From Pyrinomonadaceae bacterium (GTDB lineage: Bacteria; Acidobacteriota; Blastocatellia; Pyrinomonadales; Pyrinomonadaceae), in assembly GCA_026129865.1 (NCBI GenBank), contig JAHCHG010000008.1, positions 124,001 through 188,000 of the forward strand: DNA of 64,000 nucleotides, in the 5' to 3' direction. The notes under the pieces are model-generated. The model did not search any database. It was given only the letters and a program-made list of their open reading frames with translations, and was not told where the DNA came from. The position numbers and the translations under genes are program-made. Shown here piece by piece: positions 1 to 64,000 of this stretch. Every line of letters starts with the position of its first letter. The stretch's first letter is position 1.

Positions 1-218
1 TCGCGGACATCGAAGCCGACGAAGCGGTTTTCGAATTTAAAAGCGAATATTCAGACGATGTATGTTCGATCGGGATAAAGTTCGTCAAACCCGGCGAAAT
101 AAAAGTTTCGCAATTTGGATCGTCATCGGCGTGCGGATTCGGACATCGGGTCGCTGCCGACGGAACTTATAAAAAAGTGAGCGGAAAGATCCCGACATTT
201 GATGAGCCGGAAAAGTAG
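1..218 (+). CDS. C-terminal fragment of an unknown protein
   Basis: The window opens inside a frame (codons from base 3) that runs without a stop to a TAG at 216-218. About 71 residues are visible. They are acidic at the start and contain a short Cys/Gly stretch (SACGFGHRVAADG) before a Lys-rich end. There is no membrane segment in the visible part. I do not recognise the family. The beginning lies outside the window, so domain content cannot be judged. The next gene starts 47 bases downstream on the same strand. Confidence 0.55.
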   Translation, partial: ADIEADEAVFEFKSEYSDDVCSIGIKFVKPGEIKVSQFGSSSACGFGHRVAADGTYKKVSGKIPTFDEPEK

Positions 219-265
219 AATCTTCGGACATTTGGAATTGATCTAACACAGTTGAGAGAAAGTAA

Positions 266-625
266 ATGTTTCTTAGCCTCATAGGATTTATCATCATCAT
301 TATTGCCGCTGTAACCGCGTATTCAACGGCAAAGCAATACGAACGGAACGCAGCGCTTTGGGCTGGTCTTGTCGTCCTTGTCGGAATCGGCGTTCAATGG
401 ATCTTGCCGATAATCGGTGTCGTCGCGGTCGGGTTAATAATGCTCGCAAGCGGCTACAGCGAAACCGATTTTCAACAGGCGATCTTGGGTCCCGCAACAA
501 TAATCAGTGTCGTGTGTCTGATCCTGAGCGTTGTCGCGATGCTGCTTATCTTAAAATATCTTTCCAGTGGTCCCGTCGCCGATTCCGATTCCGCACCGCC
601 GAAACCGCCCGAATTTTTTAATTAA
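266..625 (+). CDS. small integral membrane protein of unknown function
   Basis: This encodes 119 residues with three predicted membrane helices, at roughly residues 4-20 (rich in Ile), 30-62 (a long hydrophobic stretch that may be two helices) and 73-97. It ends in a Pro-rich cytoplasmic-looking tail. There are no catalytic motifs. The ATG is preceded by a purine-rich GAGAAAG stretch. The gene is followed after 3 bases by the cupin-like gene at 629, so the two are probably co-transcribed. No function can be assigned from the sequence. Confidence 0.7.
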   Translation: MFLSLIGFIIIIIAAVTAYSTAKQYERNAALWAGLVVLVGIGVQWILPIIGVVAVGLIMLASGYSETDFQQAILGPATIISVVCLILSVVAMLLILKYLSSGPVADSDSAPPKPPEFFN

Positions 626-628
626 TTT

Positions 629-1900
629 ATGGAGCAATTTGAAAAGATCGGCGAGCAGATTGAGACCGCGTGGCGCGATCAAAATTATGCGGAAGATAAA
701 TTTCCGGACATCGCTGCCGAAGCTTTGTCGCACGCCGGTCTTCCGGAAAAGATTACCGCATGGGAAGTGGTCGAATGGACGCTCGCGCAAACGCAGCTTC
801 CGGACCAGCGCGATCTGCGCGGCAATTTCGGCGATCCGCCGATCACGTTGTTTAACGCGCCGCGGTTTCATATCGACGTTTATTTCTGGCTGCAGGGGAC
901 GACCGCCATTCACCAGCACGCGTTCTGCGGCGCGTTTCAGGTTCTGCACGGTTCGAGCATTCACAGCTGGTACGAGTTTTCCGTTGACGAAAAGGTAAAT
1001 TCGTTCGTCGAACTCGGGAAAATGTCTTTGAAAAGCTGCGATCTTTTAGAGGTCGGAGATATTCAGAAAATTCTCGCCGGTCGGCAATATATTCACGGGC
1101 TTTTTCATCTCGACCAGCCGTCGGCGACGATCGTCGTCAGGACGCATAAAAGCCCGCTCTATCTGCCGCAATTTTCTTATCACAAACCGTCGCTTGCGAT
1201 CGATCCTTTTTTTGAAGATCCGAATTTAATTAAAAAACTTCAATGCATTTCGGCGCTTTATCGATCGAACCACGAAAAGGCAGATGAATTTGCCGCACGC
1301 CTTTTGGAAGTGAGCGATTTTCAGTCGAGTTATTCGATCCTTTCAAATACGCGCGGATTTCTGAAGAACGAACAGATCAACCGCGTTTTTGATATCAAGC
1401 CGTCAAACGAACGTTTCGATGCGATGGTTGAAATAGTCCGTCGGCGGCATGGCGCGCGCGCCGAGGTTTTACCGGCGGTATTCGCGCATAACGACATGGT
1501 CGCCGAGATCGTCGATCGTCGCGGATTTATTACCGATCCCGAACTTCGGTTTTTTCTCGCGTTGCTAATGAACATCGACGGACGGGAAAAAATACTCGAA
1601 TTGATCTCGTCGCGGTTTCCTGAAAACGATCCGGTCGAAAAAGTTCTCGACTGGGTTTTCGAACTTTCACAGGTTCGGGTTATGGGTTCGAGCGTTCCGA
1701 ACGCGCTCGGGATCGCAGACTTCGGCGCGCTCGATCTTTTTGTTTTGGAATGCAGATTACGGGCGTTTTCGGACAAAGATGCCGCCGCGGAATTTCAAAA
1801 GCAATTTCCCGGCGAAGATCCTGCTAAATTCGCCGAAAGGATCGCTGACAAGGGCGCACAGCTGAATGATTGTGTGGTTTTGCGCCCGCTATTTCTTTAA
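629..1900 (+). CDS. cupin-like protein of unknown function
   Basis: This is a 423-residue soluble protein without a signal peptide. Residues about 80-150 look like a cupin (RmlC-like) barrel. Seen there are His95 and His97 in the stretch AIHQHAF, further His at 107 and 112, and a second strand set ending in a His-rich HGLFHLDQPSATIVV segment. This is the pattern of a metal-binding two-histidine cupin such as those in small dioxygenases. The C-terminal 250 residues are mostly helical and unrecognised. It follows the small membrane protein by 3 bases. An enzymatic role is possible but no substrate can be inferred. Confidence 0.6.
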   Translation: MEQFEKIGEQIETAWRDQNYAEDKFPDIAAEALSHAGLPEKITAWEVVEWTLAQTQLPDQRDLRGNFGDPPITLFNAPRFHIDVYFWLQGTTAIHQHAFCGAFQVLHGSSIHSWYEFSVDEKVNSFVELGKMSLKSCDLLEVGDIQKILAGRQYIHGLFHLDQPSATIVVRTHKSPLYLPQFSYHKPSLAIDPFFEDPNLIKKLQCISALYRSNHEKADEFAARLLEVSDFQSSYSILSNTRGFLKNEQINRVFDIKPSNERFDAMVEIVRRRHGARAEVLPAVFAHNDMVAEIVDRRGFITDPELRFFLALLMNIDGREKILELISSRFPENDPVEKVLDWVFELSQVRVMGSSVPNALGIADFGALDLFVLECRLRAFSDKDAAAEFQKQFPGEDPAKFAERIADKGAQLNDCVVLRPLFL

Positions 1901-2030
1901 GAATTTCGCTGCGAAAGGTTCGGAGAATGATCCTTTTTCAAATAGATCATCGCTAAAGCACGAACGACAGACGCTTCAAACCATTTCGCTGTTGCATTAT
2001 TCAATCCCCGCGTATAGAATCTCTTTCTTT

Positions 2031-2483
2031 ATGCACTTTCGCTTTGTCTGGGTTGGAAAAACGAAGGATAAAAATTGGCGGGCGTTGCAGGAAGAATATC
2101 TGCGGCGCCTTTCACATTTTGTAAAGTTTGAGATTTCCGAGATCAAGGACGGCGCAGTACATGAAACAAAAGAAGCGGAAGGCAAACGATTGCTTGAAAA
2201 GCTGCATCAGAGCACATTCACGTGTTTGCTCGACGTTACAGGGCGAACAATATCTTCTCACGATCTTGCTTCGCTGATCGTGGAATGGCAGAACCGGGGA
2301 ATTAAGGAAGTTGCGTTTGTCATCGGCGGCGCGGACGGCGTTTCGCCCGAAGTTGCCGAAAAGGCGGATCTTAGTTTATCTTTATCCGGTTTTACATTTA
2401 CCCATGAGACGGCGCGGGTCTTACTGGCGGAACAGCTTTATCGCGCGTTTACTATTATAAAAGGTTTTCCATATCAAAAATGA
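2031..2483 (+). CDS. rlmH: 23S rRNA pseudouridine-1915 N3-methyltransferase RlmH
   Basis: RlmH methylates pseudouridine 1915 in helix 69 of 23S rRNA, using S-adenosylmethionine. The start was placed at the ATG at 2031, giving 150 residues (family length about 155). The longer upstream frame has no homologous N-terminus. Typical RlmH features are the opening FRFVWVGKTKDKNW, the central LLDVTGRTISS, the SPOUT-knot glycine loop FVIGGADGVS, and the C-terminal LLAEQLYRAFTIIKGFPY. The stop overlaps the start of the DksA-like gene by four bases (ATGA type), which suggests translational coupling. Confidence 0.93.
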   Translation: MHFRFVWVGKTKDKNWRALQEEYLRRLSHFVKFEISEIKDGAVHETKEAEGKRLLEKLHQSTFTCLLDVTGRTISSHDLASLIVEWQNRGIKEVAFVIGGADGVSPEVAEKADLSLSLSGFTFTHETARVLLAEQLYRAFTIIKGFPYQK

Positions 2484-2836
2484 GTGAATTGAATTTAGAA
2501 GAAATAAAAGAACGGCTGATCGCCGAACGTGAAGCGTTGATCAACAAATTGCGCGGCAGCGACCTTTCGTCGATCGACGATTCGGAAACCCCCGATCCGG
2601 TCGATCTGGCAGTAAAAAATTATTCAAAAAATGTTGCAATGGCTGTTTCCGAAAACGACAGCCGTCAATTGGTTTTGATAAATGAAGCGCTGGAACGTCT
2701 GAATGACGACGAATACGGCTTATGCCAGAATTGCGAACAAGAGATCAATGTTCGCCGGCTCGATGCGGTGCCGTGGGCGCGCTACTGTTTGAATTGCCAG
2801 GAATTACAGGAAAAGGGACTTCTCGACGAAGACTAA
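2480..2836 (+). CDS. TraR/DksA-family zinc-finger protein
   Basis: This 118-residue protein has an N-terminal coiled-coil-like helix (residues 1-75, acidic, with DDSETPDPVDLA). A four-cysteine zinc finger follows (CQNCEQEI then YCLNCQEL). These are the hallmarks of the DksA/TraR/YocK family, whose larger members bind the RNA polymerase secondary channel and modulate transcription with ppGpp. At 118 residues it is shorter than E. coli DksA (151). A conserved DxxDA tip motif is not clearly present, so whether it acts on RNA polymerase is uncertain. It overlaps rlmH by four bases and is followed by comF. Confidence 0.85.
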   Translation: MSELNLEEIKERLIAEREALINKLRGSDLSSIDDSETPDPVDLAVKNYSKNVAMAVSENDSRQLVLINEALERLNDDEYGLCQNCEQEINVRRLDAVPWARYCLNCQELQEKGLLDED

Positions 2837-2871
2837 CTAAACCCTGAAATTTCGACAGTTTATCTAAATTG

Positions 2872-3594
2872 ATGCTGTCAAAATTCTACGACCCTCTTTT
2901 GACTTTAGTCTTTCCTCACGCGTGCCGTGTTTGCGGCGGCAGTGTTGAAAATTTCGCTGACGGACCTGCATGCAGTTCCTGTTGGGAAAACACACGCGTC
3001 TTTGACGGTTCGGAAACGCTCTGCAGCAAATGCGGAGCTTTTTTGAGCGAGGCTCGTTCGGAGCGCGTTGTTTATTGCCGTCGATGCGACGATCAATCGT
3101 TCGACCGCGCTTTTGCAGCGGGTTTTTACGAAAATGCTCTGACAGCTTCGGTTCTAAACCTGAAACGCGAACCGTTCATCTCAAAACGACTCAAATCCAT
3201 TTTCATCAAACGTTTCGAACAGTCCGATCTAAACCGGTCGGAGGTAATAATTCCTGTCCCGCTTTCGTCAAAACGGCGGCTTGAACGCGGGTTCAACCAG
3301 GCTGAGATAATTGCGGACGTTTTGTCGAAGGCAACCGGACTTTCGGTCGATTCCCGTTCGCTTGTCCGCAAGATCCACACGCCTGTTCATCGTGCGGGAA
3401 TGGACAGGAAAGCCCGCGAATTGACGGTAAAAAATGCTTTTGAGGTCAAACGAAAAAATCTGATCAACGGCAAGACGGTATTACTCGTTGACGACATTTT
3501 CACATCGGGATCGACAGCTTCCTATTGCGCGAAAGTTCTAAAGAAAAACGGCGCGAACGAGGTTTTTGTCTTAACTCTCGCCCGCGCCGATTAA
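2872..3594 (+). CDS. comF: ComF-family amidophosphoribosyltransferase-like protein
   Basis: ComF proteins combine an N-terminal zinc finger with a phosphoribosyltransferase fold and take part in DNA uptake or in handling DNA ends. Visible here are paired cysteines (CRVCGG, CSSCW, CSKCG, CRRC) over residues 18-75, an IIPVPLSSKRRLERGFNQAE segment, and the PRPP-binding loop VLLVDDIFTSGSTA near residue 205. The ATG at 2872 was preferred over a TTG three bases upstream. The length of 240 residues is normal for ComF. It is the last gene of the 2.0-3.6 kb group and converges on the sugar-dehydrogenase gene. Confidence 0.9.
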   Translation: MLSKFYDPLLTLVFPHACRVCGGSVENFADGPACSSCWENTRVFDGSETLCSKCGAFLSEARSERVVYCRRCDDQSFDRAFAAGFYENALTASVLNLKREPFISKRLKSIFIKRFEQSDLNRSEVIIPVPLSSKRRLERGFNQAEIIADVLSKATGLSVDSRSLVRKIHTPVHRAGMDRKARELTVKNAFEVKRKNLINGKTVLLVDDIFTSGSTASYCAKVLKKNGANEVFVLTLARAD

Positions 3595-3652
3595 TTTTTA
3601 GTGCAGAAACACGCACGCAGTAAGTGATGCCCATTCTGCGGACGGACTTCCG

Positions 3653-5635
3653 CTATCTTGCGTCGTAGTGCGGCGCCGGCAAGTCGCCCGACGCGCCGAA
3701 CTGCGCTGCGTAAACTGTTGAATCAAATGACCGGAAAACATACCAGATTCCCGAAGAAGGTCGGAAAATTCCCAGATCTTCGCGTCCGTCGCGGTCGTAA
3801 TCGCCTGCCGCCGGAATATCTCCGTCAGCACCAAACTGCGAGATCGAAACCGAACTATTTCCGCTGCGAAGCGAATACCAGGTCCCAGTTGAAGGTCTGA
3901 AAACCGCCTGGTCGTTTCGCCCGTCGCCGTCATAATCGCCGGTTGCCGGAATGTCTCCGCTTGCGCCGAACTGAACTGCAGAAAATCCGACCATTCGGCT
4001 GCTAAGCTGATACCAGACGCCGTTCGACGGTCGGAAGACAGCAATGTCGTTCTTGCCGTCTCCGTCATAATCTCCGGCTGTCGGAATATCTCCGTTCAAA
4101 CCGAAATTTGTTATCTGCGCCTGACCATCCGTCGTTTTCAAAATGTACCAATTTCCGTTCGACGGTCGGAAAACCGCAATGTCGGCTTTTGAATCGCCGT
4201 CAAAATCGCCCGCCGTCGGAACATCGCCGGTCGTTCCAAAAGTTACGATCCCGACGGTGTTGTCCAAGCTCCGAAAGTTGTACCAGGTTCCGGTTGACGG
4301 TCTGAAAATTCCGACGTCGGTTTTTCCGTCGCCGTCATAGTCTTCCGGTGCCGGAACATCGCCAGTCGCGCCAAACTGCCGGATCTGCGCCTGCCCGTTC
4401 GAACTGTTAAGCGAATACCACGTTCCCGTCGAAGGTCTGAAAACAGAAACATCGGTCTTGCCGTCGCCGTCGAAATCGGCGTTTACGCTATTAAATACGG
4501 GATTTGTGTTGACGAATTTTTCAACCGTGCCGCCGAGTCCGACCAGATAAATTTCACCCGACTGATCTTCGCCAAACGATGAGATGTTGCGAGCGGTGTC
4601 AAAAAGCGGTAACGCCTGCGAGCCGTTCCAGATGTAAAGATCGCCCGAGCAATAGTCTCCAAAGATGTATGTGCCCTGCGGAAAAGTTCCGGCGGTTCCG
4701 CGATAAACATATCCGCCGGTTACCGAACAGCGCCCTCCGGAATGAGTGTAGGTTGTTACCGGCGGTAGAAAATTAGAAGGCGTGCAAAGCCCCGGATCGA
4801 TGTTCGTGCAGTTATTTCCTTCATATACGCGCCAGCCGTAATTGCCGCCTTTAACAACCACGTCGATCTCCTCGATCGCGTTTTGTCCGACGTCGCCCGC
4901 CCACAGCATATTTGTCCCGCCGCGGTCGAACGACCAGCGGAACGGATTTCGCAGTCCGATCGCATAGATCTCATCCAAACCGGGCAAGTTCACATACGGA
5001 TTATCCGGCGGGTTTGTGTATGCAGGTACAGGCGGTGTTGCTGCCAGACTCGGCGTAATTCTAAGCATTTTCCCCAGCATGCTGTTAATGTCCTGTGCCC
5101 GGTTGTTCGGATCGTTGCCCGAACCGCCGTCGCCCATTCCGATATAAAGATGTCCGTCCGGTCCAAATTCGATCATACCGCCGTTGTGATTCGAAAAATC
5201 CTGCGGAATTATCAAAATGATCTTTTCCGAAGCGAGATCGCCAACGGTATTGTTGTTGATGGCGTTATACCGCGCGATTACGGTCGCGCCATCCGAAGAT
5301 CGGGTGTAGTTAACGAAAAAATAGCTGTTCGAAGCAAACTGAGGATGAAATGCAAGCCCGAGAAGCCCGCGTTCGCTGCCGGATTGACTGACCTTTGTCG
5401 ACAGATTGATAAAATCCGTCGGTGTCGTGGAACCGGGTTGGACGACCTTGATGATTCCGCGCTGCTGAACAACGAAAATGCGGTTCGAACCGTCCTTGGC
5501 GTGCGTCAAAAACAGCGGAGAACTCAATCCTGATAAAAACGGCTGCAAAACGACGGAAGTTTGCGCTTTCGCATTCAACACCGGTAATACAGCCAAAATA
5601 GCGGTCAATAGAACAACAAACCTGAAATTTTTCAT
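3653..5635 (-). CDS. secreted PQQ-type sugar dehydrogenase fused to FG-GAP/VCBS-like repeats
   Basis: The protein has 660 residues. Residues 1-24 are a signal peptide ending in NAKAQ. Residues about 25-375 are a beta-propeller of the soluble glucose/sorbosone dehydrogenase family (PQQ-dependent, periplasmic or extracellular). The active-site elements NHNGGMIEFGPDG, YIGMGDGGSGNDP and IGLRNPFRWSFD are visible. Residues 387-656 are six 45-residue repeats of DxDGDGKTDxxxFRPSxGxWY type. These are expected to bind calcium and build a second propeller-like domain. The fusion suggests a surface-displayed oxidoreductase. Its real substrate and whether PQQ is made by this organism cannot be seen. It is followed by convergent comF. 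Confidence 0.88.
   Translation of the reverse strand: MKNFRFVVLLTAILAVLPVLNAKAQTSVVLQPFLSGLSSPLFLTHAKDGSNRIFVVQQRGIIKVVQPGSTTPTDFINLSTKVSQSGSERGLLGLAFHPQFASNSYFFVNYTRSSDGATVIARYNAINNNTVGDLASEKIILIIPQDFSNHNGGMIEFGPDGHLYIGMGDGGSGNDPNNRAQDINSMLGKMLRITPSLAATPPVPAYTNPPDNPYVNLPGLDEIYAIGLRNPFRWSFDRGGTNMLWAGDVGQNAIEEIDVVVKGGNYGWRVYEGNNCTNIDPGLCTPSNFLPPVTTYTHSGGRCSVTGGYVYRGTAGTFPQGTYIFGDYCSGDLYIWNGSQALPLFDTARNISSFGEDQSGEIYLVGLGGTVEKFVNTNPVFNSVNADFDGDGKTDVSVFRPSTGTWYSLNSSNGQAQIRQFGATGDVPAPEDYDGDGKTDVGIFRPSTGTWYNFRSLDNTVGIVTFGTTGDVPTAGDFDGDSKADIAVFRPSNGNWYILKTTDGQAQITNFGLNGDIPTAGDYDGDGKNDIAVFRPSNGVWYQLSSRMVGFSAVQFGASGDIPATGDYDGDGRNDQAVFRPSTGTWYSLRSGNSSVSISQFGADGDIPAAGDYDRDGREDLGIFRPSSGIWYVFRSFDSTVYAAQFGASGDLPAPHYDAR
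3668..4477 (-). repeat. six tandem 135-bp coding repeats (45-residue FG-GAP/VCBS-like units)
   Basis: Six consecutive units of exactly 45 residues each end in a GDxP turn. The consensus runs DxDGDGKxDxxVFRPSxGxWY, then a variable strand and xFGxxGDxP. The DNA units have diverged (TCG/TCC and GAT/GAC exchanges), so this is a protein-level repeat rather than a recent duplication. The same unit recurs at 42284-43096 and in degenerate form at 55057-55884. Confidence 0.9.
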
Positions 5636-5853
5636 TTATACATCCTCAAAAGCAAAATTCGAACATCTTCAGCAGCCGGAGATACGATTCGGACCGCAAA
5701 GTCTGCGCTTTGCTTCTTATTTTCTTTAAATCCCTGCTGAAAGCAATTTTATGATAACGTTCGAAACCGTTCCGGCGCAATAATTCTTACGTTTAGTTTC
5801 ATTGAACGGTCGGATATCCGATCTCGCCAAAAAAGTCTGGCGTCAAAAAATAA

Positions 5854-6930
5854 CTAGAGCCGGTATCGTACCTTCTTTTTTCGCAGTTTTTGATCTTCGT
5901 TTTCCAAATTCTGCAGCCGCATCGAAACGTCCGCTGTCATTTCCAGCGAGTCGCGAACTCCCTGCTCCAGATGAACGCTGCCGGCGGCGGCGATCATCGC
6001 GGCATTGTCGGTCGATAAATGTTTGGACGGAAAATAAACCGGCAAACCGAGCCGTTTGGCAAGTTTTTCAGACGCGTCGCGAAGTTCCGAATTGCATGCG
6101 ACGCCGCCGGCGACGATCAGTGTTTTCGGGTTTAATTCTTCGGTCAACCGCTCGACATTTTTCAGCAGCGACCGGACGACCGTGTTCTGAAAACTGGCGC
6201 AGATGTCTTTGATCGTTTGATCCGGAGCTTCGCCGTCTTTGAGCGGTTCGATGTTATTTTCCTTCAGATACCGCATTACCGCCGTTTTCAGACCGCTGAA
6301 ACTGAAATCCGGACGACCGTCCGAGATCTTTGCGATGGGAAATTTTATCTTTTTCGGATCGCCCTCTTTCGCCAGCCGGTCGATGACCGGACCGCCGGGA
6401 TATTCAAGTCCGAGCATTTTGCCGACCTTGTCGAACGCCTCGCCCGCCGCGTCGTCGCGCGTCCGCGAAACTAATTTGTATTTTCCGGGTTCGGGAACAA
6501 AAAAGAGATTGGTATGACCGCCGGAAACGATCAGCGCCAGCGCCGGATACTCGATCGGCGGATTTTCGAAAACTACCGAATAAAAATGTCCTTCGATATG
6601 ATTTACGCCGACGAACGGAATATCCAGCCCCCATGCGAGCGCCTTTGCATAACAAACTCCGACGAGCAGAGAACCTATCAAACCCGGTCCCTGAGTTACC
6701 GCGACCGCTTCGATCTCGTCGAGCGACACCCCGGCTTTTTCAAGCGCTTCTTTGACGATCGGTTCGATCTTTACAAGATGCTCGCGCGAAGCAAGTTCGG
6801 GCACGACGCCGCCGAACGGTTTATGCATTTCGATCTGCGACGAGATCACGGACGACAATATCTCGCGACCGCCGCGAACGACCGCCGCAGCGGTCTCATC
6901 GCATGAACTTTCTATGCCTAAAACTATCAT
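5854..6930 (-). CDS. tsaD: tRNA N6-adenosine threonylcarbamoyltransferase TsaD
   Basis: TsaD transfers the threonylcarbamoyl group to A37 of tRNAs that read ANN codons, together with TsaB and TsaE. The 358-residue protein opens with the ASKHA motif [18 protein letters not shown]. It carries the metal-binding HIEGH at His111 and His115, the VSGGHTNL loop, and the C-terminal [12 protein letters not shown]. All match the family in spacing and length (E. coli 337). The last 20 residues form an extra basic tail ([11 protein letters not shown]). It lies 77 bases downstream of tamA and could be the distal gene of a tamB-tamA-tsaD transcript. Confidence 0.95.
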
Positions 6931-6984
6931 CTAAAATCAAGTGCTTAAATACATTAAAAATAACATGCTGCGCATCGTTATCGG

Positions 6985-7001
6985 GCAGGCGGGCTGCCTG
7001 C
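6985..7001. repeat. REP-like GC-rich palindrome between tamA and tsaD
   Basis: GCAGGC (6985-6990) and GCCTGC (6996-7001) can pair around a 5-base loop in the short gap after the tamA stop. On the minus strand it is not followed closely by a T-run, so it is not a convincing intrinsic terminator. A related palindrome occurs within the tamA signal-sequence region at 10262-10282. Confidence 0.4.
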
Positions 7002-7007
7002 GCTCCT

Positions 7008-10000
7008 CTAAAATGCCTGCGAAAAGCGGAAATGCAAATGTCCCCGATGCGGGATCAAATGCGCCGGCGGCGCATTTTGCTGCGGCAGAAGAAACACCGG
7101 CGGATTTAATAAATAGCCGTAATCTATTGCAAATTCGCCGCCGATCGGCGTTTTTACCCGTATCCCGAGTCCGACCGTGTTTGACCAGAGCGCACGGAGA
7201 TTTCGGCGAAAAATATCCGAGTCGGAAACGTTTGGCGGATTAAAAATGTCCTTCACTTTACGAAAAACATTGCCGCCGTCATAAAACGGCACGACACGCA
7301 CGTTTTCGGAAACGGGAATTCTTGCTTCGAGATTAACGATCGCCAGAGCGTTTCCGCCGAACGGAACCGTAAACGGATTAAGAAAAACTTGATTCCCGGC
7401 GCTGTCGCGAAAAATTCCTTCCGGCACGATCGCTACGCGCGGACCCGCTTCTTCAAAAGCGAAACCGCGAAGCGTTGTCGAACCGCCCGCGAAAAAGCGC
7501 TCGCTGATCGGTAAAATTCCTTCAAGATCGGGAAATTCCGACGACGAAAAATCGGTGTTTCGCGAAAAAACGCTTGCGAGTCCCAAAACGGCGCGTCCCG
7601 CAAGGATAACATTATTAAATTTCGGCATCATGTAATAGGTGTTATACGAAGCCTGAAATTTGTGAAAACCGACATTTGCGCCGAGCTGCGGAATGGAAAC
7701 GTTGTAATCGACCGTAAAATAATTGCCGCGCGTCGGGTCGCTGGCGTTGTAGCGGCACGGTTCGCCGGGCTCGCCTTTAGCGATTATGTCGAGCAGGGTG
7801 TATTTGATATTACAATTTTCGCGGGTGTCCCAAACGAAATTTGCGCCGAATCCGGAAGTTCGAACACGCGAATCCGGGCGTAGTAGATTTCGCACCAGCA
7901 GGCTTTCAAAATTGTATATTCGTGCATCCTCAAATTTGAACCGGACGAACAAAAGACTTCGTTTCTTAACGCTGACCGTTTTGCTGGTTTCAAGCTGAAC
8001 GGTGAAGCGGTTCAGCGTCGGGTCGCCGGTGCGGTTTCCAAACACATCGATCGGATTCCCGTTTTCATCGACCCGCTGGACAATTCCCATCGTTCCTTTA
8101 TCGATGGTCGAACGGAAAAACCTCGTGATGGTTGAATCGCGCTGGTATTGAAGCGTAAATGTCAGAGGCGAAAAGCGGTCTTCTCCGTCGCGGAAAAACC
8201 TCGGATTTAGAAAATCCAGCTGAAACAGCTGCTGCACGGCGCTGCCGCGAACTCGAATTCCGCCTTGCTGAAGCTTGCCGAAAAGATTGAAATGGCGGAT
8301 GTCGAAAAACCCGTTGGCGCCGATGTCGGACGAAAAACCGCCGCCGTACGTTATCAATCGCGACGGCTGTTCTTCGACATTTATGATGATGTCGCTAAAC
8401 CGACCTTTCCCGTCCGGCGTTTCGCCCGCCGGTTCGGCTTTTATTTCGACAATGCGAAACGCGCCGGTCGCGTACAGGTTTTGCTCGCTCGTAAAAATAT
8501 CGTTGGCGCGCAGCACTTCATCGCGTTTGAGATTGATCGCTTTTAAGATCGCCGAACGCTGGGTGTTTTCATTGCCGTTTATTAAGATCCGGTTGACGAA
8601 AACTTTATTTCCTTCATTTTCGATATTGTAGATAATTCTGACGCGGTCTTCGGTCTGATCGGGCGTGTCCGGAATCTCTTCGATCGCAAAATTAACTTTT
8701 GCGTCGTAATAACCTTCCTGTGAGTAAAATTGAGCGAGTTCGCGAACGCCGTTTCGCGCGCGGGCGCGAGAGTAATTTCTGTCGATCAGATTCGGAAGTT
8801 TCGCACGCAGTTCCGCGTCGGTAAATGCAGAATTTCCTTCGATCCTGACGTTTTCAACCGTTGTTACGATCCCTTCATCGACGATAAACGTAATGATCAG
8901 ATCTTCACCGTTGAGCGCGACACCCTGATTGATCCTTACCCTTGCGTCGCGATATCCGAGATCGCGCATAAGCGCTGTAATAGTTTGCCGGTCTTCTTCA
9001 AGGATTTCTGCGCTTGTATATCCGCGACCGTAACCGAAGAACGGAATGAAACCGAGAATGTTCGCCTCCTGCGATTCGAGCACGGATTGGATCTCGGGAA
9101 TCGAAAGTTTGTCGGTACCGCGAAGACGAATGTCGATCAGCTTCAGCTTTCGGTTCAGATCGGCACGATAAACGATCTCTACTGCGCGGTCGTACAAATT
9201 TGCTCCGACCAGCGCGCTGCATAATTGTTCGGTCGCGTTGGCGGTTTCGCTTGCTTCGTCTTCGGAAAATCTGGGTTCGACCGAACAAACCGGGCTGACC
9301 TCGGCGAAAAAATATCCCTTTTCCTGAAAATAATTTCTTAAACGGCGTGAACCTTCGATGATCGCGGAATAATCCAAAGTTCCTTCGCGAATGACCGGAA
9401 TCAGTTTTTCCTGAGTTCCTTTTCCGACATTTTCATCGCCGGCGTCGACGCTGACCTCGACCTTAGGTCCGACATTGCCGGTCAATTCGATATCGATCTT
9501 ATTTGTCTGCGAATCGTAAACAACGCGCGCGTCGTCAAGATCGGGAGCCAGATAACTCTCCTTTCTAAGCGCGGTGCGAATTTTTTCGACATCGACCCGG
9601 AGATCTTCGCGCGAAAACGGCTCGCCCGGCTGCAGCCGGAGTTTGTCCGGCAGTTTCGTTCGGTCGAATCCGGCAATGTCGATATCGAACGTTTCGACCT
9701 TTGCCTGCGCGTTCGGCGTTACCTGAAACGTAACCAAAACCTCGGTCTCGCTTTTGAGCGGCAACCGCGTGTAGTTTACCTCGGCTTTAAAAAATCCGCG
9801 GTCGCGAAGATATTCCAGTATCAAATTGGCGTTGTTTTGCAGCGTTTGCTCGGTTACCGCCATTCCGGGATTTAAAAGATTCAACTTTAACAGAAGTTCC
9901 TGTTCTGTTACTTTGTCGTCCATCCCTTCGGAAATTTTAATAACGACCTTGTCGGCGCGCGTTTTGCGCTTGATTATAAATTTCAGATCGACCGAATCCG

Positions 10001-10337
10001 GTCCGGTTTCTACCGCTTCGACCGTAGCTGATACGATCTTATCGGTGTTGTAAAGCGCCGCCAGCGCATCGCGAACCCTGACGAGCGAATAGGTTACGCC
10101 GAGCGCGTTTTCGATAATAACGCGAAACCGGGCGGCATCCGCCGGACTTTGGTCCTTTCCGTCAAAAGCTATCGAGACGGACGTGATCGTCCGATCCTCA
10201 AATTTGTTTTGTGAAAATGCTAGCGCCGCGCAGAAAAAGATCGCGATCGAGACACAGATAGCCGCCGGCATCCTGCCTGCGGTAAACGCAAAGATCCCAT
10301 TTGTCCGGCTAGTTTTTTTCCTGCTTGTTCTGTTCAA
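7008..10337 (-). CDS. tamA: Omp85-family outer-membrane protein, TamA-like (POTRA domains plus barrel)
   Basis: The protein has 1109 residues. The N-terminal 43 residues include a hydrophobic signal segment (ICVSIAIFFCAALAFSQ). Residues about 45-680 hold a series of POTRA-like modules (for example ITSVSIAFDG, LIDIRLRGTDKLSIPEIQ, VENVRIEGNSAFTDAELR and FVNRILINGNENTQRSAI). Residues about 690-1109 form the Omp85 barrel, with the lid-loop-like ERFFAGGSTTLRGF and a final Phe. It is far longer than E. coli TamA (577 residues, three POTRAs). The assignment as TamA rather than a second BamA rests on its position 24 bases after tamB. A separate bamA lies at 20874. TAM helps insert outer-membrane proteins and move lipids. 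Confidence 0.85.
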   Translation of the reverse strand: MNRTSRKKTSRTNGIFAFTAGRMPAAICVSIAIFFCAALAFSQNKFEDRTITSVSIAFDGKDQSPADAARFRVIIENALGVTYSLVRVRDALAALYNTDKIVSATVEAVETGPDSVDLKFIIKRKTRADKVVIKISEGMDDKVTEQELLLKLNLLNPGMAVTEQTLQNNANLILEYLRDRGFFKAEVNYTRLPLKSETEVLVTFQVTPNAQAKVETFDIDIAGFDRTKLPDKLRLQPGEPFSREDLRVDVEKIRTALRKESYLAPDLDDARVVYDSQTNKIDIELTGNVGPKVEVSVDAGDENVGKGTQEKLIPVIREGTLDYSAIIEGSRRLRNYFQEKGYFFAEVSPVCSVEPRFSEDEASETANATEQLCSALVGANLYDRAVEIVYRADLNRKLKLIDIRLRGTDKLSIPEIQSVLESQEANILGFIPFFGYGRGYTSAEILEEDRQTITALMRDLGYRDARVRINQGVALNGEDLIITFIVDEGIVTTVENVRIEGNSAFTDAELRAKLPNLIDRNYSRARARNGVRELAQFYSQEGYYDAKVNFAIEEIPDTPDQTEDRVRIIYNIENEGNKVFVNRILINGNENTQRSAILKAINLKRDEVLRANDIFTSEQNLYATGAFRIVEIKAEPAGETPDGKGRFSDIIINVEEQPSRLITYGGGFSSDIGANGFFDIRHFNLFGKLQQGGIRVRGSAVQQLFQLDFLNPRFFRDGEDRFSPLTFTLQYQRDSTITRFFRSTIDKGTMGIVQRVDENGNPIDVFGNRTGDPTLNRFTVQLETSKTVSVKKRSLLFVRFKFEDARIYNFESLLVRNLLRPDSRVRTSGFGANFVWDTRENCNIKYTLLDIIAKGEPGEPCRYNASDPTRGNYFTVDYNVSIPQLGANVGFHKFQASYNTYYMMPKFNNVILAGRAVLGLASVFSRNTDFSSSEFPDLEGILPISERFFAGGSTTLRGFAFEEAGPRVAIVPEGIFRDSAGNQVFLNPFTVPFGGNALAIVNLEARIPVSENVRVVPFYDGGNVFRKVKDIFNPPNVSDSDIFRRNLRALWSNTVGLGIRVKTPIGGEFAIDYGYLLNPPVFLLPQQNAPPAHLIPHRGHLHFRFSQAF
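10262..10282. repeat. REP-like palindrome inside the tamA signal-sequence coding region
   Basis: Nine bases on each side (10262-10270 and 10274-10282) pair with one mismatch around TCC. The palindrome is read in frame as part of the Omp85 signal region (residues GRMPAA). Its core resembles the element at 6985-7001, which suggests a mobile palindromic repeat absorbed into the coding sequence. Confidence 0.4.
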
Positions 10338-10361
10338 TTCAACTCAAAAAAAAAATAGATC

Positions 10362-13300
10362 TTAAAATCGTTTTCTTAAACGCACTTCAAAACTGAATAC
10401 ATTGTTTCTCTGCGTAACATTGCTCAGCGACCGCTGTTCGTATTGCGCAACGAATGAGATCTTGTTCGAAACACGATATTCGAGCGCTAAAACCTGATTT
10501 TGGTCTTCCGAAAGGTTAGTAGAATAGGTTACTGCCAGATTTCTATTTATCTGCCGCCCGACGGTCAATCGCGCAGACGGATTCAAACGCTGTCCGGAGA
10601 TTATCGGATCGAGTTCGAAACGGTTCAAACCGAACAATTTATCGGTTGCACGGCTCGCAGGGTTATTAATAAAAGAATCCGTCAGGATCTCAGCTGCGGT
10701 ATTGATCCCCGATTGTGCGAGCGTCGGAATTCCGGCGTCGGTATTTGCCAGGCTTCCAGTCGTGATCAGCGAAATAACGTCCGGCTGCGGCAGACCGGGA
10801 TTCGATCGGACAGTCGCGATAAGCGATTCGGTATCGGTGATGTTTCCGACCAGACTGACAATGATCTGATAGCCTTTTATCTCTGTTTCAGCCTGAAGAT
10901 TTATATAGGGTTCGATCGTCGTGTTCGGCGGAAATTCAAGTGTTCCGCGCTGCACGTCGTACCGGTCGTTGCGGAAGAAGATCGTTCCGCTGTTTGCCGT
11001 AATTCTTCCCGAGATCTGCGGATATTCGATGTCGCCCGTTACGCGCAGCGAAGCCGAAGCGGTCAGATCAGCCAGATTATTTCGAACGACGAGCGCGTCG
11101 CGACCTTCGATACGGATGTCGAGTTTCGGAATTCCGAGCAGCGACGACGAGTCGGAACTGCCTGCGGACAGCGAGCCTTCGCCGCGCCCGCTGAAAATAT
11201 CGGCGACGTCGATATCTTTTGTATAAACGCTTCGCCGCGCATTAAACGTTCCGCGGATCAGCGTGTTCATCTCATTTCCGGTGCGAAATCCGCTGATCTC
11301 ACCTTCGGCGTCGCCGGTCGTGATGAAATCCGGCGGGAGCGGTGCAGTAATATTCGTGCCGCGAACGTTTAGACGAAACTGTTGAAGTTTTAATCCTTCA
11401 ACCAGCGCGCCGCCCGAAGCCGTAACCTTGCCGCCGCCGAGAAAACCGCTCAAATTATCGATCTGTGCCTGGTTTGACGTAAAAATTATCAATCCCTTGA
11501 TCCGGTCGAAGCTGAGCCGTTCCGCACCGATAAACGTCGCGAAAGAAGCATTCTGCAGATCGGCGCGTCCGGTTAGGCGCGATGTGCGGTTGACACCCGA
11601 AAGTCGCACCGAAACATCCGCGATACCGGCGAAAAAGTTGTTTCGTGAAAATGCGTTAAAGATCCGCAAATTGATCTTTCCATCGACCGAAAAATTATTG
11701 ACTCCGTCATTCGTAAATGCTTTTGTGCCGCTGACGACAACGTTCGATCCGCCGCCGGAGAACCGCGCCTCGTCGACGACCACTTCACGCGTGTTAAACC
11801 TGACCGCGATAGGATTTGTCGCGACAAAAGGAGTTTCTTCGATCTGCAGTGCAAACTCCGAAAAATTGGCGGCGCCGCTTAAATTTGCCGTCGTAAATTC
11901 CCGAACTCCCTGGTCGTTTACCGCGGAAAGATTTCCTTCTAAGATCACCGTTCCCGTCGCACGACCGGAAACCTCTACAGCTTCGGGGCGGATCAGCGCG
12001 ATTATCGGCGTGAGTTCGGTATTGCTGAACGCTGTTTCAGCGCGGAACGGCAGGTTATCATCGGCAAAATTAACGGATGCTTGAACGATCTGCGGCTGAT
12101 CGCCGAAGTTGATCGTGACGTTTGCATCGAGCCTTTGATCCTCGGTCTTTCCATTAAAAGAAATATCGCCGACCAGCCGTTCATTGACCGAAACGCTTTG
12201 CCCGCTTCCGGAAAATTCGATCTGATAGGTTCGTGAATTGTAAGCGATTCCGGAGGCGTTTGCTTTCAGATCGACGGTTCCGTCGAACGTCGGCAAACTG
12301 CTTCCGTTCGGGATGAACGGACGGACGCGCGCAAGATTGACGTTTTCGCCGTTCGCCACAAAATTAAACGCCGTCGAATCAGTCTGATACGAGCCGTTAA
12401 GCGTCAAAACTCCTTCGCCGAAACGACCGGTAAAATTCTCGACATTGATCAAATTTCCGGCAAACTCGGCTTTGAGGTCGAAACCGTCAAACGGCTCGCC
12501 GTTGATCGTGCCTTTGCCGGACGAAATGTTTGCAGAACCGTTCAAATTATTGGGAATTCCGTCGATCGAAACGGTTCCGGACGTCCGCGCGCGGAAATCC
12601 TGAAATTGGTCCGGCAGATAAGCATCGACCGGCAGCGCGGCGAAAAGAGTGCCGGTGTTAAAGTTGTCTAATTCTGCCTGAAAAGATGTGTTGTTCGAAC
12701 CATAAAAAGGAACGGTCAATCCAAATCGAAGTTCGCCGCCGCCGGCTTGAGCAAGCAGACCTTCGCGAAGCTCGAACATTTCATTCGTCGCATTGATTCG
12801 AGTCGTGAGTCTGCCGACGTCGCGGTTTTTCAACACCAATCTTTCAAGCGCAAGCGTTCCTTCGAGATTCGGACTCGCGTAACTTGCCGCATTTGCGGGT
12901 GTCTCGAAGAGTGTCGCAAGACTTCCGGTCAAATTTCCGTTGAACTTCAGGTTTCCGGCAAATTCTGCGTCAAAACGGTCGAGCTGTCCGGTGAAATCGG
13001 GCGAAATGTCCAAAACGCGGACGATCCGTTCGATCTCCGAAGCGTCGGTCGAATCCAATGCTAAATTTAAATTCGAGTCGCTTCCTGTCAGGTCAAATCT
13101 TCCGGTCGCTTCGAATTTACTTTTTTCGGTAAAAAGATTTGCAAGATCGATGTTAAAAAGCCCGTTCGTCGCCGTCAGACCGAGTTTTCCATTAACGGGA
13201 ACGAGCCCGTCGTCTTCCGTTCCGGCGCTGGCGTTAAAATCGGCGGTTACCGTTCCGCTCGCGGCTCGCGCGTTCGTTCCCGGAAAATCCAGATCGACGG

Positions 13301-15545
13301 TTCCTGAAGTTTTCCCCTCGATCGGAATGACCTTACCGCCGGTCAGCGCCAAAAGTTTTGAGAGCTCCAAATTGTCAAACCGCACGCCTACATCGGAACG
13401 CCGGTTATTATTGAGCGCGATAACGGCGTCGCCTTCCAGACTTCCGTCCATTATCTGTGCCGTCAAATCGTTCAGCGCGATCTGTTCGTTTTCGGCAACG
13501 ACCGCAGCGCGCGCCGAACCGAGCGAAACGCTTCCAAGAATGCCGCCGCCGATACTCATGTCGGCGCTCGCACGATATCGACCCGAAGGTTCGAGTAGAA
13601 AAACCGGCTTGGCGATCGTAACGTCTTCAAGATTTCCGCCGCCTGCGGCGACATTTTCGGTCAAGCGGACATTTCCCGCGGCAATATCCTCCGATCGACC
13701 TTCGACACGACCTTGAAAGAACGACAGACGCACGCCGGCAACATTCAAACTTCCCATAATGGCGGCATCTGTTGTCAGAGATGCAACTTTCAAATTATTC
13801 GAATAAACATTCGTTGCGCCGCCGGAAATATCGGTAATATTAACGCCGGTCGCTGCCAGACCGGCGAGCTTTACGCCATTTGCATCGAGCCCGTCGGCAT
13901 TCAGCGTGCTTGAATTTATGTCCGTAGAACCTTTCGTATCACGAATGCGAATGTTATTTGCGGACAGATTTCGCACCGTGAAATCTTCCGTTTCAAGCCC
14001 GTCCGCACGGGCGCTGTCGGCATCAATATCCGTAACCGGACCGCTGTCGCGAACGCGCAGATTATTTGCGCGAACATTTCGCGTCGTCGTGTCTTCGGTT
14101 TTAACCGCCGAGGCATCTGCGATCGGAGCGTTCACCGTTGTAACTCCGTTGCTGTTCGTTAAATTTACGTTTCTGCTGCGAATATTTTCGATCGAAACAT
14201 CGTCGGAAACGAAAAGCCGCGCCGCGACGTTTCCGAGTTCCGCACCGAGTTTCTTTTCCTTATAATCGGCAACCGCATCTTTGATAAAAAGCCCGGTGAT
14301 CGTTCCGATCGGCGTTTTTGCGGCGATCGCCTGCAGTTCGCCGATCCAGCGAAAATCGGTGCCCGTTCCGCGGATGTTCCCGAACAGCTGCGGATAATCG
14401 ATGACAAAATCTTCGAATGTCAGCATTTCCGCGATCGCTTTACCGTTCGCGTTGTACATCGAATCGGAACCGTCGACCGACGCATTAATTTTAATAGCTT
14501 TAAGCCGGATGTTGTCCGCGGCGAGCGATTCCGAATTTATTTCCCCTTCGATCCTGTATTTTTCGCCTTCGCCGGTTACGCGACCCTGAAAATTTCCGAC
14601 TCCGCGGATCGAGGTTCCGAGCGGAAAAATGCTGGAAGTTTGAGTCAGATCGACTGTCGATTCGATCCGCAGATCATACTTCGGAGATTCCCAATCCTTA
14701 ACCGTTCCGACCAGCGTCGAGTCGCCGACCGGCGTAGTTAATCGCAAAGACTTTACGTCCAAACCGGTGTCATCCGCCAATCCCTGCGCGGAAATATCTA
14801 TGTTTTCGAGCCGCGATTCGTCATATTGAAAAACCGAATCGGTCGTCGCCAGATCGAATTTATAAAGGAATTGCGGATCGGTTTCCTGCAGCGATTCCGC
14901 GGTTTTGTCCGTTGTCGGGTCCAGCTGAAGTCGGAAATTATTGGCTTTTGCATCGATCTTTCGCTGAATGTCGCCAAAGTTGATGACGCCGCCGCTGAGC
15001 GCAACTTCGAGCGAAGAGAACGTAAAATTCAAATTGCCTTCGCCTTTTACGAATTGAATTTCGCGGAAATTTGAATCGCCGTTCTCGTCGAAAAGGATCC
15101 AGGCTTCAAAACCCTCGACGCGGGTAGAATCGACGTTTATGTCGCGCGTCAGCTGCCAGTCGAACAGATTTGTAACAGAAAGCCCGATCACGGCATTGCT
15201 GATGAAAAATACTTTCTCGCCCGTAATTTTGTTGTTGAAAGTAGCGTTTTTTAACGTGAGTTGAAGCGGGGAAAGCGAAAGCTGAAATACGTCCGCGTCA
15301 AAAACGAGGTTCATTTCATCCATTTTCCGGGTGAACTGACCTTTGATATATGTGTCAAGATAACCGGCACGGTAAAAGATCGTCGAAAAGATTCCGAAGA
15401 CAAGTAAAACGATTGCCGCTCCGATCAAGCTTTTAACGACGCGGCGGCGCGTGAAAAAAGTACGCCGCTTCGGCGGATCTTCTTTCGGTGCCTTTCCAGC
15501 CTCCGAAGCATCCGGCTCTTCTATTTGGTTTTTTTCCTCAGACAT
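10362..15545 (-). CDS. tamB: TamB-like translocation and assembly module protein
   Basis: This giant 1727-residue inner-membrane-anchored protein spans the periplasm as a long beta-groove (AsmA/TamB superfamily, thought to move phospholipids and assist barrel assembly). Residues about 36-56 are the single membrane anchor after a basic cytoplasmic stretch. The middle consists of repeated beta-strands with many FxGNL, GSxxISSGKG and GxVDLDF patterns. The last 300 residues match the TamB C-terminal domain (ISGRITANSGTIFFRNDRY, then the final TVGRQINRNLAVTYSTNLSE). Residues 450-593 carry an unusual perfect 36-residue repeat, described separately. The gene starts the tamB-tamA unit and is separated from tamA by 24 bases. 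Confidence 0.9.
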   Translation of the reverse strand: MSEEKNQIEEPDASEAGKAPKEDPPKRRTFFTRRRVVKSLIGAAIVLLVFGIFSTIFYRAGYLDTYIKGQFTRKMDEMNLVFDADVFQLSLSPLQLTLKNATFNNKITGEKVFFISNAVIGLSVTNLFDWQLTRDINVDSTRVEGFEAWILFDENGDSNFREIQFVKGEGNLNFTFSSLEVALSGGVINFGDIQRKIDAKANNFRLQLDPTTDKTAESLQETDPQFLYKFDLATTDSVFQYDESRLENIDISAQGLADDTGLDVKSLRLTTPVGDSTLVGTVKDWESPKYDLRIESTVDLTQTSSIFPLGTSIRGVGNFQGRVTGEGEKYRIEGEINSESLAADNIRLKAIKINASVDGSDSMYNANGKAIAEMLTFEDFVIDYPQLFGNIRGTGTDFRWIGELQAIAAKTPIGTITGLFIKDAVADYKEKKLGAELGNVAARLFVSDDVSIENIRSRNVNLTNSNGVTTVNAPIADASAVKTEDTTTRNVRANNLRVRDSGPVTDIDADSARADGLETEDFTVRNLSANNIRIRDTKGSTDINSSTLNADGLDANGVKLAGLAATGVNITDISGGATNVYSNNLKVASLTTDAAIMGSLNVAGVRLSFFQGRVEGRSEDIAAGNVRLTENVAAGGGNLEDVTIAKPVFLLEPSGRYRASADMSIGGGILGSVSLGSARAAVVAENEQIALNDLTAQIMDGSLEGDAVIALNNNRRSDVGVRFDNLELSKLLALTGGKVIPIEGKTSGTVDLDFPGTNARAASGTVTADFNASAGTEDDGLVPVNGKLGLTATNGLFNIDLANLFTEKSKFEATGRFDLTGSDSNLNLALDSTDASEIERIVRVLDISPDFTGQLDRFDAEFAGNLKFNGNLTGSLATLFETPANAASYASPNLEGTLALERLVLKNRDVGRLTTRINATNEMFELREGLLAQAGGGELRFGLTVPFYGSNNTSFQAELDNFNTGTLFAALPVDAYLPDQFQDFRARTSGTVSIDGIPNNLNGSANISSGKGTINGEPFDGFDLKAEFAGNLINVENFTGRFGEGVLTLNGSYQTDSTAFNFVANGENVNLARVRPFIPNGSSLPTFDGTVDLKANASGIAYNSRTYQIEFSGSGQSVSVNERLVGDISFNGKTEDQRLDANVTINFGDQPQIVQASVNFADDNLPFRAETAFSNTELTPIIALIRPEAVEVSGRATGTVILEGNLSAVNDQGVREFTTANLSGAANFSEFALQIEETPFVATNPIAVRFNTREVVVDEARFSGGGSNVVVSGTKAFTNDGVNNFSVDGKINLRIFNAFSRNNFFAGIADVSVRLSGVNRTSRLTGRADLQNASFATFIGAERLSFDRIKGLIIFTSNQAQIDNLSGFLGGGKVTASGGALVEGLKLQQFRLNVRGTNITAPLPPDFITTGDAEGEISGFRTGNEMNTLIRGTFNARRSVYTKDIDVADIFSGRGEGSLSAGSSDSSSLLGIPKLDIRIEGRDALVVRNNLADLTASASLRVTGDIEYPQISGRITANSGTIFFRNDRYDVQRGTLEFPPNTTIEPYINLQAETEIKGYQIIVSLVGNITDTESLIATVRSNPGLPQPDVISLITTGSLANTDAGIPTLAQSGINTAAEILTDSFINNPASRATDKLFGLNRFELDPIISGQRLNPSARLTVGRQINRNLAVTYSTNLSEDQNQVLALEYRVSNKISFVAQYEQRSLSNVTQRNNVFSFEVRLRKRF
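13767..14198 (-). repeat. tamB: four exact 36-residue tandem repeats within TamB
   Basis: TamB residues 450-593 divide into four blocks of exactly 36 residues with aligned positions. The blocks begin VSIENIRSRN, TTTRNVRANN, FTVRNLSANN and VKLAGLAATG. Each continues with a V/L-x-V/I-x-D/N strand, a central G/T turn and a xADGLxxxx end. A fifth, degenerate block follows. The alternating small, hydrophobic and Asn positions resemble a right-handed beta-solenoid, unlike the flanking TamB groove. Confidence 0.8.
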
Positions 15546-15641
15546 TTAATTCCCGGGAAGAGCGATCAAATATTTCAATGGGGGCTTTAATTTTCAGCTA
15601 TTATCGCATTTTTGTAAACCGATTGATCAAAATTATTTAGA

Positions 15642-16772
15642 TCAAACGGGTTCGATATTAACGATCTCGAGTCCAAACGCCGAAATCGCATTTACATGCG
15701 GCGGATGATTGGTCAAAAGCGAGATCTTTCTGATGCCAAGATCGCTCAATATCTGAGCGCCGATGCCGTAATCACGCATTTTGCCGTAACCGGTTTCACG
15801 CTTTGCCGCCTGAAAATCTATATTCTTTTCCTGCATAACGGCATAAGTCTGCAGTTGATGGATCAGGTCAAGATTATGTTCGCGTTGGCGAAGATAAAGG
15901 ATCGCGCCGCGTTTCGCTTCCGAAATCTTTTTCAAACTGCTTTGCATTGCATCCGAAGCTTCGCCGAGTTTGGAGCCGAACATTGCAAATGTAATGTTTT
16001 CAGTTTGTACGCGAACAAGTACCGGTTCGGTCGAATCGGCGAAATCTCCGCCCATCGTCATTGCGACATGCGTTTCGCCGTTGATTATATTTTCGTAAAT
16101 GGTCGCCCGAAACGTTCCGAATTCAGTAGGAAGATCGGTTTCAACAACGCGGCGCACCAGCGTTTCCTTTTCGATGCGGTAACGAACAAGGTCGGCTACG
16201 GAAATAATTTTTAGATCGTGTTTTTCGGCGAAGATCTTTAATTCAGGGAGCCGCGCCATTGTTCCGTCTTCGTTCATTATTTCACAGATAACGGCAGACG
16301 GATCGAGTCCGGCAATACGAGCCATATCCACGCTTGCTTCTGTTTGACCGACGCGTACAAGCACACCGCCGTTCTTCGAGCGCAGCGGAAAAATATGTCC
16401 CGGACGCGCAAGATCGGCTGGTGTTGTCTTCCGGTCGACCGCGCAGCGAATGGTTCTAGCGCGATCGGCGGCTGAAATTCCCGTGGTAACTCCTTCTTTC
16501 GCCTCGATCGAGATCGTAAAAGCCGTCCCGAATCCGGAAGTGTTCTCCTGTGTTTGCGGCGGAAGCTGAAGATAATCGCACCGTTCTTCGGTCAGCGGAA
16601 GACAGATCAGACCGCGGGCGTGCGTGATCATAAAATTTATGATCTCCGGCGTTACTTTTTCAGCGGCGCAAACCAGATCGCCTTCGTTTTCGCGGTCTTC
16701 ATCGTCGACGATGATGATCATTTTCCCGTTTTTAATGTCTTCGGCTGCCGCCTCGATCGTACTTAAAGCCAT
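15642..16772 (-). CDS. ribB: 3,4-dihydroxy-2-butanone-4-phosphate synthase with a degenerate GTP cyclohydrolase II domain (RibBX-like)
   Basis: The start is the ATG at 16772 (376 residues); the upstream extension is basic and non-homologous. Residues about 1-205 are an intact RibB domain for riboflavin synthesis ([53 protein letters not shown]). Residues about 206-376 have the fold of GTP cyclohydrolase II ([36 protein letters not shown]). The three zinc cysteines are absent: [17 protein letters not shown] stands where a C-x10-C-x-C pattern is expected. The RQEGRGIGL active-site loop reads RQREHNLDL. RibB activity is expected but GTP cyclohydrolase II activity is not. A separate ribA should exist elsewhere. 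I see no FMN riboswitch upstream. Confidence 0.9.
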
Positions 16773-16884
16773 TTTATTATTTCGTAAATTGAAAAACCGT
16801 TTGCAAAACGTAAATTCTAGCGAAAAGTAAGGTTTTTTGCGAATTCGGGTTAACAAAGCGCGGCTATCGGATTAACATAGCCGA

Positions 16885-18039
16885 ATGACCTTCGCCTTCC
16901 GGCTTGCGCTCAAATATCTTCGCGCTCCGCGCAAAAGTCTCGCGCGTTTTACCACCGCCGCCGCTGTCGCCGGAATCGCCGTCGGGGTCGCGGGTTTAAT
17001 GATCGCGCAGGCGCTGTCAAACGGTTTTGCCGATGAAATTCGGAAAAATATACTTCAGTCGACTCCTCAAATTACCGTGTCAATGACCTCCGGCGGCGAA
17101 ATATTCGATTGGAAAAAGATCACGAACGAATCAAAAAAAAATTTTGAAAACATCCGCGACATAAGACCGTCTGCCGTTGAAAGTGCCGCATTGATCGGAC
17201 CGAACGGAACACGGTTCGCGGTGATAACTGTCGGTGGAAGCGAAGATGGCGTAACGGGGGGAGCACCGCAGATCGCTGTCGGCGAAGAACTGGCAAAAGA
17301 AACCGGCGCCTCGGTCGGCGAGCAGATCGATCTTGTGATCTTTCGCAATGGCGAACCCGAGCGAAAACGAGTTCGCGTCGAACAGGTGATAAAAACCGGA
17401 ATTCTCGAACTTGACCGGACGCGGGTCGAAATAAACGAACTCCATTTCGCTCAGCTGACCGGTCAAAGAAAGTTTGTTCCGACGGTTTTGAATATTTACG
17501 TTAAAGATGCATTTGCTTCCTCAAAAACTGCCGGATCTCTCCGCGAAACCTTGGGCGGCGGCTTCACGGTCTCGGACTGGCAAACGGCAAACGAGCCGCT
17601 TTTCTCTGCACTGGCATTTGAGCGGAAAGTGGTTTTTACGATCGTTCTACTAATTATATTGATAGCTGCGCTTAACATAACGACCACGCTTGCCTTGCTC
17701 GTCGGCGAACGCCGTCTCGATATAGCAGTTTTGCGGACTTGCGGCGCGACCGGCAAAGAAATTTCGAAAACTTTTTTAGCCGAAGGTGCGATGATCGGCG
17801 CCGCCGGAATCGCCGCAGGTATTTTGATCGGAGCATCTGTCATCTCGGCGGCAAATTATTTTAATCTCGTTACTGTTCCGAAAGAGGTTTATTCAATCAG
17901 CAAACTTTCACTCGAACTAAGCATCTACGAAACATTAACCATCGCAGCAGGCGCAATCATTGTCTGTCTTGCTGCCGCTTTTCTACCCGCGGTCAAGGCT
18001 AGCGGTGTCAAGCCTTTAGAAAATTTACGAAGGCAATAA
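16885..18039 (+). CDS. LolC/LolE-like ABC transporter permease (FtsX family)
   Basis: The 384-residue membrane protein has the MacB/Lol layout. A first helix (about residues 22-45) lies in the AVAGIAVGVAGLMIAQALSNGF segment. A large periplasmic domain covers about residues 50-245. Three C-terminal helices follow at about 250-275, 305-330 and 355-378, with the FtsX motif LLVGERRLDIAVLRTCGAT in the coupling loop. LolCE extracts lipoproteins for transfer to LolA. No LolD ATPase or LolA lies beside it, so the substrate is inferred from family only. It is divergent from ribB, with the shared promoter region at 16773-16884. Confidence 0.85.
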   Translation: MTFAFRLALKYLRAPRKSLARFTTAAAVAGIAVGVAGLMIAQALSNGFADEIRKNILQSTPQITVSMTSGGEIFDWKKITNESKKNFENIRDIRPSAVESAALIGPNGTRFAVITVGGSEDGVTGGAPQIAVGEELAKETGASVGEQIDLVIFRNGEPERKRVRVEQVIKTGILELDRTRVEINELHFAQLTGQRKFVPTVLNIYVKDAFASSKTAGSLRETLGGGFTVSDWQTANEPLFSALAFERKVVFTIVLLIILIAALNITTTLALLVGERRLDIAVLRTCGATGKEISKTFLAEGAMIGAAGIAAGILIGASVISAANYFNLVTVPKEVYSISKLSLELSIYETLTIAAGAIIVCLAAAFLPAVKASGVKPLENLRRQ

Positions 18040-18176
18040 ATTTTGGAGTTACAGCCGTTTTGCGACTATACTAAGGCAAAGCTCGGAAACTTCTATCATT
18101 TGAAATAATTGTCGAAAGAGTTCAGACTTCTTGAAAGTCATTTTTTTGTTTTTTGGAAGCTAGGTCTTGAATTTTT

Positions 18177-20573
18177 ATGTTTGAACGCTATACGGAAAAA
18201 GCCCGGAGAGTGATATTTTTTGCGCGTTACGAAGCGCTCCAATACGGTTCGCAAGTTATTGCGCCGGAACATCTTTTGCTGGGGTTGATGCGCGAGGATA
18301 AAACGATTGCTGCGCGCTTTTTTCCATTTCGCAGCAGCCTTTCGGTCGAAGCCGTCCGGCGCGAAGTAGAAGAAAGGATCGTGCTGCGCGACCGCATTCC
18401 GCAATCGGTCGAGCTTCATCTTGCGCCGGAATCGAAACGAATTCTCGCCTTTGCAAATGAGGAAAGCAACCGGTTAAAGAACAGACATATTGGTCCCGAG
18501 CACCTTCTTTTGGGATTACTTCGCGAAGAAAGCTCGATCGCGGCAGAGATCCTTTTTCATTTCGGATTGCGGATCGAACACGCCCGCGAGGCGGTCGCAA
18601 AACAAAACGGATTTTCGAATGTGAATGCGATCGGACCGGATAATGCAAAAGCGCCGCATCTGCAGGAATTTACGCGCGATCTGACGGCTGATGCCGCCCA
18701 GGGAAAACTGGATCCGCTGATCGGTCGCGAGGTTGAACTCGAACGGATAATTGAAATTTTGTGTCGCCGGACGAAGAACAATCCTGTGTTAATGGGTGAG
18801 GCGGGCGTTGGAAAAACGGCGATCATCGAAGGGTTGGCGCAGCGGATCATTAACGGTGAAGTGCCTAGTTTTCTTGAAAATAAACGCGTCCTTTCGCTCG
18901 ATCTCTCTTTGATCGTAGCCGGAACGAAATATCGCGGACAATTTGAAGAGCGACTTAAGAAGATAATGAGCGAACTTCGTGAAAGCGATGATTACATCGT
19001 TTTTATCGACGAGCTTCACACCTTGGTCGGAGCCGGTTCCGCGGAAGGAACGCTGGACGCCGCAAATATTTTGAAGCCCGCGCTGTCGCGCGGCGAAATT
19101 CAGTGCATCGGCGCGACGACGCCGAACGAATTTAGAAAATCCATTAAGAAAGACCGCGCGCTCGAACGGCGATTTCAGGTCGTAACCGTCGCTCAGCCGA
19201 CCGAAGAAGAAGCGCTTAAGATCGTTCAAGGTCTCGCCGAAAGGTATGAGGCGTTTCACCAGATCCGTTATTCAAAAGAAGCGCTCGAAGCTTCCGTTTA
19301 TCAATCGAACCGCTACATTCCCGACAGATCTTTGCCGGATAAAGCGATCGATGTTCTGGACGAAGCCGGCGCGCGGGCAAAACTGCGGTATCATGCCGAT
19401 GCTCAATCGGAACCGTCGTGGAAGGAAACGGTTGAAAATTGGAAGCGGACCGTAACCGAAGATCAGCGGATATCGCTTGAGCTGCAAACATTGGAAGATT
19501 CGTTCTTTGCCGTCGAAGTTTCAAAGGACGACGTTGAAGAAGTAATAGCGCGCTGGACCGGCGTTCCGGTTCAATCGATAAAGAAGGAAGAAGCGGAAAA
19601 ACTTCTCGAGATAGAGAATGAACTCCATCGGCGAATAATTTCGCAGCGCGACGCTATCTCGGCGCTTGCAAGAGCGATCCGCCGTTCGCGTGCGGGATTA
19701 AAAAATCCGAACAAACCCGTCGGATCTTTTCTTTTTCTTGGTCCGACCGGCGTCGGTAAAACCGAGGTCGCACGGAGTCTGGCAGAATTTTTATTCGGTT
19801 CGGAACGCGCTCTGATCCGTTTTGACATGTCGGAATTCATGGAGAAACATACGGTCGCGAAATTTATCGGATCGCCGCCCGGATATATCGGTCATGACGA
19901 AGGCGGGCAATTAACGGAAAAACTTCGCCGCGCGCCGTATTCGCTGGTGCTTTTCGATGAGGTGGAAAAAGCGCATCCGGATCTGTTCAATGTTCTTCTT
20001 CAGGTATTCGAAGACGGAATTTTGACGGACGCGCAGGGAAATCAGGTCGATTGCAAGAACGCGATATTTATAATGACGTCGAATATCGGCGCACGGTTTA
20101 TCCAGAAACGTCAGTCGATGGGTTTCCAATCCGGAACGGATTCGTCGCGGACGAAAATGGAAGACGAGGTAATGAGCGAAGTGAAACGGACGTTCGCGCC
20201 TGAATTTATTAATCGTCTTGATGAAATAATCATATTCGACGAACTGCTCGACGAAGATCTGATGAAGATCATCGATCTTCAGGTAAATCAGCTGAACGAG
20301 GTTCTGACCGCGCATGCGCTGCAGATCAGGCTGACCGAAGACGCAAAGCAATGGCTGATAGAAAAAACCTGCGGCGACCGTAAATACGGTGCGCGACCGC
20401 TGAAACGGGCGCTGCAGAGAAATGTCGAGGACGAACTTTCCGAAGCTTTGATCCAGGGAGAGCTTCGAGAAAACAGTTTGATCGAAGTATATGCTGACGA
20501 TCAGAAGCTTTCGTTTCGCCCCGTCATTCTGGAAACGGTCGACGAACTGTTCGCAGAAAATATCGAGCAGTAG
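18177..20573 (+). CDS. clpC: ClpC-type Hsp100 unfoldase, ATP-binding subunit of Clp protease
   Basis: The 798-residue protein has a double Clp_N domain at 1-145 ([19 protein letters not shown], then [14 protein letters not shown]). AAA1 has Walker A GEAGVGKT and Walker B FIDELH. AAA2 has Walker A GPTGVGKT and Walker B LFDEVE. It unfolds substrates for ClpP. The linker between the two ATPases (about residues 405-465) is about 20-25 residues shorter than in Bacillus ClpC and lacks a recognisable UVR motif, so adaptor control may differ. The adaptor and clpP genes are not in this window. The initiator ATG at 18177 gives the family-typical N-terminus. A strong terminator follows at 20603. Confidence 0.93.
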
Positions 20574-20602
20574 TTTAACAAAACAAAATCGGATAGAAAT
20601 CA

Positions 20603-20630
20603 GCCCGTGTTTTCGCGGGCGATTTTTTTT
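20603..20630 (+). terminator. intrinsic terminator after clpC
   Basis: The stem GCCCG/CGGGC (20603-20607 with 20616-20620) has an 8-base loop. It is followed after two bases by eight T residues at 20623-20630. Confidence 0.85.
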
Positions 20631-20676
20631 GAATCTAATCGCCACGCGCGCTTTTTCCTTTTTAACGTTTTATCTG

Positions 20677-20873
20677 TATAATTCGGAAGTTTGCAGGCAA
20701 GAGCTAGTCGATAAGGCAACCGACGCTTGATTCAACGAATCAAAGGTCGCGTATCTACTTAAAGCGACTTCGCCCGAAATTTTATTTTATTTTTTTATTA
20801 CATGAGCGGGCAGCTTTTTACAAAATGCTTCGTTGCTGAAGCAAAACATCGCAATAATAAGGACATCGGTTTT
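20677..20873 (+). promoter_or_regulatory. putative promoter and long structured leader of the bamA operon
   Basis: A perfect TATAAT lies at 20677-20682. A weak TTTTTC-like -35 lies about 19 bases upstream. Transcription from here would leave a leader of about 180 bases before bamA. The leader contains a strong hairpin: TTGATTC (20727-20733) pairs with GAATCAA (20737-20743), and CGAC/GTCG pairs outside it (20721-20724 with 20746-20749). An AAGG ribosome-binding site at 20859-20862 supports the ATG at 20874. No known riboswitch pattern was recognised. Confidence 0.4.
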
Positions 20874-23800
20874 ATGCACATTTTTCGCGCTTTCATACCT
20901 TTATTACTGATATTTTTGTTTTCAGTCGGATCAATGACGGCAAAAACTTCGGAAGGGACGAAAGACCCCAACGGGGCTGAGAAAAACACAGAAACCGCTG
21001 CGGCTCCTCAGCAGCAATTGATCGAAACGGTCGACATTCAGGGAAACCGAAGGCTGCGCGACGACGATCTTCTTTACTATATTAAAACGCGCCCGGGCGA
21101 TGTTTATGATCAGGCACAGCTCGAACGCGATCTAAAAGAGCTTCTTTCATTAAATTTTTTCGATAAAACCGCGACCCGTGTGCTGACTGAAGAAGGGGTT
21201 CGCGGCGGGATCAACGTAATTTTTGAGGTCCGCGAACTTCCGATCATCCGCGATCTTCAATTTGAAGGATTAAAGGCGGTGCCGGAATCTGACCTTTTAA
21301 AGGCTTTCCGCGAAAAACGCGTGGGAATTTCAAAAGAAGCCGTTTACAACCCGGTAAATGCGCAAAAGGCGATTCGCGTTATCCGCGAACTTCTAGCCTC
21401 GAAAGGATTTCCGAATGCCGAAGTGTCCGTTGAGGAAGAAGAAGTTTCGGCAACGTCGATCGCCGTTACATTCAACGTCGATCAGGGAAACCGTTCACGA
21501 ATTGTCGAGATCGATTTTGAAGGAAACGAGAATTTTTCCGACGGCGAACTTCGCAACCAGCTTCAGCTTGTAAAAGAAACGGGTTTGATCTCGCGCTTTA
21601 AGGGCGAAGATATTTTGGATCTGCAAAAGCTCGAATACGATCTGCAAAAGAACGTTCGTTCTTATATGTTCTCAAAAGGCTATTTTCAGGCGAGGATCGG
21701 CGAACCGGAAGTTGTCGGACTCGGTTACAAACGAACCGACTTCATTCCGCTGATAACACTTCCGCTTCCTTTGATCAGCTCAAAGGACGATACGCTGAAG
21801 ATCATTATTCCTATTAACGAAGGAAAGGTTTTCCGCGTTGGCGAATTGAAGGTTGAAGGAAATTCGATCTATTCCGAACAGCAGATCCTCGGGTTTATCG
21901 GCTTGAAAAAAGGCGAGGTTGCCGACGGAAAACGTCTCCAGGATGCGGTTTACGAAGATCTTAAAAAGCTTTACGGTTCGCAGGGCTTTGTAAATTACAA
22001 CGCGGAGTTTCGTCCGGAGTTTCGTGATAATCCGGCGAATCCGAACGAAGGGATCGTCGATATTACGATCACGATCGAAGAAGACCGCCAGTTTCGTCTT
22101 CGAAGGCTTGAATTTACAGGCAATACATTTACACGCGACCGCGTGCTTCGCCGGGAGTTTTTGATCAACGAAGGCGATATTTATAACCAGATCGCACTCG
22201 AACGTTCGGTGATCCGGATAAATCAGACGCAGTATTTCGATCCGGTCGATAAGGACAAGGACGTTGAAATTCGGACGAACGAAGATCAGGGCGATGTCGA
22301 TCTGATCGTCAATGTACGCGAACGCGGACGCCAGCAGATCTCTTTGAACGGCGGTGTTTCCGGAATCGGCGGTTCGTTCTTCGGTTTGGAATATTCGACG
22401 AACAACCTGCTCGGTCGCGGCGAAACGCTCTCGCTTCAATTCGGTTTAGGAAATCGCCAGCAGAATTTTTCATTTACATTTCAAAATCCATATTTCCGCG
22501 ATCGACCGATCGCCGTCGGATTTTCGCTCTTTGCAAGCCGCTATAAATTTTTTGGCGAAGGAACTTTTCTTTCGCAAAATCCCGATCTTTTTCAGGATCT
22601 GCTCAACCCGCTCGGTCAGTTGACCACGAGCGAAGACAATCTTTTTACACAAACTACTTACGGTGCTTCCGTTTTTGCAACAACGCAGCTTTCGGAATTG
22701 TTCTTTAAGAAAAGCGCGTTTTCCAATTTTTCGAGGATCGGGCTGAGTTACCAGTTTACAGCCACAACGATCACCGATCCGCCGGTGAACGATCTCGGAA
22801 ATCCGGATCTTGAGATTCCGGTCGTTTTCGCTCAGCCGAACATTATTACCAGTAGAATTACGCCGACATTCGTATACGATACGCGCCAGCCGGCGGCAAA
22901 CGGTATCGATACGTTAAAAGGGCGGCAGATCGCTGCGTCATTTGCGTTTGCCGGTTTGGGAGGCGACGTCAGAACTTACCAGCCGAGCATTACCTATACG
23001 CAGTTTATTCCCGTTCGCAACAAACGCTCGGATCGCGCCGAAGTTTTCGGTTTCCGAATTCAGGCTGGTACGGTCGGTTCGTTCGCGACGAGCGAAAAGA
23101 TCAAGAATGCGAATTCGCTCTCGTTCGTCGGCGGAATTCCGATCTTCGAACGATATTTTCTCGGCAGCGAATACGACATTCGCGGTTACAACACACGTTC
23201 GGTCGGTCCGATCGCTCCGTTTAATTCTTATGTAACGAGCCGGAATGTTGTCGTTGCGACAAATGCGACCGGCGATCCGGTTCCCGTTGCCGGATTGAGC
23301 GCGCGCGACCGGGAAGAGATCTCAGCGCTCGGGCTTTTGACCGGCGCAAGCGGTGCAAATCCTGCGCTCTTAAACAATAATTTTCAGTTCATAGGCGGCG
23401 ATACACAGCTGTTAGGAAACTTTGAATATCGTATTCCGATCTTTGGTCCGGTAGCGCTTGCAGCATTTGCCGACATCGGAACCGTTTTCAACCTTCGCGA
23501 CACGGGAACGCAGACGATCAACAGTAATTTCCTCAAAGACGATATTTTTATCGGAGCAGGTTTGTTAACAGCGCTTTCGGTCAGAAACGCGCCGGAGATC
23601 AATAATTTTAATAATTTGTTTCTTTTGAACAATCGACCCGCGACGACCGCAATTTATAACAACGCCTGTAATCTGGCTGGCATCATTTGTCCGAACAGCG
23701 TTCCGCCGGGCTTCCGGCAGGTTTTTCTGCGCGGCGAGGTTCAAACGAATCGTCTGCTTGAAGTCGATAACGCGGCGTTTAACGGTTTCAGCGATTACCG

Positions 23801-23972
23801 CGCGAGCGTCGGGCTCGAACTTCGCGTTCAGGTTCCGGTCGTAAACGTTCCGTTTCGTTTGATCTATTTCTATAACCCCAATGCAAAGATCGGTGTTACC
23901 AAAGAAGCGCCGGGGATTAATCTTCCCGGCAAGCGCAGCGGATTACGGTTTACGGTCGGAAGAACATTTTAA
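20874..23972 (+). CDS. bamA: outer-membrane protein assembly factor BamA
   Basis: BamA is the Omp85 core of the complex that folds beta-barrels into the outer membrane. From the ATG at 20874 it is 1032 residues long with a signal peptide (IPLLLIFLFSVGS). An earlier in-frame ATG at 20802 would place 24 non-signal residues in front and is less likely. Five POTRA-like modules follow. They include TVDIQGNRRLRDDDLLYYI, IRDLQFEGLKAVPESDLL, VEIDFEGNENFSDGELR, VGELKVEGNSIYSEQQIL and RRLEFTGNTFTRDRVLRR. The barrel carries the lid-loop motif YDIRGYN and a C-terminal Phe. Insertions in the barrel make it longer than E. coli BamA (810). It heads a typical bamA-skp-fabZ-lpxA cluster. Confidence 0.95.
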   Translation: MHIFRAFIPLLLIFLFSVGSMTAKTSEGTKDPNGAEKNTETAAAPQQQLIETVDIQGNRRLRDDDLLYYIKTRPGDVYDQAQLERDLKELLSLNFFDKTATRVLTEEGVRGGINVIFEVRELPIIRDLQFEGLKAVPESDLLKAFREKRVGISKEAVYNPVNAQKAIRVIRELLASKGFPNAEVSVEEEEVSATSIAVTFNVDQGNRSRIVEIDFEGNENFSDGELRNQLQLVKETGLISRFKGEDILDLQKLEYDLQKNVRSYMFSKGYFQARIGEPEVVGLGYKRTDFIPLITLPLPLISSKDDTLKIIIPINEGKVFRVGELKVEGNSIYSEQQILGFIGLKKGEVADGKRLQDAVYEDLKKLYGSQGFVNYNAEFRPEFRDNPANPNEGIVDITITIEEDRQFRLRRLEFTGNTFTRDRVLRREFLINEGDIYNQIALERSVIRINQTQYFDPVDKDKDVEIRTNEDQGDVDLIVNVRERGRQQISLNGGVSGIGGSFFGLEYSTNNLLGRGETLSLQFGLGNRQQNFSFTFQNPYFRDRPIAVGFSLFASRYKFFGEGTFLSQNPDLFQDLLNPLGQLTTSEDNLFTQTTYGASVFATTQLSELFFKKSAFSNFSRIGLSYQFTATTITDPPVNDLGNPDLEIPVVFAQPNIITSRITPTFVYDTRQPAANGIDTLKGRQIAASFAFAGLGGDVRTYQPSITYTQFIPVRNKRSDRAEVFGFRIQAGTVGSFATSEKIKNANSLSFVGGIPIFERYFLGSEYDIRGYNTRSVGPIAPFNSYVTSRNVVVATNATGDPVPVAGLSARDREEISALGLLTGASGANPALLNNNFQFIGGDTQLLGNFEYRIPIFGPVALAAFADIGTVFNLRDTGTQTINSNFLKDDIFIGAGLLTALSVRNAPEINNFNNLFLLNNRPATTAIYNNACNLAGIICPNSVPPGFRQVFLRGEVQTNRLLEVDNAAFNGFSDYRASVGLELRVQVPVVNVPFRLIYFYNPNAKIGVTKEAPGINLPGKRSGLRFTVGRTF

Positions 23973-24105
23973 TCCGTTGCGGGCTGGTAAAAACGGAATT
24001 GATGAAATTGCGTAAGCAACAAATTCCGCAGAATTAGTTTCTAAGAGATTAATCGTCACTTTTATAGTTTTCTCAGAATTTCGGCATTTGGGTCGTTTCT
24101 TCGTT

Positions 24106-24690
24106 ATGAAAAAATTCAGATCACTATTTTTAATTTTGCTGACGGCGCTTGTTTTCTCGGCGCCGGCATTTGCTCAGGCAAAGCCTGCAACGCGGATAGC
24201 GCTCGTCGATACTGATTTTTTCTACGACCAGAAAGAAGGCATAACGAAGATCCTAAATGCTTATAAACAGCTCGAGGTTGAATTTAAGCCTTCGAAAACG
24301 GAACTCGAAACGCTGGCTTCGAAGTTGAGAACATTGGAAACTGAGATCAAGGCGATCACGGATCAAAGCGTCGATCCGAACAATCGCGTGCCGATCGACC
24401 GGGACGCTGCCCGGGCAAAAGCCGATGAGGTAGATAGATTGCAGCGCGACCTGAAGTTTAAGCAGGAAGATGCCAACAGGCGATATGCGAGCCGCGAAGA
24501 AGCCGTGTTGGGACCGATTATCAACGACATCGGCGACGCACTCGGCGATTTTGCAAAGCAAAAGGGCTTTACAATGGTTTTCGATCTTGGAAAACTTGCG
24601 CAGCAGCGTTTGATCGTCTATTGGACCGATACGCCGAATATTACGAAGGAATTTATACAATTCTATAATTCGAAACCGGTGGCGAAATAA
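24106..24690 (+). CDS. OmpH/Skp-family periplasmic chaperone, copy 1
   Basis: Skp-type chaperones hold unfolded outer-membrane proteins in the periplasm in a jellyfish-like trimer. The start was set at the ATG at 24106, which begins a clear signal peptide (KKFRSLFLILLTALVFSAPAFAQA); this gives 194 residues. The mature part has the Skp layout: strand TRIALVDTDFFYDQKEG, a long charged coiled coil (residues about 60-140), then TMVFDLGKLAQQRLIVYWT. It is the first of three paralogues in tandem between bamA and fabZ. The positively charged tentacle typical of Skp is partly preserved. Confidence 0.85.
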   Translation: MKKFRSLFLILLTALVFSAPAFAQAKPATRIALVDTDFFYDQKEGITKILNAYKQLEVEFKPSKTELETLASKLRTLETEIKAITDQSVDPNNRVPIDRDAARAKADEVDRLQRDLKFKQEDANRRYASREEAVLGPIINDIGDALGDFAKQKGFTMVFDLGKLAQQRLIVYWTDTPNITKEFIQFYNSKPVAK

Positions 24691-24716
24691 AAGGGATCTC
24701 GAAATTGATTTTTGAT

Positions 24717-25307
24717 ATGAAAAAGGTTGGCTTGATCGGGATATTGATGATTCTAGGACCGCTGCTGGCGTTGAACGCGGCTGCGCAGGAATCTTTGCCG
24801 CCGGAATCGAATATCGGTTTCTTAAATCTTGAAGCCTTTTATCAAACAAATACAGGCATAAACCGGATCGTTAACGTAATGAAGGCGTTGGATGCCGAGT
24901 TTAAGTCCGATTACGACAATCTGGAAAGTTTGAAAAACCGTATTGCCGCGATCGAACAGGAGCTTAGGAACGATCAAAATGCGGCGGTTCCGCTCAAACC
25001 CGCCGAAAGGCAGCAAAAGGCGGACGAAGCCTCGCGGCTTCAACTGGAATTTAATTATAAAAAGGAAGCGTCGCAGGCAAACTACACGCGCCGCGAGCAG
25101 CAAATGATGGCTCCTATTCTTCAAGATATTGAAGTAGCGCTTGGTGAATTTGCGAAGCAAAAGGGTTTGACGCTTGTTTTGGACACGCGAAATATGTCGG
25201 AAGCGCAGGTTTTGGTCTTTGTGGAACCGGCAAACGAAATTACGGAAGAATTTATCGGATTTTACAACGCACGGCAGAAAACCGGCGCAGCGAAAACACC
25301 GGAATAA
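24717..25307 (+). CDS. OmpH/Skp-family periplasmic chaperone, copy 2
   Basis: The 196-residue paralogue starts at the ATG at 24717 with signal peptide KKVGLIGILMILGPLLALNAAAQ. The core strand IGFLNLEAFYQTNTGINR is followed by a long coiled coil rich in Glu, Lys and Gln. The closing strand is LTLVLDTRNMSEAQVLVFV. It aligns with its neighbours over the whole length but has diverged strongly, so the duplication is old. It begins 26 bases after copy 1 and ends 37 bases before copy 3. Confidence 0.83.
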   Translation: MKKVGLIGILMILGPLLALNAAAQESLPPESNIGFLNLEAFYQTNTGINRIVNVMKALDAEFKSDYDNLESLKNRIAAIEQELRNDQNAAVPLKPAERQQKADEASRLQLEFNYKKEASQANYTRREQQMMAPILQDIEVALGEFAKQKGLTLVLDTRNMSEAQVLVFVEPANEITEEFIGFYNARQKTGAAKTPE

Positions 25308-25344
25308 ATAATTGGAACTTGTTAATTGGAGTACGAAAACAATC

Positions 25345-25941
25345 ATGAAACTAATCAAATTTTTGGCATTTAACTTTATTTTTGCGTCGATCTTCGCGGT
25401 TGCCGTAATGGCACAGGCGCCGCAAACCGGCAAGATCGCCGTTATTAACACGAAGGCTTTTGAGGCGGATAAAACCGGCATTCAGCGTTACATCAACGGC
25501 TTTTTAAGCGTGGATAAAGAATTTGAGCCGGTCAATAACGAACTTAGAAATCTCGTTACAAAACGCGACAACCTAGAAAAAGAGATCCGTGCGCTGCAGG
25601 AACAGGCTCAAAAGAACCCGAATGTTCCGATCAAACCGGAAACCATCAACGCCAAGGCGGACGAGTACGAACGTCTCGGTCGCGAGATCAAGTATAAACA
25701 GGAAGACGCCAAGGCGCGTTACGACCGGCGTCAGCAGGACGTTTTAAATCCGATCCTCGCTGATATCGGCAAGGCGATGGACGAATTTGCGAACCAGAAA
25801 GGCTATTCGGTCATTCTCGACGGAAGCAAGCTTGATCAGGCGGGCGTTATTTTGGCGTTAAGCAAAACTGCGGATGTTACGGACGAGTTCATCAAGTTCT
25901 ACAACGCGCGTCCAGCCGGAACTGCAACGACAAAACCGTAA
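25345..25941 (+). CDS. OmpH/Skp-family periplasmic chaperone, copy 3
   Basis: The 198-residue paralogue starts at the ATG at 25345 (signal peptide KLIKFLAFNFIFASIFAVAVMAQ). An upstream TTG in frame has no signal-like residues and was rejected. It carries the same strand/coiled-coil/strand plan (GKIAVINTKAFEADKTGIQR then YSVILDGSKLDQAGVILAL) and a short Thr-rich tail. With copies 1 and 2 it forms a tandem triplet, so this lineage may use homo- or hetero-trimeric Skp assemblies. A hairpin follows at 25969. Confidence 0.83.
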   Translation: MKLIKFLAFNFIFASIFAVAVMAQAPQTGKIAVINTKAFEADKTGIQRYINGFLSVDKEFEPVNNELRNLVTKRDNLEKEIRALQEQAQKNPNVPIKPETINAKADEYERLGREIKYKQEDAKARYDRRQQDVLNPILADIGKAMDEFANQKGYSVILDGSKLDQAGVILALSKTADVTDEFIKFYNARPAGTATTKP

Positions 25942-25968
25942 GAACGGCGCGCAGCGCAGTAGCATTGA

Positions 25969-26009
25969 AAGTCAGAAATCGGTAGAATCATTTCACCGGT
26001 TTCTGGCTT
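25969..26009 (+). terminator. long hairpin after the third skp gene, possible weak terminator or attenuator
   Basis: Bases 25969-25983 can pair with 25995-26009 (15 positions, two of them G-T) around an 11-base loop. Only a broken T tract (CTTGTTGTTCT) follows, so termination may be partial and fabZ-lpxA may still be read through. Confidence 0.5.
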
Positions 26010-26039
26010 CTTGTTGTTCTGTATTCAAACTTTTTAATT

Positions 26040-26477
26040 ATGAGCATTCTTGATTCGATCGCTATTCAAGAACTATTGCCGCATCGTTATCCGTTTTTGC
26101 TGGTCGATAAGATAATTGAGATCGTTCCGCGGGAAAGGATCGTCGGGATCAAACAGGTAACGATCAACGAATATTTCTTCCAGGGGCATTTTCCCGAGGC
26201 GCCTGTAATGCCGGGCGTTTTGATTATCGAGGCGCTGGCGCAGGTCGGCGCGATCCTGGCGCTGCGAGAGTTTGAGGACCGCTCAAAAAAGATCCCGTTC
26301 TTTAGCGGGATCGAAAAGGCGAAATTTCGCCGTCCGGTCGTGCCCGGAGACACGCTTGTGCTCGAAGTCGAGGCGCTCAGGATCGGCAGCAAAGTTCAAA
26401 AAATGCGCGGCGAAGCAAAGGTCGACGGTCAGATCGCTGCCGAAGCGGAGATCATGTCGGTCATCGCCGACCGTTAA
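26040..26477 (+). CDS. fabZ: (3R)-hydroxyacyl-ACP dehydratase FabZ
   Basis: FabZ dehydrates 3-hydroxyacyl-ACP in fatty-acid elongation and competes with LpxA for hydroxyacyl-ACP at the branch to lipid A. The 145-residue hot-dog protein begins ILDSIAIQELLPHRYPFLLVDK. It shows the catalytic His50 in GHFPEAPVMPG and Glu64 in LIIEALAQ, as in the family. Its place between skp and lpxA is the common diderm arrangement. A ribosome-binding site is weak. Confidence 0.96.
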   Translation: MSILDSIAIQELLPHRYPFLLVDKIIEIVPRERIVGIKQVTINEYFFQGHFPEAPVMPGVLIIEALAQVGAILALREFEDRSKKIPFFSGIEKAKFRRPVVPGDTLVLEVEALRIGSKVQKMRGEAKVDGQIAAEAEIMSVIADR

Positions 26478-26492
26478 ATAAGGAGAACGTTT

Positions 26493-26765
26493 ATGCTTAT
26501 TCTGTTACAAATAGAGATTTCGCAGCTGCAGGCGGGTGTGATCTTTGGCGCGCTGCTCGGTGCATTTTTAGGATTGCTCCCGCTGGTTCTTGGAATCTAC
26601 TTTAAGCGTGCCAAAATTGGGATTCTCGGGTTTATCGGGGCGATCATCGGAAACGCTATTCTCGGATTGATACTTTCCATTCCGGTTCTTGCCGTTTCGA
26701 TCTATCTGATATTCCGAAAGGAAGAACCGACCGTCGAATCCGAAGCCGATCAGCAAATGCTTTAA
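26493..26765 (+). CDS. small two- or three-helix membrane protein
   Basis: This encodes 90 residues, preceded by a good AAGGAGA ribosome-binding site. Hydrophobic stretches lie at about residues 12-36 and 44-75 (the second long enough to be a hairpin). A KRAK loop separates them and the C-terminal tail is acidic. It is Gly-rich (FGALLGAFLGLLPLVLG, IGAIIGNAILGLIL), like many small bacterial membrane proteins. It sits between fabZ and lpxA with short spacings on both sides. I do not recognise the family; a role in the envelope is suggested only by context. Confidence 0.75.
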   Translation: MLILLQIEISQLQAGVIFGALLGAFLGLLPLVLGIYFKRAKIGILGFIGAIIGNAILGLILSIPVLAVSIYLIFRKEEPTVESEADQQML

Positions 26766-26776
26766 TTCTTTCTTTT

Positions 26777-27553
26777 ATGTCTTTTATTCACGAATCTGCG
26801 ATCGTCAGTAAAAAGGCGGCGATCGGGAAAGACTGCTACATCGGTCCATTTTCGACGATCGGCGATGATGTAGCGTTAGGCGACGGAGTTCGTTTGGAAT
26901 CGCACGTCGTCGTCGACGGCAAAACGTCCATCGGTGCGGAAACAATGATCTACCCGTTCGTTTCCATCGGCTTGGCGCCGCAGGACCTTAAATACGGCGG
27001 CGAGGCAACCGAAACAAAAATAGGCGCACGAAATCACATTCGCGAATTTGCCACAATTCATCGCGGAACTGCGGGCGGCGGCGGTCTAACTTTGATCGGC
27101 GACGACAATTTGATTATGGCGCAGGCGCATATCGCCCATGACTGCCGGATCGGAAACCACGTGATCATGGCAAACGCGGCGACGCTTGCAGGACATGTCG
27201 AAATCGCCGACCGCGCGAACATCGGCGCTTATTCGGGCGTTCACCAGTTTTGCAGGATCGGTTACGAAGCATTCGTCGGCGGGTATTCGGTTGTCGTGAA
27301 GGATGCAATGCCGTTCGCGACAATTCAGGGAAATCACGCAAAATGCTATGGATTAAATCGAGTCGGAATGAAGCGACGCGGCTATTCCGCAGAAGTGATA
27401 CGTGACCTAAATCACGCCTTTCATCTTTTATTAACGGCAAAACTAAATACGTCGCAAGCCGTCGAAAGAATCGAAGCCGAGATCAAAGACTGCGAGGAGG
27501 TCGATCTTCTGGTCGATTTCATAAAATCGTCAAAACGCGGTGTGGTAAAATAA
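26777..27553 (+). CDS. lpxA: UDP-N-acetylglucosamine O-acyltransferase LpxA
   Basis: LpxA catalyses the first step of lipid A synthesis, moving a 3-hydroxyacyl chain from ACP to UDP-GlcNAc. The 258-residue protein shows the left-handed parallel beta-helix hexapeptide repeats (IGKDCYIGPFSTIGDDVALG). The catalytic-histidine region is AHIAHDCRIGNHVIMANAATL, followed by GVHQFCRIG and the helical C-terminus (NRVGMKRRGYSAEVIRDLNHAF). The length matches E. coli (262). Its stop at 27551-27553 lies only four bases before the ATG of the selW-like gene. Confidence 0.96.
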   Translation: MSFIHESAIVSKKAAIGKDCYIGPFSTIGDDVALGDGVRLESHVVVDGKTSIGAETMIYPFVSIGLAPQDLKYGGEATETKIGARNHIREFATIHRGTAGGGGLTLIGDDNLIMAQAHIAHDCRIGNHVIMANAATLAGHVEIADRANIGAYSGVHQFCRIGYEAFVGGYSVVVKDAMPFATIQGNHAKCYGLNRVGMKRRGYSAEVIRDLNHAFHLLLTAKLNTSQAVERIEAEIKDCEEVDLLVDFIKSSKRGVVK

Positions 27554-27557
27554 CGCA

Positions 27558-35430: not shown

Positions 35431-36033
35431 GTGAGAAAAGAAAAGCGAATCGACATCAAATTTTCCGCGAAGAAGCTGGAAACGTCCGACGCCGCGCTGG
35501 TCAAAAAATGCAGGCGCGGCGATGAAATTTCATGGAACGCGCTGGTCGACCGTTACCAGCGTTTGATCTTTGCCGTGCCGCGCCGAGCCGGATTGTCCGA
35601 AGCCCAGTCGGCGGACATTTTGCAGGAAGTGTTCTTGACGCTGTTTGAAAAATTGGACGAAATAGAACGACCGGAAAAGATCCGCTCGTGGCTTGTAACG
35701 ACCGCAAAATTTAAAACCTGGAGCGCAGTCCGATCGGAAAAAGGGTTCTATTCGGCGCAAACCGAGGAAGAAATGGAGTTTGAAATGGCTAGTCTGAAAG
35801 ACGAAGCGCCGCTTGCTGAAGAAAAATTGATCGAACTCGAACAACAGCATCAAATAAGAACAGCACTCAAAGAACTGGAAGAACGCTGTCAAAAGATCCT
35901 TTCGATGATCTACCTGACAGAACCCTCGGCAAGCTATGCCGAGGTCGCCGAAGCGATCGGGGTCGGTTCGACCAGTATCAGTCCGCTGCGCGCCAGGTGT
36001 TTGAAGAAGCTTGAAAAGATTCTTACGTCGTAA
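35431..36033 (+). CDS. ECF-like sigma-70 family RNA polymerase sigma factor
   Basis: This 200-residue protein starts at a GTG four bases after the flavoprotein gene. Region 2 lies at about residues 22-100 (LVKKCRRGDEISWNALVDRYQRLIF, with the core-binding DILQEVFLTLFEKLD). Region 4 lies at about 145-195, with a helix-turn-helix (SASYAEVAEAIGVGSTSISPLRARCLKKL). There is no region 3 and no fused anti-sigma domain. The next three genes run in the same direction at 70-100 base spacing: a small unknown, a TPR-CHAT protein and a subtilase. It probably controls them. Confidence 0.87.
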   Translation: MRKEKRIDIKFSAKKLETSDAALVKKCRRGDEISWNALVDRYQRLIFAVPRRAGLSEAQSADILQEVFLTLFEKLDEIERPEKIRSWLVTTAKFKTWSAVRSEKGFYSAQTEEEMEFEMASLKDEAPLAEEKLIELEQQHQIRTALKELEERCQKILSMIYLTEPSASYAEVAEAIGVGSTSISPLRARCLKKLEKILTS

Positions 36034-36103
36034 CAAGCAAAAAAATAAACATCTGTCTTTATTCGGAAAAAAGCCGCACTGTAAGATGTGAGGAAACGCG
36101 ACG

Positions 36104-36592
36104 ATGAGTTTGATGAAGAAAAATAACCAAAACGCGGTCGAACGAATAATCAATCTGATGCAGGCGGATGATTCCGTAGACGCGCCGAATGATGCGATCC
36201 TTTGGTCGAAGAATATTTTCAAAACACGTGCGGTCGGAGAAAATCGATCGATGGTTGAGACAATAAAAGCTGTCTTAAAGATCGATCTGATGCCGGGCAA
36301 ACCGGCATTCGGGGAACGTTCCGGTTCTTCCGGCGCGGCGCGGCAGATGCTTTTTGACGCAGGCGACAGCTCGATCGATCTGCGGATAAAGCCGACCGGG
36401 AAAGGCTTCGAGCTCCGCGGACAGATCCTCGGAGACGGATTTGCGAACGCGAAAGTGTTCCTTGGTGAATTTGAAACAATATCGAACGATCAAAGCGAGT
36501 TTCGCGTGGAAAACGTTCCGTCCGGAAAATATAACTTGATCATAAAGGGCGACCGAACCGTAGAGATCAGCGGTTTGCTGCTTAAAACATAA
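36104..36592 (+). CDS. small cytoplasmic protein with beta-sandwich (carboxypeptidase-regulatory-like) C-terminus
   Basis: The protein has 162 residues, no signal peptide and no membrane helix. Residues 1-60 are helical and charged (AVERIINLMQADD). Residues about 90-162 look like a small beta-sandwich of the carboxypeptidase-regulatory/transthyretin kind (FELRGQILGDGFANAKVFLG, then FRVENVPSGKYNLII). It sits between the sigma factor and the TPR-CHAT gene. By position it could be an anti-sigma or adaptor protein, but it lacks a recognisable anti-sigma zinc motif. I cannot assign a function. Confidence 0.65.
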   Translation: MSLMKKNNQNAVERIINLMQADDSVDAPNDAILWSKNIFKTRAVGENRSMVETIKAVLKIDLMPGKPAFGERSGSSGAARQMLFDAGDSSIDLRIKPTGKGFELRGQILGDGFANAKVFLGEFETISNDQSEFRVENVPSGKYNLIIKGDRTVEISGLLLKT

Positions 36593-36691
36593 GAAAAAAA
36601 CCGAATTTCCAAAAAGTTGATCGGCAAACGAACGCGGCGAAAGAATGTTAAGGCTTTTCGGCGCGTTTGTTATTTATTAGAATATCCGCAA

Positions 36692-39499
36692 ATGAACCGC
36701 CGCCGCCTCGCTAAAAAGCTTATCGAATCCGACCGCGCGTCCGACCGCGACAAACTGCTTCGCACAAACGCCTCGATTGCCGATGAAAAGCTCGCTATTT
36801 TACTAAAGGATCATTGCTATCAAACCTGGACGAGCCGTCCGAAAGAAGCGCAAAACGCTGCAAAAGCGTCGCGTTCTCTTTTGAAATTCAATCCTGCGCC
36901 GCTAGTTCGCGCTTTCGATTTTTGGATCAGAGGAATTGCCGATCTCACCCGCGGACGGCTTGAATCGACGATCAAAAATCTCGATCTTGCCGGTCGGGAA
37001 TTTCTAAACGCGGAAAAGGAACATGAAGCCGCGAACACGCAGGTCGCAAAGATTTATGCGCTCGCAATGTTAGGAAAATACGATCAAGCGATCGACTGCG
37101 GCGAAAATTCGCTCAAGATATTTAAGGATCTTGGCGATGAGCTTGCCGCAGGAAAGGTGGAAAAAAATCTCGGCAATCTCGCCGCCCGCCGCGGCGATGA
37201 GCTGCGGGCGGTCGATCATTATTTGTCCGCAAGAGAAAGATTCCTGAAACTTCGCGATCGGGAAGAATTGACGATGGCGGAAAACAGCCTCGCAAATTCC
37301 TACGCCGAGTTGAACGAATTTTTAACCGCTGAAAAGTTCTATTCCGATGCTTTGAAACGAGCGCGGCAGGATAACATGTCGGTAACGGAAGCCGAGATCG
37401 AAGCCAGTTTGGGAAATTTGGCGTTGTTTCGCGGCAAGCTGGATCAGGCGCTCAGCTATTTAGAATCTTCGCGCCGTAAATACGACAAGCTTGAAATGCC
37501 GCATCAAACGGCGATCGCCGAACTTGAGATCGCGGATATTTATCTAGAGTTAAATCTTGTTAACGAGGCGCTTGAGATCTACAGATCCGTTGTTCCCGAG
37601 CTCTGCAAATTGAAAATGCGGGCTGAAGAAGCGCGTGCGAGGACAAATTTCGGGAAATCTTTGATCGCGATCGAAGATTCGAAAAATGCCCGTCGACAGC
37701 TTCGGCGATCCGTCCGGTTGTACCGAGCGGAAAACAACATTGCCGGCGCGGCATCGGCGACCTTTGCGCAAGCTTCGCTGGAACTTTCTTCGGGGAAGTT
37801 TGAAAAAGCCCTGCGTGCAATTCGTTCGATCGACAAAGAAAACGATAATTTGACCGACGAAAGACTGAAACTGCGTTTGGATCTTCTGGAAGCGCAGGTT
37901 CTTTCAGCTTTGCGGCGCTTTGAGGAAGCGCGTAACTTGCTACGGGAAGTTATTGCCGCTGCAGAAAAGCACGAGCAGCATTCGGTTCTGCTTCGCGCAT
38001 TTACATTGACCGGAATGCTGGATCTTGAAGCGAACGATCTGACGGCGGCGTCGCAAAAATTTAAAAAGGCGATCTCGATCGTTGAAAAAATGCGTGCTCC
38101 GCTGCCCGCGGAGGAATTTCGGATGGCGTTTTTGTCCGATAAACTCGCGCCGTTCGAAAATCTTGCACGCGTTCTAATCGCTCAGAATAAATATGAAGAC
38201 GCGTTTCAAACTGTTGAAACGGCTAGGTCGCGATCGTTGTTTGAAAATCTGGATGAACTGCATGCCGATAAAGAATTCAGCGCTGATGAAAGCGCGCTTA
38301 ACGACGAACTGACAAAACTTCGCGAAGAATTGAACTGGTTTTACAGCCGTTATGACCGCGCATCGGGCGATGATGCAGGTAAATTGCTTGCCGAAGCCGC
38401 GAAACGCGAAACCGCGGTCGCGGCATTGAGCCGTCGAATCGAAAGCACGCATGTTCGGCGCGGGCGCGGCGGACAAACGGCTGGATTTTCATTAAAAAAA
38501 CTCAAACAGCAGTTGGGAAACGACAAAACGCTGGTCGAATTTTGCATTTTTGACGGCAAGATCTGTGCATTCCTTGTGTCGTCGACGGGCGTGAAATTTG
38601 TCGAAGACCTGTCGCCGGAGTCTGCGGTCGGACCGATTCTTGAAGATCTTAGGTTTCAATTCGGCGCGCTTCGTTTTGGAACGGCAGCGGTCGCGAAATT
38701 TCTTCCCGAACTGAAAAAAAGAGCCGATAAATATTTGGAATTACTTCACCAAAAGTTGATCGCACCGCTCGGGAAACTGAACGGAAGTAATAAATTGATC
38801 ATCGTTCCGGCAGGCGTGCTGCATTATGTGCCTTTTCACGCGCTTCGTTCGGACGGCAGATATCTGATCGAAGATCTGGAAATAAATTACGCGCCGAGCG
38901 CAGGCGTGTGGCAGAAACTGGATTCGAAAAGCTCTGCAAAAACCTCGAACGCGCTTTTACTGGGATTTGCGGATGACGATATTCCGCTTGTCGAAGCCGA
39001 AGTGCGGTCGCTCGAAGATCAATTTGCAAAATCAAAGGTATTGTTCGGGGAAACGGCGACATTTGAAAATTTTCAGCGCTGGTCTCCGCATTTCGATATA
39101 ATTCACGTAGCGTGCCACGGGCAATTTCGAGCTGATAATCCGCTTTTTTCCAGTCTTCATCTCGCTGACGGATATATCACCGTCCGGGATGTTTGTGCAG
39201 CGGACATTCGCGCAGATCTCGTGACCTTAAGCGCCTGCGAAACAGGTTTAAGTTCGGTTTTTTCCGGCGAAGAAATACTCGGACTCGCCCGCGGTTTTAT
39301 TTCTGCCGGGGCGAGTTCGCTCGTGTTGAGTCTGTGGGCGGTGAACGACGAAATGACCGCTGCGCTGATGAAGGAGTTTTACACTTGTCTGCAACGCGGC
39401 GCTTCCGTACCTGCATCTTTAAGACACGCGCAGAAAAATTTCATTGATAAAGAAGTCCATCCATATTTCTGGGCACCGTTTTCAGCGGTCGGAAGATGA
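36692..39499 (+). CDS. TPR-CHAT protein (caspase-like cysteine peptidase with tetratricopeptide repeats)
   Basis: The ATG at 36692 gives 935 residues; the upstream frame is basic and non-homologous. Residues about 60-560 are about ten TPR-like helical hairpins (AKIYALAMLGKYDQAIDCGENS, ASLGNLALFRGKLDQALSYL). A coiled segment follows. Residues about 650-935 are a CHAT domain of the caspase/separase clan. The catalytic pair is visible: His809 in HVACHGQF and Cys849 in TLSACETGLSS, with GFISAGASSLVLSLW after it. In other bacteria TPR-CHAT proteases are activated by a partner and cut a specific target. No CRISPR or gasdermin gene lies nearby. The adjacent subtilase is the natural candidate partner. 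Confidence 0.9.
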   Translation: MNRRRLAKKLIESDRASDRDKLLRTNASIADEKLAILLKDHCYQTWTSRPKEAQNAAKASRSLLKFNPAPLVRAFDFWIRGIADLTRGRLESTIKNLDLAGREFLNAEKEHEAANTQVAKIYALAMLGKYDQAIDCGENSLKIFKDLGDELAAGKVEKNLGNLAARRGDELRAVDHYLSARERFLKLRDREELTMAENSLANSYAELNEFLTAEKFYSDALKRARQDNMSVTEAEIEASLGNLALFRGKLDQALSYLESSRRKYDKLEMPHQTAIAELEIADIYLELNLVNEALEIYRSVVPELCKLKMRAEEARARTNFGKSLIAIEDSKNARRQLRRSVRLYRAENNIAGAASATFAQASLELSSGKFEKALRAIRSIDKENDNLTDERLKLRLDLLEAQVLSALRRFEEARNLLREVIAAAEKHEQHSVLLRAFTLTGMLDLEANDLTAASQKFKKAISIVEKMRAPLPAEEFRMAFLSDKLAPFENLARVLIAQNKYEDAFQTVETARSRSLFENLDELHADKEFSADESALNDELTKLREELNWFYSRYDRASGDDAGKLLAEAAKRETAVAALSRRIESTHVRRGRGGQTAGFSLKKLKQQLGNDKTLVEFCIFDGKICAFLVSSTGVKFVEDLSPESAVGPILEDLRFQFGALRFGTAAVAKFLPELKKRADKYLELLHQKLIAPLGKLNGSNKLIIVPAGVLHYVPFHALRSDGRYLIEDLEINYAPSAGVWQKLDSKSSAKTSNALLLGFADDDIPLVEAEVRSLEDQFAKSKVLFGETATFENFQRWSPHFDIIHVACHGQFRADNPLFSSLHLADGYITVRDVCAADIRADLVTLSACETGLSSVFSGEEILGLARGFISAGASSLVLSLWAVNDEMTAALMKEFYTCLQRGASVPASLRHAQKNFIDKEVHPYFWAPFSAVGR

Positions 39500-39590
39500 A
39501 TTATTTTTTTGAAGTTGTCTTTTCTTCAAAATTATCCGCACTGTGCAAACGGGAACAAAGTTTTAAAAGACTCGCACGGACCAGATCAAG

Positions 39591-40997
39591 ATGAGAAGTT
39601 TAATCAGAAAAATAACTTTTACCGCGGCTATGATACTGGCGGTGTTTTGCGTCTTTGGCGAGGCACAGGTCGCCGGTCCTCCGGTTTGCGAAGCGGTTCC
39701 GGGACAGATATTCATCGATCTCGTTAATCAATCCGATCTGACGGCAGTTGCGTCGCAATACGGACTCGCACAAACGCCGATAGATTCGGTCGGAACTCCG
39801 CCGACGTACCGTATGCAGATCACAAACGGTCAAACGCCGTGTCAGGTCGCCGACGCCATGGCTGGCGATGCGCGCATTTTGCAGCGCGATGTAAACCGCA
39901 AGCTGAAGATGGTCGAAAAACAGGACGAGCCGTGGACGATCGGTCGTTCATGGTCGATCGGACGTTCGTGGTCGATCGGCGGCAGCGTGAAAGGTTTTAA
40001 TTCTCAATGGTTTCCGCATCGCATAGACCTCGATGCAGCACACGAAATTTCAAAAGGCGACGATATTATCATTGCGATCCTGGATACCGGGATCGATCTG
40101 AATCATCCGGCATTTGCGGGAAGGCTCGTTCCCGGCTGGGATTTTGTCGGGAACGACAACGACCCGAGCGAAGAAGGCGCGGTTTGGGCAAACGCTGCTT
40201 TCGGGCACGGAACACACGTTGCCGGAATCGCAGCGCTGACCGCACCGAACGCGAAAATAATGCCGATCAGAGTTTTAGATGCGGACGGCGTCGGCGATCT
40301 CTGGCGGTTAAAGGACGCGCTCATCTGGGCGGCAAATAACGGAGCAACGATCGCAAATTTGAGCCTTGGTTATCCTGAAAATTTCGATACCGGAAGCAAC
40401 ACATTTCTGCACGACCTATTTAACGGGTGCGACGATGTGGTGATTCCGGGTGAACAAGTTTTTCCCGAATTTAACGATAACCGTCTGCTGATAGTTGCCG
40501 GTGCAGGAAACGGAGGTCAGATCGGCGACGGTTCGGCAAGGATCTTTCCGGCGGCTGAACGCGGCGCGACCGCGGCAGACGATAACGGTATTGATGACAA
40601 CTTAATCAGCGTCGGTGCAAGCACACGATATGACAATCTTGCTTCCTTTTCGACGATGGCGCATGTCGTTAACCGGCGCGCCGACCGTTGGGTAAGAACC
40701 GTCGCGCCGGGCGAAGAGATCGTAAGTGCAATTCCCGGCGGACGTTATGGAATGTGGTCGGGAACGTCAATGTCTGCTCCGATCGTTTCCGGGATCGCCG
40801 CGCTTGTCAAAAAACGGTTTCCTTTGCTGACGCTGGAAGAGATCGTCGACCGAATTGAAGAAAGCGGTTACGAGTGGGATTGCACCGTCCAATCGCGCGG
40901 AACGAGAATGGAAACCGCACGCGTTAATGCGGCGTGCGCACTCGCTCCGGACTATAATGTTTGCGTCCCGCCGCCCCGGCGCAGCTGCCCGGAATAA
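39591..40997 (+). CDS. secreted subtilisin-like serine protease (S8 family)
   Basis: The 468-residue protein has a signal peptide (IRKITFTAAMILAVFCVFGEAQ, positions 5-26). A short prodomain-like region lies at about residues 30-110. The S8 catalytic domain has Asp165 in AILDTGIDLNHP, His206 in GHGTHVAGIA and Ser393 in GTSMSAPIVSGIAAL. Between prodomain and catalytic domain lies a threefold WSIGRS repeat. Cysteines near the C-terminus may form disulfides. It ends the sigma/CHAT cluster, 92 bases after the CHAT gene, and is followed by a terminator. It is exported, whereas the CHAT protein is cytoplasmic. Confidence 0.92.
   Translation: MRSLIRKITFTAAMILAVFCVFGEAQVAGPPVCEAVPGQIFIDLVNQSDLTAVASQYGLAQTPIDSVGTPPTYRMQITNGQTPCQVADAMAGDARILQRDVNRKLKMVEKQDEPWTIGRSWSIGRSWSIGGSVKGFNSQWFPHRIDLDAAHEISKGDDIIIAILDTGIDLNHPAFAGRLVPGWDFVGNDNDPSEEGAVWANAAFGHGTHVAGIAALTAPNAKIMPIRVLDADGVGDLWRLKDALIWAANNGATIANLSLGYPENFDTGSNTFLHDLFNGCDDVVIPGEQVFPEFNDNRLLIVAGAGNGGQIGDGSARIFPAAERGATAADDNGIDDNLISVGASTRYDNLASFSTMAHVVNRRADRWVRTVAPGEEIVSAIPGGRYGMWSGTSMSAPIVSGIAALVKKRFPLLTLEEIVDRIEESGYEWDCTVQSRGTRMETARVNAACALAPDYNVCVPPPRRSCPE
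39933..39986 (+). repeat. threefold 18-bp coding repeat (WSIGRS) in the subtilase linker
   Basis: Three 18-base units encode WTIGRS, WSIGRS and WSIGGS in a row, at the junction of prodomain and catalytic domain (residues about 115-132). The units differ by several bases, so the motif appears maintained at protein level. Confidence 0.8.
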
Positions 40998-41019
40998 ATT
41001 CTGCTCGAGTCCTTTTATG

Positions 41020-41046
41020 AGACCGGAGAAGTTTGCCGGTCTTTTT
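41020..41046 (+). terminator. intrinsic terminator after the subtilase gene
   Basis: AGACCGG (41020-41026) pairs with CCGGTCT (41036-41042) around a 9-base loop, followed by a T-run through 41046. It closes the sigma/CHAT/subtilase transcription unit. Confidence 0.85.
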
Positions 41047-41179
41047 CAATTTTAAATTTCCGGTTCAATCGTCTTTTTATGCCCGGTTTGCGCACTGTGT
41101 ATCTGAACAGCCGTAATTTGGAGCGATTTCAGAGAAACGGAAGACTAAAACGCTTATAGCAAGCATGGGAGTAAATGTT

Positions 41180-43099
41180 ATGAAACAACAAAAGAAATTA
41201 AAACGGAGCAGATTAGTAAATCTGGCGATAGTTCTATTCGCCATAGGATTTTTATCGATTCTTCCTGTTTCGATGGTTATTCAAGCCAGCGAGATCGGAA
41301 AAGACAGCGGCGAAACATCAAACGGCGTAGGCGGCACACCGACACCGACAGCTTCGCCGACAGCGAGCCCGACCGGCAGTCCGAGTCCGTCGCCATCGGC
41401 AAGTCCGACCGGAAGTCCGAGCCCGAGCCCGTCTCCGACCGGCAGTCCGAGCCCGAGCCCGTCTCCGACCGGCAGTCCGAGTCCGAGCCCGTCTCCGACC
41501 GGAAGTCCGAGCCCGAGCCCGAGTCCTAGTCCTTCGCCATCACCTGGCGGCGGCGGAAACATCTTTGCCGCGCTGACCGGACCGACGATAAACGGAATCA
41601 TGCCGCGCGGATACGCGGAATACGAAATTCACAGCAGCCGCACGGAGATCGAGTCGCGAATAAGCCAGGTAAATCTTCCTTCCGGAACGAACCTGGCGGC
41701 GTTTATCAACAATGTACAGGTTGGCGTGCTAAACCTTGAGAGCGACGGGGAAGGAAGGCTTCGCCTGCGCAGCGACCGGGGCGACAACGTTCCCGTCATT
41801 ACAGGCGGCGAGTTATTCGAACTAAAACATAACGGCAATGTGGTGCTTTCCGGCAGATTCATTTCAGGAAATCCGAGCCCGACGCCGACTCCTTCGGGAA
41901 GTCCGAGTCCGAGTCCCAGCCCGACCCCGAGTCAAAGCCGGTATTTTGAGTCGCATCTGACCGGCGCGGTTTCCGGCGCGCGCGGCGAGGTAAAGGTGTT
42001 TATAAATGAAACCGAAACGGCTGCGCTGTTCACGGCGGAATTTCACAATCTTTCAAGCGCGCAGACATTTGCCCGGATCGATGCAAATCTCGGCGATGTT
42101 GTGCTTATACATAACTTCGGCGCGATCGGCGGAACTAACGGAAACCTGCCGAATGCGACGGTCGCATTGTCGCCCGCGCATATTCAGCAGCTAAGAGCCG
42201 GTTTATGGACCGCAACGATCGGAACCGTAAATAATCCGGGCGGCGAGGTGCTCGGTCGATTGAGCCAGCATTCGGATCTATCGGATTTTGACGGCGACGG
42301 AAGCAACGATTTCGCAGTTTTTCGACCGTCAACGGGAACCTGGTACGCGCAAAACAGTCAGGGGTTTTCCGCACAAGTTTTCGGCAGCGCGAACGATAAA
42401 GTCGTTTCGGCAGATTATGACGGCGACGGAAAGACCGACACGGCAATTTTCAGAGATTCCAACGGCAGCGGAGTTTGGCAGATCAGGCATAGTTCCGACG
42501 GCGGAATTACGTCAACCGCGTTCGGATTCGGAACTGACATTCCGGTTCGCGGCGATTTTGACGGAGACAGTTTGAACGACATTGCGGTATTCCGCCCGTC
42601 GACCGGTGTCTGGTATGTCAAAAAGAGCAACAACGCGGGCTTTTTGATCGTCCGTTTCGGGCTCAACGGCGATATACCGATTCCCGCCGATTTTGACGGC
42701 GACGGAAAGGTAGATATCGCAGTCTTCAGACCGAGCGACGGGAACTGGTATTGGCTCAACAGCAGCAACGGGCAATTTGTCGCGGCTCATTTTGGAGCCA
42801 ACGGCGATGTTCCGATCGGAGGCGATTTCGACGGCGACGGCAAAGCTGATATGAGCGTTTACCGACCGTCGACAGGCGTCTGGTACGCGTTTAGAAGTTC
42901 GGACAGCGGATACGACATCCGCAGCTTCGGACTTTCGGACGATGTTCCTGTGGCGGGAAATTACGATTCGGACGACATTACCGACATCGCTGTTTTCCGA
43001 CCGTCGACGGGAATCTGGTACATTTGGCGAAGTGTCGACAACACTTTTGAATATCGTCAGTTCGGCACCACCGGCGACATCCCGGCAATTTCCCGATAA
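41180..43099 (+). CDS. secreted CHRD-domain and FG-GAP-repeat protein with Pro/Ser linkers
   Basis: The ATG at 41180 was chosen because a GGGAG ribosome-binding site lies just upstream; an ATG five codons earlier overlaps that site. The protein has 639 residues. A signal or anchor helix (LVNLAIVLFAIGFLSILPVS) is followed by a long Pro/Ser/Thr linker, a first beta domain, a second short PSPSP linker, and a CHRD-type domain (RYFESHLTGAVSGARGEV to NNPGGEVLGRL). Six FG-GAP repeats close the protein. CHRD domains occur in chordin and many bacterial surface proteins. The repeats match those in the sugar dehydrogenase at 3653. It is probably a cell-surface or matrix protein. Confidence 0.82.
   Translation: MKQQKKLKRSRLVNLAIVLFAIGFLSILPVSMVIQASEIGKDSGETSNGVGGTPTPTASPTASPTGSPSPSPSASPTGSPSPSPSPTGSPSPSPSPTGSPSPSPSPTGSPSPSPSPSPSPSPGGGGNIFAALTGPTINGIMPRGYAEYEIHSSRTEIESRISQVNLPSGTNLAAFINNVQVGVLNLESDGEGRLRLRSDRGDNVPVITGGELFELKHNGNVVLSGRFISGNPSPTPTPSGSPSPSPSPTPSQSRYFESHLTGAVSGARGEVKVFINETETAALFTAEFHNLSSAQTFARIDANLGDVVLIHNFGAIGGTNGNLPNATVALSPAHIQQLRAGLWTATIGTVNNPGGEVLGRLSQHSDLSDFDGDGSNDFAVFRPSTGTWYAQNSQGFSAQVFGSANDKVVSADYDGDGKTDTAIFRDSNGSGVWQIRHSSDGGITSTAFGFGTDIPVRGDFDGDSLNDIAVFRPSTGVWYVKKSNNAGFLIVRFGLNGDIPIPADFDGDGKVDIAVFRPSDGNWYWLNSSNGQFVAAHFGANGDVPIGGDFDGDGKADMSVYRPSTGVWYAFRSSDSGYDIRSFGLSDDVPVAGNYDSDDITDIAVFRPSTGIWYIWRSVDNTFEYRQFGTTGDIPAISR
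41332..41550 (+). repeat. low-complexity Pro/Ser/Thr coding repeat with a 30-bp unit
   Basis: The stretch encodes TPTASPTASPTGSPSPSPS-type linker. From about 41409 a 30-base unit (10 residues, TGSPSPSPSP) recurs nearly identically. Such GC-rich tracts vary in length by slippage. It separates the export signal from the first folded domain. Confidence 0.85.
42284..43096 (+). repeat. six FG-GAP/VCBS-like coding repeats
   Basis: Six units of 43-47 residues begin DFDGDGSNDFAVFRPSTGTW and end at the stop codon. Consensus and period match the repeats at 3668-4477. The second unit carries a two-residue insertion. Confidence 0.9.
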
Positions 43100-43115
43100 A
43101 CGCTGCAAAAAAGTG

Positions 43116-43145
43116 CGAGGGCGAATCCAAAAAGATTCGCCCTCG
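43116..43145 (-). terminator. hairpin with a T-run on the minus strand
   Basis: CGAGGGCGAATC pairs perfectly with GATTCGCCCTCG around six bases. On the minus strand it is followed by CAC and six T residues, so it should stop transcription arriving from the DinB-like gene. It may also stop the plus-strand gene. Confidence 0.75.
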
Positions 43146-43208
43146 AACATGACAGATAAATTAATTTTTCCGCCCGGACAAGATTTGAGTCGCGTCCGGT
43201 CCGGATCG

Positions 43209-43248
43209 AAAACCCCGGAAGTAAAGCCCTCCTCGGCTCCGGGGTTTT
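43209..43248. terminator. bidirectional terminator-like hairpin next to the DinB stop codon
   Basis: AAAACCCCGGA (43209-43219) pairs perfectly with TCCGGGGTTTT (43238-43248), giving T-runs on both strands. It lies between convergent genes, and its last base is within the DinB-like stop codon. Confidence 0.75.
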
Positions 43249-43781
43249 CACATTTTCTCTAAAATTCTCTTGATCTGCGCGGTATGACGCGCCTCGTGTC
43301 CGCCGAGCAGGGCGAGCCATTCGTTCGCATTTAGCTGACCGAAAGCGGGATGCGGAAATGTAAACCCTTCGCAGCCGACGGATTCGAACAGCGGTCTGAG
43401 GTCGTTTAGTTCCTTCCTATTTGCATTGAGTTTTTCGATGGATTCGGACAATTTCGCCGCTCCGGTCGGAACGACCATTTCCGGCGCTTCTACTTTCTTG
43501 TCCGCAACACCGGCAACCTGCCGGAGAAATTCGTCGGAAATTCGCGCCTCGCCGTTACCTTTTACTCCGCGCTGCTGCGCTCCTCTAAGAAGCTTTGCGG
43601 CGATCTGCGTCATTCCATGTTCAACCATCGATAAATGCTCGACGATCTTGGCAACCGACCATTTCTCGCCGTCGGGCAGCGCCGTCGCCTGTTCTTCCGA
43701 AAGGTTTTCGATCGTGCTTTTCAAGTTTGCACGAATCTTTTCATTAGCCTGATAGATCTCTTCGATTGTTTGATATTTCAT
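43248..43781 (-). CDS. DinB-family protein
   Basis: This 177-residue four-helix-bundle protein is of the DinB/YfiT type. The metal-ligand histidines appear at family positions: KWSVAKIVEHLSMVEHGM near residue 45 and GGHEARHTAQIKRIL near the C-terminus. Many members are thiol-dependent transferases (bacillithiol or mycothiol S-transferase-like) or damage-induced proteins. The thiol cofactor of this organism is not known, so the reaction is open. It is transcribed toward the FG-GAP gene and separated from it by two hairpins. Confidence 0.85.
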   Translation of the reverse strand: MKYQTIEEIYQANEKIRANLKSTIENLSEEQATALPDGEKWSVAKIVEHLSMVEHGMTQIAAKLLRGAQQRGVKGNGEARISDEFLRQVAGVADKKVEAPEMVVPTGAAKLSESIEKLNANRKELNDLRPLFESVGCEGFTFPHPAFGQLNANEWLALLGGHEARHTAQIKRILEKM

Positions 43782-43785
43782 ATTT

Positions 43786-45114
43786 TTATTGATTGCCGAG
43801 CGCGACCGCCTGCGGGCTCAAAACCAGGCGGTGCCAGCGCGCATTGCTGCGGACGTTGTTGACCGATTCCTTATATTCCTTGACGTACGCGGTTTCAAAA
43901 TACAAAAGCGTTTCTTCGGACCAAAAAAGTTTAGTTATCGGATTAAACGAAACGAGCGAATTTTCATCCGGCAAAACGCCTTCGGGCAGATCTGCAGGCA
44001 CGTTTGTGTTCGCATTTTTATTGGTGTTCGCGTTTGAATTAGGTTCGACCGGTGCTTCCGGCTTGTTCAGATCGTCGTAGACTTTCGAAGACAGCAAGAG
44101 CTGATTTCGGAGAAGTATCGCCGCCTGTGTCGGCGCGTTTCCGACAGCATCGTAAATACGAATTTGCTTATCGAAAGCCGCTGCGACCTTTGCCGAATCC
44201 GGCGACCAAACCGGATGAACCTGAGTCGGATAATCGTCAAGCAGTCTTTGCCGACCGGTTTTTTCGACTATCCGCGGACGACCAGCCGGACGAAACATTT
44301 CGCCGCGCTGATCCGCTTGAAACTGAAATATCTTCCATTCCGTCGATTTCGCCGCAAGCGCCGCGAGCGCCGAACTGTCGGGCGACCAAACGTAATAAAA
44401 ATAGATCAAACCTTCGTTCTGCGTGACAGGTTTGACGTCGTTTCCGTTCGCGTCCGAAAGATAGATCTGTTCGGTGCGAAACGTAAGAACAGGCGCCGCC
44501 GGCTGACCGGTTTGGGGAGTTTCCGCCGGAGCGGCATTCGCAGCTTCGGTGTTCGTATTCTCCGGCAGGCTTTCCGGAGTCGCCTCAACAGTTGGAACCG
44601 GCTCTGCGCCGTCGCCCGTTTCACCATTTTCGTTTACCAGACCGCCGGTTTTGGCAAGCCGCGCCATTGCGACAAAGGCGACCGCCGATGAATCCGGTGC
44701 CCAGCGGATCGTTTCCGGAAAATGGACTGCCATTCCTTCATGCGTGATGATCTTCAAACTCTTGCCGTCCGCCGAATACATCTCGAGCCGATATTCGTTT
44801 TGAACGTCCGTCACGTTATGAAAAACTGCCAGAACTCTTTGTTTATCCGGCGACGTAACGGTCATATCGAGAATTTCCTGCGGACGGTTTTGGTCGAAAT
44901 CTGCCTGAACAAGACCGTTACGTTCTTCGATCTGCGAAGCCTCGTTTGTCAGGTCCGGCGCCGGCACGTCAGCTTCATAACGAAAGTTAAGCCGCAGCGC
45001 CGGAACATCGCGAAGCGAACTCGGCGCGACGCCCGACGGCTGATTTACTTGATTCCGACAGGCTGAAAACGCAAATATCAGCAAGCCGAACAATATCAAT
45101 TTTCGTAAAAACAT
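43786..45114 (-). CDS. lipoprotein with PD40/TolB-like beta-propeller blades
   Basis: The ATG at 45114 gives 442 residues. A TTG two codons upstream was not chosen. The N-terminus is a lipoprotein signal (LILFGLLIFAFSACRN, lipobox FSAC). The body contains repeated blades with the PD40 signature WAPDSSAVAFVA, WSPDSSALAALA and WSPDSAKVAAAF. Two low-complexity insertions are rich in Glu/Thr/Pro and Asn/Thr (PNSNANTNKNANTN). It is probably membrane-anchored and binds a partner through its propeller; no enzymatic motif is visible. It starts just after the M61 peptidase gene, with 20 bases between them, and may form an operon with it. Confidence 0.78.
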   Translation of the reverse strand: MFLRKLILFGLLIFAFSACRNQVNQPSGVAPSSLRDVPALRLNFRYEADVPAPDLTNEASQIEERNGLVQADFDQNRPQEILDMTVTSPDKQRVLAVFHNVTDVQNEYRLEMYSADGKSLKIITHEGMAVHFPETIRWAPDSSAVAFVAMARLAKTGGLVNENGETGDGAEPVPTVEATPESLPENTNTEAANAAPAETPQTGQPAAPVLTFRTEQIYLSDANGNDVKPVTQNEGLIYFYYVWSPDSSALAALAAKSTEWKIFQFQADQRGEMFRPAGRPRIVEKTGRQRLLDDYPTQVHPVWSPDSAKVAAAFDKQIRIYDAVGNAPTQAAILLRNQLLLSSKVYDDLNKPEAPVEPNSNANTNKNANTNVPADLPEGVLPDENSLVSFNPITKLFWSEETLLYFETAYVKEYKESVNNVRSNARWHRLVLSPQAVALGNQ

Positions 45115-45134
45115 ACGCAATTTATGTAAAACAG

Positions 45135-47003
45135 CTATTTCAGATCAGCTCCGAAAAACTGTTTGTAAAGCCGCTTTTGATCGTCCGACGGATTGGGAAC
45201 CGGCAAGATCCTGAAGTTCGGCGCTGCACGACCTTCGAGCGTAACTTCAATGTTCCGAAGAGAATCAAACCGGAAGATCGTCAAACTTAGTTTATCGCCG
45301 GGTTTCTTTTCACTTAGAAGATAGTTCAGCATTTGATTGCTCGCGCGATGACCGTCGATCGCAACGATCTCGTCGCCCGCGTTCAATCCAAACTGATACG
45401 CCGGCGAATCCGACGGCAGTGCGCGAACCGTCAATTTTCCGTCCGATTCGCTGATAAGCCCGCCAAGATACGCTTTTTTCGCACCGTCTTCGCCGGTTAC
45501 GAGCCGCAAACCGATCGGGTTAAGAAATTCATTGTAGGGAATTTCCTCGGTTCCGCGAACGTACTTGTCAAAAAATTCTTCCAGACTTTCGCCAGCCATT
45601 GTTTCCGCGATTCTTTGATAATCTGCCGGAGAAAAGTTTTTGTTTTTCTTAGCAAATTCGTCGTTCATGTACCGGAAAACATCGTCCAACGATTTAGCAC
45701 CGTTCGAAGCGGCACGAATTCGTGCATCGAGAAGAAAATTAACGATCTCGCCTTTGTCGTAATATGAGATCTGGTTGTTTACGGAATTTTCGTCCTGCCG
45801 GTAATATTTTATCCACGCATTGAAACTCGCGTCTTCGAGGCTGGTTTCAAACCGTCCGGGGCGCGCCTGAAGCGATTGAAACGCGTTTGCCAAACTTCCC
45901 AGAAGTTCTTTATCGGTAGTAATTCCGGCACGCTGAACGAGAAGATTCGAAAAATATTCGGTTGCGCCTTCTGCGATCCAGAGCGATTTTGTGTAATTTT
46001 CGTTCTCATAATCGAACGGACCCAGAACATCCGGGCGAATTCGTTTGATGTTCCATAGATGAAAATATTCGTGAGCGACTAGCCCGAGAAAGGCTTTATA
46101 GCGTGCTTCGGGTTTGAAGCCGAACTTGTTCCACTGCAGCGCCGTCGAGTTTAAATGCTCCAATCCGCCGCCGCCGCGTAAATTTACGATAAATAAATAA
46201 TCGTTGTAGGGAAGTTCGCCGAAAATCTTGATATGTTCGTCGATTATTTTCGTAGTATCGGATGCGATCTTGTCGGCGTCGTAATTTCCTTCGCCCGAAA
46301 ACACATAGCGATGCGTCTTGCCGCCGGCGGTGAATTTCTTCTCAAAAAAGTCGCTTACTTCGAACGGAGAATCGTATAAAATATCGAAATTTTCAGCTCG
46401 AAACGTGTTCGCCGGACTGCCGTTCGTGCCTGAAATCTCCGGTAAACCGGTCGCAACCTTCCAATTTCCGTAAGGTCTTACCGTGACGGTCGAGGGTGCC
46501 GAGATCTGTCCTTTGGGAAACATCAGAAGCGCCGCCGGAGTGAAAAACGCATGCTGATCGTTCAGTTCGTTTGTTCGTACGGTCAATTCGTTGGCGTAAA
46601 CCTTGTATGAAACGCGAATTTCCTTCGCGCCTTTTGTATCGATCTCCCAGGTGTTTTTATTGATCTTGTCCCACGACAGCGAATTTCCCGCACCATCCTT
46701 CGCGGAAAAATCCTGGACATGACGCGCGTATTCGCGCACGAGATACGATCCAGGTGTCCAAACCGGCATTTTGAGTTCCGCTTTGGCGGGCATTTGATCC
46801 CAATTCATCGTCATTTCCACTTCAAGCAGATGAGTCCACGGTTTGGACATTGAAACAGTGAAATTGATATTTGGAACTGTAGCTTCAGCGACGGCTTTTT
46901 GATCTTTGCCTTTTGGTTTCGGTTTCTGAGCGGCGGCTTCCTGGTTCATAGAAAAAACGACGGACAATATTAGAATTCCTATCAATATAACTGCTTTTTG
47001 CAT
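45135..47003 (-). CDS. secreted M61-family metallopeptidase with C-terminal PDZ domain
   Basis: M61 peptidases are gluzincin aminopeptidases (glycyl aminopeptidase type). The ATG at 47003 follows an excellent GGAGG site and starts a signal peptide (KAVILIGILILSVVFS); this gives 622 residues. The N-terminal beta-domain is followed by the zinc site HEYFHLWNIKR and the third ligand in IAEGATEYF. Residues about 510-600 are a PDZ domain (KAYLGGLISESDGKL, YQFGLNAGDEIVAIDG). A signal peptide places it in the periplasm or outside. It is followed by the PD40 lipoprotein. Confidence 0.9.
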   Translation of the reverse strand: MQKAVILIGILILSVVFSMNQEAAAQKPKPKGKDQKAVAEATVPNINFTVSMSKPWTHLLEVEMTMNWDQMPAKAELKMPVWTPGSYLVREYARHVQDFSAKDGAGNSLSWDKINKNTWEIDTKGAKEIRVSYKVYANELTVRTNELNDQHAFFTPAALLMFPKGQISAPSTVTVRPYGNWKVATGLPEISGTNGSPANTFRAENFDILYDSPFEVSDFFEKKFTAGGKTHRYVFSGEGNYDADKIASDTTKIIDEHIKIFGELPYNDYLFIVNLRGGGGLEHLNSTALQWNKFGFKPEARYKAFLGLVAHEYFHLWNIKRIRPDVLGPFDYENENYTKSLWIAEGATEYFSNLLVQRAGITTDKELLGSLANAFQSLQARPGRFETSLEDASFNAWIKYYRQDENSVNNQISYYDKGEIVNFLLDARIRAASNGAKSLDDVFRYMNDEFAKKNKNFSPADYQRIAETMAGESLEEFFDKYVRGTEEIPYNEFLNPIGLRLVTGEDGAKKAYLGGLISESDGKLTVRALPSDSPAYQFGLNAGDEIVAIDGHRASNQMLNYLLSEKKPGDKLSLTIFRFDSLRNIEVTLEGRAAPNFRILPVPNPSDDQKRLYKQFFGADLK

Positions 47004-47136
47004 TACTTTTGCAATCTCCTCCAAAGTGGTATTTTTATTCTTTGATATCTTACTACAAATCATTTGGTTGAGCAGTAAGCGACCGGGAACAGTTGATTTA
47101 TCGAACCGCCGGTCGCCTTTTTGAGTTTATAAGCAT

Positions 47137-48375
47137 ATGTTGGCAGACGAAAAATTTTTAACAAAGCCGTTGATGATCATTTATCTGACGGTTTTTATCG
47201 ATCTGGTCGGATTCGGTATCGTCATTCCGGCACTGCCTTATTATGTCGAATCGGATTCCTTTCGCGCGACGCCGTTTGAGATCGGAATTCTTTTTGCGTC
47301 GTACAGCCTGATGCAGTTTATTTTCGCGCCGCTGCTCGGGAGTTTATCGGACCGCTACGGTCGCCGACCGGTTTTGTTCTTTTCGATTCTCGGGTCGACG
47401 ATCGGTTATCTTTTGATCGGCTTTGCGTTTGCGCTTTGGATGGTGTTTGCGGGTCGAATAATAGCGGGCATTACCGGCGGAAACATCTCGACCGCGCAGG
47501 CATACATCGCCGACGTAACTTCGAAGGAAAACCGCGCAAAGGGCATGGGGCTCTTCGGCGCGATGTTCGGTTTGGGATTTATTTTCGGTCCCGCGATCGG
47601 CGGAATTATGAGCCGTTACGGAATTCACGTTCCGTTTTTGTTCGCGGCTGTTCTTTCATTTTTGAACGCAGCCTTGCTTTATTTTATTCTGCCCGAAACC
47701 GTCGATACATCCGTTTACGATCCATCAAAGGTCAAGAAAAATCGCTTTATCGAGCTTTTTGAGTCGCTCAAAGACAAGAAGTTCGGCACCCTGACGGCAG
47801 TATATTTTTTTCTGGTAACTTCGTTTTCCATAATGACCTATGCGTTTGTTCTATACACGATCGAACGGTTTGGCTACACCGCTGAAGAGAACGGCTATAT
47901 TTTTACATTCATCGGTTTTTTGGCGGTGATTTTTCAAGGCGGAGTTTTCGGTCGGCTGGTTGAAAGATTCGGTGAAAACCCTTTGATGATAGTCGGTTCG
48001 ATAATGATGGCGATCAGTTTATTTGCGATCCCGTTCGTTTCGCCGGAATTCGGCGGACTATCCGGTGTCTTAAGCGTCGTTGCGCTGCTGGCAATTGGAA
48101 ATTCGATGGCTTCGCCGGCGATTACAAGTCTGGCGTCGAAAGTTGCGAATGAACATGAACAGGGAAAATCACTCGGCATGCTGCAGTCCGGTGCGAGTCT
48201 TGCACGCGCGATCGGACCGGCGGTCGGCGGCGTTCTGCTCAATAATGCCGTCAATAACGTTGACGATTACACCGTTCAGCGGACTTTTTGGACGGCATCG
48301 GCGATCATGGTCGTCGCGGTTTTTATCGCTATCTATTTCGCAAAAATCGAACGGACTGGAGCGGTCGCAGCTTAA
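47137..48375 (+). CDS. MFS drug-efflux-type transporter, TetA-like
   Basis: The 412-residue membrane protein has twelve predicted helices. MFS motif A is seen as GSLSDRYGRRP in loop 2-3, and the antiporter motif C region is GLGFIFGPAIGG. The opening IYLTVFIDLVGFGIVIPALPYY is the signature of the DHA1/TetA group, which exports drugs in exchange for protons. The substrate cannot be inferred, and no TetR-type regulator is adjacent. It diverges from the M61 gene. Its stop overlaps the end of the phosphatase gene on the other strand by four bases. Confidence 0.88.
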   Translation: MLADEKFLTKPLMIIYLTVFIDLVGFGIVIPALPYYVESDSFRATPFEIGILFASYSLMQFIFAPLLGSLSDRYGRRPVLFFSILGSTIGYLLIGFAFALWMVFAGRIIAGITGGNISTAQAYIADVTSKENRAKGMGLFGAMFGLGFIFGPAIGGIMSRYGIHVPFLFAAVLSFLNAALLYFILPETVDTSVYDPSKVKKNRFIELFESLKDKKFGTLTAVYFFLVTSFSIMTYAFVLYTIERFGYTAEENGYIFTFIGFLAVIFQGGVFGRLVERFGENPLMIVGSIMMAISLFAIPFVSPEFGGLSGVLSVVALLAIGNSMASPAITSLASKVANEHEQGKSLGMLQSGASLARAIGPAVGGVLLNNAVNNVDDYTVQRTFWTASAIMVVAVFIAIYFAKIERTGAVAA

Positions 48376-48911
48376 TACGAGATCATCTTTTCGTCGCGGA
48401 CACGGAGCGGCTTGCCTGATTTTCGATAGAGCCTGACGATAAACATTTTATCGTAAACGGATTCGTCCAATTTTGGATATTTTTCCTGTCCGATCAAAAG
48501 ATTTGTCAGCGCCGGCGTTGTTGAATTATGACCGACGATGACGATCCGCTTAAAATTTCCGCGGGTCGCGATCTCGGCGATCTCGTTCAGATTCCGATGA
48601 TCATAGATCTGGATCATCATATTTTTCGATCGCGCAAATGGCATAACGGTCGCGCGGGTGCGTTTGAATTGCGAAGAAAACACGGCGTCCGGCTTATATT
48701 TTTCCAAAATGTCGATCAGGCGCTGTGCACGGGCTTCGCCTTCGGGCGAGAGCCGCGGATCGGGCGTTTCTTCGTTTTCGACCGGATCTTTTTCACCGTG
48801 GCGAATAAGGATAATCGTCAATTTGTTATACGTGTTTTGCTGCGCCAAAGCCGGGACGGAAAATAAAATGAACGCTGCAGCCGCGGTCAGAAAAATAGTT
48901 GAAGATCGCAT
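48372..48911 (-). CDS. secreted histidine-phosphatase-family protein
   Basis: The protein has 179 residues with a signal peptide (FLTAAAAFILFSVPALAQQ). The phosphohistidine motif is LIRHGEKDP, with the second catalytic His in VIVGHNSTTPAL and supporting Arg in SQFKRTRATVMPF. This is the SixA/phosphoglycerate-mutase superfamily in a short form. Export suggests a periplasmic phosphatase for small phosphoesters. It converges with the MFS gene (four-base overlap of stops) and diverges from the monooxygenase gene. Confidence 0.87.
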   Translation of the reverse strand: MRSSTIFLTAAAAFILFSVPALAQQNTYNKLTIILIRHGEKDPVENEETPDPRLSPEGEARAQRLIDILEKYKPDAVFSSQFKRTRATVMPFARSKNMMIQIYDHRNLNEIAEIATRGNFKRIVIVGHNSTTPALTNLLIGQEKYPKLDESVYDKMFIVRLYRKSGKPLRVRDEKMISY

Positions 48912-49024
48912 AAATTATTTAGATCGAAAATTTGGACATTTTTAGAATCGTCAAAGGTTTTGCCAAAATCGATTCGACTTTTTATTCTAGCGTTATTAAC
49001 CGGTTTGGCAAATTTAAGAATTCT

Positions 49025-50467
49025 ATGGAACATTTCGATGTATTGATCGTCGGCGCAGGACTTTCCGGTGTTGGAGCAGCGGCGCATTTGACGATGGAAT
49101 GTCCCAACAAGACTTTTACCATCTTTGAAGGCAGAAACGCTTCGGGCGGAACTTGGGATTTGTTTAGATATCCCGGCGTGCGGTCGGATTCGGATATGTA
49201 TACGCTCGGCTATCGCTTTCGTCCGTGGAGCGATCCGAAAGCGATCGCCGACGGACCGGCGATCCTTAAATACATTCGCGAAACCGCGCGCGAATTTAAG
49301 ATCGACGACAAAATCCGATATAACCACCGGGTTGTCAGCGCAGATTGGTCATACGAAAACGCTCTCTGGACCGTTGAAGTTGATACCGGTGAAGAAAGAA
49401 CGCCTACGAAATTTACCTGCAAGTTTTTATATCTCTGCACCGGTTATTACGATTATGAAAAGGGTTACACGCCCGAGTTTCCGGGTTTTGAAGACTTTCA
49501 GGGACAGATCGTCCATCCGCAGAAATGGACGGACGACATCGATTATGAAAACAAAAAAATAATCGTCATCGGCAGTGGCGCAACCGCTGTTACGCTTGTT
49601 CCGGCACTTGCGGAAAAAGCCGAACACGTAACGATGCTTCAGCGTTCGCCGACATATATAATTTCCGTTCCTGCCAAAGATAAGATCGCAAATTTTCTTC
49701 GTTCCGTTTTGCCCGCGGGTGCTGCGTACACGATCTCCCGTTGGAAAAATGTTTTATTCGGACTCGGTCTTTACAGCCTTTCACGAAAACACCCCGAACT
49801 GATCAAAAAGATCATCGCAAAATTGATACGAAAAAAGATCGGGTCAGAACTTGCCGACGAACATTTTTCGCCAAAATATTATCCGTGGGACCAGCGACTG
49901 TGTCTTGTCCCCGATTCCGATCTGTTTCGTTCGATCAACGACGGAAAAGCTTCGGTCGTAACCGATCACATTGCAAGATTTACGGGTAATGGCATCGAAC
50001 TTAAATCCGGAAAACAGCTTGAGGCGGATATGATAGTTACGGCGACCGGGCTTGTGATGAAACTGCTCGCGGGCTTGAAGCTGTATATCGAAGGCACGCC
50101 GGTCGATCTTTCAAAAACGCTGACCTACAAAGGAATGATGTTCAGCGATATTCCAAACTCCGCGCTTGCGCTCGGCTATACTAACGCTTCGTGGACGCTG
50201 AAATGCGACCTGACGGCGCAGTATATCTGCCGAATGCTGAATTTTATGGATGAGAAACGTTACGGCGTCTGCGTTCCGCGCCTGACCGACCCGACGGTGA
50301 AGCCCGAACTGCCGGTAGATTTTACTTCCGGCTATATTCAAAGAGCGATTCACACTCTGCCCAAACAAGGCTCGAAACTCCCCTGGCGCGTCAATCAAAA
50401 TTATGTAAAGGATGTAAAAATGTTTCGCCGCGGAAAACTCGAGGACGGGACGATGGAGTTTAGATAA
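49025..50467 (+). CDS. flavin-containing monooxygenase, Baeyer-Villiger type
   Basis: The ATG at 49025 precedes the FAD fold directly; the upstream frame has no homology. The protein has 480 residues. It carries the FAD Rossmann motif DVLIVGAGLSGVGAA, the Baeyer-Villiger fingerprint FQGQIVHPQKW, and a second NADP-type Rossmann motif IIVIGSGATAVTLVP. These enzymes insert oxygen next to ketones or oxidise soft nucleophiles using NADPH and FAD. Mycobacterial EtaA-like members have the same layout (RYPGVRSDSDMYTLGY). The natural substrate is unknown. Confidence 0.9.
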   Translation: MEHFDVLIVGAGLSGVGAAAHLTMECPNKTFTIFEGRNASGGTWDLFRYPGVRSDSDMYTLGYRFRPWSDPKAIADGPAILKYIRETAREFKIDDKIRYNHRVVSADWSYENALWTVEVDTGEERTPTKFTCKFLYLCTGYYDYEKGYTPEFPGFEDFQGQIVHPQKWTDDIDYENKKIIVIGSGATAVTLVPALAEKAEHVTMLQRSPTYIISVPAKDKIANFLRSVLPAGAAYTISRWKNVLFGLGLYSLSRKHPELIKKIIAKLIRKKIGSELADEHFSPKYYPWDQRLCLVPDSDLFRSINDGKASVVTDHIARFTGNGIELKSGKQLEADMIVTATGLVMKLLAGLKLYIEGTPVDLSKTLTYKGMMFSDIPNSALALGYTNASWTLKCDLTAQYICRMLNFMDEKRYGVCVPRLTDPTVKPELPVDFTSGYIQRAIHTLPKQGSKLPWRVNQNYVKDVKMFRRGKLEDGTMEFR

Positions 50468-50531
50468 GAAACGCATCCTTAAATAACGACTTTTCGGGAA
50501 ATGAGTTTGCTATTCGCTTCTATAAACGATT

Positions 50532-50927
50532 TCAGGTTCTCAGATCGTCAAGGCTCAGAACATTAACTGAGGAATCGATTTTCAGAAAATCATCCCAATC
50601 GTCGGTCAGCAGATCTGCATTTAATAATTTGGCAGTGGCAAGAATCACGGCATCGGGAAGTTTAATCTTTTTGATTTTGTTTTTGCGGTAAATTATGGAT
50701 TGGTCGGCGAGCGGTTGGTCTAATTCAATGATTTCGAGGTTGCTGAAAATCTCATCAGTAATTATCTTTTCGAGCCGATCTTGAAAATGGTATGCATAGC
50801 ACTCGGCATAACTAATTATCGAAGCGAAAAATTTATCGTATCTTGACAATAATTCTTCAATATCAATTTTTCCTTTCGAACCCAAAATAATCGCATTGCT
50901 ATCCAATACGGCGTTAGTCCCATTCAT
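50532..50927 (-). CDS. PIN-domain ribonuclease toxin (VapC-like), module 1
   Basis: The 131-residue PIN protein has the four acidic positions of the family: Asp in AVLDSNAIIL, Glu in ISYAECYAY, Asp in LPDAVILATA and Asp in LLTDDWDDFL. VapC toxins cut tRNA or rRNA when the antitoxin is degraded. Its first 14 bases overlap the upstream antitoxin gene, the usual coupling. Codons are AT-richer than in flanking genes, which suggests acquisition. Confidence 0.85.
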   Translation of the reverse strand: MNGTNAVLDSNAIILGSKGKIDIEELLSRYDKFFASIISYAECYAYHFQDRLEKIITDEIFSNLEIIELDQPLADQSIIYRKNKIKKIKLPDAVILATAKLLNADLLTDDWDDFLKIDSSVNVLSLDDLRT

Positions 50928-51153
50928 TTCTCAGCTCTCTTTGCCATTTAACAGGATCTTCGATCTCGGAGAAAAGTCCGATCTCTTGAGCTTTCTTAAA
51001 TGCGGCAAATAGTCGTTCTTTTTTTTCTTTCGCGTCAACCGCAGTTTCAAGCGTAAGAGTAACGTGAGCGACTTGATCGTCAAGCTCCTCAAACTCCTTA
51101 GGCAAACGAATCACACCGTGTTCGATTTTAGTTGTAAATTCCACAGAATCCAT
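50914..51153 (-). CDS. antitoxin of PIN module 1
   Basis: This 79-residue protein precedes and overlaps the PIN toxin. The N-terminal 30 residues (EFTTKIEHGVIRLPKEFEEL) look like a small swapped-hairpin/AbrB-like DNA-binding domain. The C-terminal half is a charged helix ending in a Trp-rich tail (DPVKWQRELRNEWD), which probably wraps the toxin. The assignment as antitoxin comes mainly from position, size and overlap. Confidence 0.75.
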   Translation of the reverse strand: MDSVEFTTKIEHGVIRLPKEFEELDDQVAHVTLTLETAVDAKEKKERLFAAFKKAQEIGLFSEIEDPVKWQRELRNEWD

Positions 51154-51194
51154 GCCAATTAAATTATCCTATCAACTCCTTTTTAGCAATAAAT

Positions 51195-52619
51195 TTAAAC
51201 GAACATTTTTCCGGGATTCAAAATCCCGTTCGGGTCGAAGACTTTTTTTATTGACTTCATTATTTCGAGTGTCGGCGCGTCGATGGCGATGTCGAGATAT
51301 TGCGATTTTACGTAGCCGATTCCGTGTTCGCCGCTGATCGTTCCGCCAAGTTCGACCGATAATTCGAAGGTTTCTTTGACGGCATTTCTCGCATTGGCGA
51401 CGGACTCCGGGTCGTTGCGGTCGCACATAAAATTGACGTGAATGTTGCCGTCGCCGGCGTGTCCGAAGTTGGCGACGAATGTGTCGTATTTTTTGCCGAT
51501 CTCTTCGACGCGGCGGATGAGTTCGGGCACTTTCGAGCGCGGAACGACGACATCTTCATTGATTTTCAAATTATTATATTTCATCAAAGACGGCGAGATT
51601 GCGCGGCGTGCGTCCCAGAGTTTATTTTCGTCTTCTTTATTTTTTGAACGAAGAATATCGAAACCGCCGTTGTCTTGCAAAATTTGTTCGATGAGTTTTG
51701 AATTTCGCTCAACCTCTTCCGTAAAACCGTCAACTGCGACAAGTAAAATTGCCTGAGTTTCGGGCGAAAAGCCGAACGCGAAATTTTGTTCGATTGCGCC
51801 GATGCAGTTGCGGTCGATGACTTCCATCGCCATCGGAAGCAATCCTTCGGGCGTAAATTTTGTCAGGACTTCGCACGCCGCTTCCATTGATTTGAATGAA
51901 GCGCGAACGGTCGCGGTCGCTTCAGGCATCGGCAATAATTTCAAAGTTGATTCGGTGATGATTCCCAAAAGTCCTTCCGAACCGCACATCAAGCCCGTTA
52001 GATCGAATCCGACGACATTTTTAACCGTTTTCCCGCCCGTTCGAATCACTTCGCCGGTTGCGGTAACGACTTCCAAACCCAAAACCGAATGTTTCGTAAC
52101 GCCGTATTTCGGAGTCCGCATTCCGCCCGCGTTTTCCGCGATGTTGCCGCCGATAAAAGAATCCTTATAACTTGCGGGGTCGGGCGGGAAGATCAACCCG
52201 AATTTTTCGACCGCTTGCTGCAATTCAAAAGTTGTAATTCCGGGCTGACAGATCGCATAAAGATTTTCCTCGCTTATCTCGATGATCTTATTCATCCTGT
52301 CCGTGCCGATGACGATTCCGCCTTCGGTCGGAACTGCGCCGCCGGTATAACCAACGCCGCCGCCGCGCGCCGTTACCGGAAAAAGTTCTTTGTTGGCAAG
52401 TTTCAGGATCGCGGAAACTTCCGCAGTCGTTTCAGGAAACAAAACCGCTTCCGGCGGAAACTTTTCCTTCACCGCATCCGCGCCGTACGGTTCAACCTTT
52501 TCCGGATCAACCAGAATATTTTCACCGCCGACAATTTTAGATAATTTCTCCAAAACTTTCGGCTTGGAAGCATTCGTCGTCGCGCGACCTTTTGAATTGA
52601 AATGAATTGATTTGAACAT
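51195..52619 (-). CDS. FAD-linked oxidase, glycolate-oxidase subunit GlcD-like
   Basis: This 474-residue flavoprotein belongs to the PCMH/VAO superfamily. The FAD-binding loop is ARGGGVGYTGGAVP, followed by GGNIAENAGGMRTPKYG and CGSEGLLGIIT. The C-terminal catalytic region has ANFGHAGDGNIHVNF and SGEHGIGYVK. Members oxidise glycolate or D-lactate to the 2-oxo acid. The glcE/glcF partners are missing here, so it may act alone (D-lactate-dehydrogenase-like). It lies between the two toxin-antitoxin modules. Confidence 0.9.
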   Translation of the reverse strand: MFKSIHFNSKGRATTNASKPKVLEKLSKIVGGENILVDPEKVEPYGADAVKEKFPPEAVLFPETTAEVSAILKLANKELFPVTARGGGVGYTGGAVPTEGGIVIGTDRMNKIIEISEENLYAICQPGITTFELQQAVEKFGLIFPPDPASYKDSFIGGNIAENAGGMRTPKYGVTKHSVLGLEVVTATGEVIRTGGKTVKNVVGFDLTGLMCGSEGLLGIITESTLKLLPMPEATATVRASFKSMEAACEVLTKFTPEGLLPMAMEVIDRNCIGAIEQNFAFGFSPETQAILLVAVDGFTEEVERNSKLIEQILQDNGGFDILRSKNKEDENKLWDARRAISPSLMKYNNLKINEDVVVPRSKVPELIRRVEEIGKKYDTFVANFGHAGDGNIHVNFMCDRNDPESVANARNAVKETFELSVELGGTISGEHGIGYVKSQYLDIAIDAPTLEIMKSIKKVFDPNGILNPGKMFV

Positions 52620-52627
52620 AAATTAAT

Positions 52628-53062
52628 TTATCTAGGGAAAACTGTAAAACCTAAATCTAAAGCAGATTTTGAGAGTTTGTGGTCAAGACAAATGAAATGT
52701 TTTCCTTTAGGCTTTTCAAAACACCAAACCAAAGCGGAAGCTAATTGCATTGCATCCAAAGTTCGTAAATCCCGGGTTTCGATTAAATTTTCTGCAACTG
52801 TGCGAACTTTGTCGGTTGCCAAAATCTCATACCATGTTTTTTGTTGAGTTTCGAGTCTTTTTACAGATTCCGCAAAAGCCTTTTTTGAAATAACATTTTC
52901 ACGAAAGAGCCTGTTCAAAGCACTTTTGCCTTCGATAATAGTTCCCCACCAAGCGACGGTTTTGTATTTTCGGCGAAGCGTGCGGAGTTTTTGGCTGGCA
53001 GGTTGGAAGCAGCAAAGCGGAACAATTGCACTCGTATCCCAAAAAGCAATATCAGTCATCAT
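52628..53062 (-). CDS. PIN-domain toxin (VapC-like), module 2
   Basis: The start is the ATG at 53062 (an adjacent ATG at 53059 is equally possible); this gives 144 residues. The acidic set is present: Asp in AFWDTSAIVPL, Glu in GTIIEGKSAL, Asp in TLDAMQLASAL and Asp in FICLDHKLSKSA. The start codons overlap the antitoxin stop (ATGATGACTGA), so translation is coupled. It belongs to a different PIN subfamily from module 1 and is Trp/Lys-rich at the centre. Confidence 0.85.
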   Translation of the reverse strand: MMTDIAFWDTSAIVPLCCFQPASQKLRTLRRKYKTVAWWGTIIEGKSALNRLFRENVISKKAFAESVKRLETQQKTWYEILATDKVRTVAENLIETRDLRTLDAMQLASALVWCFEKPKGKHFICLDHKLSKSALDLGFTVFPR

Positions 53063-53342
53063 CCCGCTCGCTTCTGATCGTTTCGACAACTTTTTCTAAG
53101 TCGATTTCGGGCAAATTTGCTTCCCAAAATTCATCGCCCATTTCCTCTTGTAATGGCAGACGCATCAACCCTTCACCGACTAATTTTCTTTCGTCTTTGC
53201 TCAAACTGTCGTTTGCTTCAAACGGCAAAATTCTGGCAATAATTTCATCGTTCTCTTCAACAGCGATTTCTAGACCTTGTTTGACCTGAGCCAAATAAAC
53301 GCCCAAATGTTTTTGCAATTCGCCGATTTCGATTGTGTTCAT
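53052..53342 (-). CDS. Phd/YefM-family antitoxin of PIN module 2
   Basis: The ATG at 53342 begins the typical Phd N-terminus TIEIGELQKHLGVYLAQVKQG, followed by a strand IAVEENDEIIARILPF. The acidic C-terminal part ends in RSERDDD and should neutralise the toxin. The protein has 96 residues. Such antitoxins repress their own promoter, which would lie at 53343-53429. The overlap with the toxin is 11 bases. Confidence 0.87.
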   Translation of the reverse strand: MNTIEIGELQKHLGVYLAQVKQGLEIAVEENDEIIARILPFEANDSLSKDERKLVGEGLMRLPLQEEMGDEFWEANLPEIDLEKVVETIRSERDDD

Positions 53343-53429
53343 AACAAATAACCTATTCATTTGACTTTAAAACGGTCAGTTCGACTTTAGATCAAATACA
53401 ACACACGGAAATATTCTGACGTACAAGCG

Positions 53430-53576
53430 TCACTCGTTGAGAATTTCTTCGACGCTCTCGCCGGCAGTTAAAAATTCGTAAATGGTTTGCACAGTTATTC
53501 TCTTTCCGCGAATGATCGGCACGCCGTTACCGATTTTTTCGGCATTCGTAATTCTTTCTGAAACTGCCTGCGCCAT
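53430..53576 (-). pseudogene. truncated DUF433-type antitoxin
   Basis: A 48-residue frame from the ATG at 53576 reads RITNAEKIGNGVPIIRGKRI then VQTIYEFLTAGESVEEILNE before a TGA. This is the first two thirds of a DUF433 protein (usual length about 75). These small antitoxins usually pair with a DUF5615 PIN-like toxin. The usual C-terminal helix (YPxLTxEDIxAAL) is missing, and the bases after the stop do not continue the homology. No partner toxin follows. It may be a remnant or a shortened solo repressor. Confidence 0.6.
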
Positions 53577-54038
53577 GTTCAGGATTATATCATTTTATCA
53601 CTGCCCTATTTTGCAGTGTTTTAAGAATTTGCATCGTCGCACAACCCGTTTGATGGAAATGAATTGCTTTAAATATCTTTGCTTTTACTTAAGCGCGGTA
53701 TGGTTCTTAATCCTCTCAAATATCGATGAATAGTTTGCAAAGAAAATAGTTACGGGCAAAAGCAATATGAACTACTTAAACCTTTTTGCGACAAGCCGCT
53801 GATTCGTCATAGATCCGTCAGCAGGTTCGAACTGTGAACAAGACGGGATGTAACATTTAACAGTCATCTTAACATTCGTGAGGCGCGTAATTCGATAAAA
53901 TTTTCGATAACTATTGATTTTATTGCGCCGTTCTAACCGGTTCCGATTAGGTATCATTTACACAGATCGTGGAGAAACTGGATCTTTGTCTCAAACTGGT
54001 TTTGAATTATGATACATCAAACTTTCACTTAAAACACA
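53577..54038. other. gene-poor AT-rich stretch
   Basis: These 462 bases lie between the DUF433 remnant and the iron-sulfur nuclease gene and hold no convincing coding region. An open stretch through 53482-53733 has unlike codon use and overlaps the DUF433 remnant. A short T-loop-like GGTTCGAACT at 53824-53833 has no tRNA around it. The stretch ends with the probable promoter region of the nuclease gene. Confidence 0.5.
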
Positions 54039-54932
54039 ATGATCAGAAAATTTGAATTCACTCCGATCCTCGGCTGGTCGGTCAGCCGCTGGGAGACTTT
54101 TTCCGCTTGCAGGCGGCAGTATTATTACCAGTATTACACCAAGTTCGAGGCATCGCGCGATCGGGAAAATTTCTTGACAGTCAAAGCGCTGAAAGATCTG
54201 ACGTCGATCCCTCTCGAGATCGGAAACGTAACGCATAAGATAATCGAAATCCTGCTGAAACGAATGCAGAAAACAACCAAGCCGATAGACATGCGCCGGT
54301 TTGACGATTTTGTGTTTGAAAAAACGAAACAGATAGTCGAATCAAAAAACTTCAGCGAAGTTTATTACGAAGAGCTTGAAACGATCGATCCCGAGGTACA
54401 GATCCTGCCGAAGGTTTCCGAGGCATTAAAGAATCTGCTCGGCGGCGGCAGGATCGAATGGCTGGCGGACAAGGCGGTCGAATCGAAAGATCAATGGATA
54501 ATCGACCCGGAAGGCTACGGCGAATGCCGTATCGGTGGACAAAAGGCGTACTGCAAGGTCGATTTTATGTTCCCGGTCGGCGGCGAGCTTCATATTCTCG
54601 ATTGGAAAACCGGTAAGAAAGACGACAAAAAGCACGGTCGGCAGCTGCGCGGCTATGTAACCTGGGCGTACTTTCATTTCGATGTACCGGCGGAAAAAAT
54701 CGTTCCGACCGTCGCGTATCTGATGCCCGAATATAAAGAGCGTTCGATAAAGGTCAACGAATTCGATGTCGAAGCATTTGCCGAACAAATTCGCGAAGAA
54801 ACCGAAGAAATGTATGACTATTGCGAAGATATTTTGCAAAACACGCCGCTCGCAAAGTCGGAATTTCCGATGACCGAAAACCTGAAACTTTGCAGTTTCT
54901 GCAATTTTCGCGAACTCTGCGGGCGCCGCTGA
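54039..54932 (+). CDS. PD-(D/E)XK nuclease with iron-sulfur cluster, Cas4/RecB-like
   Basis: The 297-residue protein shows the pattern of Cas4/AddB-type nucleases. An N-terminal Cys is in FSACRRQYYYQYY. The nuclease core is CKVDFMFPVGGELHILDWKTGKK (Asp, then Asp-x-Lys). A C-terminal three-Cys cluster is in LCSFCNFRELCGRR. These four cysteines probably hold a 4Fe-4S cluster that pins the nuclease fold. There is no helicase domain and no cas gene nearby, so it is not a CRISPR Cas4 by context. It probably processes DNA ends in repair or recombination. Confidence 0.85.
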   Translation: MIRKFEFTPILGWSVSRWETFSACRRQYYYQYYTKFEASRDRENFLTVKALKDLTSIPLEIGNVTHKIIEILLKRMQKTTKPIDMRRFDDFVFEKTKQIVESKNFSEVYYEELETIDPEVQILPKVSEALKNLLGGGRIEWLADKAVESKDQWIIDPEGYGECRIGGQKAYCKVDFMFPVGGELHILDWKTGKKDDKKHGRQLRGYVTWAYFHFDVPAEKIVPTVAYLMPEYKERSIKVNEFDVEAFAEQIREETEEMYDYCEDILQNTPLAKSEFPMTENLKLCSFCNFRELCGRR

Positions 54933-55053
54933 CCGGTTAAATGGATCCAAAGCACTCTGCTGAGTGTAAAAATGAGTTAAATCAATTCAAAAATTCTGTG
55001 GCTTTGTTTACTAAGTCATCACTTTGCTTCACACGTCTTCATCTCCTGTCTTA

Positions 55054-56400
55054 TCAAAGATCGTCAGCAAAGCCAAAGGTTTCATACCTGGGCTCGCCCG
55101 TCGAGCTTTCTAAAATGAAGAAGATCTTATGCCCGTTTATACTTCGCGTCACAGCAACATCGGTCCGCCCATCGCCGTCATAATCTCCTAGCTTTAATAG
55201 ATCGGAATCTAAACCCCACCGGATTATCTGTAGCTCTTGATCGAATGATCGCAGAATATAGAACACCTTTTGCCCTGATTCGTTGCGGATCACGGAAAGA
55301 TCTTGTGCGCCATCGCCGTCCCAATCTGATCTGCCAACGAAAAATTCATCGCTGCTCAAACCCCATTGAGTTGCGTAAACGCGATTATCAGTGCTTCGTC
55401 GCACATACCATATTAATTTTCCGTCCTCGCTTCGAGCGACCGTTAGGTCAGCCTGACCGTCCTTATCAAAATCGTTCGGAACCGGGATATCTCCTGATCT
55501 TCCAAAATAATAATTTCGAACAGTATTAGTCGAGCTTTCGATAACATACCAAACACCGGCGCGGAAGACCGCAATGTCGAATTTAGCATCTCCATCGTAA
55601 TCCGCCGGAGCAGGATAATCGCTGAGTCCAGAACTTCCCCAATTTACTTCAACGGTAGAGTTGGTCTGACTTTGATTAATTCTCCATAAGATCTGTCCAC
55701 TATAATCGATTGTGGAAAAATCGGAACGCGCGTCACCATCGAAGTCAGCTAGTTGCATGACCGCGTCCCCTGGGTGACCGATCTGCTTTTCGAGTAAACC
55801 GCCGATCAAACTAGGTTTAGCATAAAATTTGTTCGTAGAATTTCGATAAACGGTCAGATCGGTTCGCCCATCGCCGTCAAAATCATTGTACGCCCCATTT
55901 GCAAGATGAATCTGCCCCCGGACTTCGGTGGAACTGTTACTATTAACAAATATATAAGTTCTGTTTGAACGCAAATTCACTAAATTTTCATAACTCAAAC
56001 CAACCGTAAAATAAAAGGCTCCGCTTTGTCCCCCATTTTCGATACCGATAAGCCCATTCGAGGACCCCGTTTGTCCTAAAGGTGCACCGTACCCGAACCC
56101 CACCCGAATTGGAACGTTCGTGAAATTTTCGTAGCGGCAAGCTGCACGCAATGACGTCTGCGTAGGATCAAGTGTAAAAACACACGAGCCAGTTCCTGGC
56201 GAATTACTCTGTGGAACAACCTGCAAACCAGACAATCTGGCAACAAACATCTGACCGTTAATTACGTCACGAGACGTTCCAACTTTTTCTGTGCCAAATC
56301 GTACTGTCCCAGGCGAGAGCCCTTGCTGCGCAAGGATGTAGGATGTCAGAGATAAGGAATAGGCGATTAAGACAAATGCGCGGGAAAAAACTTTGTTCAT
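55054..56400 (-). CDS. secreted CHRD-domain and FG-GAP-repeat protein
   Basis: The 448-residue protein has a signal peptide (VLIAYSLSLTSYILAQQ). A CHRD-type domain lies at about residues 45-170 (FVARLSGLQVVPQSNSPGTG to TEVRGQIHLANG). Five to six degenerate repeats follow (NDFDGDGRTDLTVYRNSTN, then DYDGDAKFDIAVFRAGVWY). The repeat consensus is the same family as at 3668 and 42284 but weaker. It uses more A/T-ending codons than its neighbours, which hints at separate history. No interaction partner is evident. Confidence 0.82.
   Translation of the reverse strand: MNKVFSRAFVLIAYSLSLTSYILAQQGLSPGTVRFGTEKVGTSRDVINGQMFVARLSGLQVVPQSNSPGTGSCVFTLDPTQTSLRAACRYENFTNVPIRVGFGYGAPLGQTGSSNGLIGIENGGQSGAFYFTVGLSYENLVNLRSNRTYIFVNSNSSTEVRGQIHLANGAYNDFDGDGRTDLTVYRNSTNKFYAKPSLIGGLLEKQIGHPGDAVMQLADFDGDARSDFSTIDYSGQILWRINQSQTNSTVEVNWGSSGLSDYPAPADYDGDAKFDIAVFRAGVWYVIESSTNTVRNYYFGRSGDIPVPNDFDKDGQADLTVARSEDGKLIWYVRRSTDNRVYATQWGLSSDEFFVGRSDWDGDGAQDLSVIRNESGQKVFYILRSFDQELQIIRWGLDSDLLKLGDYDGDGRTDVAVTRSINGHKIFFILESSTGEPRYETFGFADDL
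55057..55884 (-). repeat. degenerate FG-GAP/VCBS-like coding repeats
   Basis: From residue about 173 to the end of the protein, units beginning DxDxDGxxDxxV recur every 45-50 residues. They have lost many of the FRPSTGTWY residues seen in the other two proteins. Confidence 0.75.
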
Positions 56401-56589
56401 AATTTTCGTTAATCTAAAGATAGAATTGTCCGATCATACCCAAAAACTCAAACATTTGCTACACTCTCAATCGCCCCGCTTTTATAAAATTTTAGCGAAC
56501 GATCCAAAATTGGGTAGATGACACTTTACGCTCTTTAAAAGTTAGCTACCTTACTCGATTGCAACTTTAATTCAATAGGTGAAAATTAC

Positions 56590-58002
56590 ATGAGTGAAAA
56601 CGAAGAAAGAGAAATCATTCCGCCCGACTTGTACGAGCAGGAGCTGAAAACCGACCTGGACGATGACACGCCTGATAAACCGAAAGGAATGGCGCTGCAT
56701 ACGAAGATTCTAATCGGATTGGTCGTCGGCGTTGCGGGCGGTCTGCTTGTCAATTTCACGCTCGGCGGCGAAGATCCGCGGATCACTTCCGCGGTGGAAA
56801 ATTTCACCCGACCAATCGGACAGCTTTTTCTTAATCTGTTGTTGATGATCGTCGTTCCGCTGGTTTTTTCATCGCTCGTTGTTGGGGTTGCGGGAATCGG
56901 CGATATTCGAAAGCTTGGTAGAATCGGCGCGAAATCCTTTGCATATTCGCTGGTAATTTCTGCGATCTCGGTTGCGATCGGTCTGACGATCGCAAATACT
57001 TTGCGACCCGGCGACCGGATGGATGCGGACACGAAAGCGAAACTCGAACAAAAATACAGCTCTGATGCCGGAAAAACGGTCGAAAGTGCAAAGAAAGCCG
57101 AGGAAGCTGCGAAAGATACGGCGTTGATGTCGGTCGTTAAAACGATCGTTCCGAAGAATGTCTTTAATTCGATCGCGGGCGAAAATCCGAACATGCTTCA
57201 TATCATGTTTTTCGCTCTGATCGTTGGTGTTGCGATAACCTTGCTGCCCGCGCCGGTTTCCGAACCCTTCGTTCGATTTATGGAGGCGACGTTTGAAATA
57301 ACGTCAAAAATAATAGACATAATAATGAAATTTGCGCCGTACGCGGTGGCGTGTTTGCTGTTTAATAATATTTCGATATTCGGGCTCGATCTGCTTTATT
57401 CTCTCGGCTGGTTCGTTTTTGCTGTTCTACTGGGCTTGGGAATTCACTTTTTCGGCGTTTATTCGCTTTCTGTTTATTTTCTGTCGAAACTCAATCCGCT
57501 CGACTTTTTCAAACGGGTTCGCACCGTGATTTTGACGGCTTTTTCAACGAGCTCTTCGAACGCGACGCTCCCGACCGCGCTTCGCGTTTCTGAGGAAAAT
57601 CTTGGCGTTCCGAAGGACATCAACAGCTTTGTTCTGACGGTCGGAGCGACGGCAAATCAAAATGGAACAGCGCTTTACGAAGGAATTACGGTTCTTTTCA
57701 TCGCTCAGCTTGCCGGCGTCGATCTGACATTTGCCCAGCAGCTGATGGTCGTGTATCTCGCGATTCTCGGCGGGATCGGAACGGCGGGGGTTCCGAGCGG
57801 TTCGATTCCTTTTATCATTGGTATTTTAGCGATGATCGGCATCGATCCGGCGCTGATCGCGATCATTCTCGGCGTCGATCGATTGCTCGATATGTGCCGG
57901 ACGACGCTCAACGTAGTCGGCGACATTACGGCGGCGACGTTTGTTGCTCGATCCGAAGGTTACGAACTTCTTAAAGTTCCCGAAAATGTTGAGATCGGTT
58001 AG
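56590..58002 (+). CDS. dicarboxylate/amino acid:cation symporter (DAACS, GltP-like)
   Basis: The 470-residue membrane protein is of the SLC1/GltPh fold. A hydrophilic N-terminal tail of 38 residues precedes the first helix. Hairpin 1 contains the substrate motif TSSSNATLPTALR. Helix 7 carries GATANQNGTALY (NMDGT in relatives, here NQNGT). The C-terminal substrate helix is DRLLDMCRTTLNVVGD. It imports glutamate, aspartate or C4-dicarboxylates with protons or sodium. An insertion with Lys/Glu-rich helix at about residues 150-180 is unusual. A clear terminator follows at 58007. Confidence 0.92.
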   Translation: MSENEEREIIPPDLYEQELKTDLDDDTPDKPKGMALHTKILIGLVVGVAGGLLVNFTLGGEDPRITSAVENFTRPIGQLFLNLLLMIVVPLVFSSLVVGVAGIGDIRKLGRIGAKSFAYSLVISAISVAIGLTIANTLRPGDRMDADTKAKLEQKYSSDAGKTVESAKKAEEAAKDTALMSVVKTIVPKNVFNSIAGENPNMLHIMFFALIVGVAITLLPAPVSEPFVRFMEATFEITSKIIDIIMKFAPYAVACLLFNNISIFGLDLLYSLGWFVFAVLLGLGIHFFGVYSLSVYFLSKLNPLDFFKRVRTVILTAFSTSSSNATLPTALRVSEENLGVPKDINSFVLTVGATANQNGTALYEGITVLFIAQLAGVDLTFAQQLMVVYLAILGGIGTAGVPSGSIPFIIGILAMIGIDPALIAIILGVDRLLDMCRTTLNVVGDITAATFVARSEGYELLKVPENVEIG

Positions 58003-58006
58003 ATCG

Positions 58007-58041
58007 AAAGCGCTGCTTGAGAAATTGAGCAGCGCTTTTTT
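58007..58041 (+). terminator. intrinsic terminator after the symporter gene
   Basis: AAAGCGCTGCT (58007-58017) pairs perfectly with AGCAGCGCTTT (58028-58038) around ten bases. The T-run extends to 58041. Confidence 0.9.
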
Positions 58042-58107
58042 ACGTTCGAAATTCTTTCAAAATTCTCGAAATTATCTTAAAATGCTGCTACTCGTGGGGT
58101 TAGAGAT

Positions 58108-58680
58108 ATGATTAACGCACACGGGCATCCCGAACCGGTTCGCCTGAGATTTAAGGTCGACGAATATTACAAAATGATCGAACTCGGGATGCTCGATAAT
58201 TATGAAAGAGCCGAGATTATCGAGGGAGAACTGATTTCGAAAATTACTTTTCGGGATAGACATTCTGCATGCGTAAATTTTCTTAACCGTGTGTTCATCA
58301 AGTCGGTTTCAGACGATATTCTTGTAAGTGTTCAAAATCCGCTGCGAATTTCGGAATACGACGAACCGGAACCCGATATAGTTCTTTCCGACCTGACAAA
58401 GTATGACGGCAAACGGCATCCGCGACCGGAAGAGGTCTTTATGGTCGTGAAAGTCGCAGACAAAACACTCAAATGCGACAGCGGTATCAAACTTTCGCTT
58501 TATGCCGCCGCGGAAATTCCGGAAGTTTGGATCGTAAATCTCGTGAACGATATAGTTGAAATTCATCAAAAACCTTCGAGCGGCATTTATCGGCTGGCGC
58601 AGATCGCAAAACGCGGAGAGATCGCCTCATCGTCGATTCTGCCCCAGATAAAAATTAGTGTTGACGAACTTTTAGGATAA
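58108..58680 (+). CDS. Uma2-family PD-(D/E)XK protein, catalytic Glu replaced
   Basis: The 190-residue Uma2 protein (restriction-endonuclease-like fold) shows EPDIVLSDL with the first catalytic Asp. It ends in the family motif KLSLYAAAEIPEVWIVNLV. The core strand usually reads VVEVSDxSxxxD, with the second catalytic Glu. Here it reads MVVKVADKTLKCDSGIK, so Lys replaces Glu. Uma2 proteins are abundant in some phyla and their biological role is not settled. The change suggests a non-nuclease or altered metal site. The gene precedes the rhomboid gene by 6 bases. Confidence 0.83.
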   Translation: MINAHGHPEPVRLRFKVDEYYKMIELGMLDNYERAEIIEGELISKITFRDRHSACVNFLNRVFIKSVSDDILVSVQNPLRISEYDEPEPDIVLSDLTKYDGKRHPRPEEVFMVVKVADKTLKCDSGIKLSLYAAAEIPEVWIVNLVNDIVEIHQKPSSGIYRLAQIAKRGEIASSSILPQIKISVDELLG

Positions 58681-58686
58681 AAAAAT

Positions 58687-59424
58687 ATGTTTCCGCTTAG
58701 CGACGACAATTCCGAAATTACGATTACACCGTATGTAAATTACATTTTCATCGGCATAAACATTCTGGTTTTCGTTCTTTTTCAGGGTTTGGGCGGAAAT
58801 GACGCATTTTCGTATGCGTATTCGCTGGTTCCGCGCGAAGTGACGACCGGTGTCGATATCGAAGGTGTCGTTGCCGTAAAAAATTCCGCCGGGCAGGTCT
58901 TAGGAGAAATTCGCCATTTCAACGCGCCGCTCGGGGTTTATTTTAACTTTTTGAGTTCGATGTTTATGCATGGCGACGTAATGCATATCGGCGGAAATAT
59001 GTTGTTCTTATGGATCTTCGGCGACAACATCGAAAACCTCATCGGGCATATCCGGTTTGCCGCTTTTTACATCGTATGCGGACTGGCGGCGGCGTTCGCG
59101 CAGGTCTTTATGGGACCGGATTCTGTGATCCCGATGCTTGGCGCGTCCGGCGCGATCTCGGGAGTTTTGGGCGGTTATGTTTTGCTTTTCCCGACGCGAA
59201 ATGTGCGCGCATTGATCTTTAGAGTTGTAACGACTGTACCGGCGTATGTCGCGCTCGGAATTTGGATCGGCTATCAAATAATTCTAGGATATTTCTCGCC
59301 GTCGGGTGAAGGCGGTGTGGCATACGCCGCGCATATCGGCGGATTTATTTCAGGTGTTGCGCTTATCAAAGTCTTTGCGATCGGAACTTCGACGGACAAA
59401 AACATTCCGGCACATCCGCTTTGA
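58687..59424 (+). CDS. rhomboid-family intramembrane serine protease
   Basis: The 245-residue protein has six predicted membrane helices. The catalytic Ser is in GASGAISGVLGGYVLLFP and the catalytic His in AYAAHIGGFISGV. The L1-loop region has the typical SMFMHGDVMHIGGNMLFLWIFG. Rhomboids cut membrane-protein substrates inside the bilayer. A long loop between helices 1 and 2 is as in other bacterial short rhomboids. It follows the Uma2 gene by 6 bases. Confidence 0.92.
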   Translation: MFPLSDDNSEITITPYVNYIFIGINILVFVLFQGLGGNDAFSYAYSLVPREVTTGVDIEGVVAVKNSAGQVLGEIRHFNAPLGVYFNFLSSMFMHGDVMHIGGNMLFLWIFGDNIENLIGHIRFAAFYIVCGLAAAFAQVFMGPDSVIPMLGASGAISGVLGGYVLLFPTRNVRALIFRVVTTVPAYVALGIWIGYQIILGYFSPSGEGGVAYAAHIGGFISGVALIKVFAIGTSTDKNIPAHPL

Positions 59425-59472
59425 TCGCGATTTGAACCGCGCAGCAGATCGTCAGATATAGCGGGCAGCGGA

Positions 59473-59994
59473 TCAGCTTTTTTCAAGAGTTAAGCTTTCA
59501 AGCATTTCGATTATCCTTTCGCGAAATTCGGCGAGATGCTCGCTCAGGACAAATGCTTTGAAAACATAGATCTCACCGTCGTTTCGACCACGCAGGATCT
59601 TTGTAAACTGCCGCTTTTCGGCATCGTCAACGGAGATCTCGGTTTCAATAAAGATCGCCGAAAAATCGCCCGATTCCGAACGCTCTGAGATCACCTCGCT
59701 ACTCGACGCTTTGGTTTCCTCGACGAGCTCGTTTACCGACCGGTCATGTACGATCGTAATTTCGGCATTTGCCCGCCAAACATTGCGAAGTTCTCCTTCT
59801 CCGAAATCCTTTGAATACGCCTCGAAAATGGAATCATCGCGCAGCGGGTGAAGAAAACCTTCGGGCTTTACAAGTCGAAATCGATCCGTCACTACAACTT
59901 CGCGGTCGTAAGCTTCGGCGGCGTTTTTCTTGATCTTTGTGGAGACGTAAACCATTAGGGCAACAATGATTCCGCCTATTATAAAAAGTTCCAT
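59473..59994 (-). CDS. membrane-anchored protein of unknown function
   Basis: The ATG at 59994 is followed at once by a membrane helix (ELFIIGGIIVALMVYVSTK); this gives 173 residues. The upstream frame overlaps rlmN and was rejected. The rest is a soluble alpha/beta domain (RFRLVKPEGFLHPLRDDSIF, then ITIVHDRSVNELVEE) with no known catalytic motif. It lies 2 bases after rlmN and is surely co-transcribed with it. I do not recognise the family. Confidence 0.7.
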   Translation of the reverse strand: MELFIIGGIIVALMVYVSTKIKKNAAEAYDREVVVTDRFRLVKPEGFLHPLRDDSIFEAYSKDFGEGELRNVWRANAEITIVHDRSVNELVEETKASSSEVISERSESGDFSAIFIETEISVDDAEKRQFTKILRGRNDGEIYVFKAFVLSEHLAEFRERIIEMLESLTLEKS

Positions 59995-59996
59995 AG

Positions 59997-61094
59997 TTAG
60001 ATCTCGACCGTACGTCCGATCTGGAATAGATTCGGCGAGTTCTTTGCGGCAAGCTGCCCGCATGCAGCATAAATATCGCGTCCACGCGGAGTCCGCACGT
60101 AGGCAGATATGCCCCGGTCTTCCAACGTTCTCTTAAATTCTGCCACCCGGTCAGCTCCCGGTGGATGGTAATCGAGACCTTCAGCTGCATTATGCGCGAT
60201 GAGATTTATTTTGACCCGCTCCAACCCATATTCATTTATCTTGTCCGCAAGTTCTTCTGCGTGGGCGGGCGAATCGTTGACGCCGCCAAGAAGGACATAT
60301 TCAAATGTAAACCGCTCGCCGCGGCGGAGCGACAGTTCGAACGTTTTGGCGGCAGTAAAAAGCTCGTCGATATTCCAGCGTTTGTTAACCGGCATTAAAC
60401 GGTTTCGAAGTTCGTCATTGGGAGCCGAAAGCGAGATGGCAAGGTGCGGGCGATTTTCTAGTCTGGCAAACTCGTATATCTTCGGCACGATCCCGACGGT
60501 CGAAACCGTTACCCGGTTCGGAACGATAAAAAGTCCGTCTTCATTGGACATAATTTCGAGAGATTTTATCAAATTTTCAAAATTAGCAAACGGCTCACCC
60601 GCACCCATCGCGACCAGATTTGTGCCGTGCGGTGTCGGTTCGCCGGCGCCGTAAACGTCATTTAGAACAATGATTATCTGTTCAACGATCTCTCCCGCGG
60701 TCAAGTTTCTAAGCAGCCCGAGTTTCGCGGTCAGGCAAAAATCGCATTTCAGCGCGCAGCCCGACTGCGACGAAAAACAGATCGTGTCGCGGTTTTCCGT
60801 AGGAAGATAGACAGTTTCAACCGGATAACCGTCATGCGTTTTCATCAAGAACCGGCGCGTGCCGTCTTCGGAAATGTAGCGCGATTCAACTGTCAGCGTC
60901 GAAGCGGTCGCGTGATCGCTCAGATGTTTTCGAAACGCTTTCGGCAGATCCGTGACCGCTTCAAAATCGCGCAAACGTCTTTCATGCAAAGCTTTAAAAA
61001 TTTGCTTTGAGCGGTACTTCGGCTCGCCGACCGATTGGACGAAATCTTCCAATTCGGACTCCAAAAATGATGTAAGATGAATTTTTTCACTCAT
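59997..61094 (-). CDS. rlmN: dual-specificity 23S rRNA/tRNA adenine-C2 methyltransferase RlmN
   Basis: RlmN is a radical-SAM enzyme that methylates A2503 of 23S rRNA and A37 of some tRNAs. The 365-residue protein has the cluster motif CALKCDFC, preceded by FSSQSG. GEPFANFENL and PHLAISLSAPND are the SAM-binding segments. The C-terminal catalytic Cys lies in AACGQLAAK. The N-terminal helical domain (FLESELEDFVQSVGEPKYRS) is typical as well. It is followed by the small membrane-anchored protein gene. Confidence 0.95.
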   Translation of the reverse strand: MSEKIHLTSFLESELEDFVQSVGEPKYRSKQIFKALHERRLRDFEAVTDLPKAFRKHLSDHATASTLTVESRYISEDGTRRFLMKTHDGYPVETVYLPTENRDTICFSSQSGCALKCDFCLTAKLGLLRNLTAGEIVEQIIIVLNDVYGAGEPTPHGTNLVAMGAGEPFANFENLIKSLEIMSNEDGLFIVPNRVTVSTVGIVPKIYEFARLENRPHLAISLSAPNDELRNRLMPVNKRWNIDELFTAAKTFELSLRRGERFTFEYVLLGGVNDSPAHAEELADKINEYGLERVKINLIAHNAAEGLDYHPPGADRVAEFKRTLEDRGISAYVRTPRGRDIYAACGQLAAKNSPNLFQIGRTVEI

Positions 61095-61195
61095 TCCGCT
61101 CTATTTTACCGCCGGAGGGTTGATCTTGCGAATCAATATAGTTTTTAGGCGATGAAAGGGCGCGAAAACTTCATGTTAAAATTCCATAAATCTTC

Positions 61196-62077
61196 ATGAA
61201 AGTCTTAAAAAATGCAAAAATAGCCGCACTCATATTGATCGCTGCCGCAATTTTCTGTGTTTGGGCGGGAAAGCGGATTGCGGAAAAACTGCCGCCGAGG
61301 GTCGAAAACGTCGATTCGCTTACGGTCCCGAAAAGCGGAGCAAAAGATGTCGACCTGAGCCTGATCGAAAAGCATTTGCCGTTCGGAATTCCGGACGGCA
61401 CGACCGCGGACATCAACAATCCAAACAGTTATTTGCTCGTCAGCGAGCATTTTGCGATCTCCTACAATCGTTCCAGATCGACGCCGAACTGGGCTGCGTG
61501 GCGCTTAACGCGAGCGGATATGGGAAAACTGCGCCGCGAAGATTCATATCGACCGGACGACCGTTTGCCGAACGGCTGGAACCCCGTTTTCCCCGGAGAT
61601 TTCAGCGGCAGCGGGTTTACGCGCGGACATCTTTGTCCAAATTCGGACCGCGACGCAACCACGGAAGGAATGGCTTCGACATTTTTGATGACGAACATGG
61701 TGCCGCAAACTTACGATCTGAACGCAGGACCTTGGTTAAAGCTCGAGGAACATCTTCGCAATCTGGCGCGCCGCGGCAATACGATCTATGTTGTCGCCGG
61801 AGCATACGGCGAAACGAAGAAGATCCGCGGAAAGATATCGGTGCCGACGAACATCTGGAAGGTCGCTCTAATATTTCCCGACGGTCAGCCGCCTGCGAAC
61901 GTGAACGGCAAGACGAAGGTGATAGCCGTTGATATGCCGAACATCTCCGGAATAAAAGCAAATAACTGGAAAGATTACCGAATTTCCGTCCGCGACCTGG
62001 AAAGGCGCACCGGAAATGATTTCTTTCCACTTATCCCCCGGGAAATTCAAGAGATTTTAGAAGTTCGAATAAAGTGA
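61196..62077 (+). CDS. secreted or membrane-anchored NUC1-type DNA/RNA non-specific endonuclease
   Basis: The 293-residue protein has an N-terminal signal or anchor helix (IAALILIAAAIFCVWAGK). The catalytic motif reads TRGHLCPNSDR, where the family has (D/T)RGH with the catalytic His. The metal-binding Asn is in MTNMVPQTYDLNAGPW, and the fold continues with TIYVVAGAYGE. NUC1 nucleases cut single- and double-stranded DNA and RNA with one metal ion. Localisation outside the cytoplasm protects the host. With the S1/P1 nuclease at 30184 it suggests scavenging of external nucleic acid. Confidence 0.92.
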   Translation: MKVLKNAKIAALILIAAAIFCVWAGKRIAEKLPPRVENVDSLTVPKSGAKDVDLSLIEKHLPFGIPDGTTADINNPNSYLLVSEHFAISYNRSRSTPNWAAWRLTRADMGKLRREDSYRPDDRLPNGWNPVFPGDFSGSGFTRGHLCPNSDRDATTEGMASTFLMTNMVPQTYDLNAGPWLKLEEHLRNLARRGNTIYVVAGAYGETKKIRGKISVPTNIWKVALIFPDGQPPANVNGKTKVIAVDMPNISGIKANNWKDYRISVRDLERRTGNDFFPLIPREIQEILEVRIK

Positions 62078-62150
62078 CGAGACCGCCGGAACCACGAAGA
62101 TCCAGGCAGCATTCGCAGAATTTTGTACTAAAATTCATTCAAATACCGAT

Positions 62151-62366
62151 CTATCCGGAAAGTTCAAATTTCTGAACTAATTTTTCGAAACGGGTGATCT
62201 TGGCGTGTTCCCTAATGTTAGCGCGGTTGGTTGCAGTTTGTGCGGGAGTTAACGGGTCGACAGGTTCGACGTTCGGCGCAAAGTTTCCTTTTATAGACGG
62301 CGAATTTCGAACGAAAATAGAAGCTATTAATTCGAATGACATAAAATCAACGGGAATCACTGTCAA
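62151..62366 (-). CDS. possible small protein, 71 residues
   Basis: An open frame of 71 residues has a balanced composition and codon choice like the surrounding genes. Its C-terminal half is charged and helical (ANIREHAKITRFEKLVQKF). There is no known motif and no clear ribosome-binding site. An overlapping open frame on the other strand (62194-62403) is less protein-like. The whole gap 62078-62557 holds nothing else I can recognise. Confidence 0.35.
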   Translation of the reverse strand: MTVIPVDFMSFELIASIFVRNSPSIKGNFAPNVEPVDPLTPAQTATNRANIREHAKITRFEKLVQKFELSG

Positions 62367-62557
62367 CGACGCGTTTAGTGCGGGGCAATGCTGCTTCGGC
62401 TGAAAACTTCGGCAAACAATTTTCTTTTCCAGGTAAAAGACGTGAACCGGCGAAAAGAATCTCGGCGGACGCGCCTTTATCGCAAGCGACCGACCCGGGT
62501 TGTTTTAACTAGTCAACCGTACGATAATAAGGCAAAAGCAATAAAAGGGAAGCATTT

Positions 62558-63454
62558 ATGAACGACAAATTTAAAGTTTTGATCGCCTATGACGGTTCGG
62601 ATTTTGCAGACGCTGCGCTTGATGATCTAAAGAACGCTGGTTTGCCCGAATCGTCGGAAATTCTTGTTTTCAGCGTTGCTGAGATCTGGCTTCCGCCCTA
62701 TGAAAATATTGATGAGGTCGAGTTCGTCAATGATCAATTAAAGGAAAAGTTTCACGCCAATCTCAAGGTTCTGGACTTCGCGCGCCAATCTGCATCTGCC
62801 GCGGCGCTTCGTGTAAGGAATGTTAATCCCGCGTGGAACGTTTCGTCGGACGCAACGGACGGAACCGCGACGTGGGAAATACTGAATCGCGCAGAAAGCT
62901 TCGGTGCCGATCTGATTATTGTCGGATCGCAGGGAAAACAGGGGATGGATCGTATCTTGATTGGAAGCGTCGCGCAAAAGATCGTAAACGATGCGAATTG
63001 TTCGGTCCGCGTCGCGCGCGGATCGGTTGCCGTCGATGACGCTGTAACCCGCATTATTGTCGGCTATGATGGAAGCGCAGGCGCAGATCAAGCGGTCGAA
63101 ATGATCGCTTCGCGGAACTGGAGCAAAGGAACTGAAGTTCTGCTTGTTGTAGTTGAAGACACAGGTTTGCTCAGCAGATTGTTCGATTCCGGCGCGGAGA
63201 ATGTCGAGGGTATCGCCGCCGCTGCGGTCGAAGAGCTGAGATCGCGAAACTTAGAAGCCAACATCGCTATCCGTGAGGGCAATCCGAAAAATATTCTGCT
63301 CGAAGAGGCGAACAAGATCGGTGCCGATTGTATTTTTGTCGGCGCGGCGAAATTTGACGACACCGTTTCGCGATACTTGCTCGGAAGTGTTTCGTCCGCG
63401 GTCGTAACGCGGGCAGATTGTTCGGTCGAGGTCGTTCGATCGCAGAGAGATTGA
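62558..63454 (+). CDS. tandem universal stress protein (two Usp domains)
   Basis: The 298-residue protein consists of two UspA domains. Domain 1 (about 5-150) opens KVLIAYDGSDFADAALDDL and carries the ATP-binding GSQGKQGMDRILIGSVAQKI. Domain 2 (about 158-298) opens RIIVGYDGSAGADQAVEMI and has the shorter GAAKFDDTVSRYLLGSVSS. The G-x2-G-x9-G(S/T) pattern is intact in domain 1 and altered in domain 2, so only the first may bind ATP. Such proteins help in stress survival. The next gene starts three bases after its stop. Confidence 0.9.
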   Translation: MNDKFKVLIAYDGSDFADAALDDLKNAGLPESSEILVFSVAEIWLPPYENIDEVEFVNDQLKEKFHANLKVLDFARQSASAAALRVRNVNPAWNVSSDATDGTATWEILNRAESFGADLIIVGSQGKQGMDRILIGSVAQKIVNDANCSVRVARGSVAVDDAVTRIIVGYDGSAGADQAVEMIASRNWSKGTEVLLVVVEDTGLLSRLFDSGAENVEGIAAAAVEELRSRNLEANIAIREGNPKNILLEEANKIGADCIFVGAAKFDDTVSRYLLGSVSSAVVTRADCSVEVVRSQRD

Positions 63455-63457
63455 TAG

Positions 63458-64000
63458 ATGTCGGAATTCGATCATGAACATTCGCCGGATGCGATCACAT
63501 CGCGGCTAGCTGCCGTTAAGCATAATTACATTCGCGACTGGATCTACGGCGGAATTGACGGCGCTGTAACAACATTTGCAGTCGTCTCCGGTGTTGCCGG
63601 CGCCGAACTTTCAACGACGATCGTCCTAATTCTGGGGTTCTCGAACCTTGTCGCAGACGGTTTTTCGATGGCGGCGAGTAATTTTTTGGGTACCCGCGCC
63701 GAAATTGATGATTACCGTCGATTGGAAAAGATAGAATACCGGCATATTGAACAGTTTCCCGAAGGCGAACGCGAAGAAGTTCGACAGATCTATGCTGAAA
63801 AAGGCTTCGAAGGCGACGATCTGGAAAACGCAGTCGAACTGATCACATCGGACAACGAGCGTTGGGTGAAAACCATGCTAGCGGAAGAATACGGATTGCC
63901 TTCCGAAATTCGATCGCCCATAAAAGCTGCATTCGCAACATTTGCCGCTTTTTGCATTTGCGGACTCGTGCCGCTCGTCCCCTACTTGTTTACGGTCAAA
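63458..64000 (+). CDS. VIT1/CCC1-family iron/manganese transporter, 3' end outside window
   Basis: From the ATG at 63458 the frame stays open to the window end (181 residues). The family opening is seen in VKHNYIRDWIYGGIDGAVTT and FAVVSGVAGA, followed by helix VLILGFSNLVADGFSMAASNFLG (positions guide). A cytoplasmic helical insertion (EKIEYRHIEQFPEGEREEV) then precedes a new membrane helix. VIT1/CCC1 proteins move Fe2+ or Mn2+ across membranes. It is three bases after the Usp gene, so the two are co-transcribed, which suggests a stress or metal response unit. Confidence 0.85.
   Translation, partial: MSEFDHEHSPDAITSRLAAVKHNYIRDWIYGGIDGAVTTFAVVSGVAGAELSTTIVLILGFSNLVADGFSMAASNFLGTRAEIDDYRRLEKIEYRHIEQFPEGEREEVRQIYAEKGFEGDDLENAVELITSDNERWVKTMLAEEYGLPSEIRSPIKAAFATFAAFCICGLVPLVPYLFTVK

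Follow-up and report, generated by a model that had tools for sequence, protein, structure and literature searches.

In type III-E CRISPR systems the TPR-CHAT protease Csx29 cuts Csx30, an inhibitor of the ECF sigma factor CASP-σ (PMC10028731), and another triad of protease, anti-sigma factor and ECF sigma factor is formed by CalpL, CalpT and CalpS, in which CalpL cuts the anti-sigma factor CalpT but is an unrelated protease (CRISPR Lon-SAVED) with cyclic tetra-adenylate as its signal (PMC11417357). The association of a sigma factor with CHAT and subtilase genes is itself already known in outline: the passage on group ECF54 (Casas-Pastor 2021) in a review (PMC8999054) lists subtilase, CHAT and 'carboxypeptidase' genes as neighbours, describes the group without an anti-sigma factor and gives proteolysis as the proposed means of control.

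Here we analyse a locus of this kind in a 64,000-nucleotide stretch of DNA (the window) from Pyrinomonadaceae bacterium, positions 124,001-188,000 of the forward strand of contig JAHCHG010000008.1 in assembly GCA_026129865.1. By analogy, its closest functional parallel is Csx29/Csx30/CASP-σ. Like Csx29 of Craspase, the CHAT protein of the window is a TPR-CHAT enzyme with catalytic His and Cys intact, and the Csx29 model NF041237 is the top NCBIfam match of its CHAT region. However, this match (78 bits) lies far below the cut-off of 300 and neither Cas7-11 nor any other RAMP/Cas7-like gene (PF03787) was found in the genome of the window (G000, 96% complete), so that we rejected membership of type III-E CRISPR, in agreement with the original prediction. 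The window module further differs from Craspase in its additional secreted subtilase and its predicted regulon of secreted proteins, and no Csx30 or other CRISPR inhibitor chain appears among the PDB matches listed for profiles of its inhibitor candidate, a 162-residue protein that we call the linker.

Compared by gene context, loci of the window type match the ECF54 context as that review passage gives it, with a CHAT gene, a subtilase gene and a carboxypeptidase-type protein, and proteolytic control is proposed in both cases; CarboxypepD_reg matches in linker homologues are sub-threshold. Whereas the passage reports no anti-sigma factor, the carboxypeptidase-regulatory-like protein is here assigned to an anti-sigma family, so that our analysis proposes an anti-sigma factor for a sigma context said to lack one; it also adds a candidate target promoter and a predicted regulon. 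The new elements are thus the identity proposed for the linker, the loss of its zinc site in the window clade, the regulon, a promoter whose specificity co-varies with the sigma subtype, and the presence of the module in two phyla; a literature search, mostly outside subscription journals, found no description of the whole circuit. They recast an orphan cluster as a circuit that can be tested, in which inhibitor, protease, promoter and regulon are named.

Gene layout and conservation of the neighbourhood

On the + strand of the window, genes for an ECF sigma factor (200 aa, 35431..36033), the linker (162 aa, 36104..36592), a TPR-CHAT caspase-like protease (935 aa, 36692..39499), a secreted S8 subtilase (468 aa, 39591..40997) and a secreted CHRD/FG-GAP-repeat protein (644 aa, 41165..43099; PF07452, PF13517) follow one another in this order. 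The first four were already delimited in the original prediction, and all four reading frames are present and pass family cut-offs; the fifth lies beyond the region it covered. The sigma factor matches Sigma70_r2/r4 and TIGR02937 (80.7 bits, cut-off 42.9), with SigW as its nearest solved homologue. The protease matches TPR_12 and CHAT PF12770 (209.8 bits; gathering cut-off 24); its longest reading frame opens at TTG 36617, and relatives begin at a Met equivalent to ATG 36692, a start with which the numbering of the predicted His809/Cys849 pair agrees. This pair is intact, and the catalytic residues are invariant in related loci (His 62/62, Cys 63/63). The subtilase matches Peptidase_S8 PF00082 with 138 bits (cut-off 21.8), its Asp/His/Ser triad is intact and invariant in 56/56 related loci, and a hydrophobic, signal-like N-terminal segment is found in the window protein and in 104 of 119 homologues. 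No TM segment was found in the linker, CHAT or sigma proteins.

The cluster is probably divided into several transcription units, because a terminator-like hairpin (36627..36671, +, z -3.7) lies between the linker and CHAT genes and an intrinsic-terminator-like hairpin (41019..41043, +, z -2.8) follows the subtilase gene, and because hairpins with T-runs occur at the former position in close relatives (including L033 and L119). The terminator originally placed at the end of the cluster is thereby confirmed, and the co-directional row stands, but its reading as one simple four-gene operon is disfavoured by the internal hairpin and by separate promoter boxes for the linker, subtilase and FG-GAP genes. 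Since a terminator-like hairpin precedes the CHAT gene in the window clade, CHAT expression there may be independent. Scans with standard sigma-70 and terminator patterns gave no excess. A nitroreductase gene (34749..35426, +; PF00881, 81.7 bits) ends 4 bases 5' of the sigma start and may be co-transcribed with the sigma gene; the adjacency recurs in L032 and L034, and the linkage is weak and clade-limited.

That the four families form a conserved neighbourhood in Acidobacteriota was borne out, in two main gene orders and in Chloroflexota as well. Homologues of the linker occur in 22 of 60 relatives, and its profile finds full-length matches across much of the phylum, the numerous short matches confined to a single domain having been left out of the counts. 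Among 70 linker-family loci, a same-strand sigma gene lies nearby in 56, a CHAT gene in 58 and an S8 gene in 45, and in the 39 loci where the contig extends beyond 6 kb in both directions the corresponding same-strand numbers are 35, 36 and 32. When 84,980 species genomes were scanned with a CHAT alignment, 79 loci were recovered, nearly all from Acidobacteriota with several from Chloroflexota (Anaerolineae, Chloroflexales, Thermoflexales), most of them with the same partners. The order sigma-linker-CHAT-S8 was found at 64 CHAT loci and sigma-CHAT-linker-S8 at 61; both mostly retain the sigma and S8 genes, and further permutations are few. Over 88 loci the four proteins have correlated pairwise distances (r 0.67-0.80, against permutation maxima of ≤0.16); common descent of the genomes contributes to this value, which we count as support only. 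Loci of the Terriglobia type carry an SBP_bac_5 peptide-binding gene upstream in 40 of 61 cases, often with a permease, and an HD_5 gene downstream in 21 of 61. At L147:5164-15697, and likewise at some 40 loci of similar build, the sigma gene is preceded by a peptide ABC importer (SBP_bac_5, BPD_transp_1) and the subtilase gene is followed by an HD_5 gene.

The linker and the anti-sigma family

The original prediction knew no fold partner for the linker, a view that we revise: judged from family alignment, PDB profile matches and AlphaFold models, the protein is a relative of soluble anti-sigma factors. A typical homologue has 190-250 aa and joins an N-terminal zinc anti-sigma (ZAS) domain to a prealbumin-like beta-sandwich. 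The motif H-x3/4-C-x2-C is present in 51 of 70 homologues and nearly invariant in broader alignments, and one homologue (L045) matches zf-HC2 above cut-off. Against the PDB, the N-terminal part of the linker profile matched RsiW (4.4e-5), DdvA (6.1e-5), 3hug_B (1.8e-4) and ChrR (0.0026), and the C-terminal part matched prealbumin-like/NOMO domains. The AlphaFold model of the homologue L204 (pLDDT 89) consists of four helices followed by a beta-sandwich; ChrR was the best match to its first 56 residues among the solved chains compared (Z 8.4, rmsd 2.9, 23% identity), which, middling Z values being common, counts as support only jointly with the profile matches. In Foldseek searches neither the L204 model nor that of the window linker had a match below 0.001.

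ChrR is a zinc anti-sigma factor with a C-terminal beta-domain, and the linker family resembles it in the latter respect; with ChrR, RsrA and RsiW it shares an H-x3-C-x2-C anti-sigma domain encoded beside an ECF sigma gene. In contrast to these factors, the linker proteins are soluble and have a prealbumin-like beta-sandwich, conserved and confidently modelled, in place of a cupin or TM segment, are genetically tied to a CHAT protease and have lost the zinc site in the window clade.

The AlphaFold model of the window linker (pLDDT 85) comprises two helices (residues 6-21 and 29-43) and the beta-sandwich; anti-sigma helices 3-4 are kept and the zinc-binding helices 1-2 are lost. The zinc motif is absent from this protein and its nearest relatives, and the missing part is not encodable in the 70 bases 5' of the start. 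The window linker is a zinc-less homologue and not itself a ZAS protein, the zinc half having been lost in its clade. The motif also seems to be gone from the anti-sigma genes of several other lineages (L138, L139, L163 and L187), so that zinc loss may have occurred repeatedly in the family. Because the zinc-binding part is missing, we can only infer that the window linker inhibits its sigma factor, and given the loss of the motif and two helices its grip may be weaker or different.

Two apparent linker-CHAT fusions were rejected: the long frame of L100 spans an assembly gap (a run of X), and in L109 the open frame that precedes the linker is a spurious one of high GC content. Residues 1-48 of PDB 8rot chain B (991 aa), a 'CHAT domain-containing protein', match the anti-sigma profile (E 0.011), and this chain is perhaps a natural ZAS-CHAT fusion. 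Some Blastocatellia clusters have an extra gene between the sigma and anti-sigma genes (L055:9522-10838, L056:7642-8871, L145:7526-9076), with DUF5666 in the proteins of L056 and L145.

A shared promoter motif and the predicted regulon

Candidate sigma-target promoters of the form TGTCTTT-N16-CACTGT lie on the + strand 5' of the linker gene (36054..36082) and of the subtilase gene (39516..39544), with the variant CGTCTTT-N16-CACTGT 5' of the FG-GAP gene (41070..41098). The motif is common to the upstream regions of close relatives, usually with a G just before the second box, and in the 4.4-Mb genome of the window the form GTCTTT-N14-18-CACTGT occurs just seven times, the three cluster boxes included; the occurrences at G000 C15:178906 and C15:263475, inside or antisense to genes, look like chance and were set aside. 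A -35 box T[GA]T[AC]TTTT, counted so as to take in Terriglobia, whose second box differs, occurs 5' of 70/132 linker genes (2.9 expected from shuffles), 20/121 S8 genes (2.6 expected) and 7/10 FG genes (0.15 expected), and 5' of none of 126 CHAT genes and none of 116 sigma genes. Of the sigma-dependent promoters proposed originally, those before 36104 and 39591 thus have candidate boxes and control of the secreted protease by the sigma factor is very probable from the shared motif, but no box precedes the sigma gene at 35431, and sigma control of the CHAT gene finds no support.

The motif is nearly confined to genomes that carry the matching sigma subtype, these sets having been assigned from the clusters' own promoters. 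TGTCTTT-N16-CACTGT has 34 matches in the 8 genomes whose cluster is of the TGTCTTT type and 3 in the remaining 52, and the reversed-motif control 0 and 8, respectively. TGTATTT-N16-CACTGT has 19 matches in seven genomes of the sister subtype against 2 in eight TGTCTTT-type genomes, and the switch of the -35 box with sigma subtype gives a Fisher p of 7e-13, a value that ignores genome kinship. We predict that the window sigma factor recognises the motif; the boxes could in principle be an operator instead of -35/-10 elements. In practice the promoter offers a means of predicting regulons in many soil bacteria that are uncultured.

The predicted output is mainly secreted proteins. In G015 and G032 the gene for the FG-GAP/CHRD protein is unlinked and keeps the promoter, in G000 and G023 the motif precedes a gene for a DUF7948/Big_7/SBBP/FG-GAP protein of 1.6-1.7 kaa, and several further unlinked targets encode signal-peptide proteins. 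At L224:2-5225, in the genome of the window, the motif stands 5' of a gene for a 1710-aa secreted protein with DUF7948, Big_7, CarboxypepD_reg and FG-GAP matches, as it does for the homologue L261 of G023. A family 2 glycosyltransferase gene lies behind the motif in G000 and G015 (L227:5578-6489 and L272:5410-6269); these are two genera, and this is the only clearly non-secreted recurring target.

A proposed proteolysis-gated switch and its alternatives

Our preferred reading, which we hold with a little better than even confidence, is that the cluster encodes a proteolysis-gated ECF sigma switch with an anti-sigma inhibitor, relief by TPR-CHAT and an output of secreted proteins. The adjacent cytosolic anti-sigma-family protein would keep the sigma factor inactive until a signal is sensed by the TPR superhelix of TPR-CHAT, a cytosolic cysteine protease, which then cleaves or destabilises the inhibitor. 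Freed sigma factor would then drive transcription at TGTCTTT-N16-CACTGT promoters, so that more anti-sigma protein is made as negative feedback and, alongside it, the secreted subtilase and CHRD/FG-GAP proteins and a small number of mostly secreted products of unlinked genes, that is, an extracellular or surface protein programme. Relief of the linker's hold by CHAT is proposed because it would be analogous to Csx29/Csx30 and CalpL/CalpT; both this cleavage and the nature of the triggering signal are what we infer. In Terriglobia the position of the module beside a peptide ABC importer suggests extracellular proteolysis coupled with peptide use, and, as speculation, hints at peptide uptake or sensing.

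That CHAT is the most constant of the neighbours (58/70), taken with its genes never standing behind a sigma box (0/126), makes it look like a signalling part and not an induced output. This weighs against a ChrR-like arrangement, in which the anti-sigma factor would be gated by a ligand or metal at its beta-sandwich, with TPR-CHAT cutting some other substrate as a parallel output or tuner. ChrR is the best structural match of L204 and itself unites a zinc anti-sigma domain with a C-terminal beta-domain, and the conserved, confidently modelled beta-domain of the linkers would suit such gating, which we nevertheless consider rather unlikely. The lack of boxes 5' of CHAT genes also speaks against the idea that TPR-CHAT, armed by the sigma factor, is an executioner triggered in cell death or anti-phage defence. 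CHAT proteases do act in type III-E CRISPR, and Csx29 gives the top NCBIfam match, but the genome has no RAMP/Cas7-like gene, the predicted regulon comprises a secreted protease, FG-GAP/CHRD and other mostly secreted proteins, and a search of PADLOC-DB returned no specific defence family, with only weak generic CHAT matches (BovA 7e-7, TPR), a generic subtilase model and no match at all for the sigma and linker proteins; we judge an executioner improbable. CHAT fits a signalling protease better, since no sigma box precedes it and since, where the gene order is sigma-CHAT-linker-S8, it lies directly behind the sigma gene and thus with the regulators. Of the protease cascade for signalling, defence or cell death envisaged in the original prediction, a signalling CHAT is accordingly the best reading, while a role in defence or death finds no support in the PADLOC-DB result and the mostly secreted regulon.

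Direct control of the sigma factor by proteolysis without an anti-sigma factor, as proposed for ECF54, would agree with the neighbours named in the review passage (PMC8999054), namely subtilase, CHAT and carboxypeptidase with no anti-sigma factor, and with the absence of zinc ligands from the window linker. If, however, the 'carboxypeptidase' neighbour is the linker family, most of its members have a ZAS domain, and the subtilase is secreted in most loci (signal-like segment in 104/119), so that we give this option very little weight.

If CHAT does cleave the anti-sigma factor, as in the proteolysis-gated switch that we favour, signalling outside CRISPR would become a general role of bacterial caspase-like proteases, and type III-E CASP would appear as an older housekeeping switch brought under CRISPR control. 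We tentatively raise the possibility, in our estimate a good deal less secure than the switch itself, that this chromosomal TPR-CHAT/anti-sigma/ECF-sigma module, which is free of CRISPR and found widely in both Acidobacteriota and Chloroflexota, represents the type of system that was recruited as the signalling arm of type III-E Craspase, its protease cutting the anti-sigma factor on a cellular signal, possibly peptides, to launch the secreted-protein programme.

The combination of TPR-CHAT with sigma and anti-sigma proteins may be one that recurs. In the genome of the window, each of the three remaining TPR-CHAT genes (L058:9951-14581, L059:9116-13287, L060:6074-10407) also follows a gene of about 190 aa; in L058 this gene is sigma-like (hhalign 85%) and is followed by one for a membrane protein, and in L060 the gene in between encodes a protein with a single TM segment and a ZAS-like motif, EHLVHCSNC.
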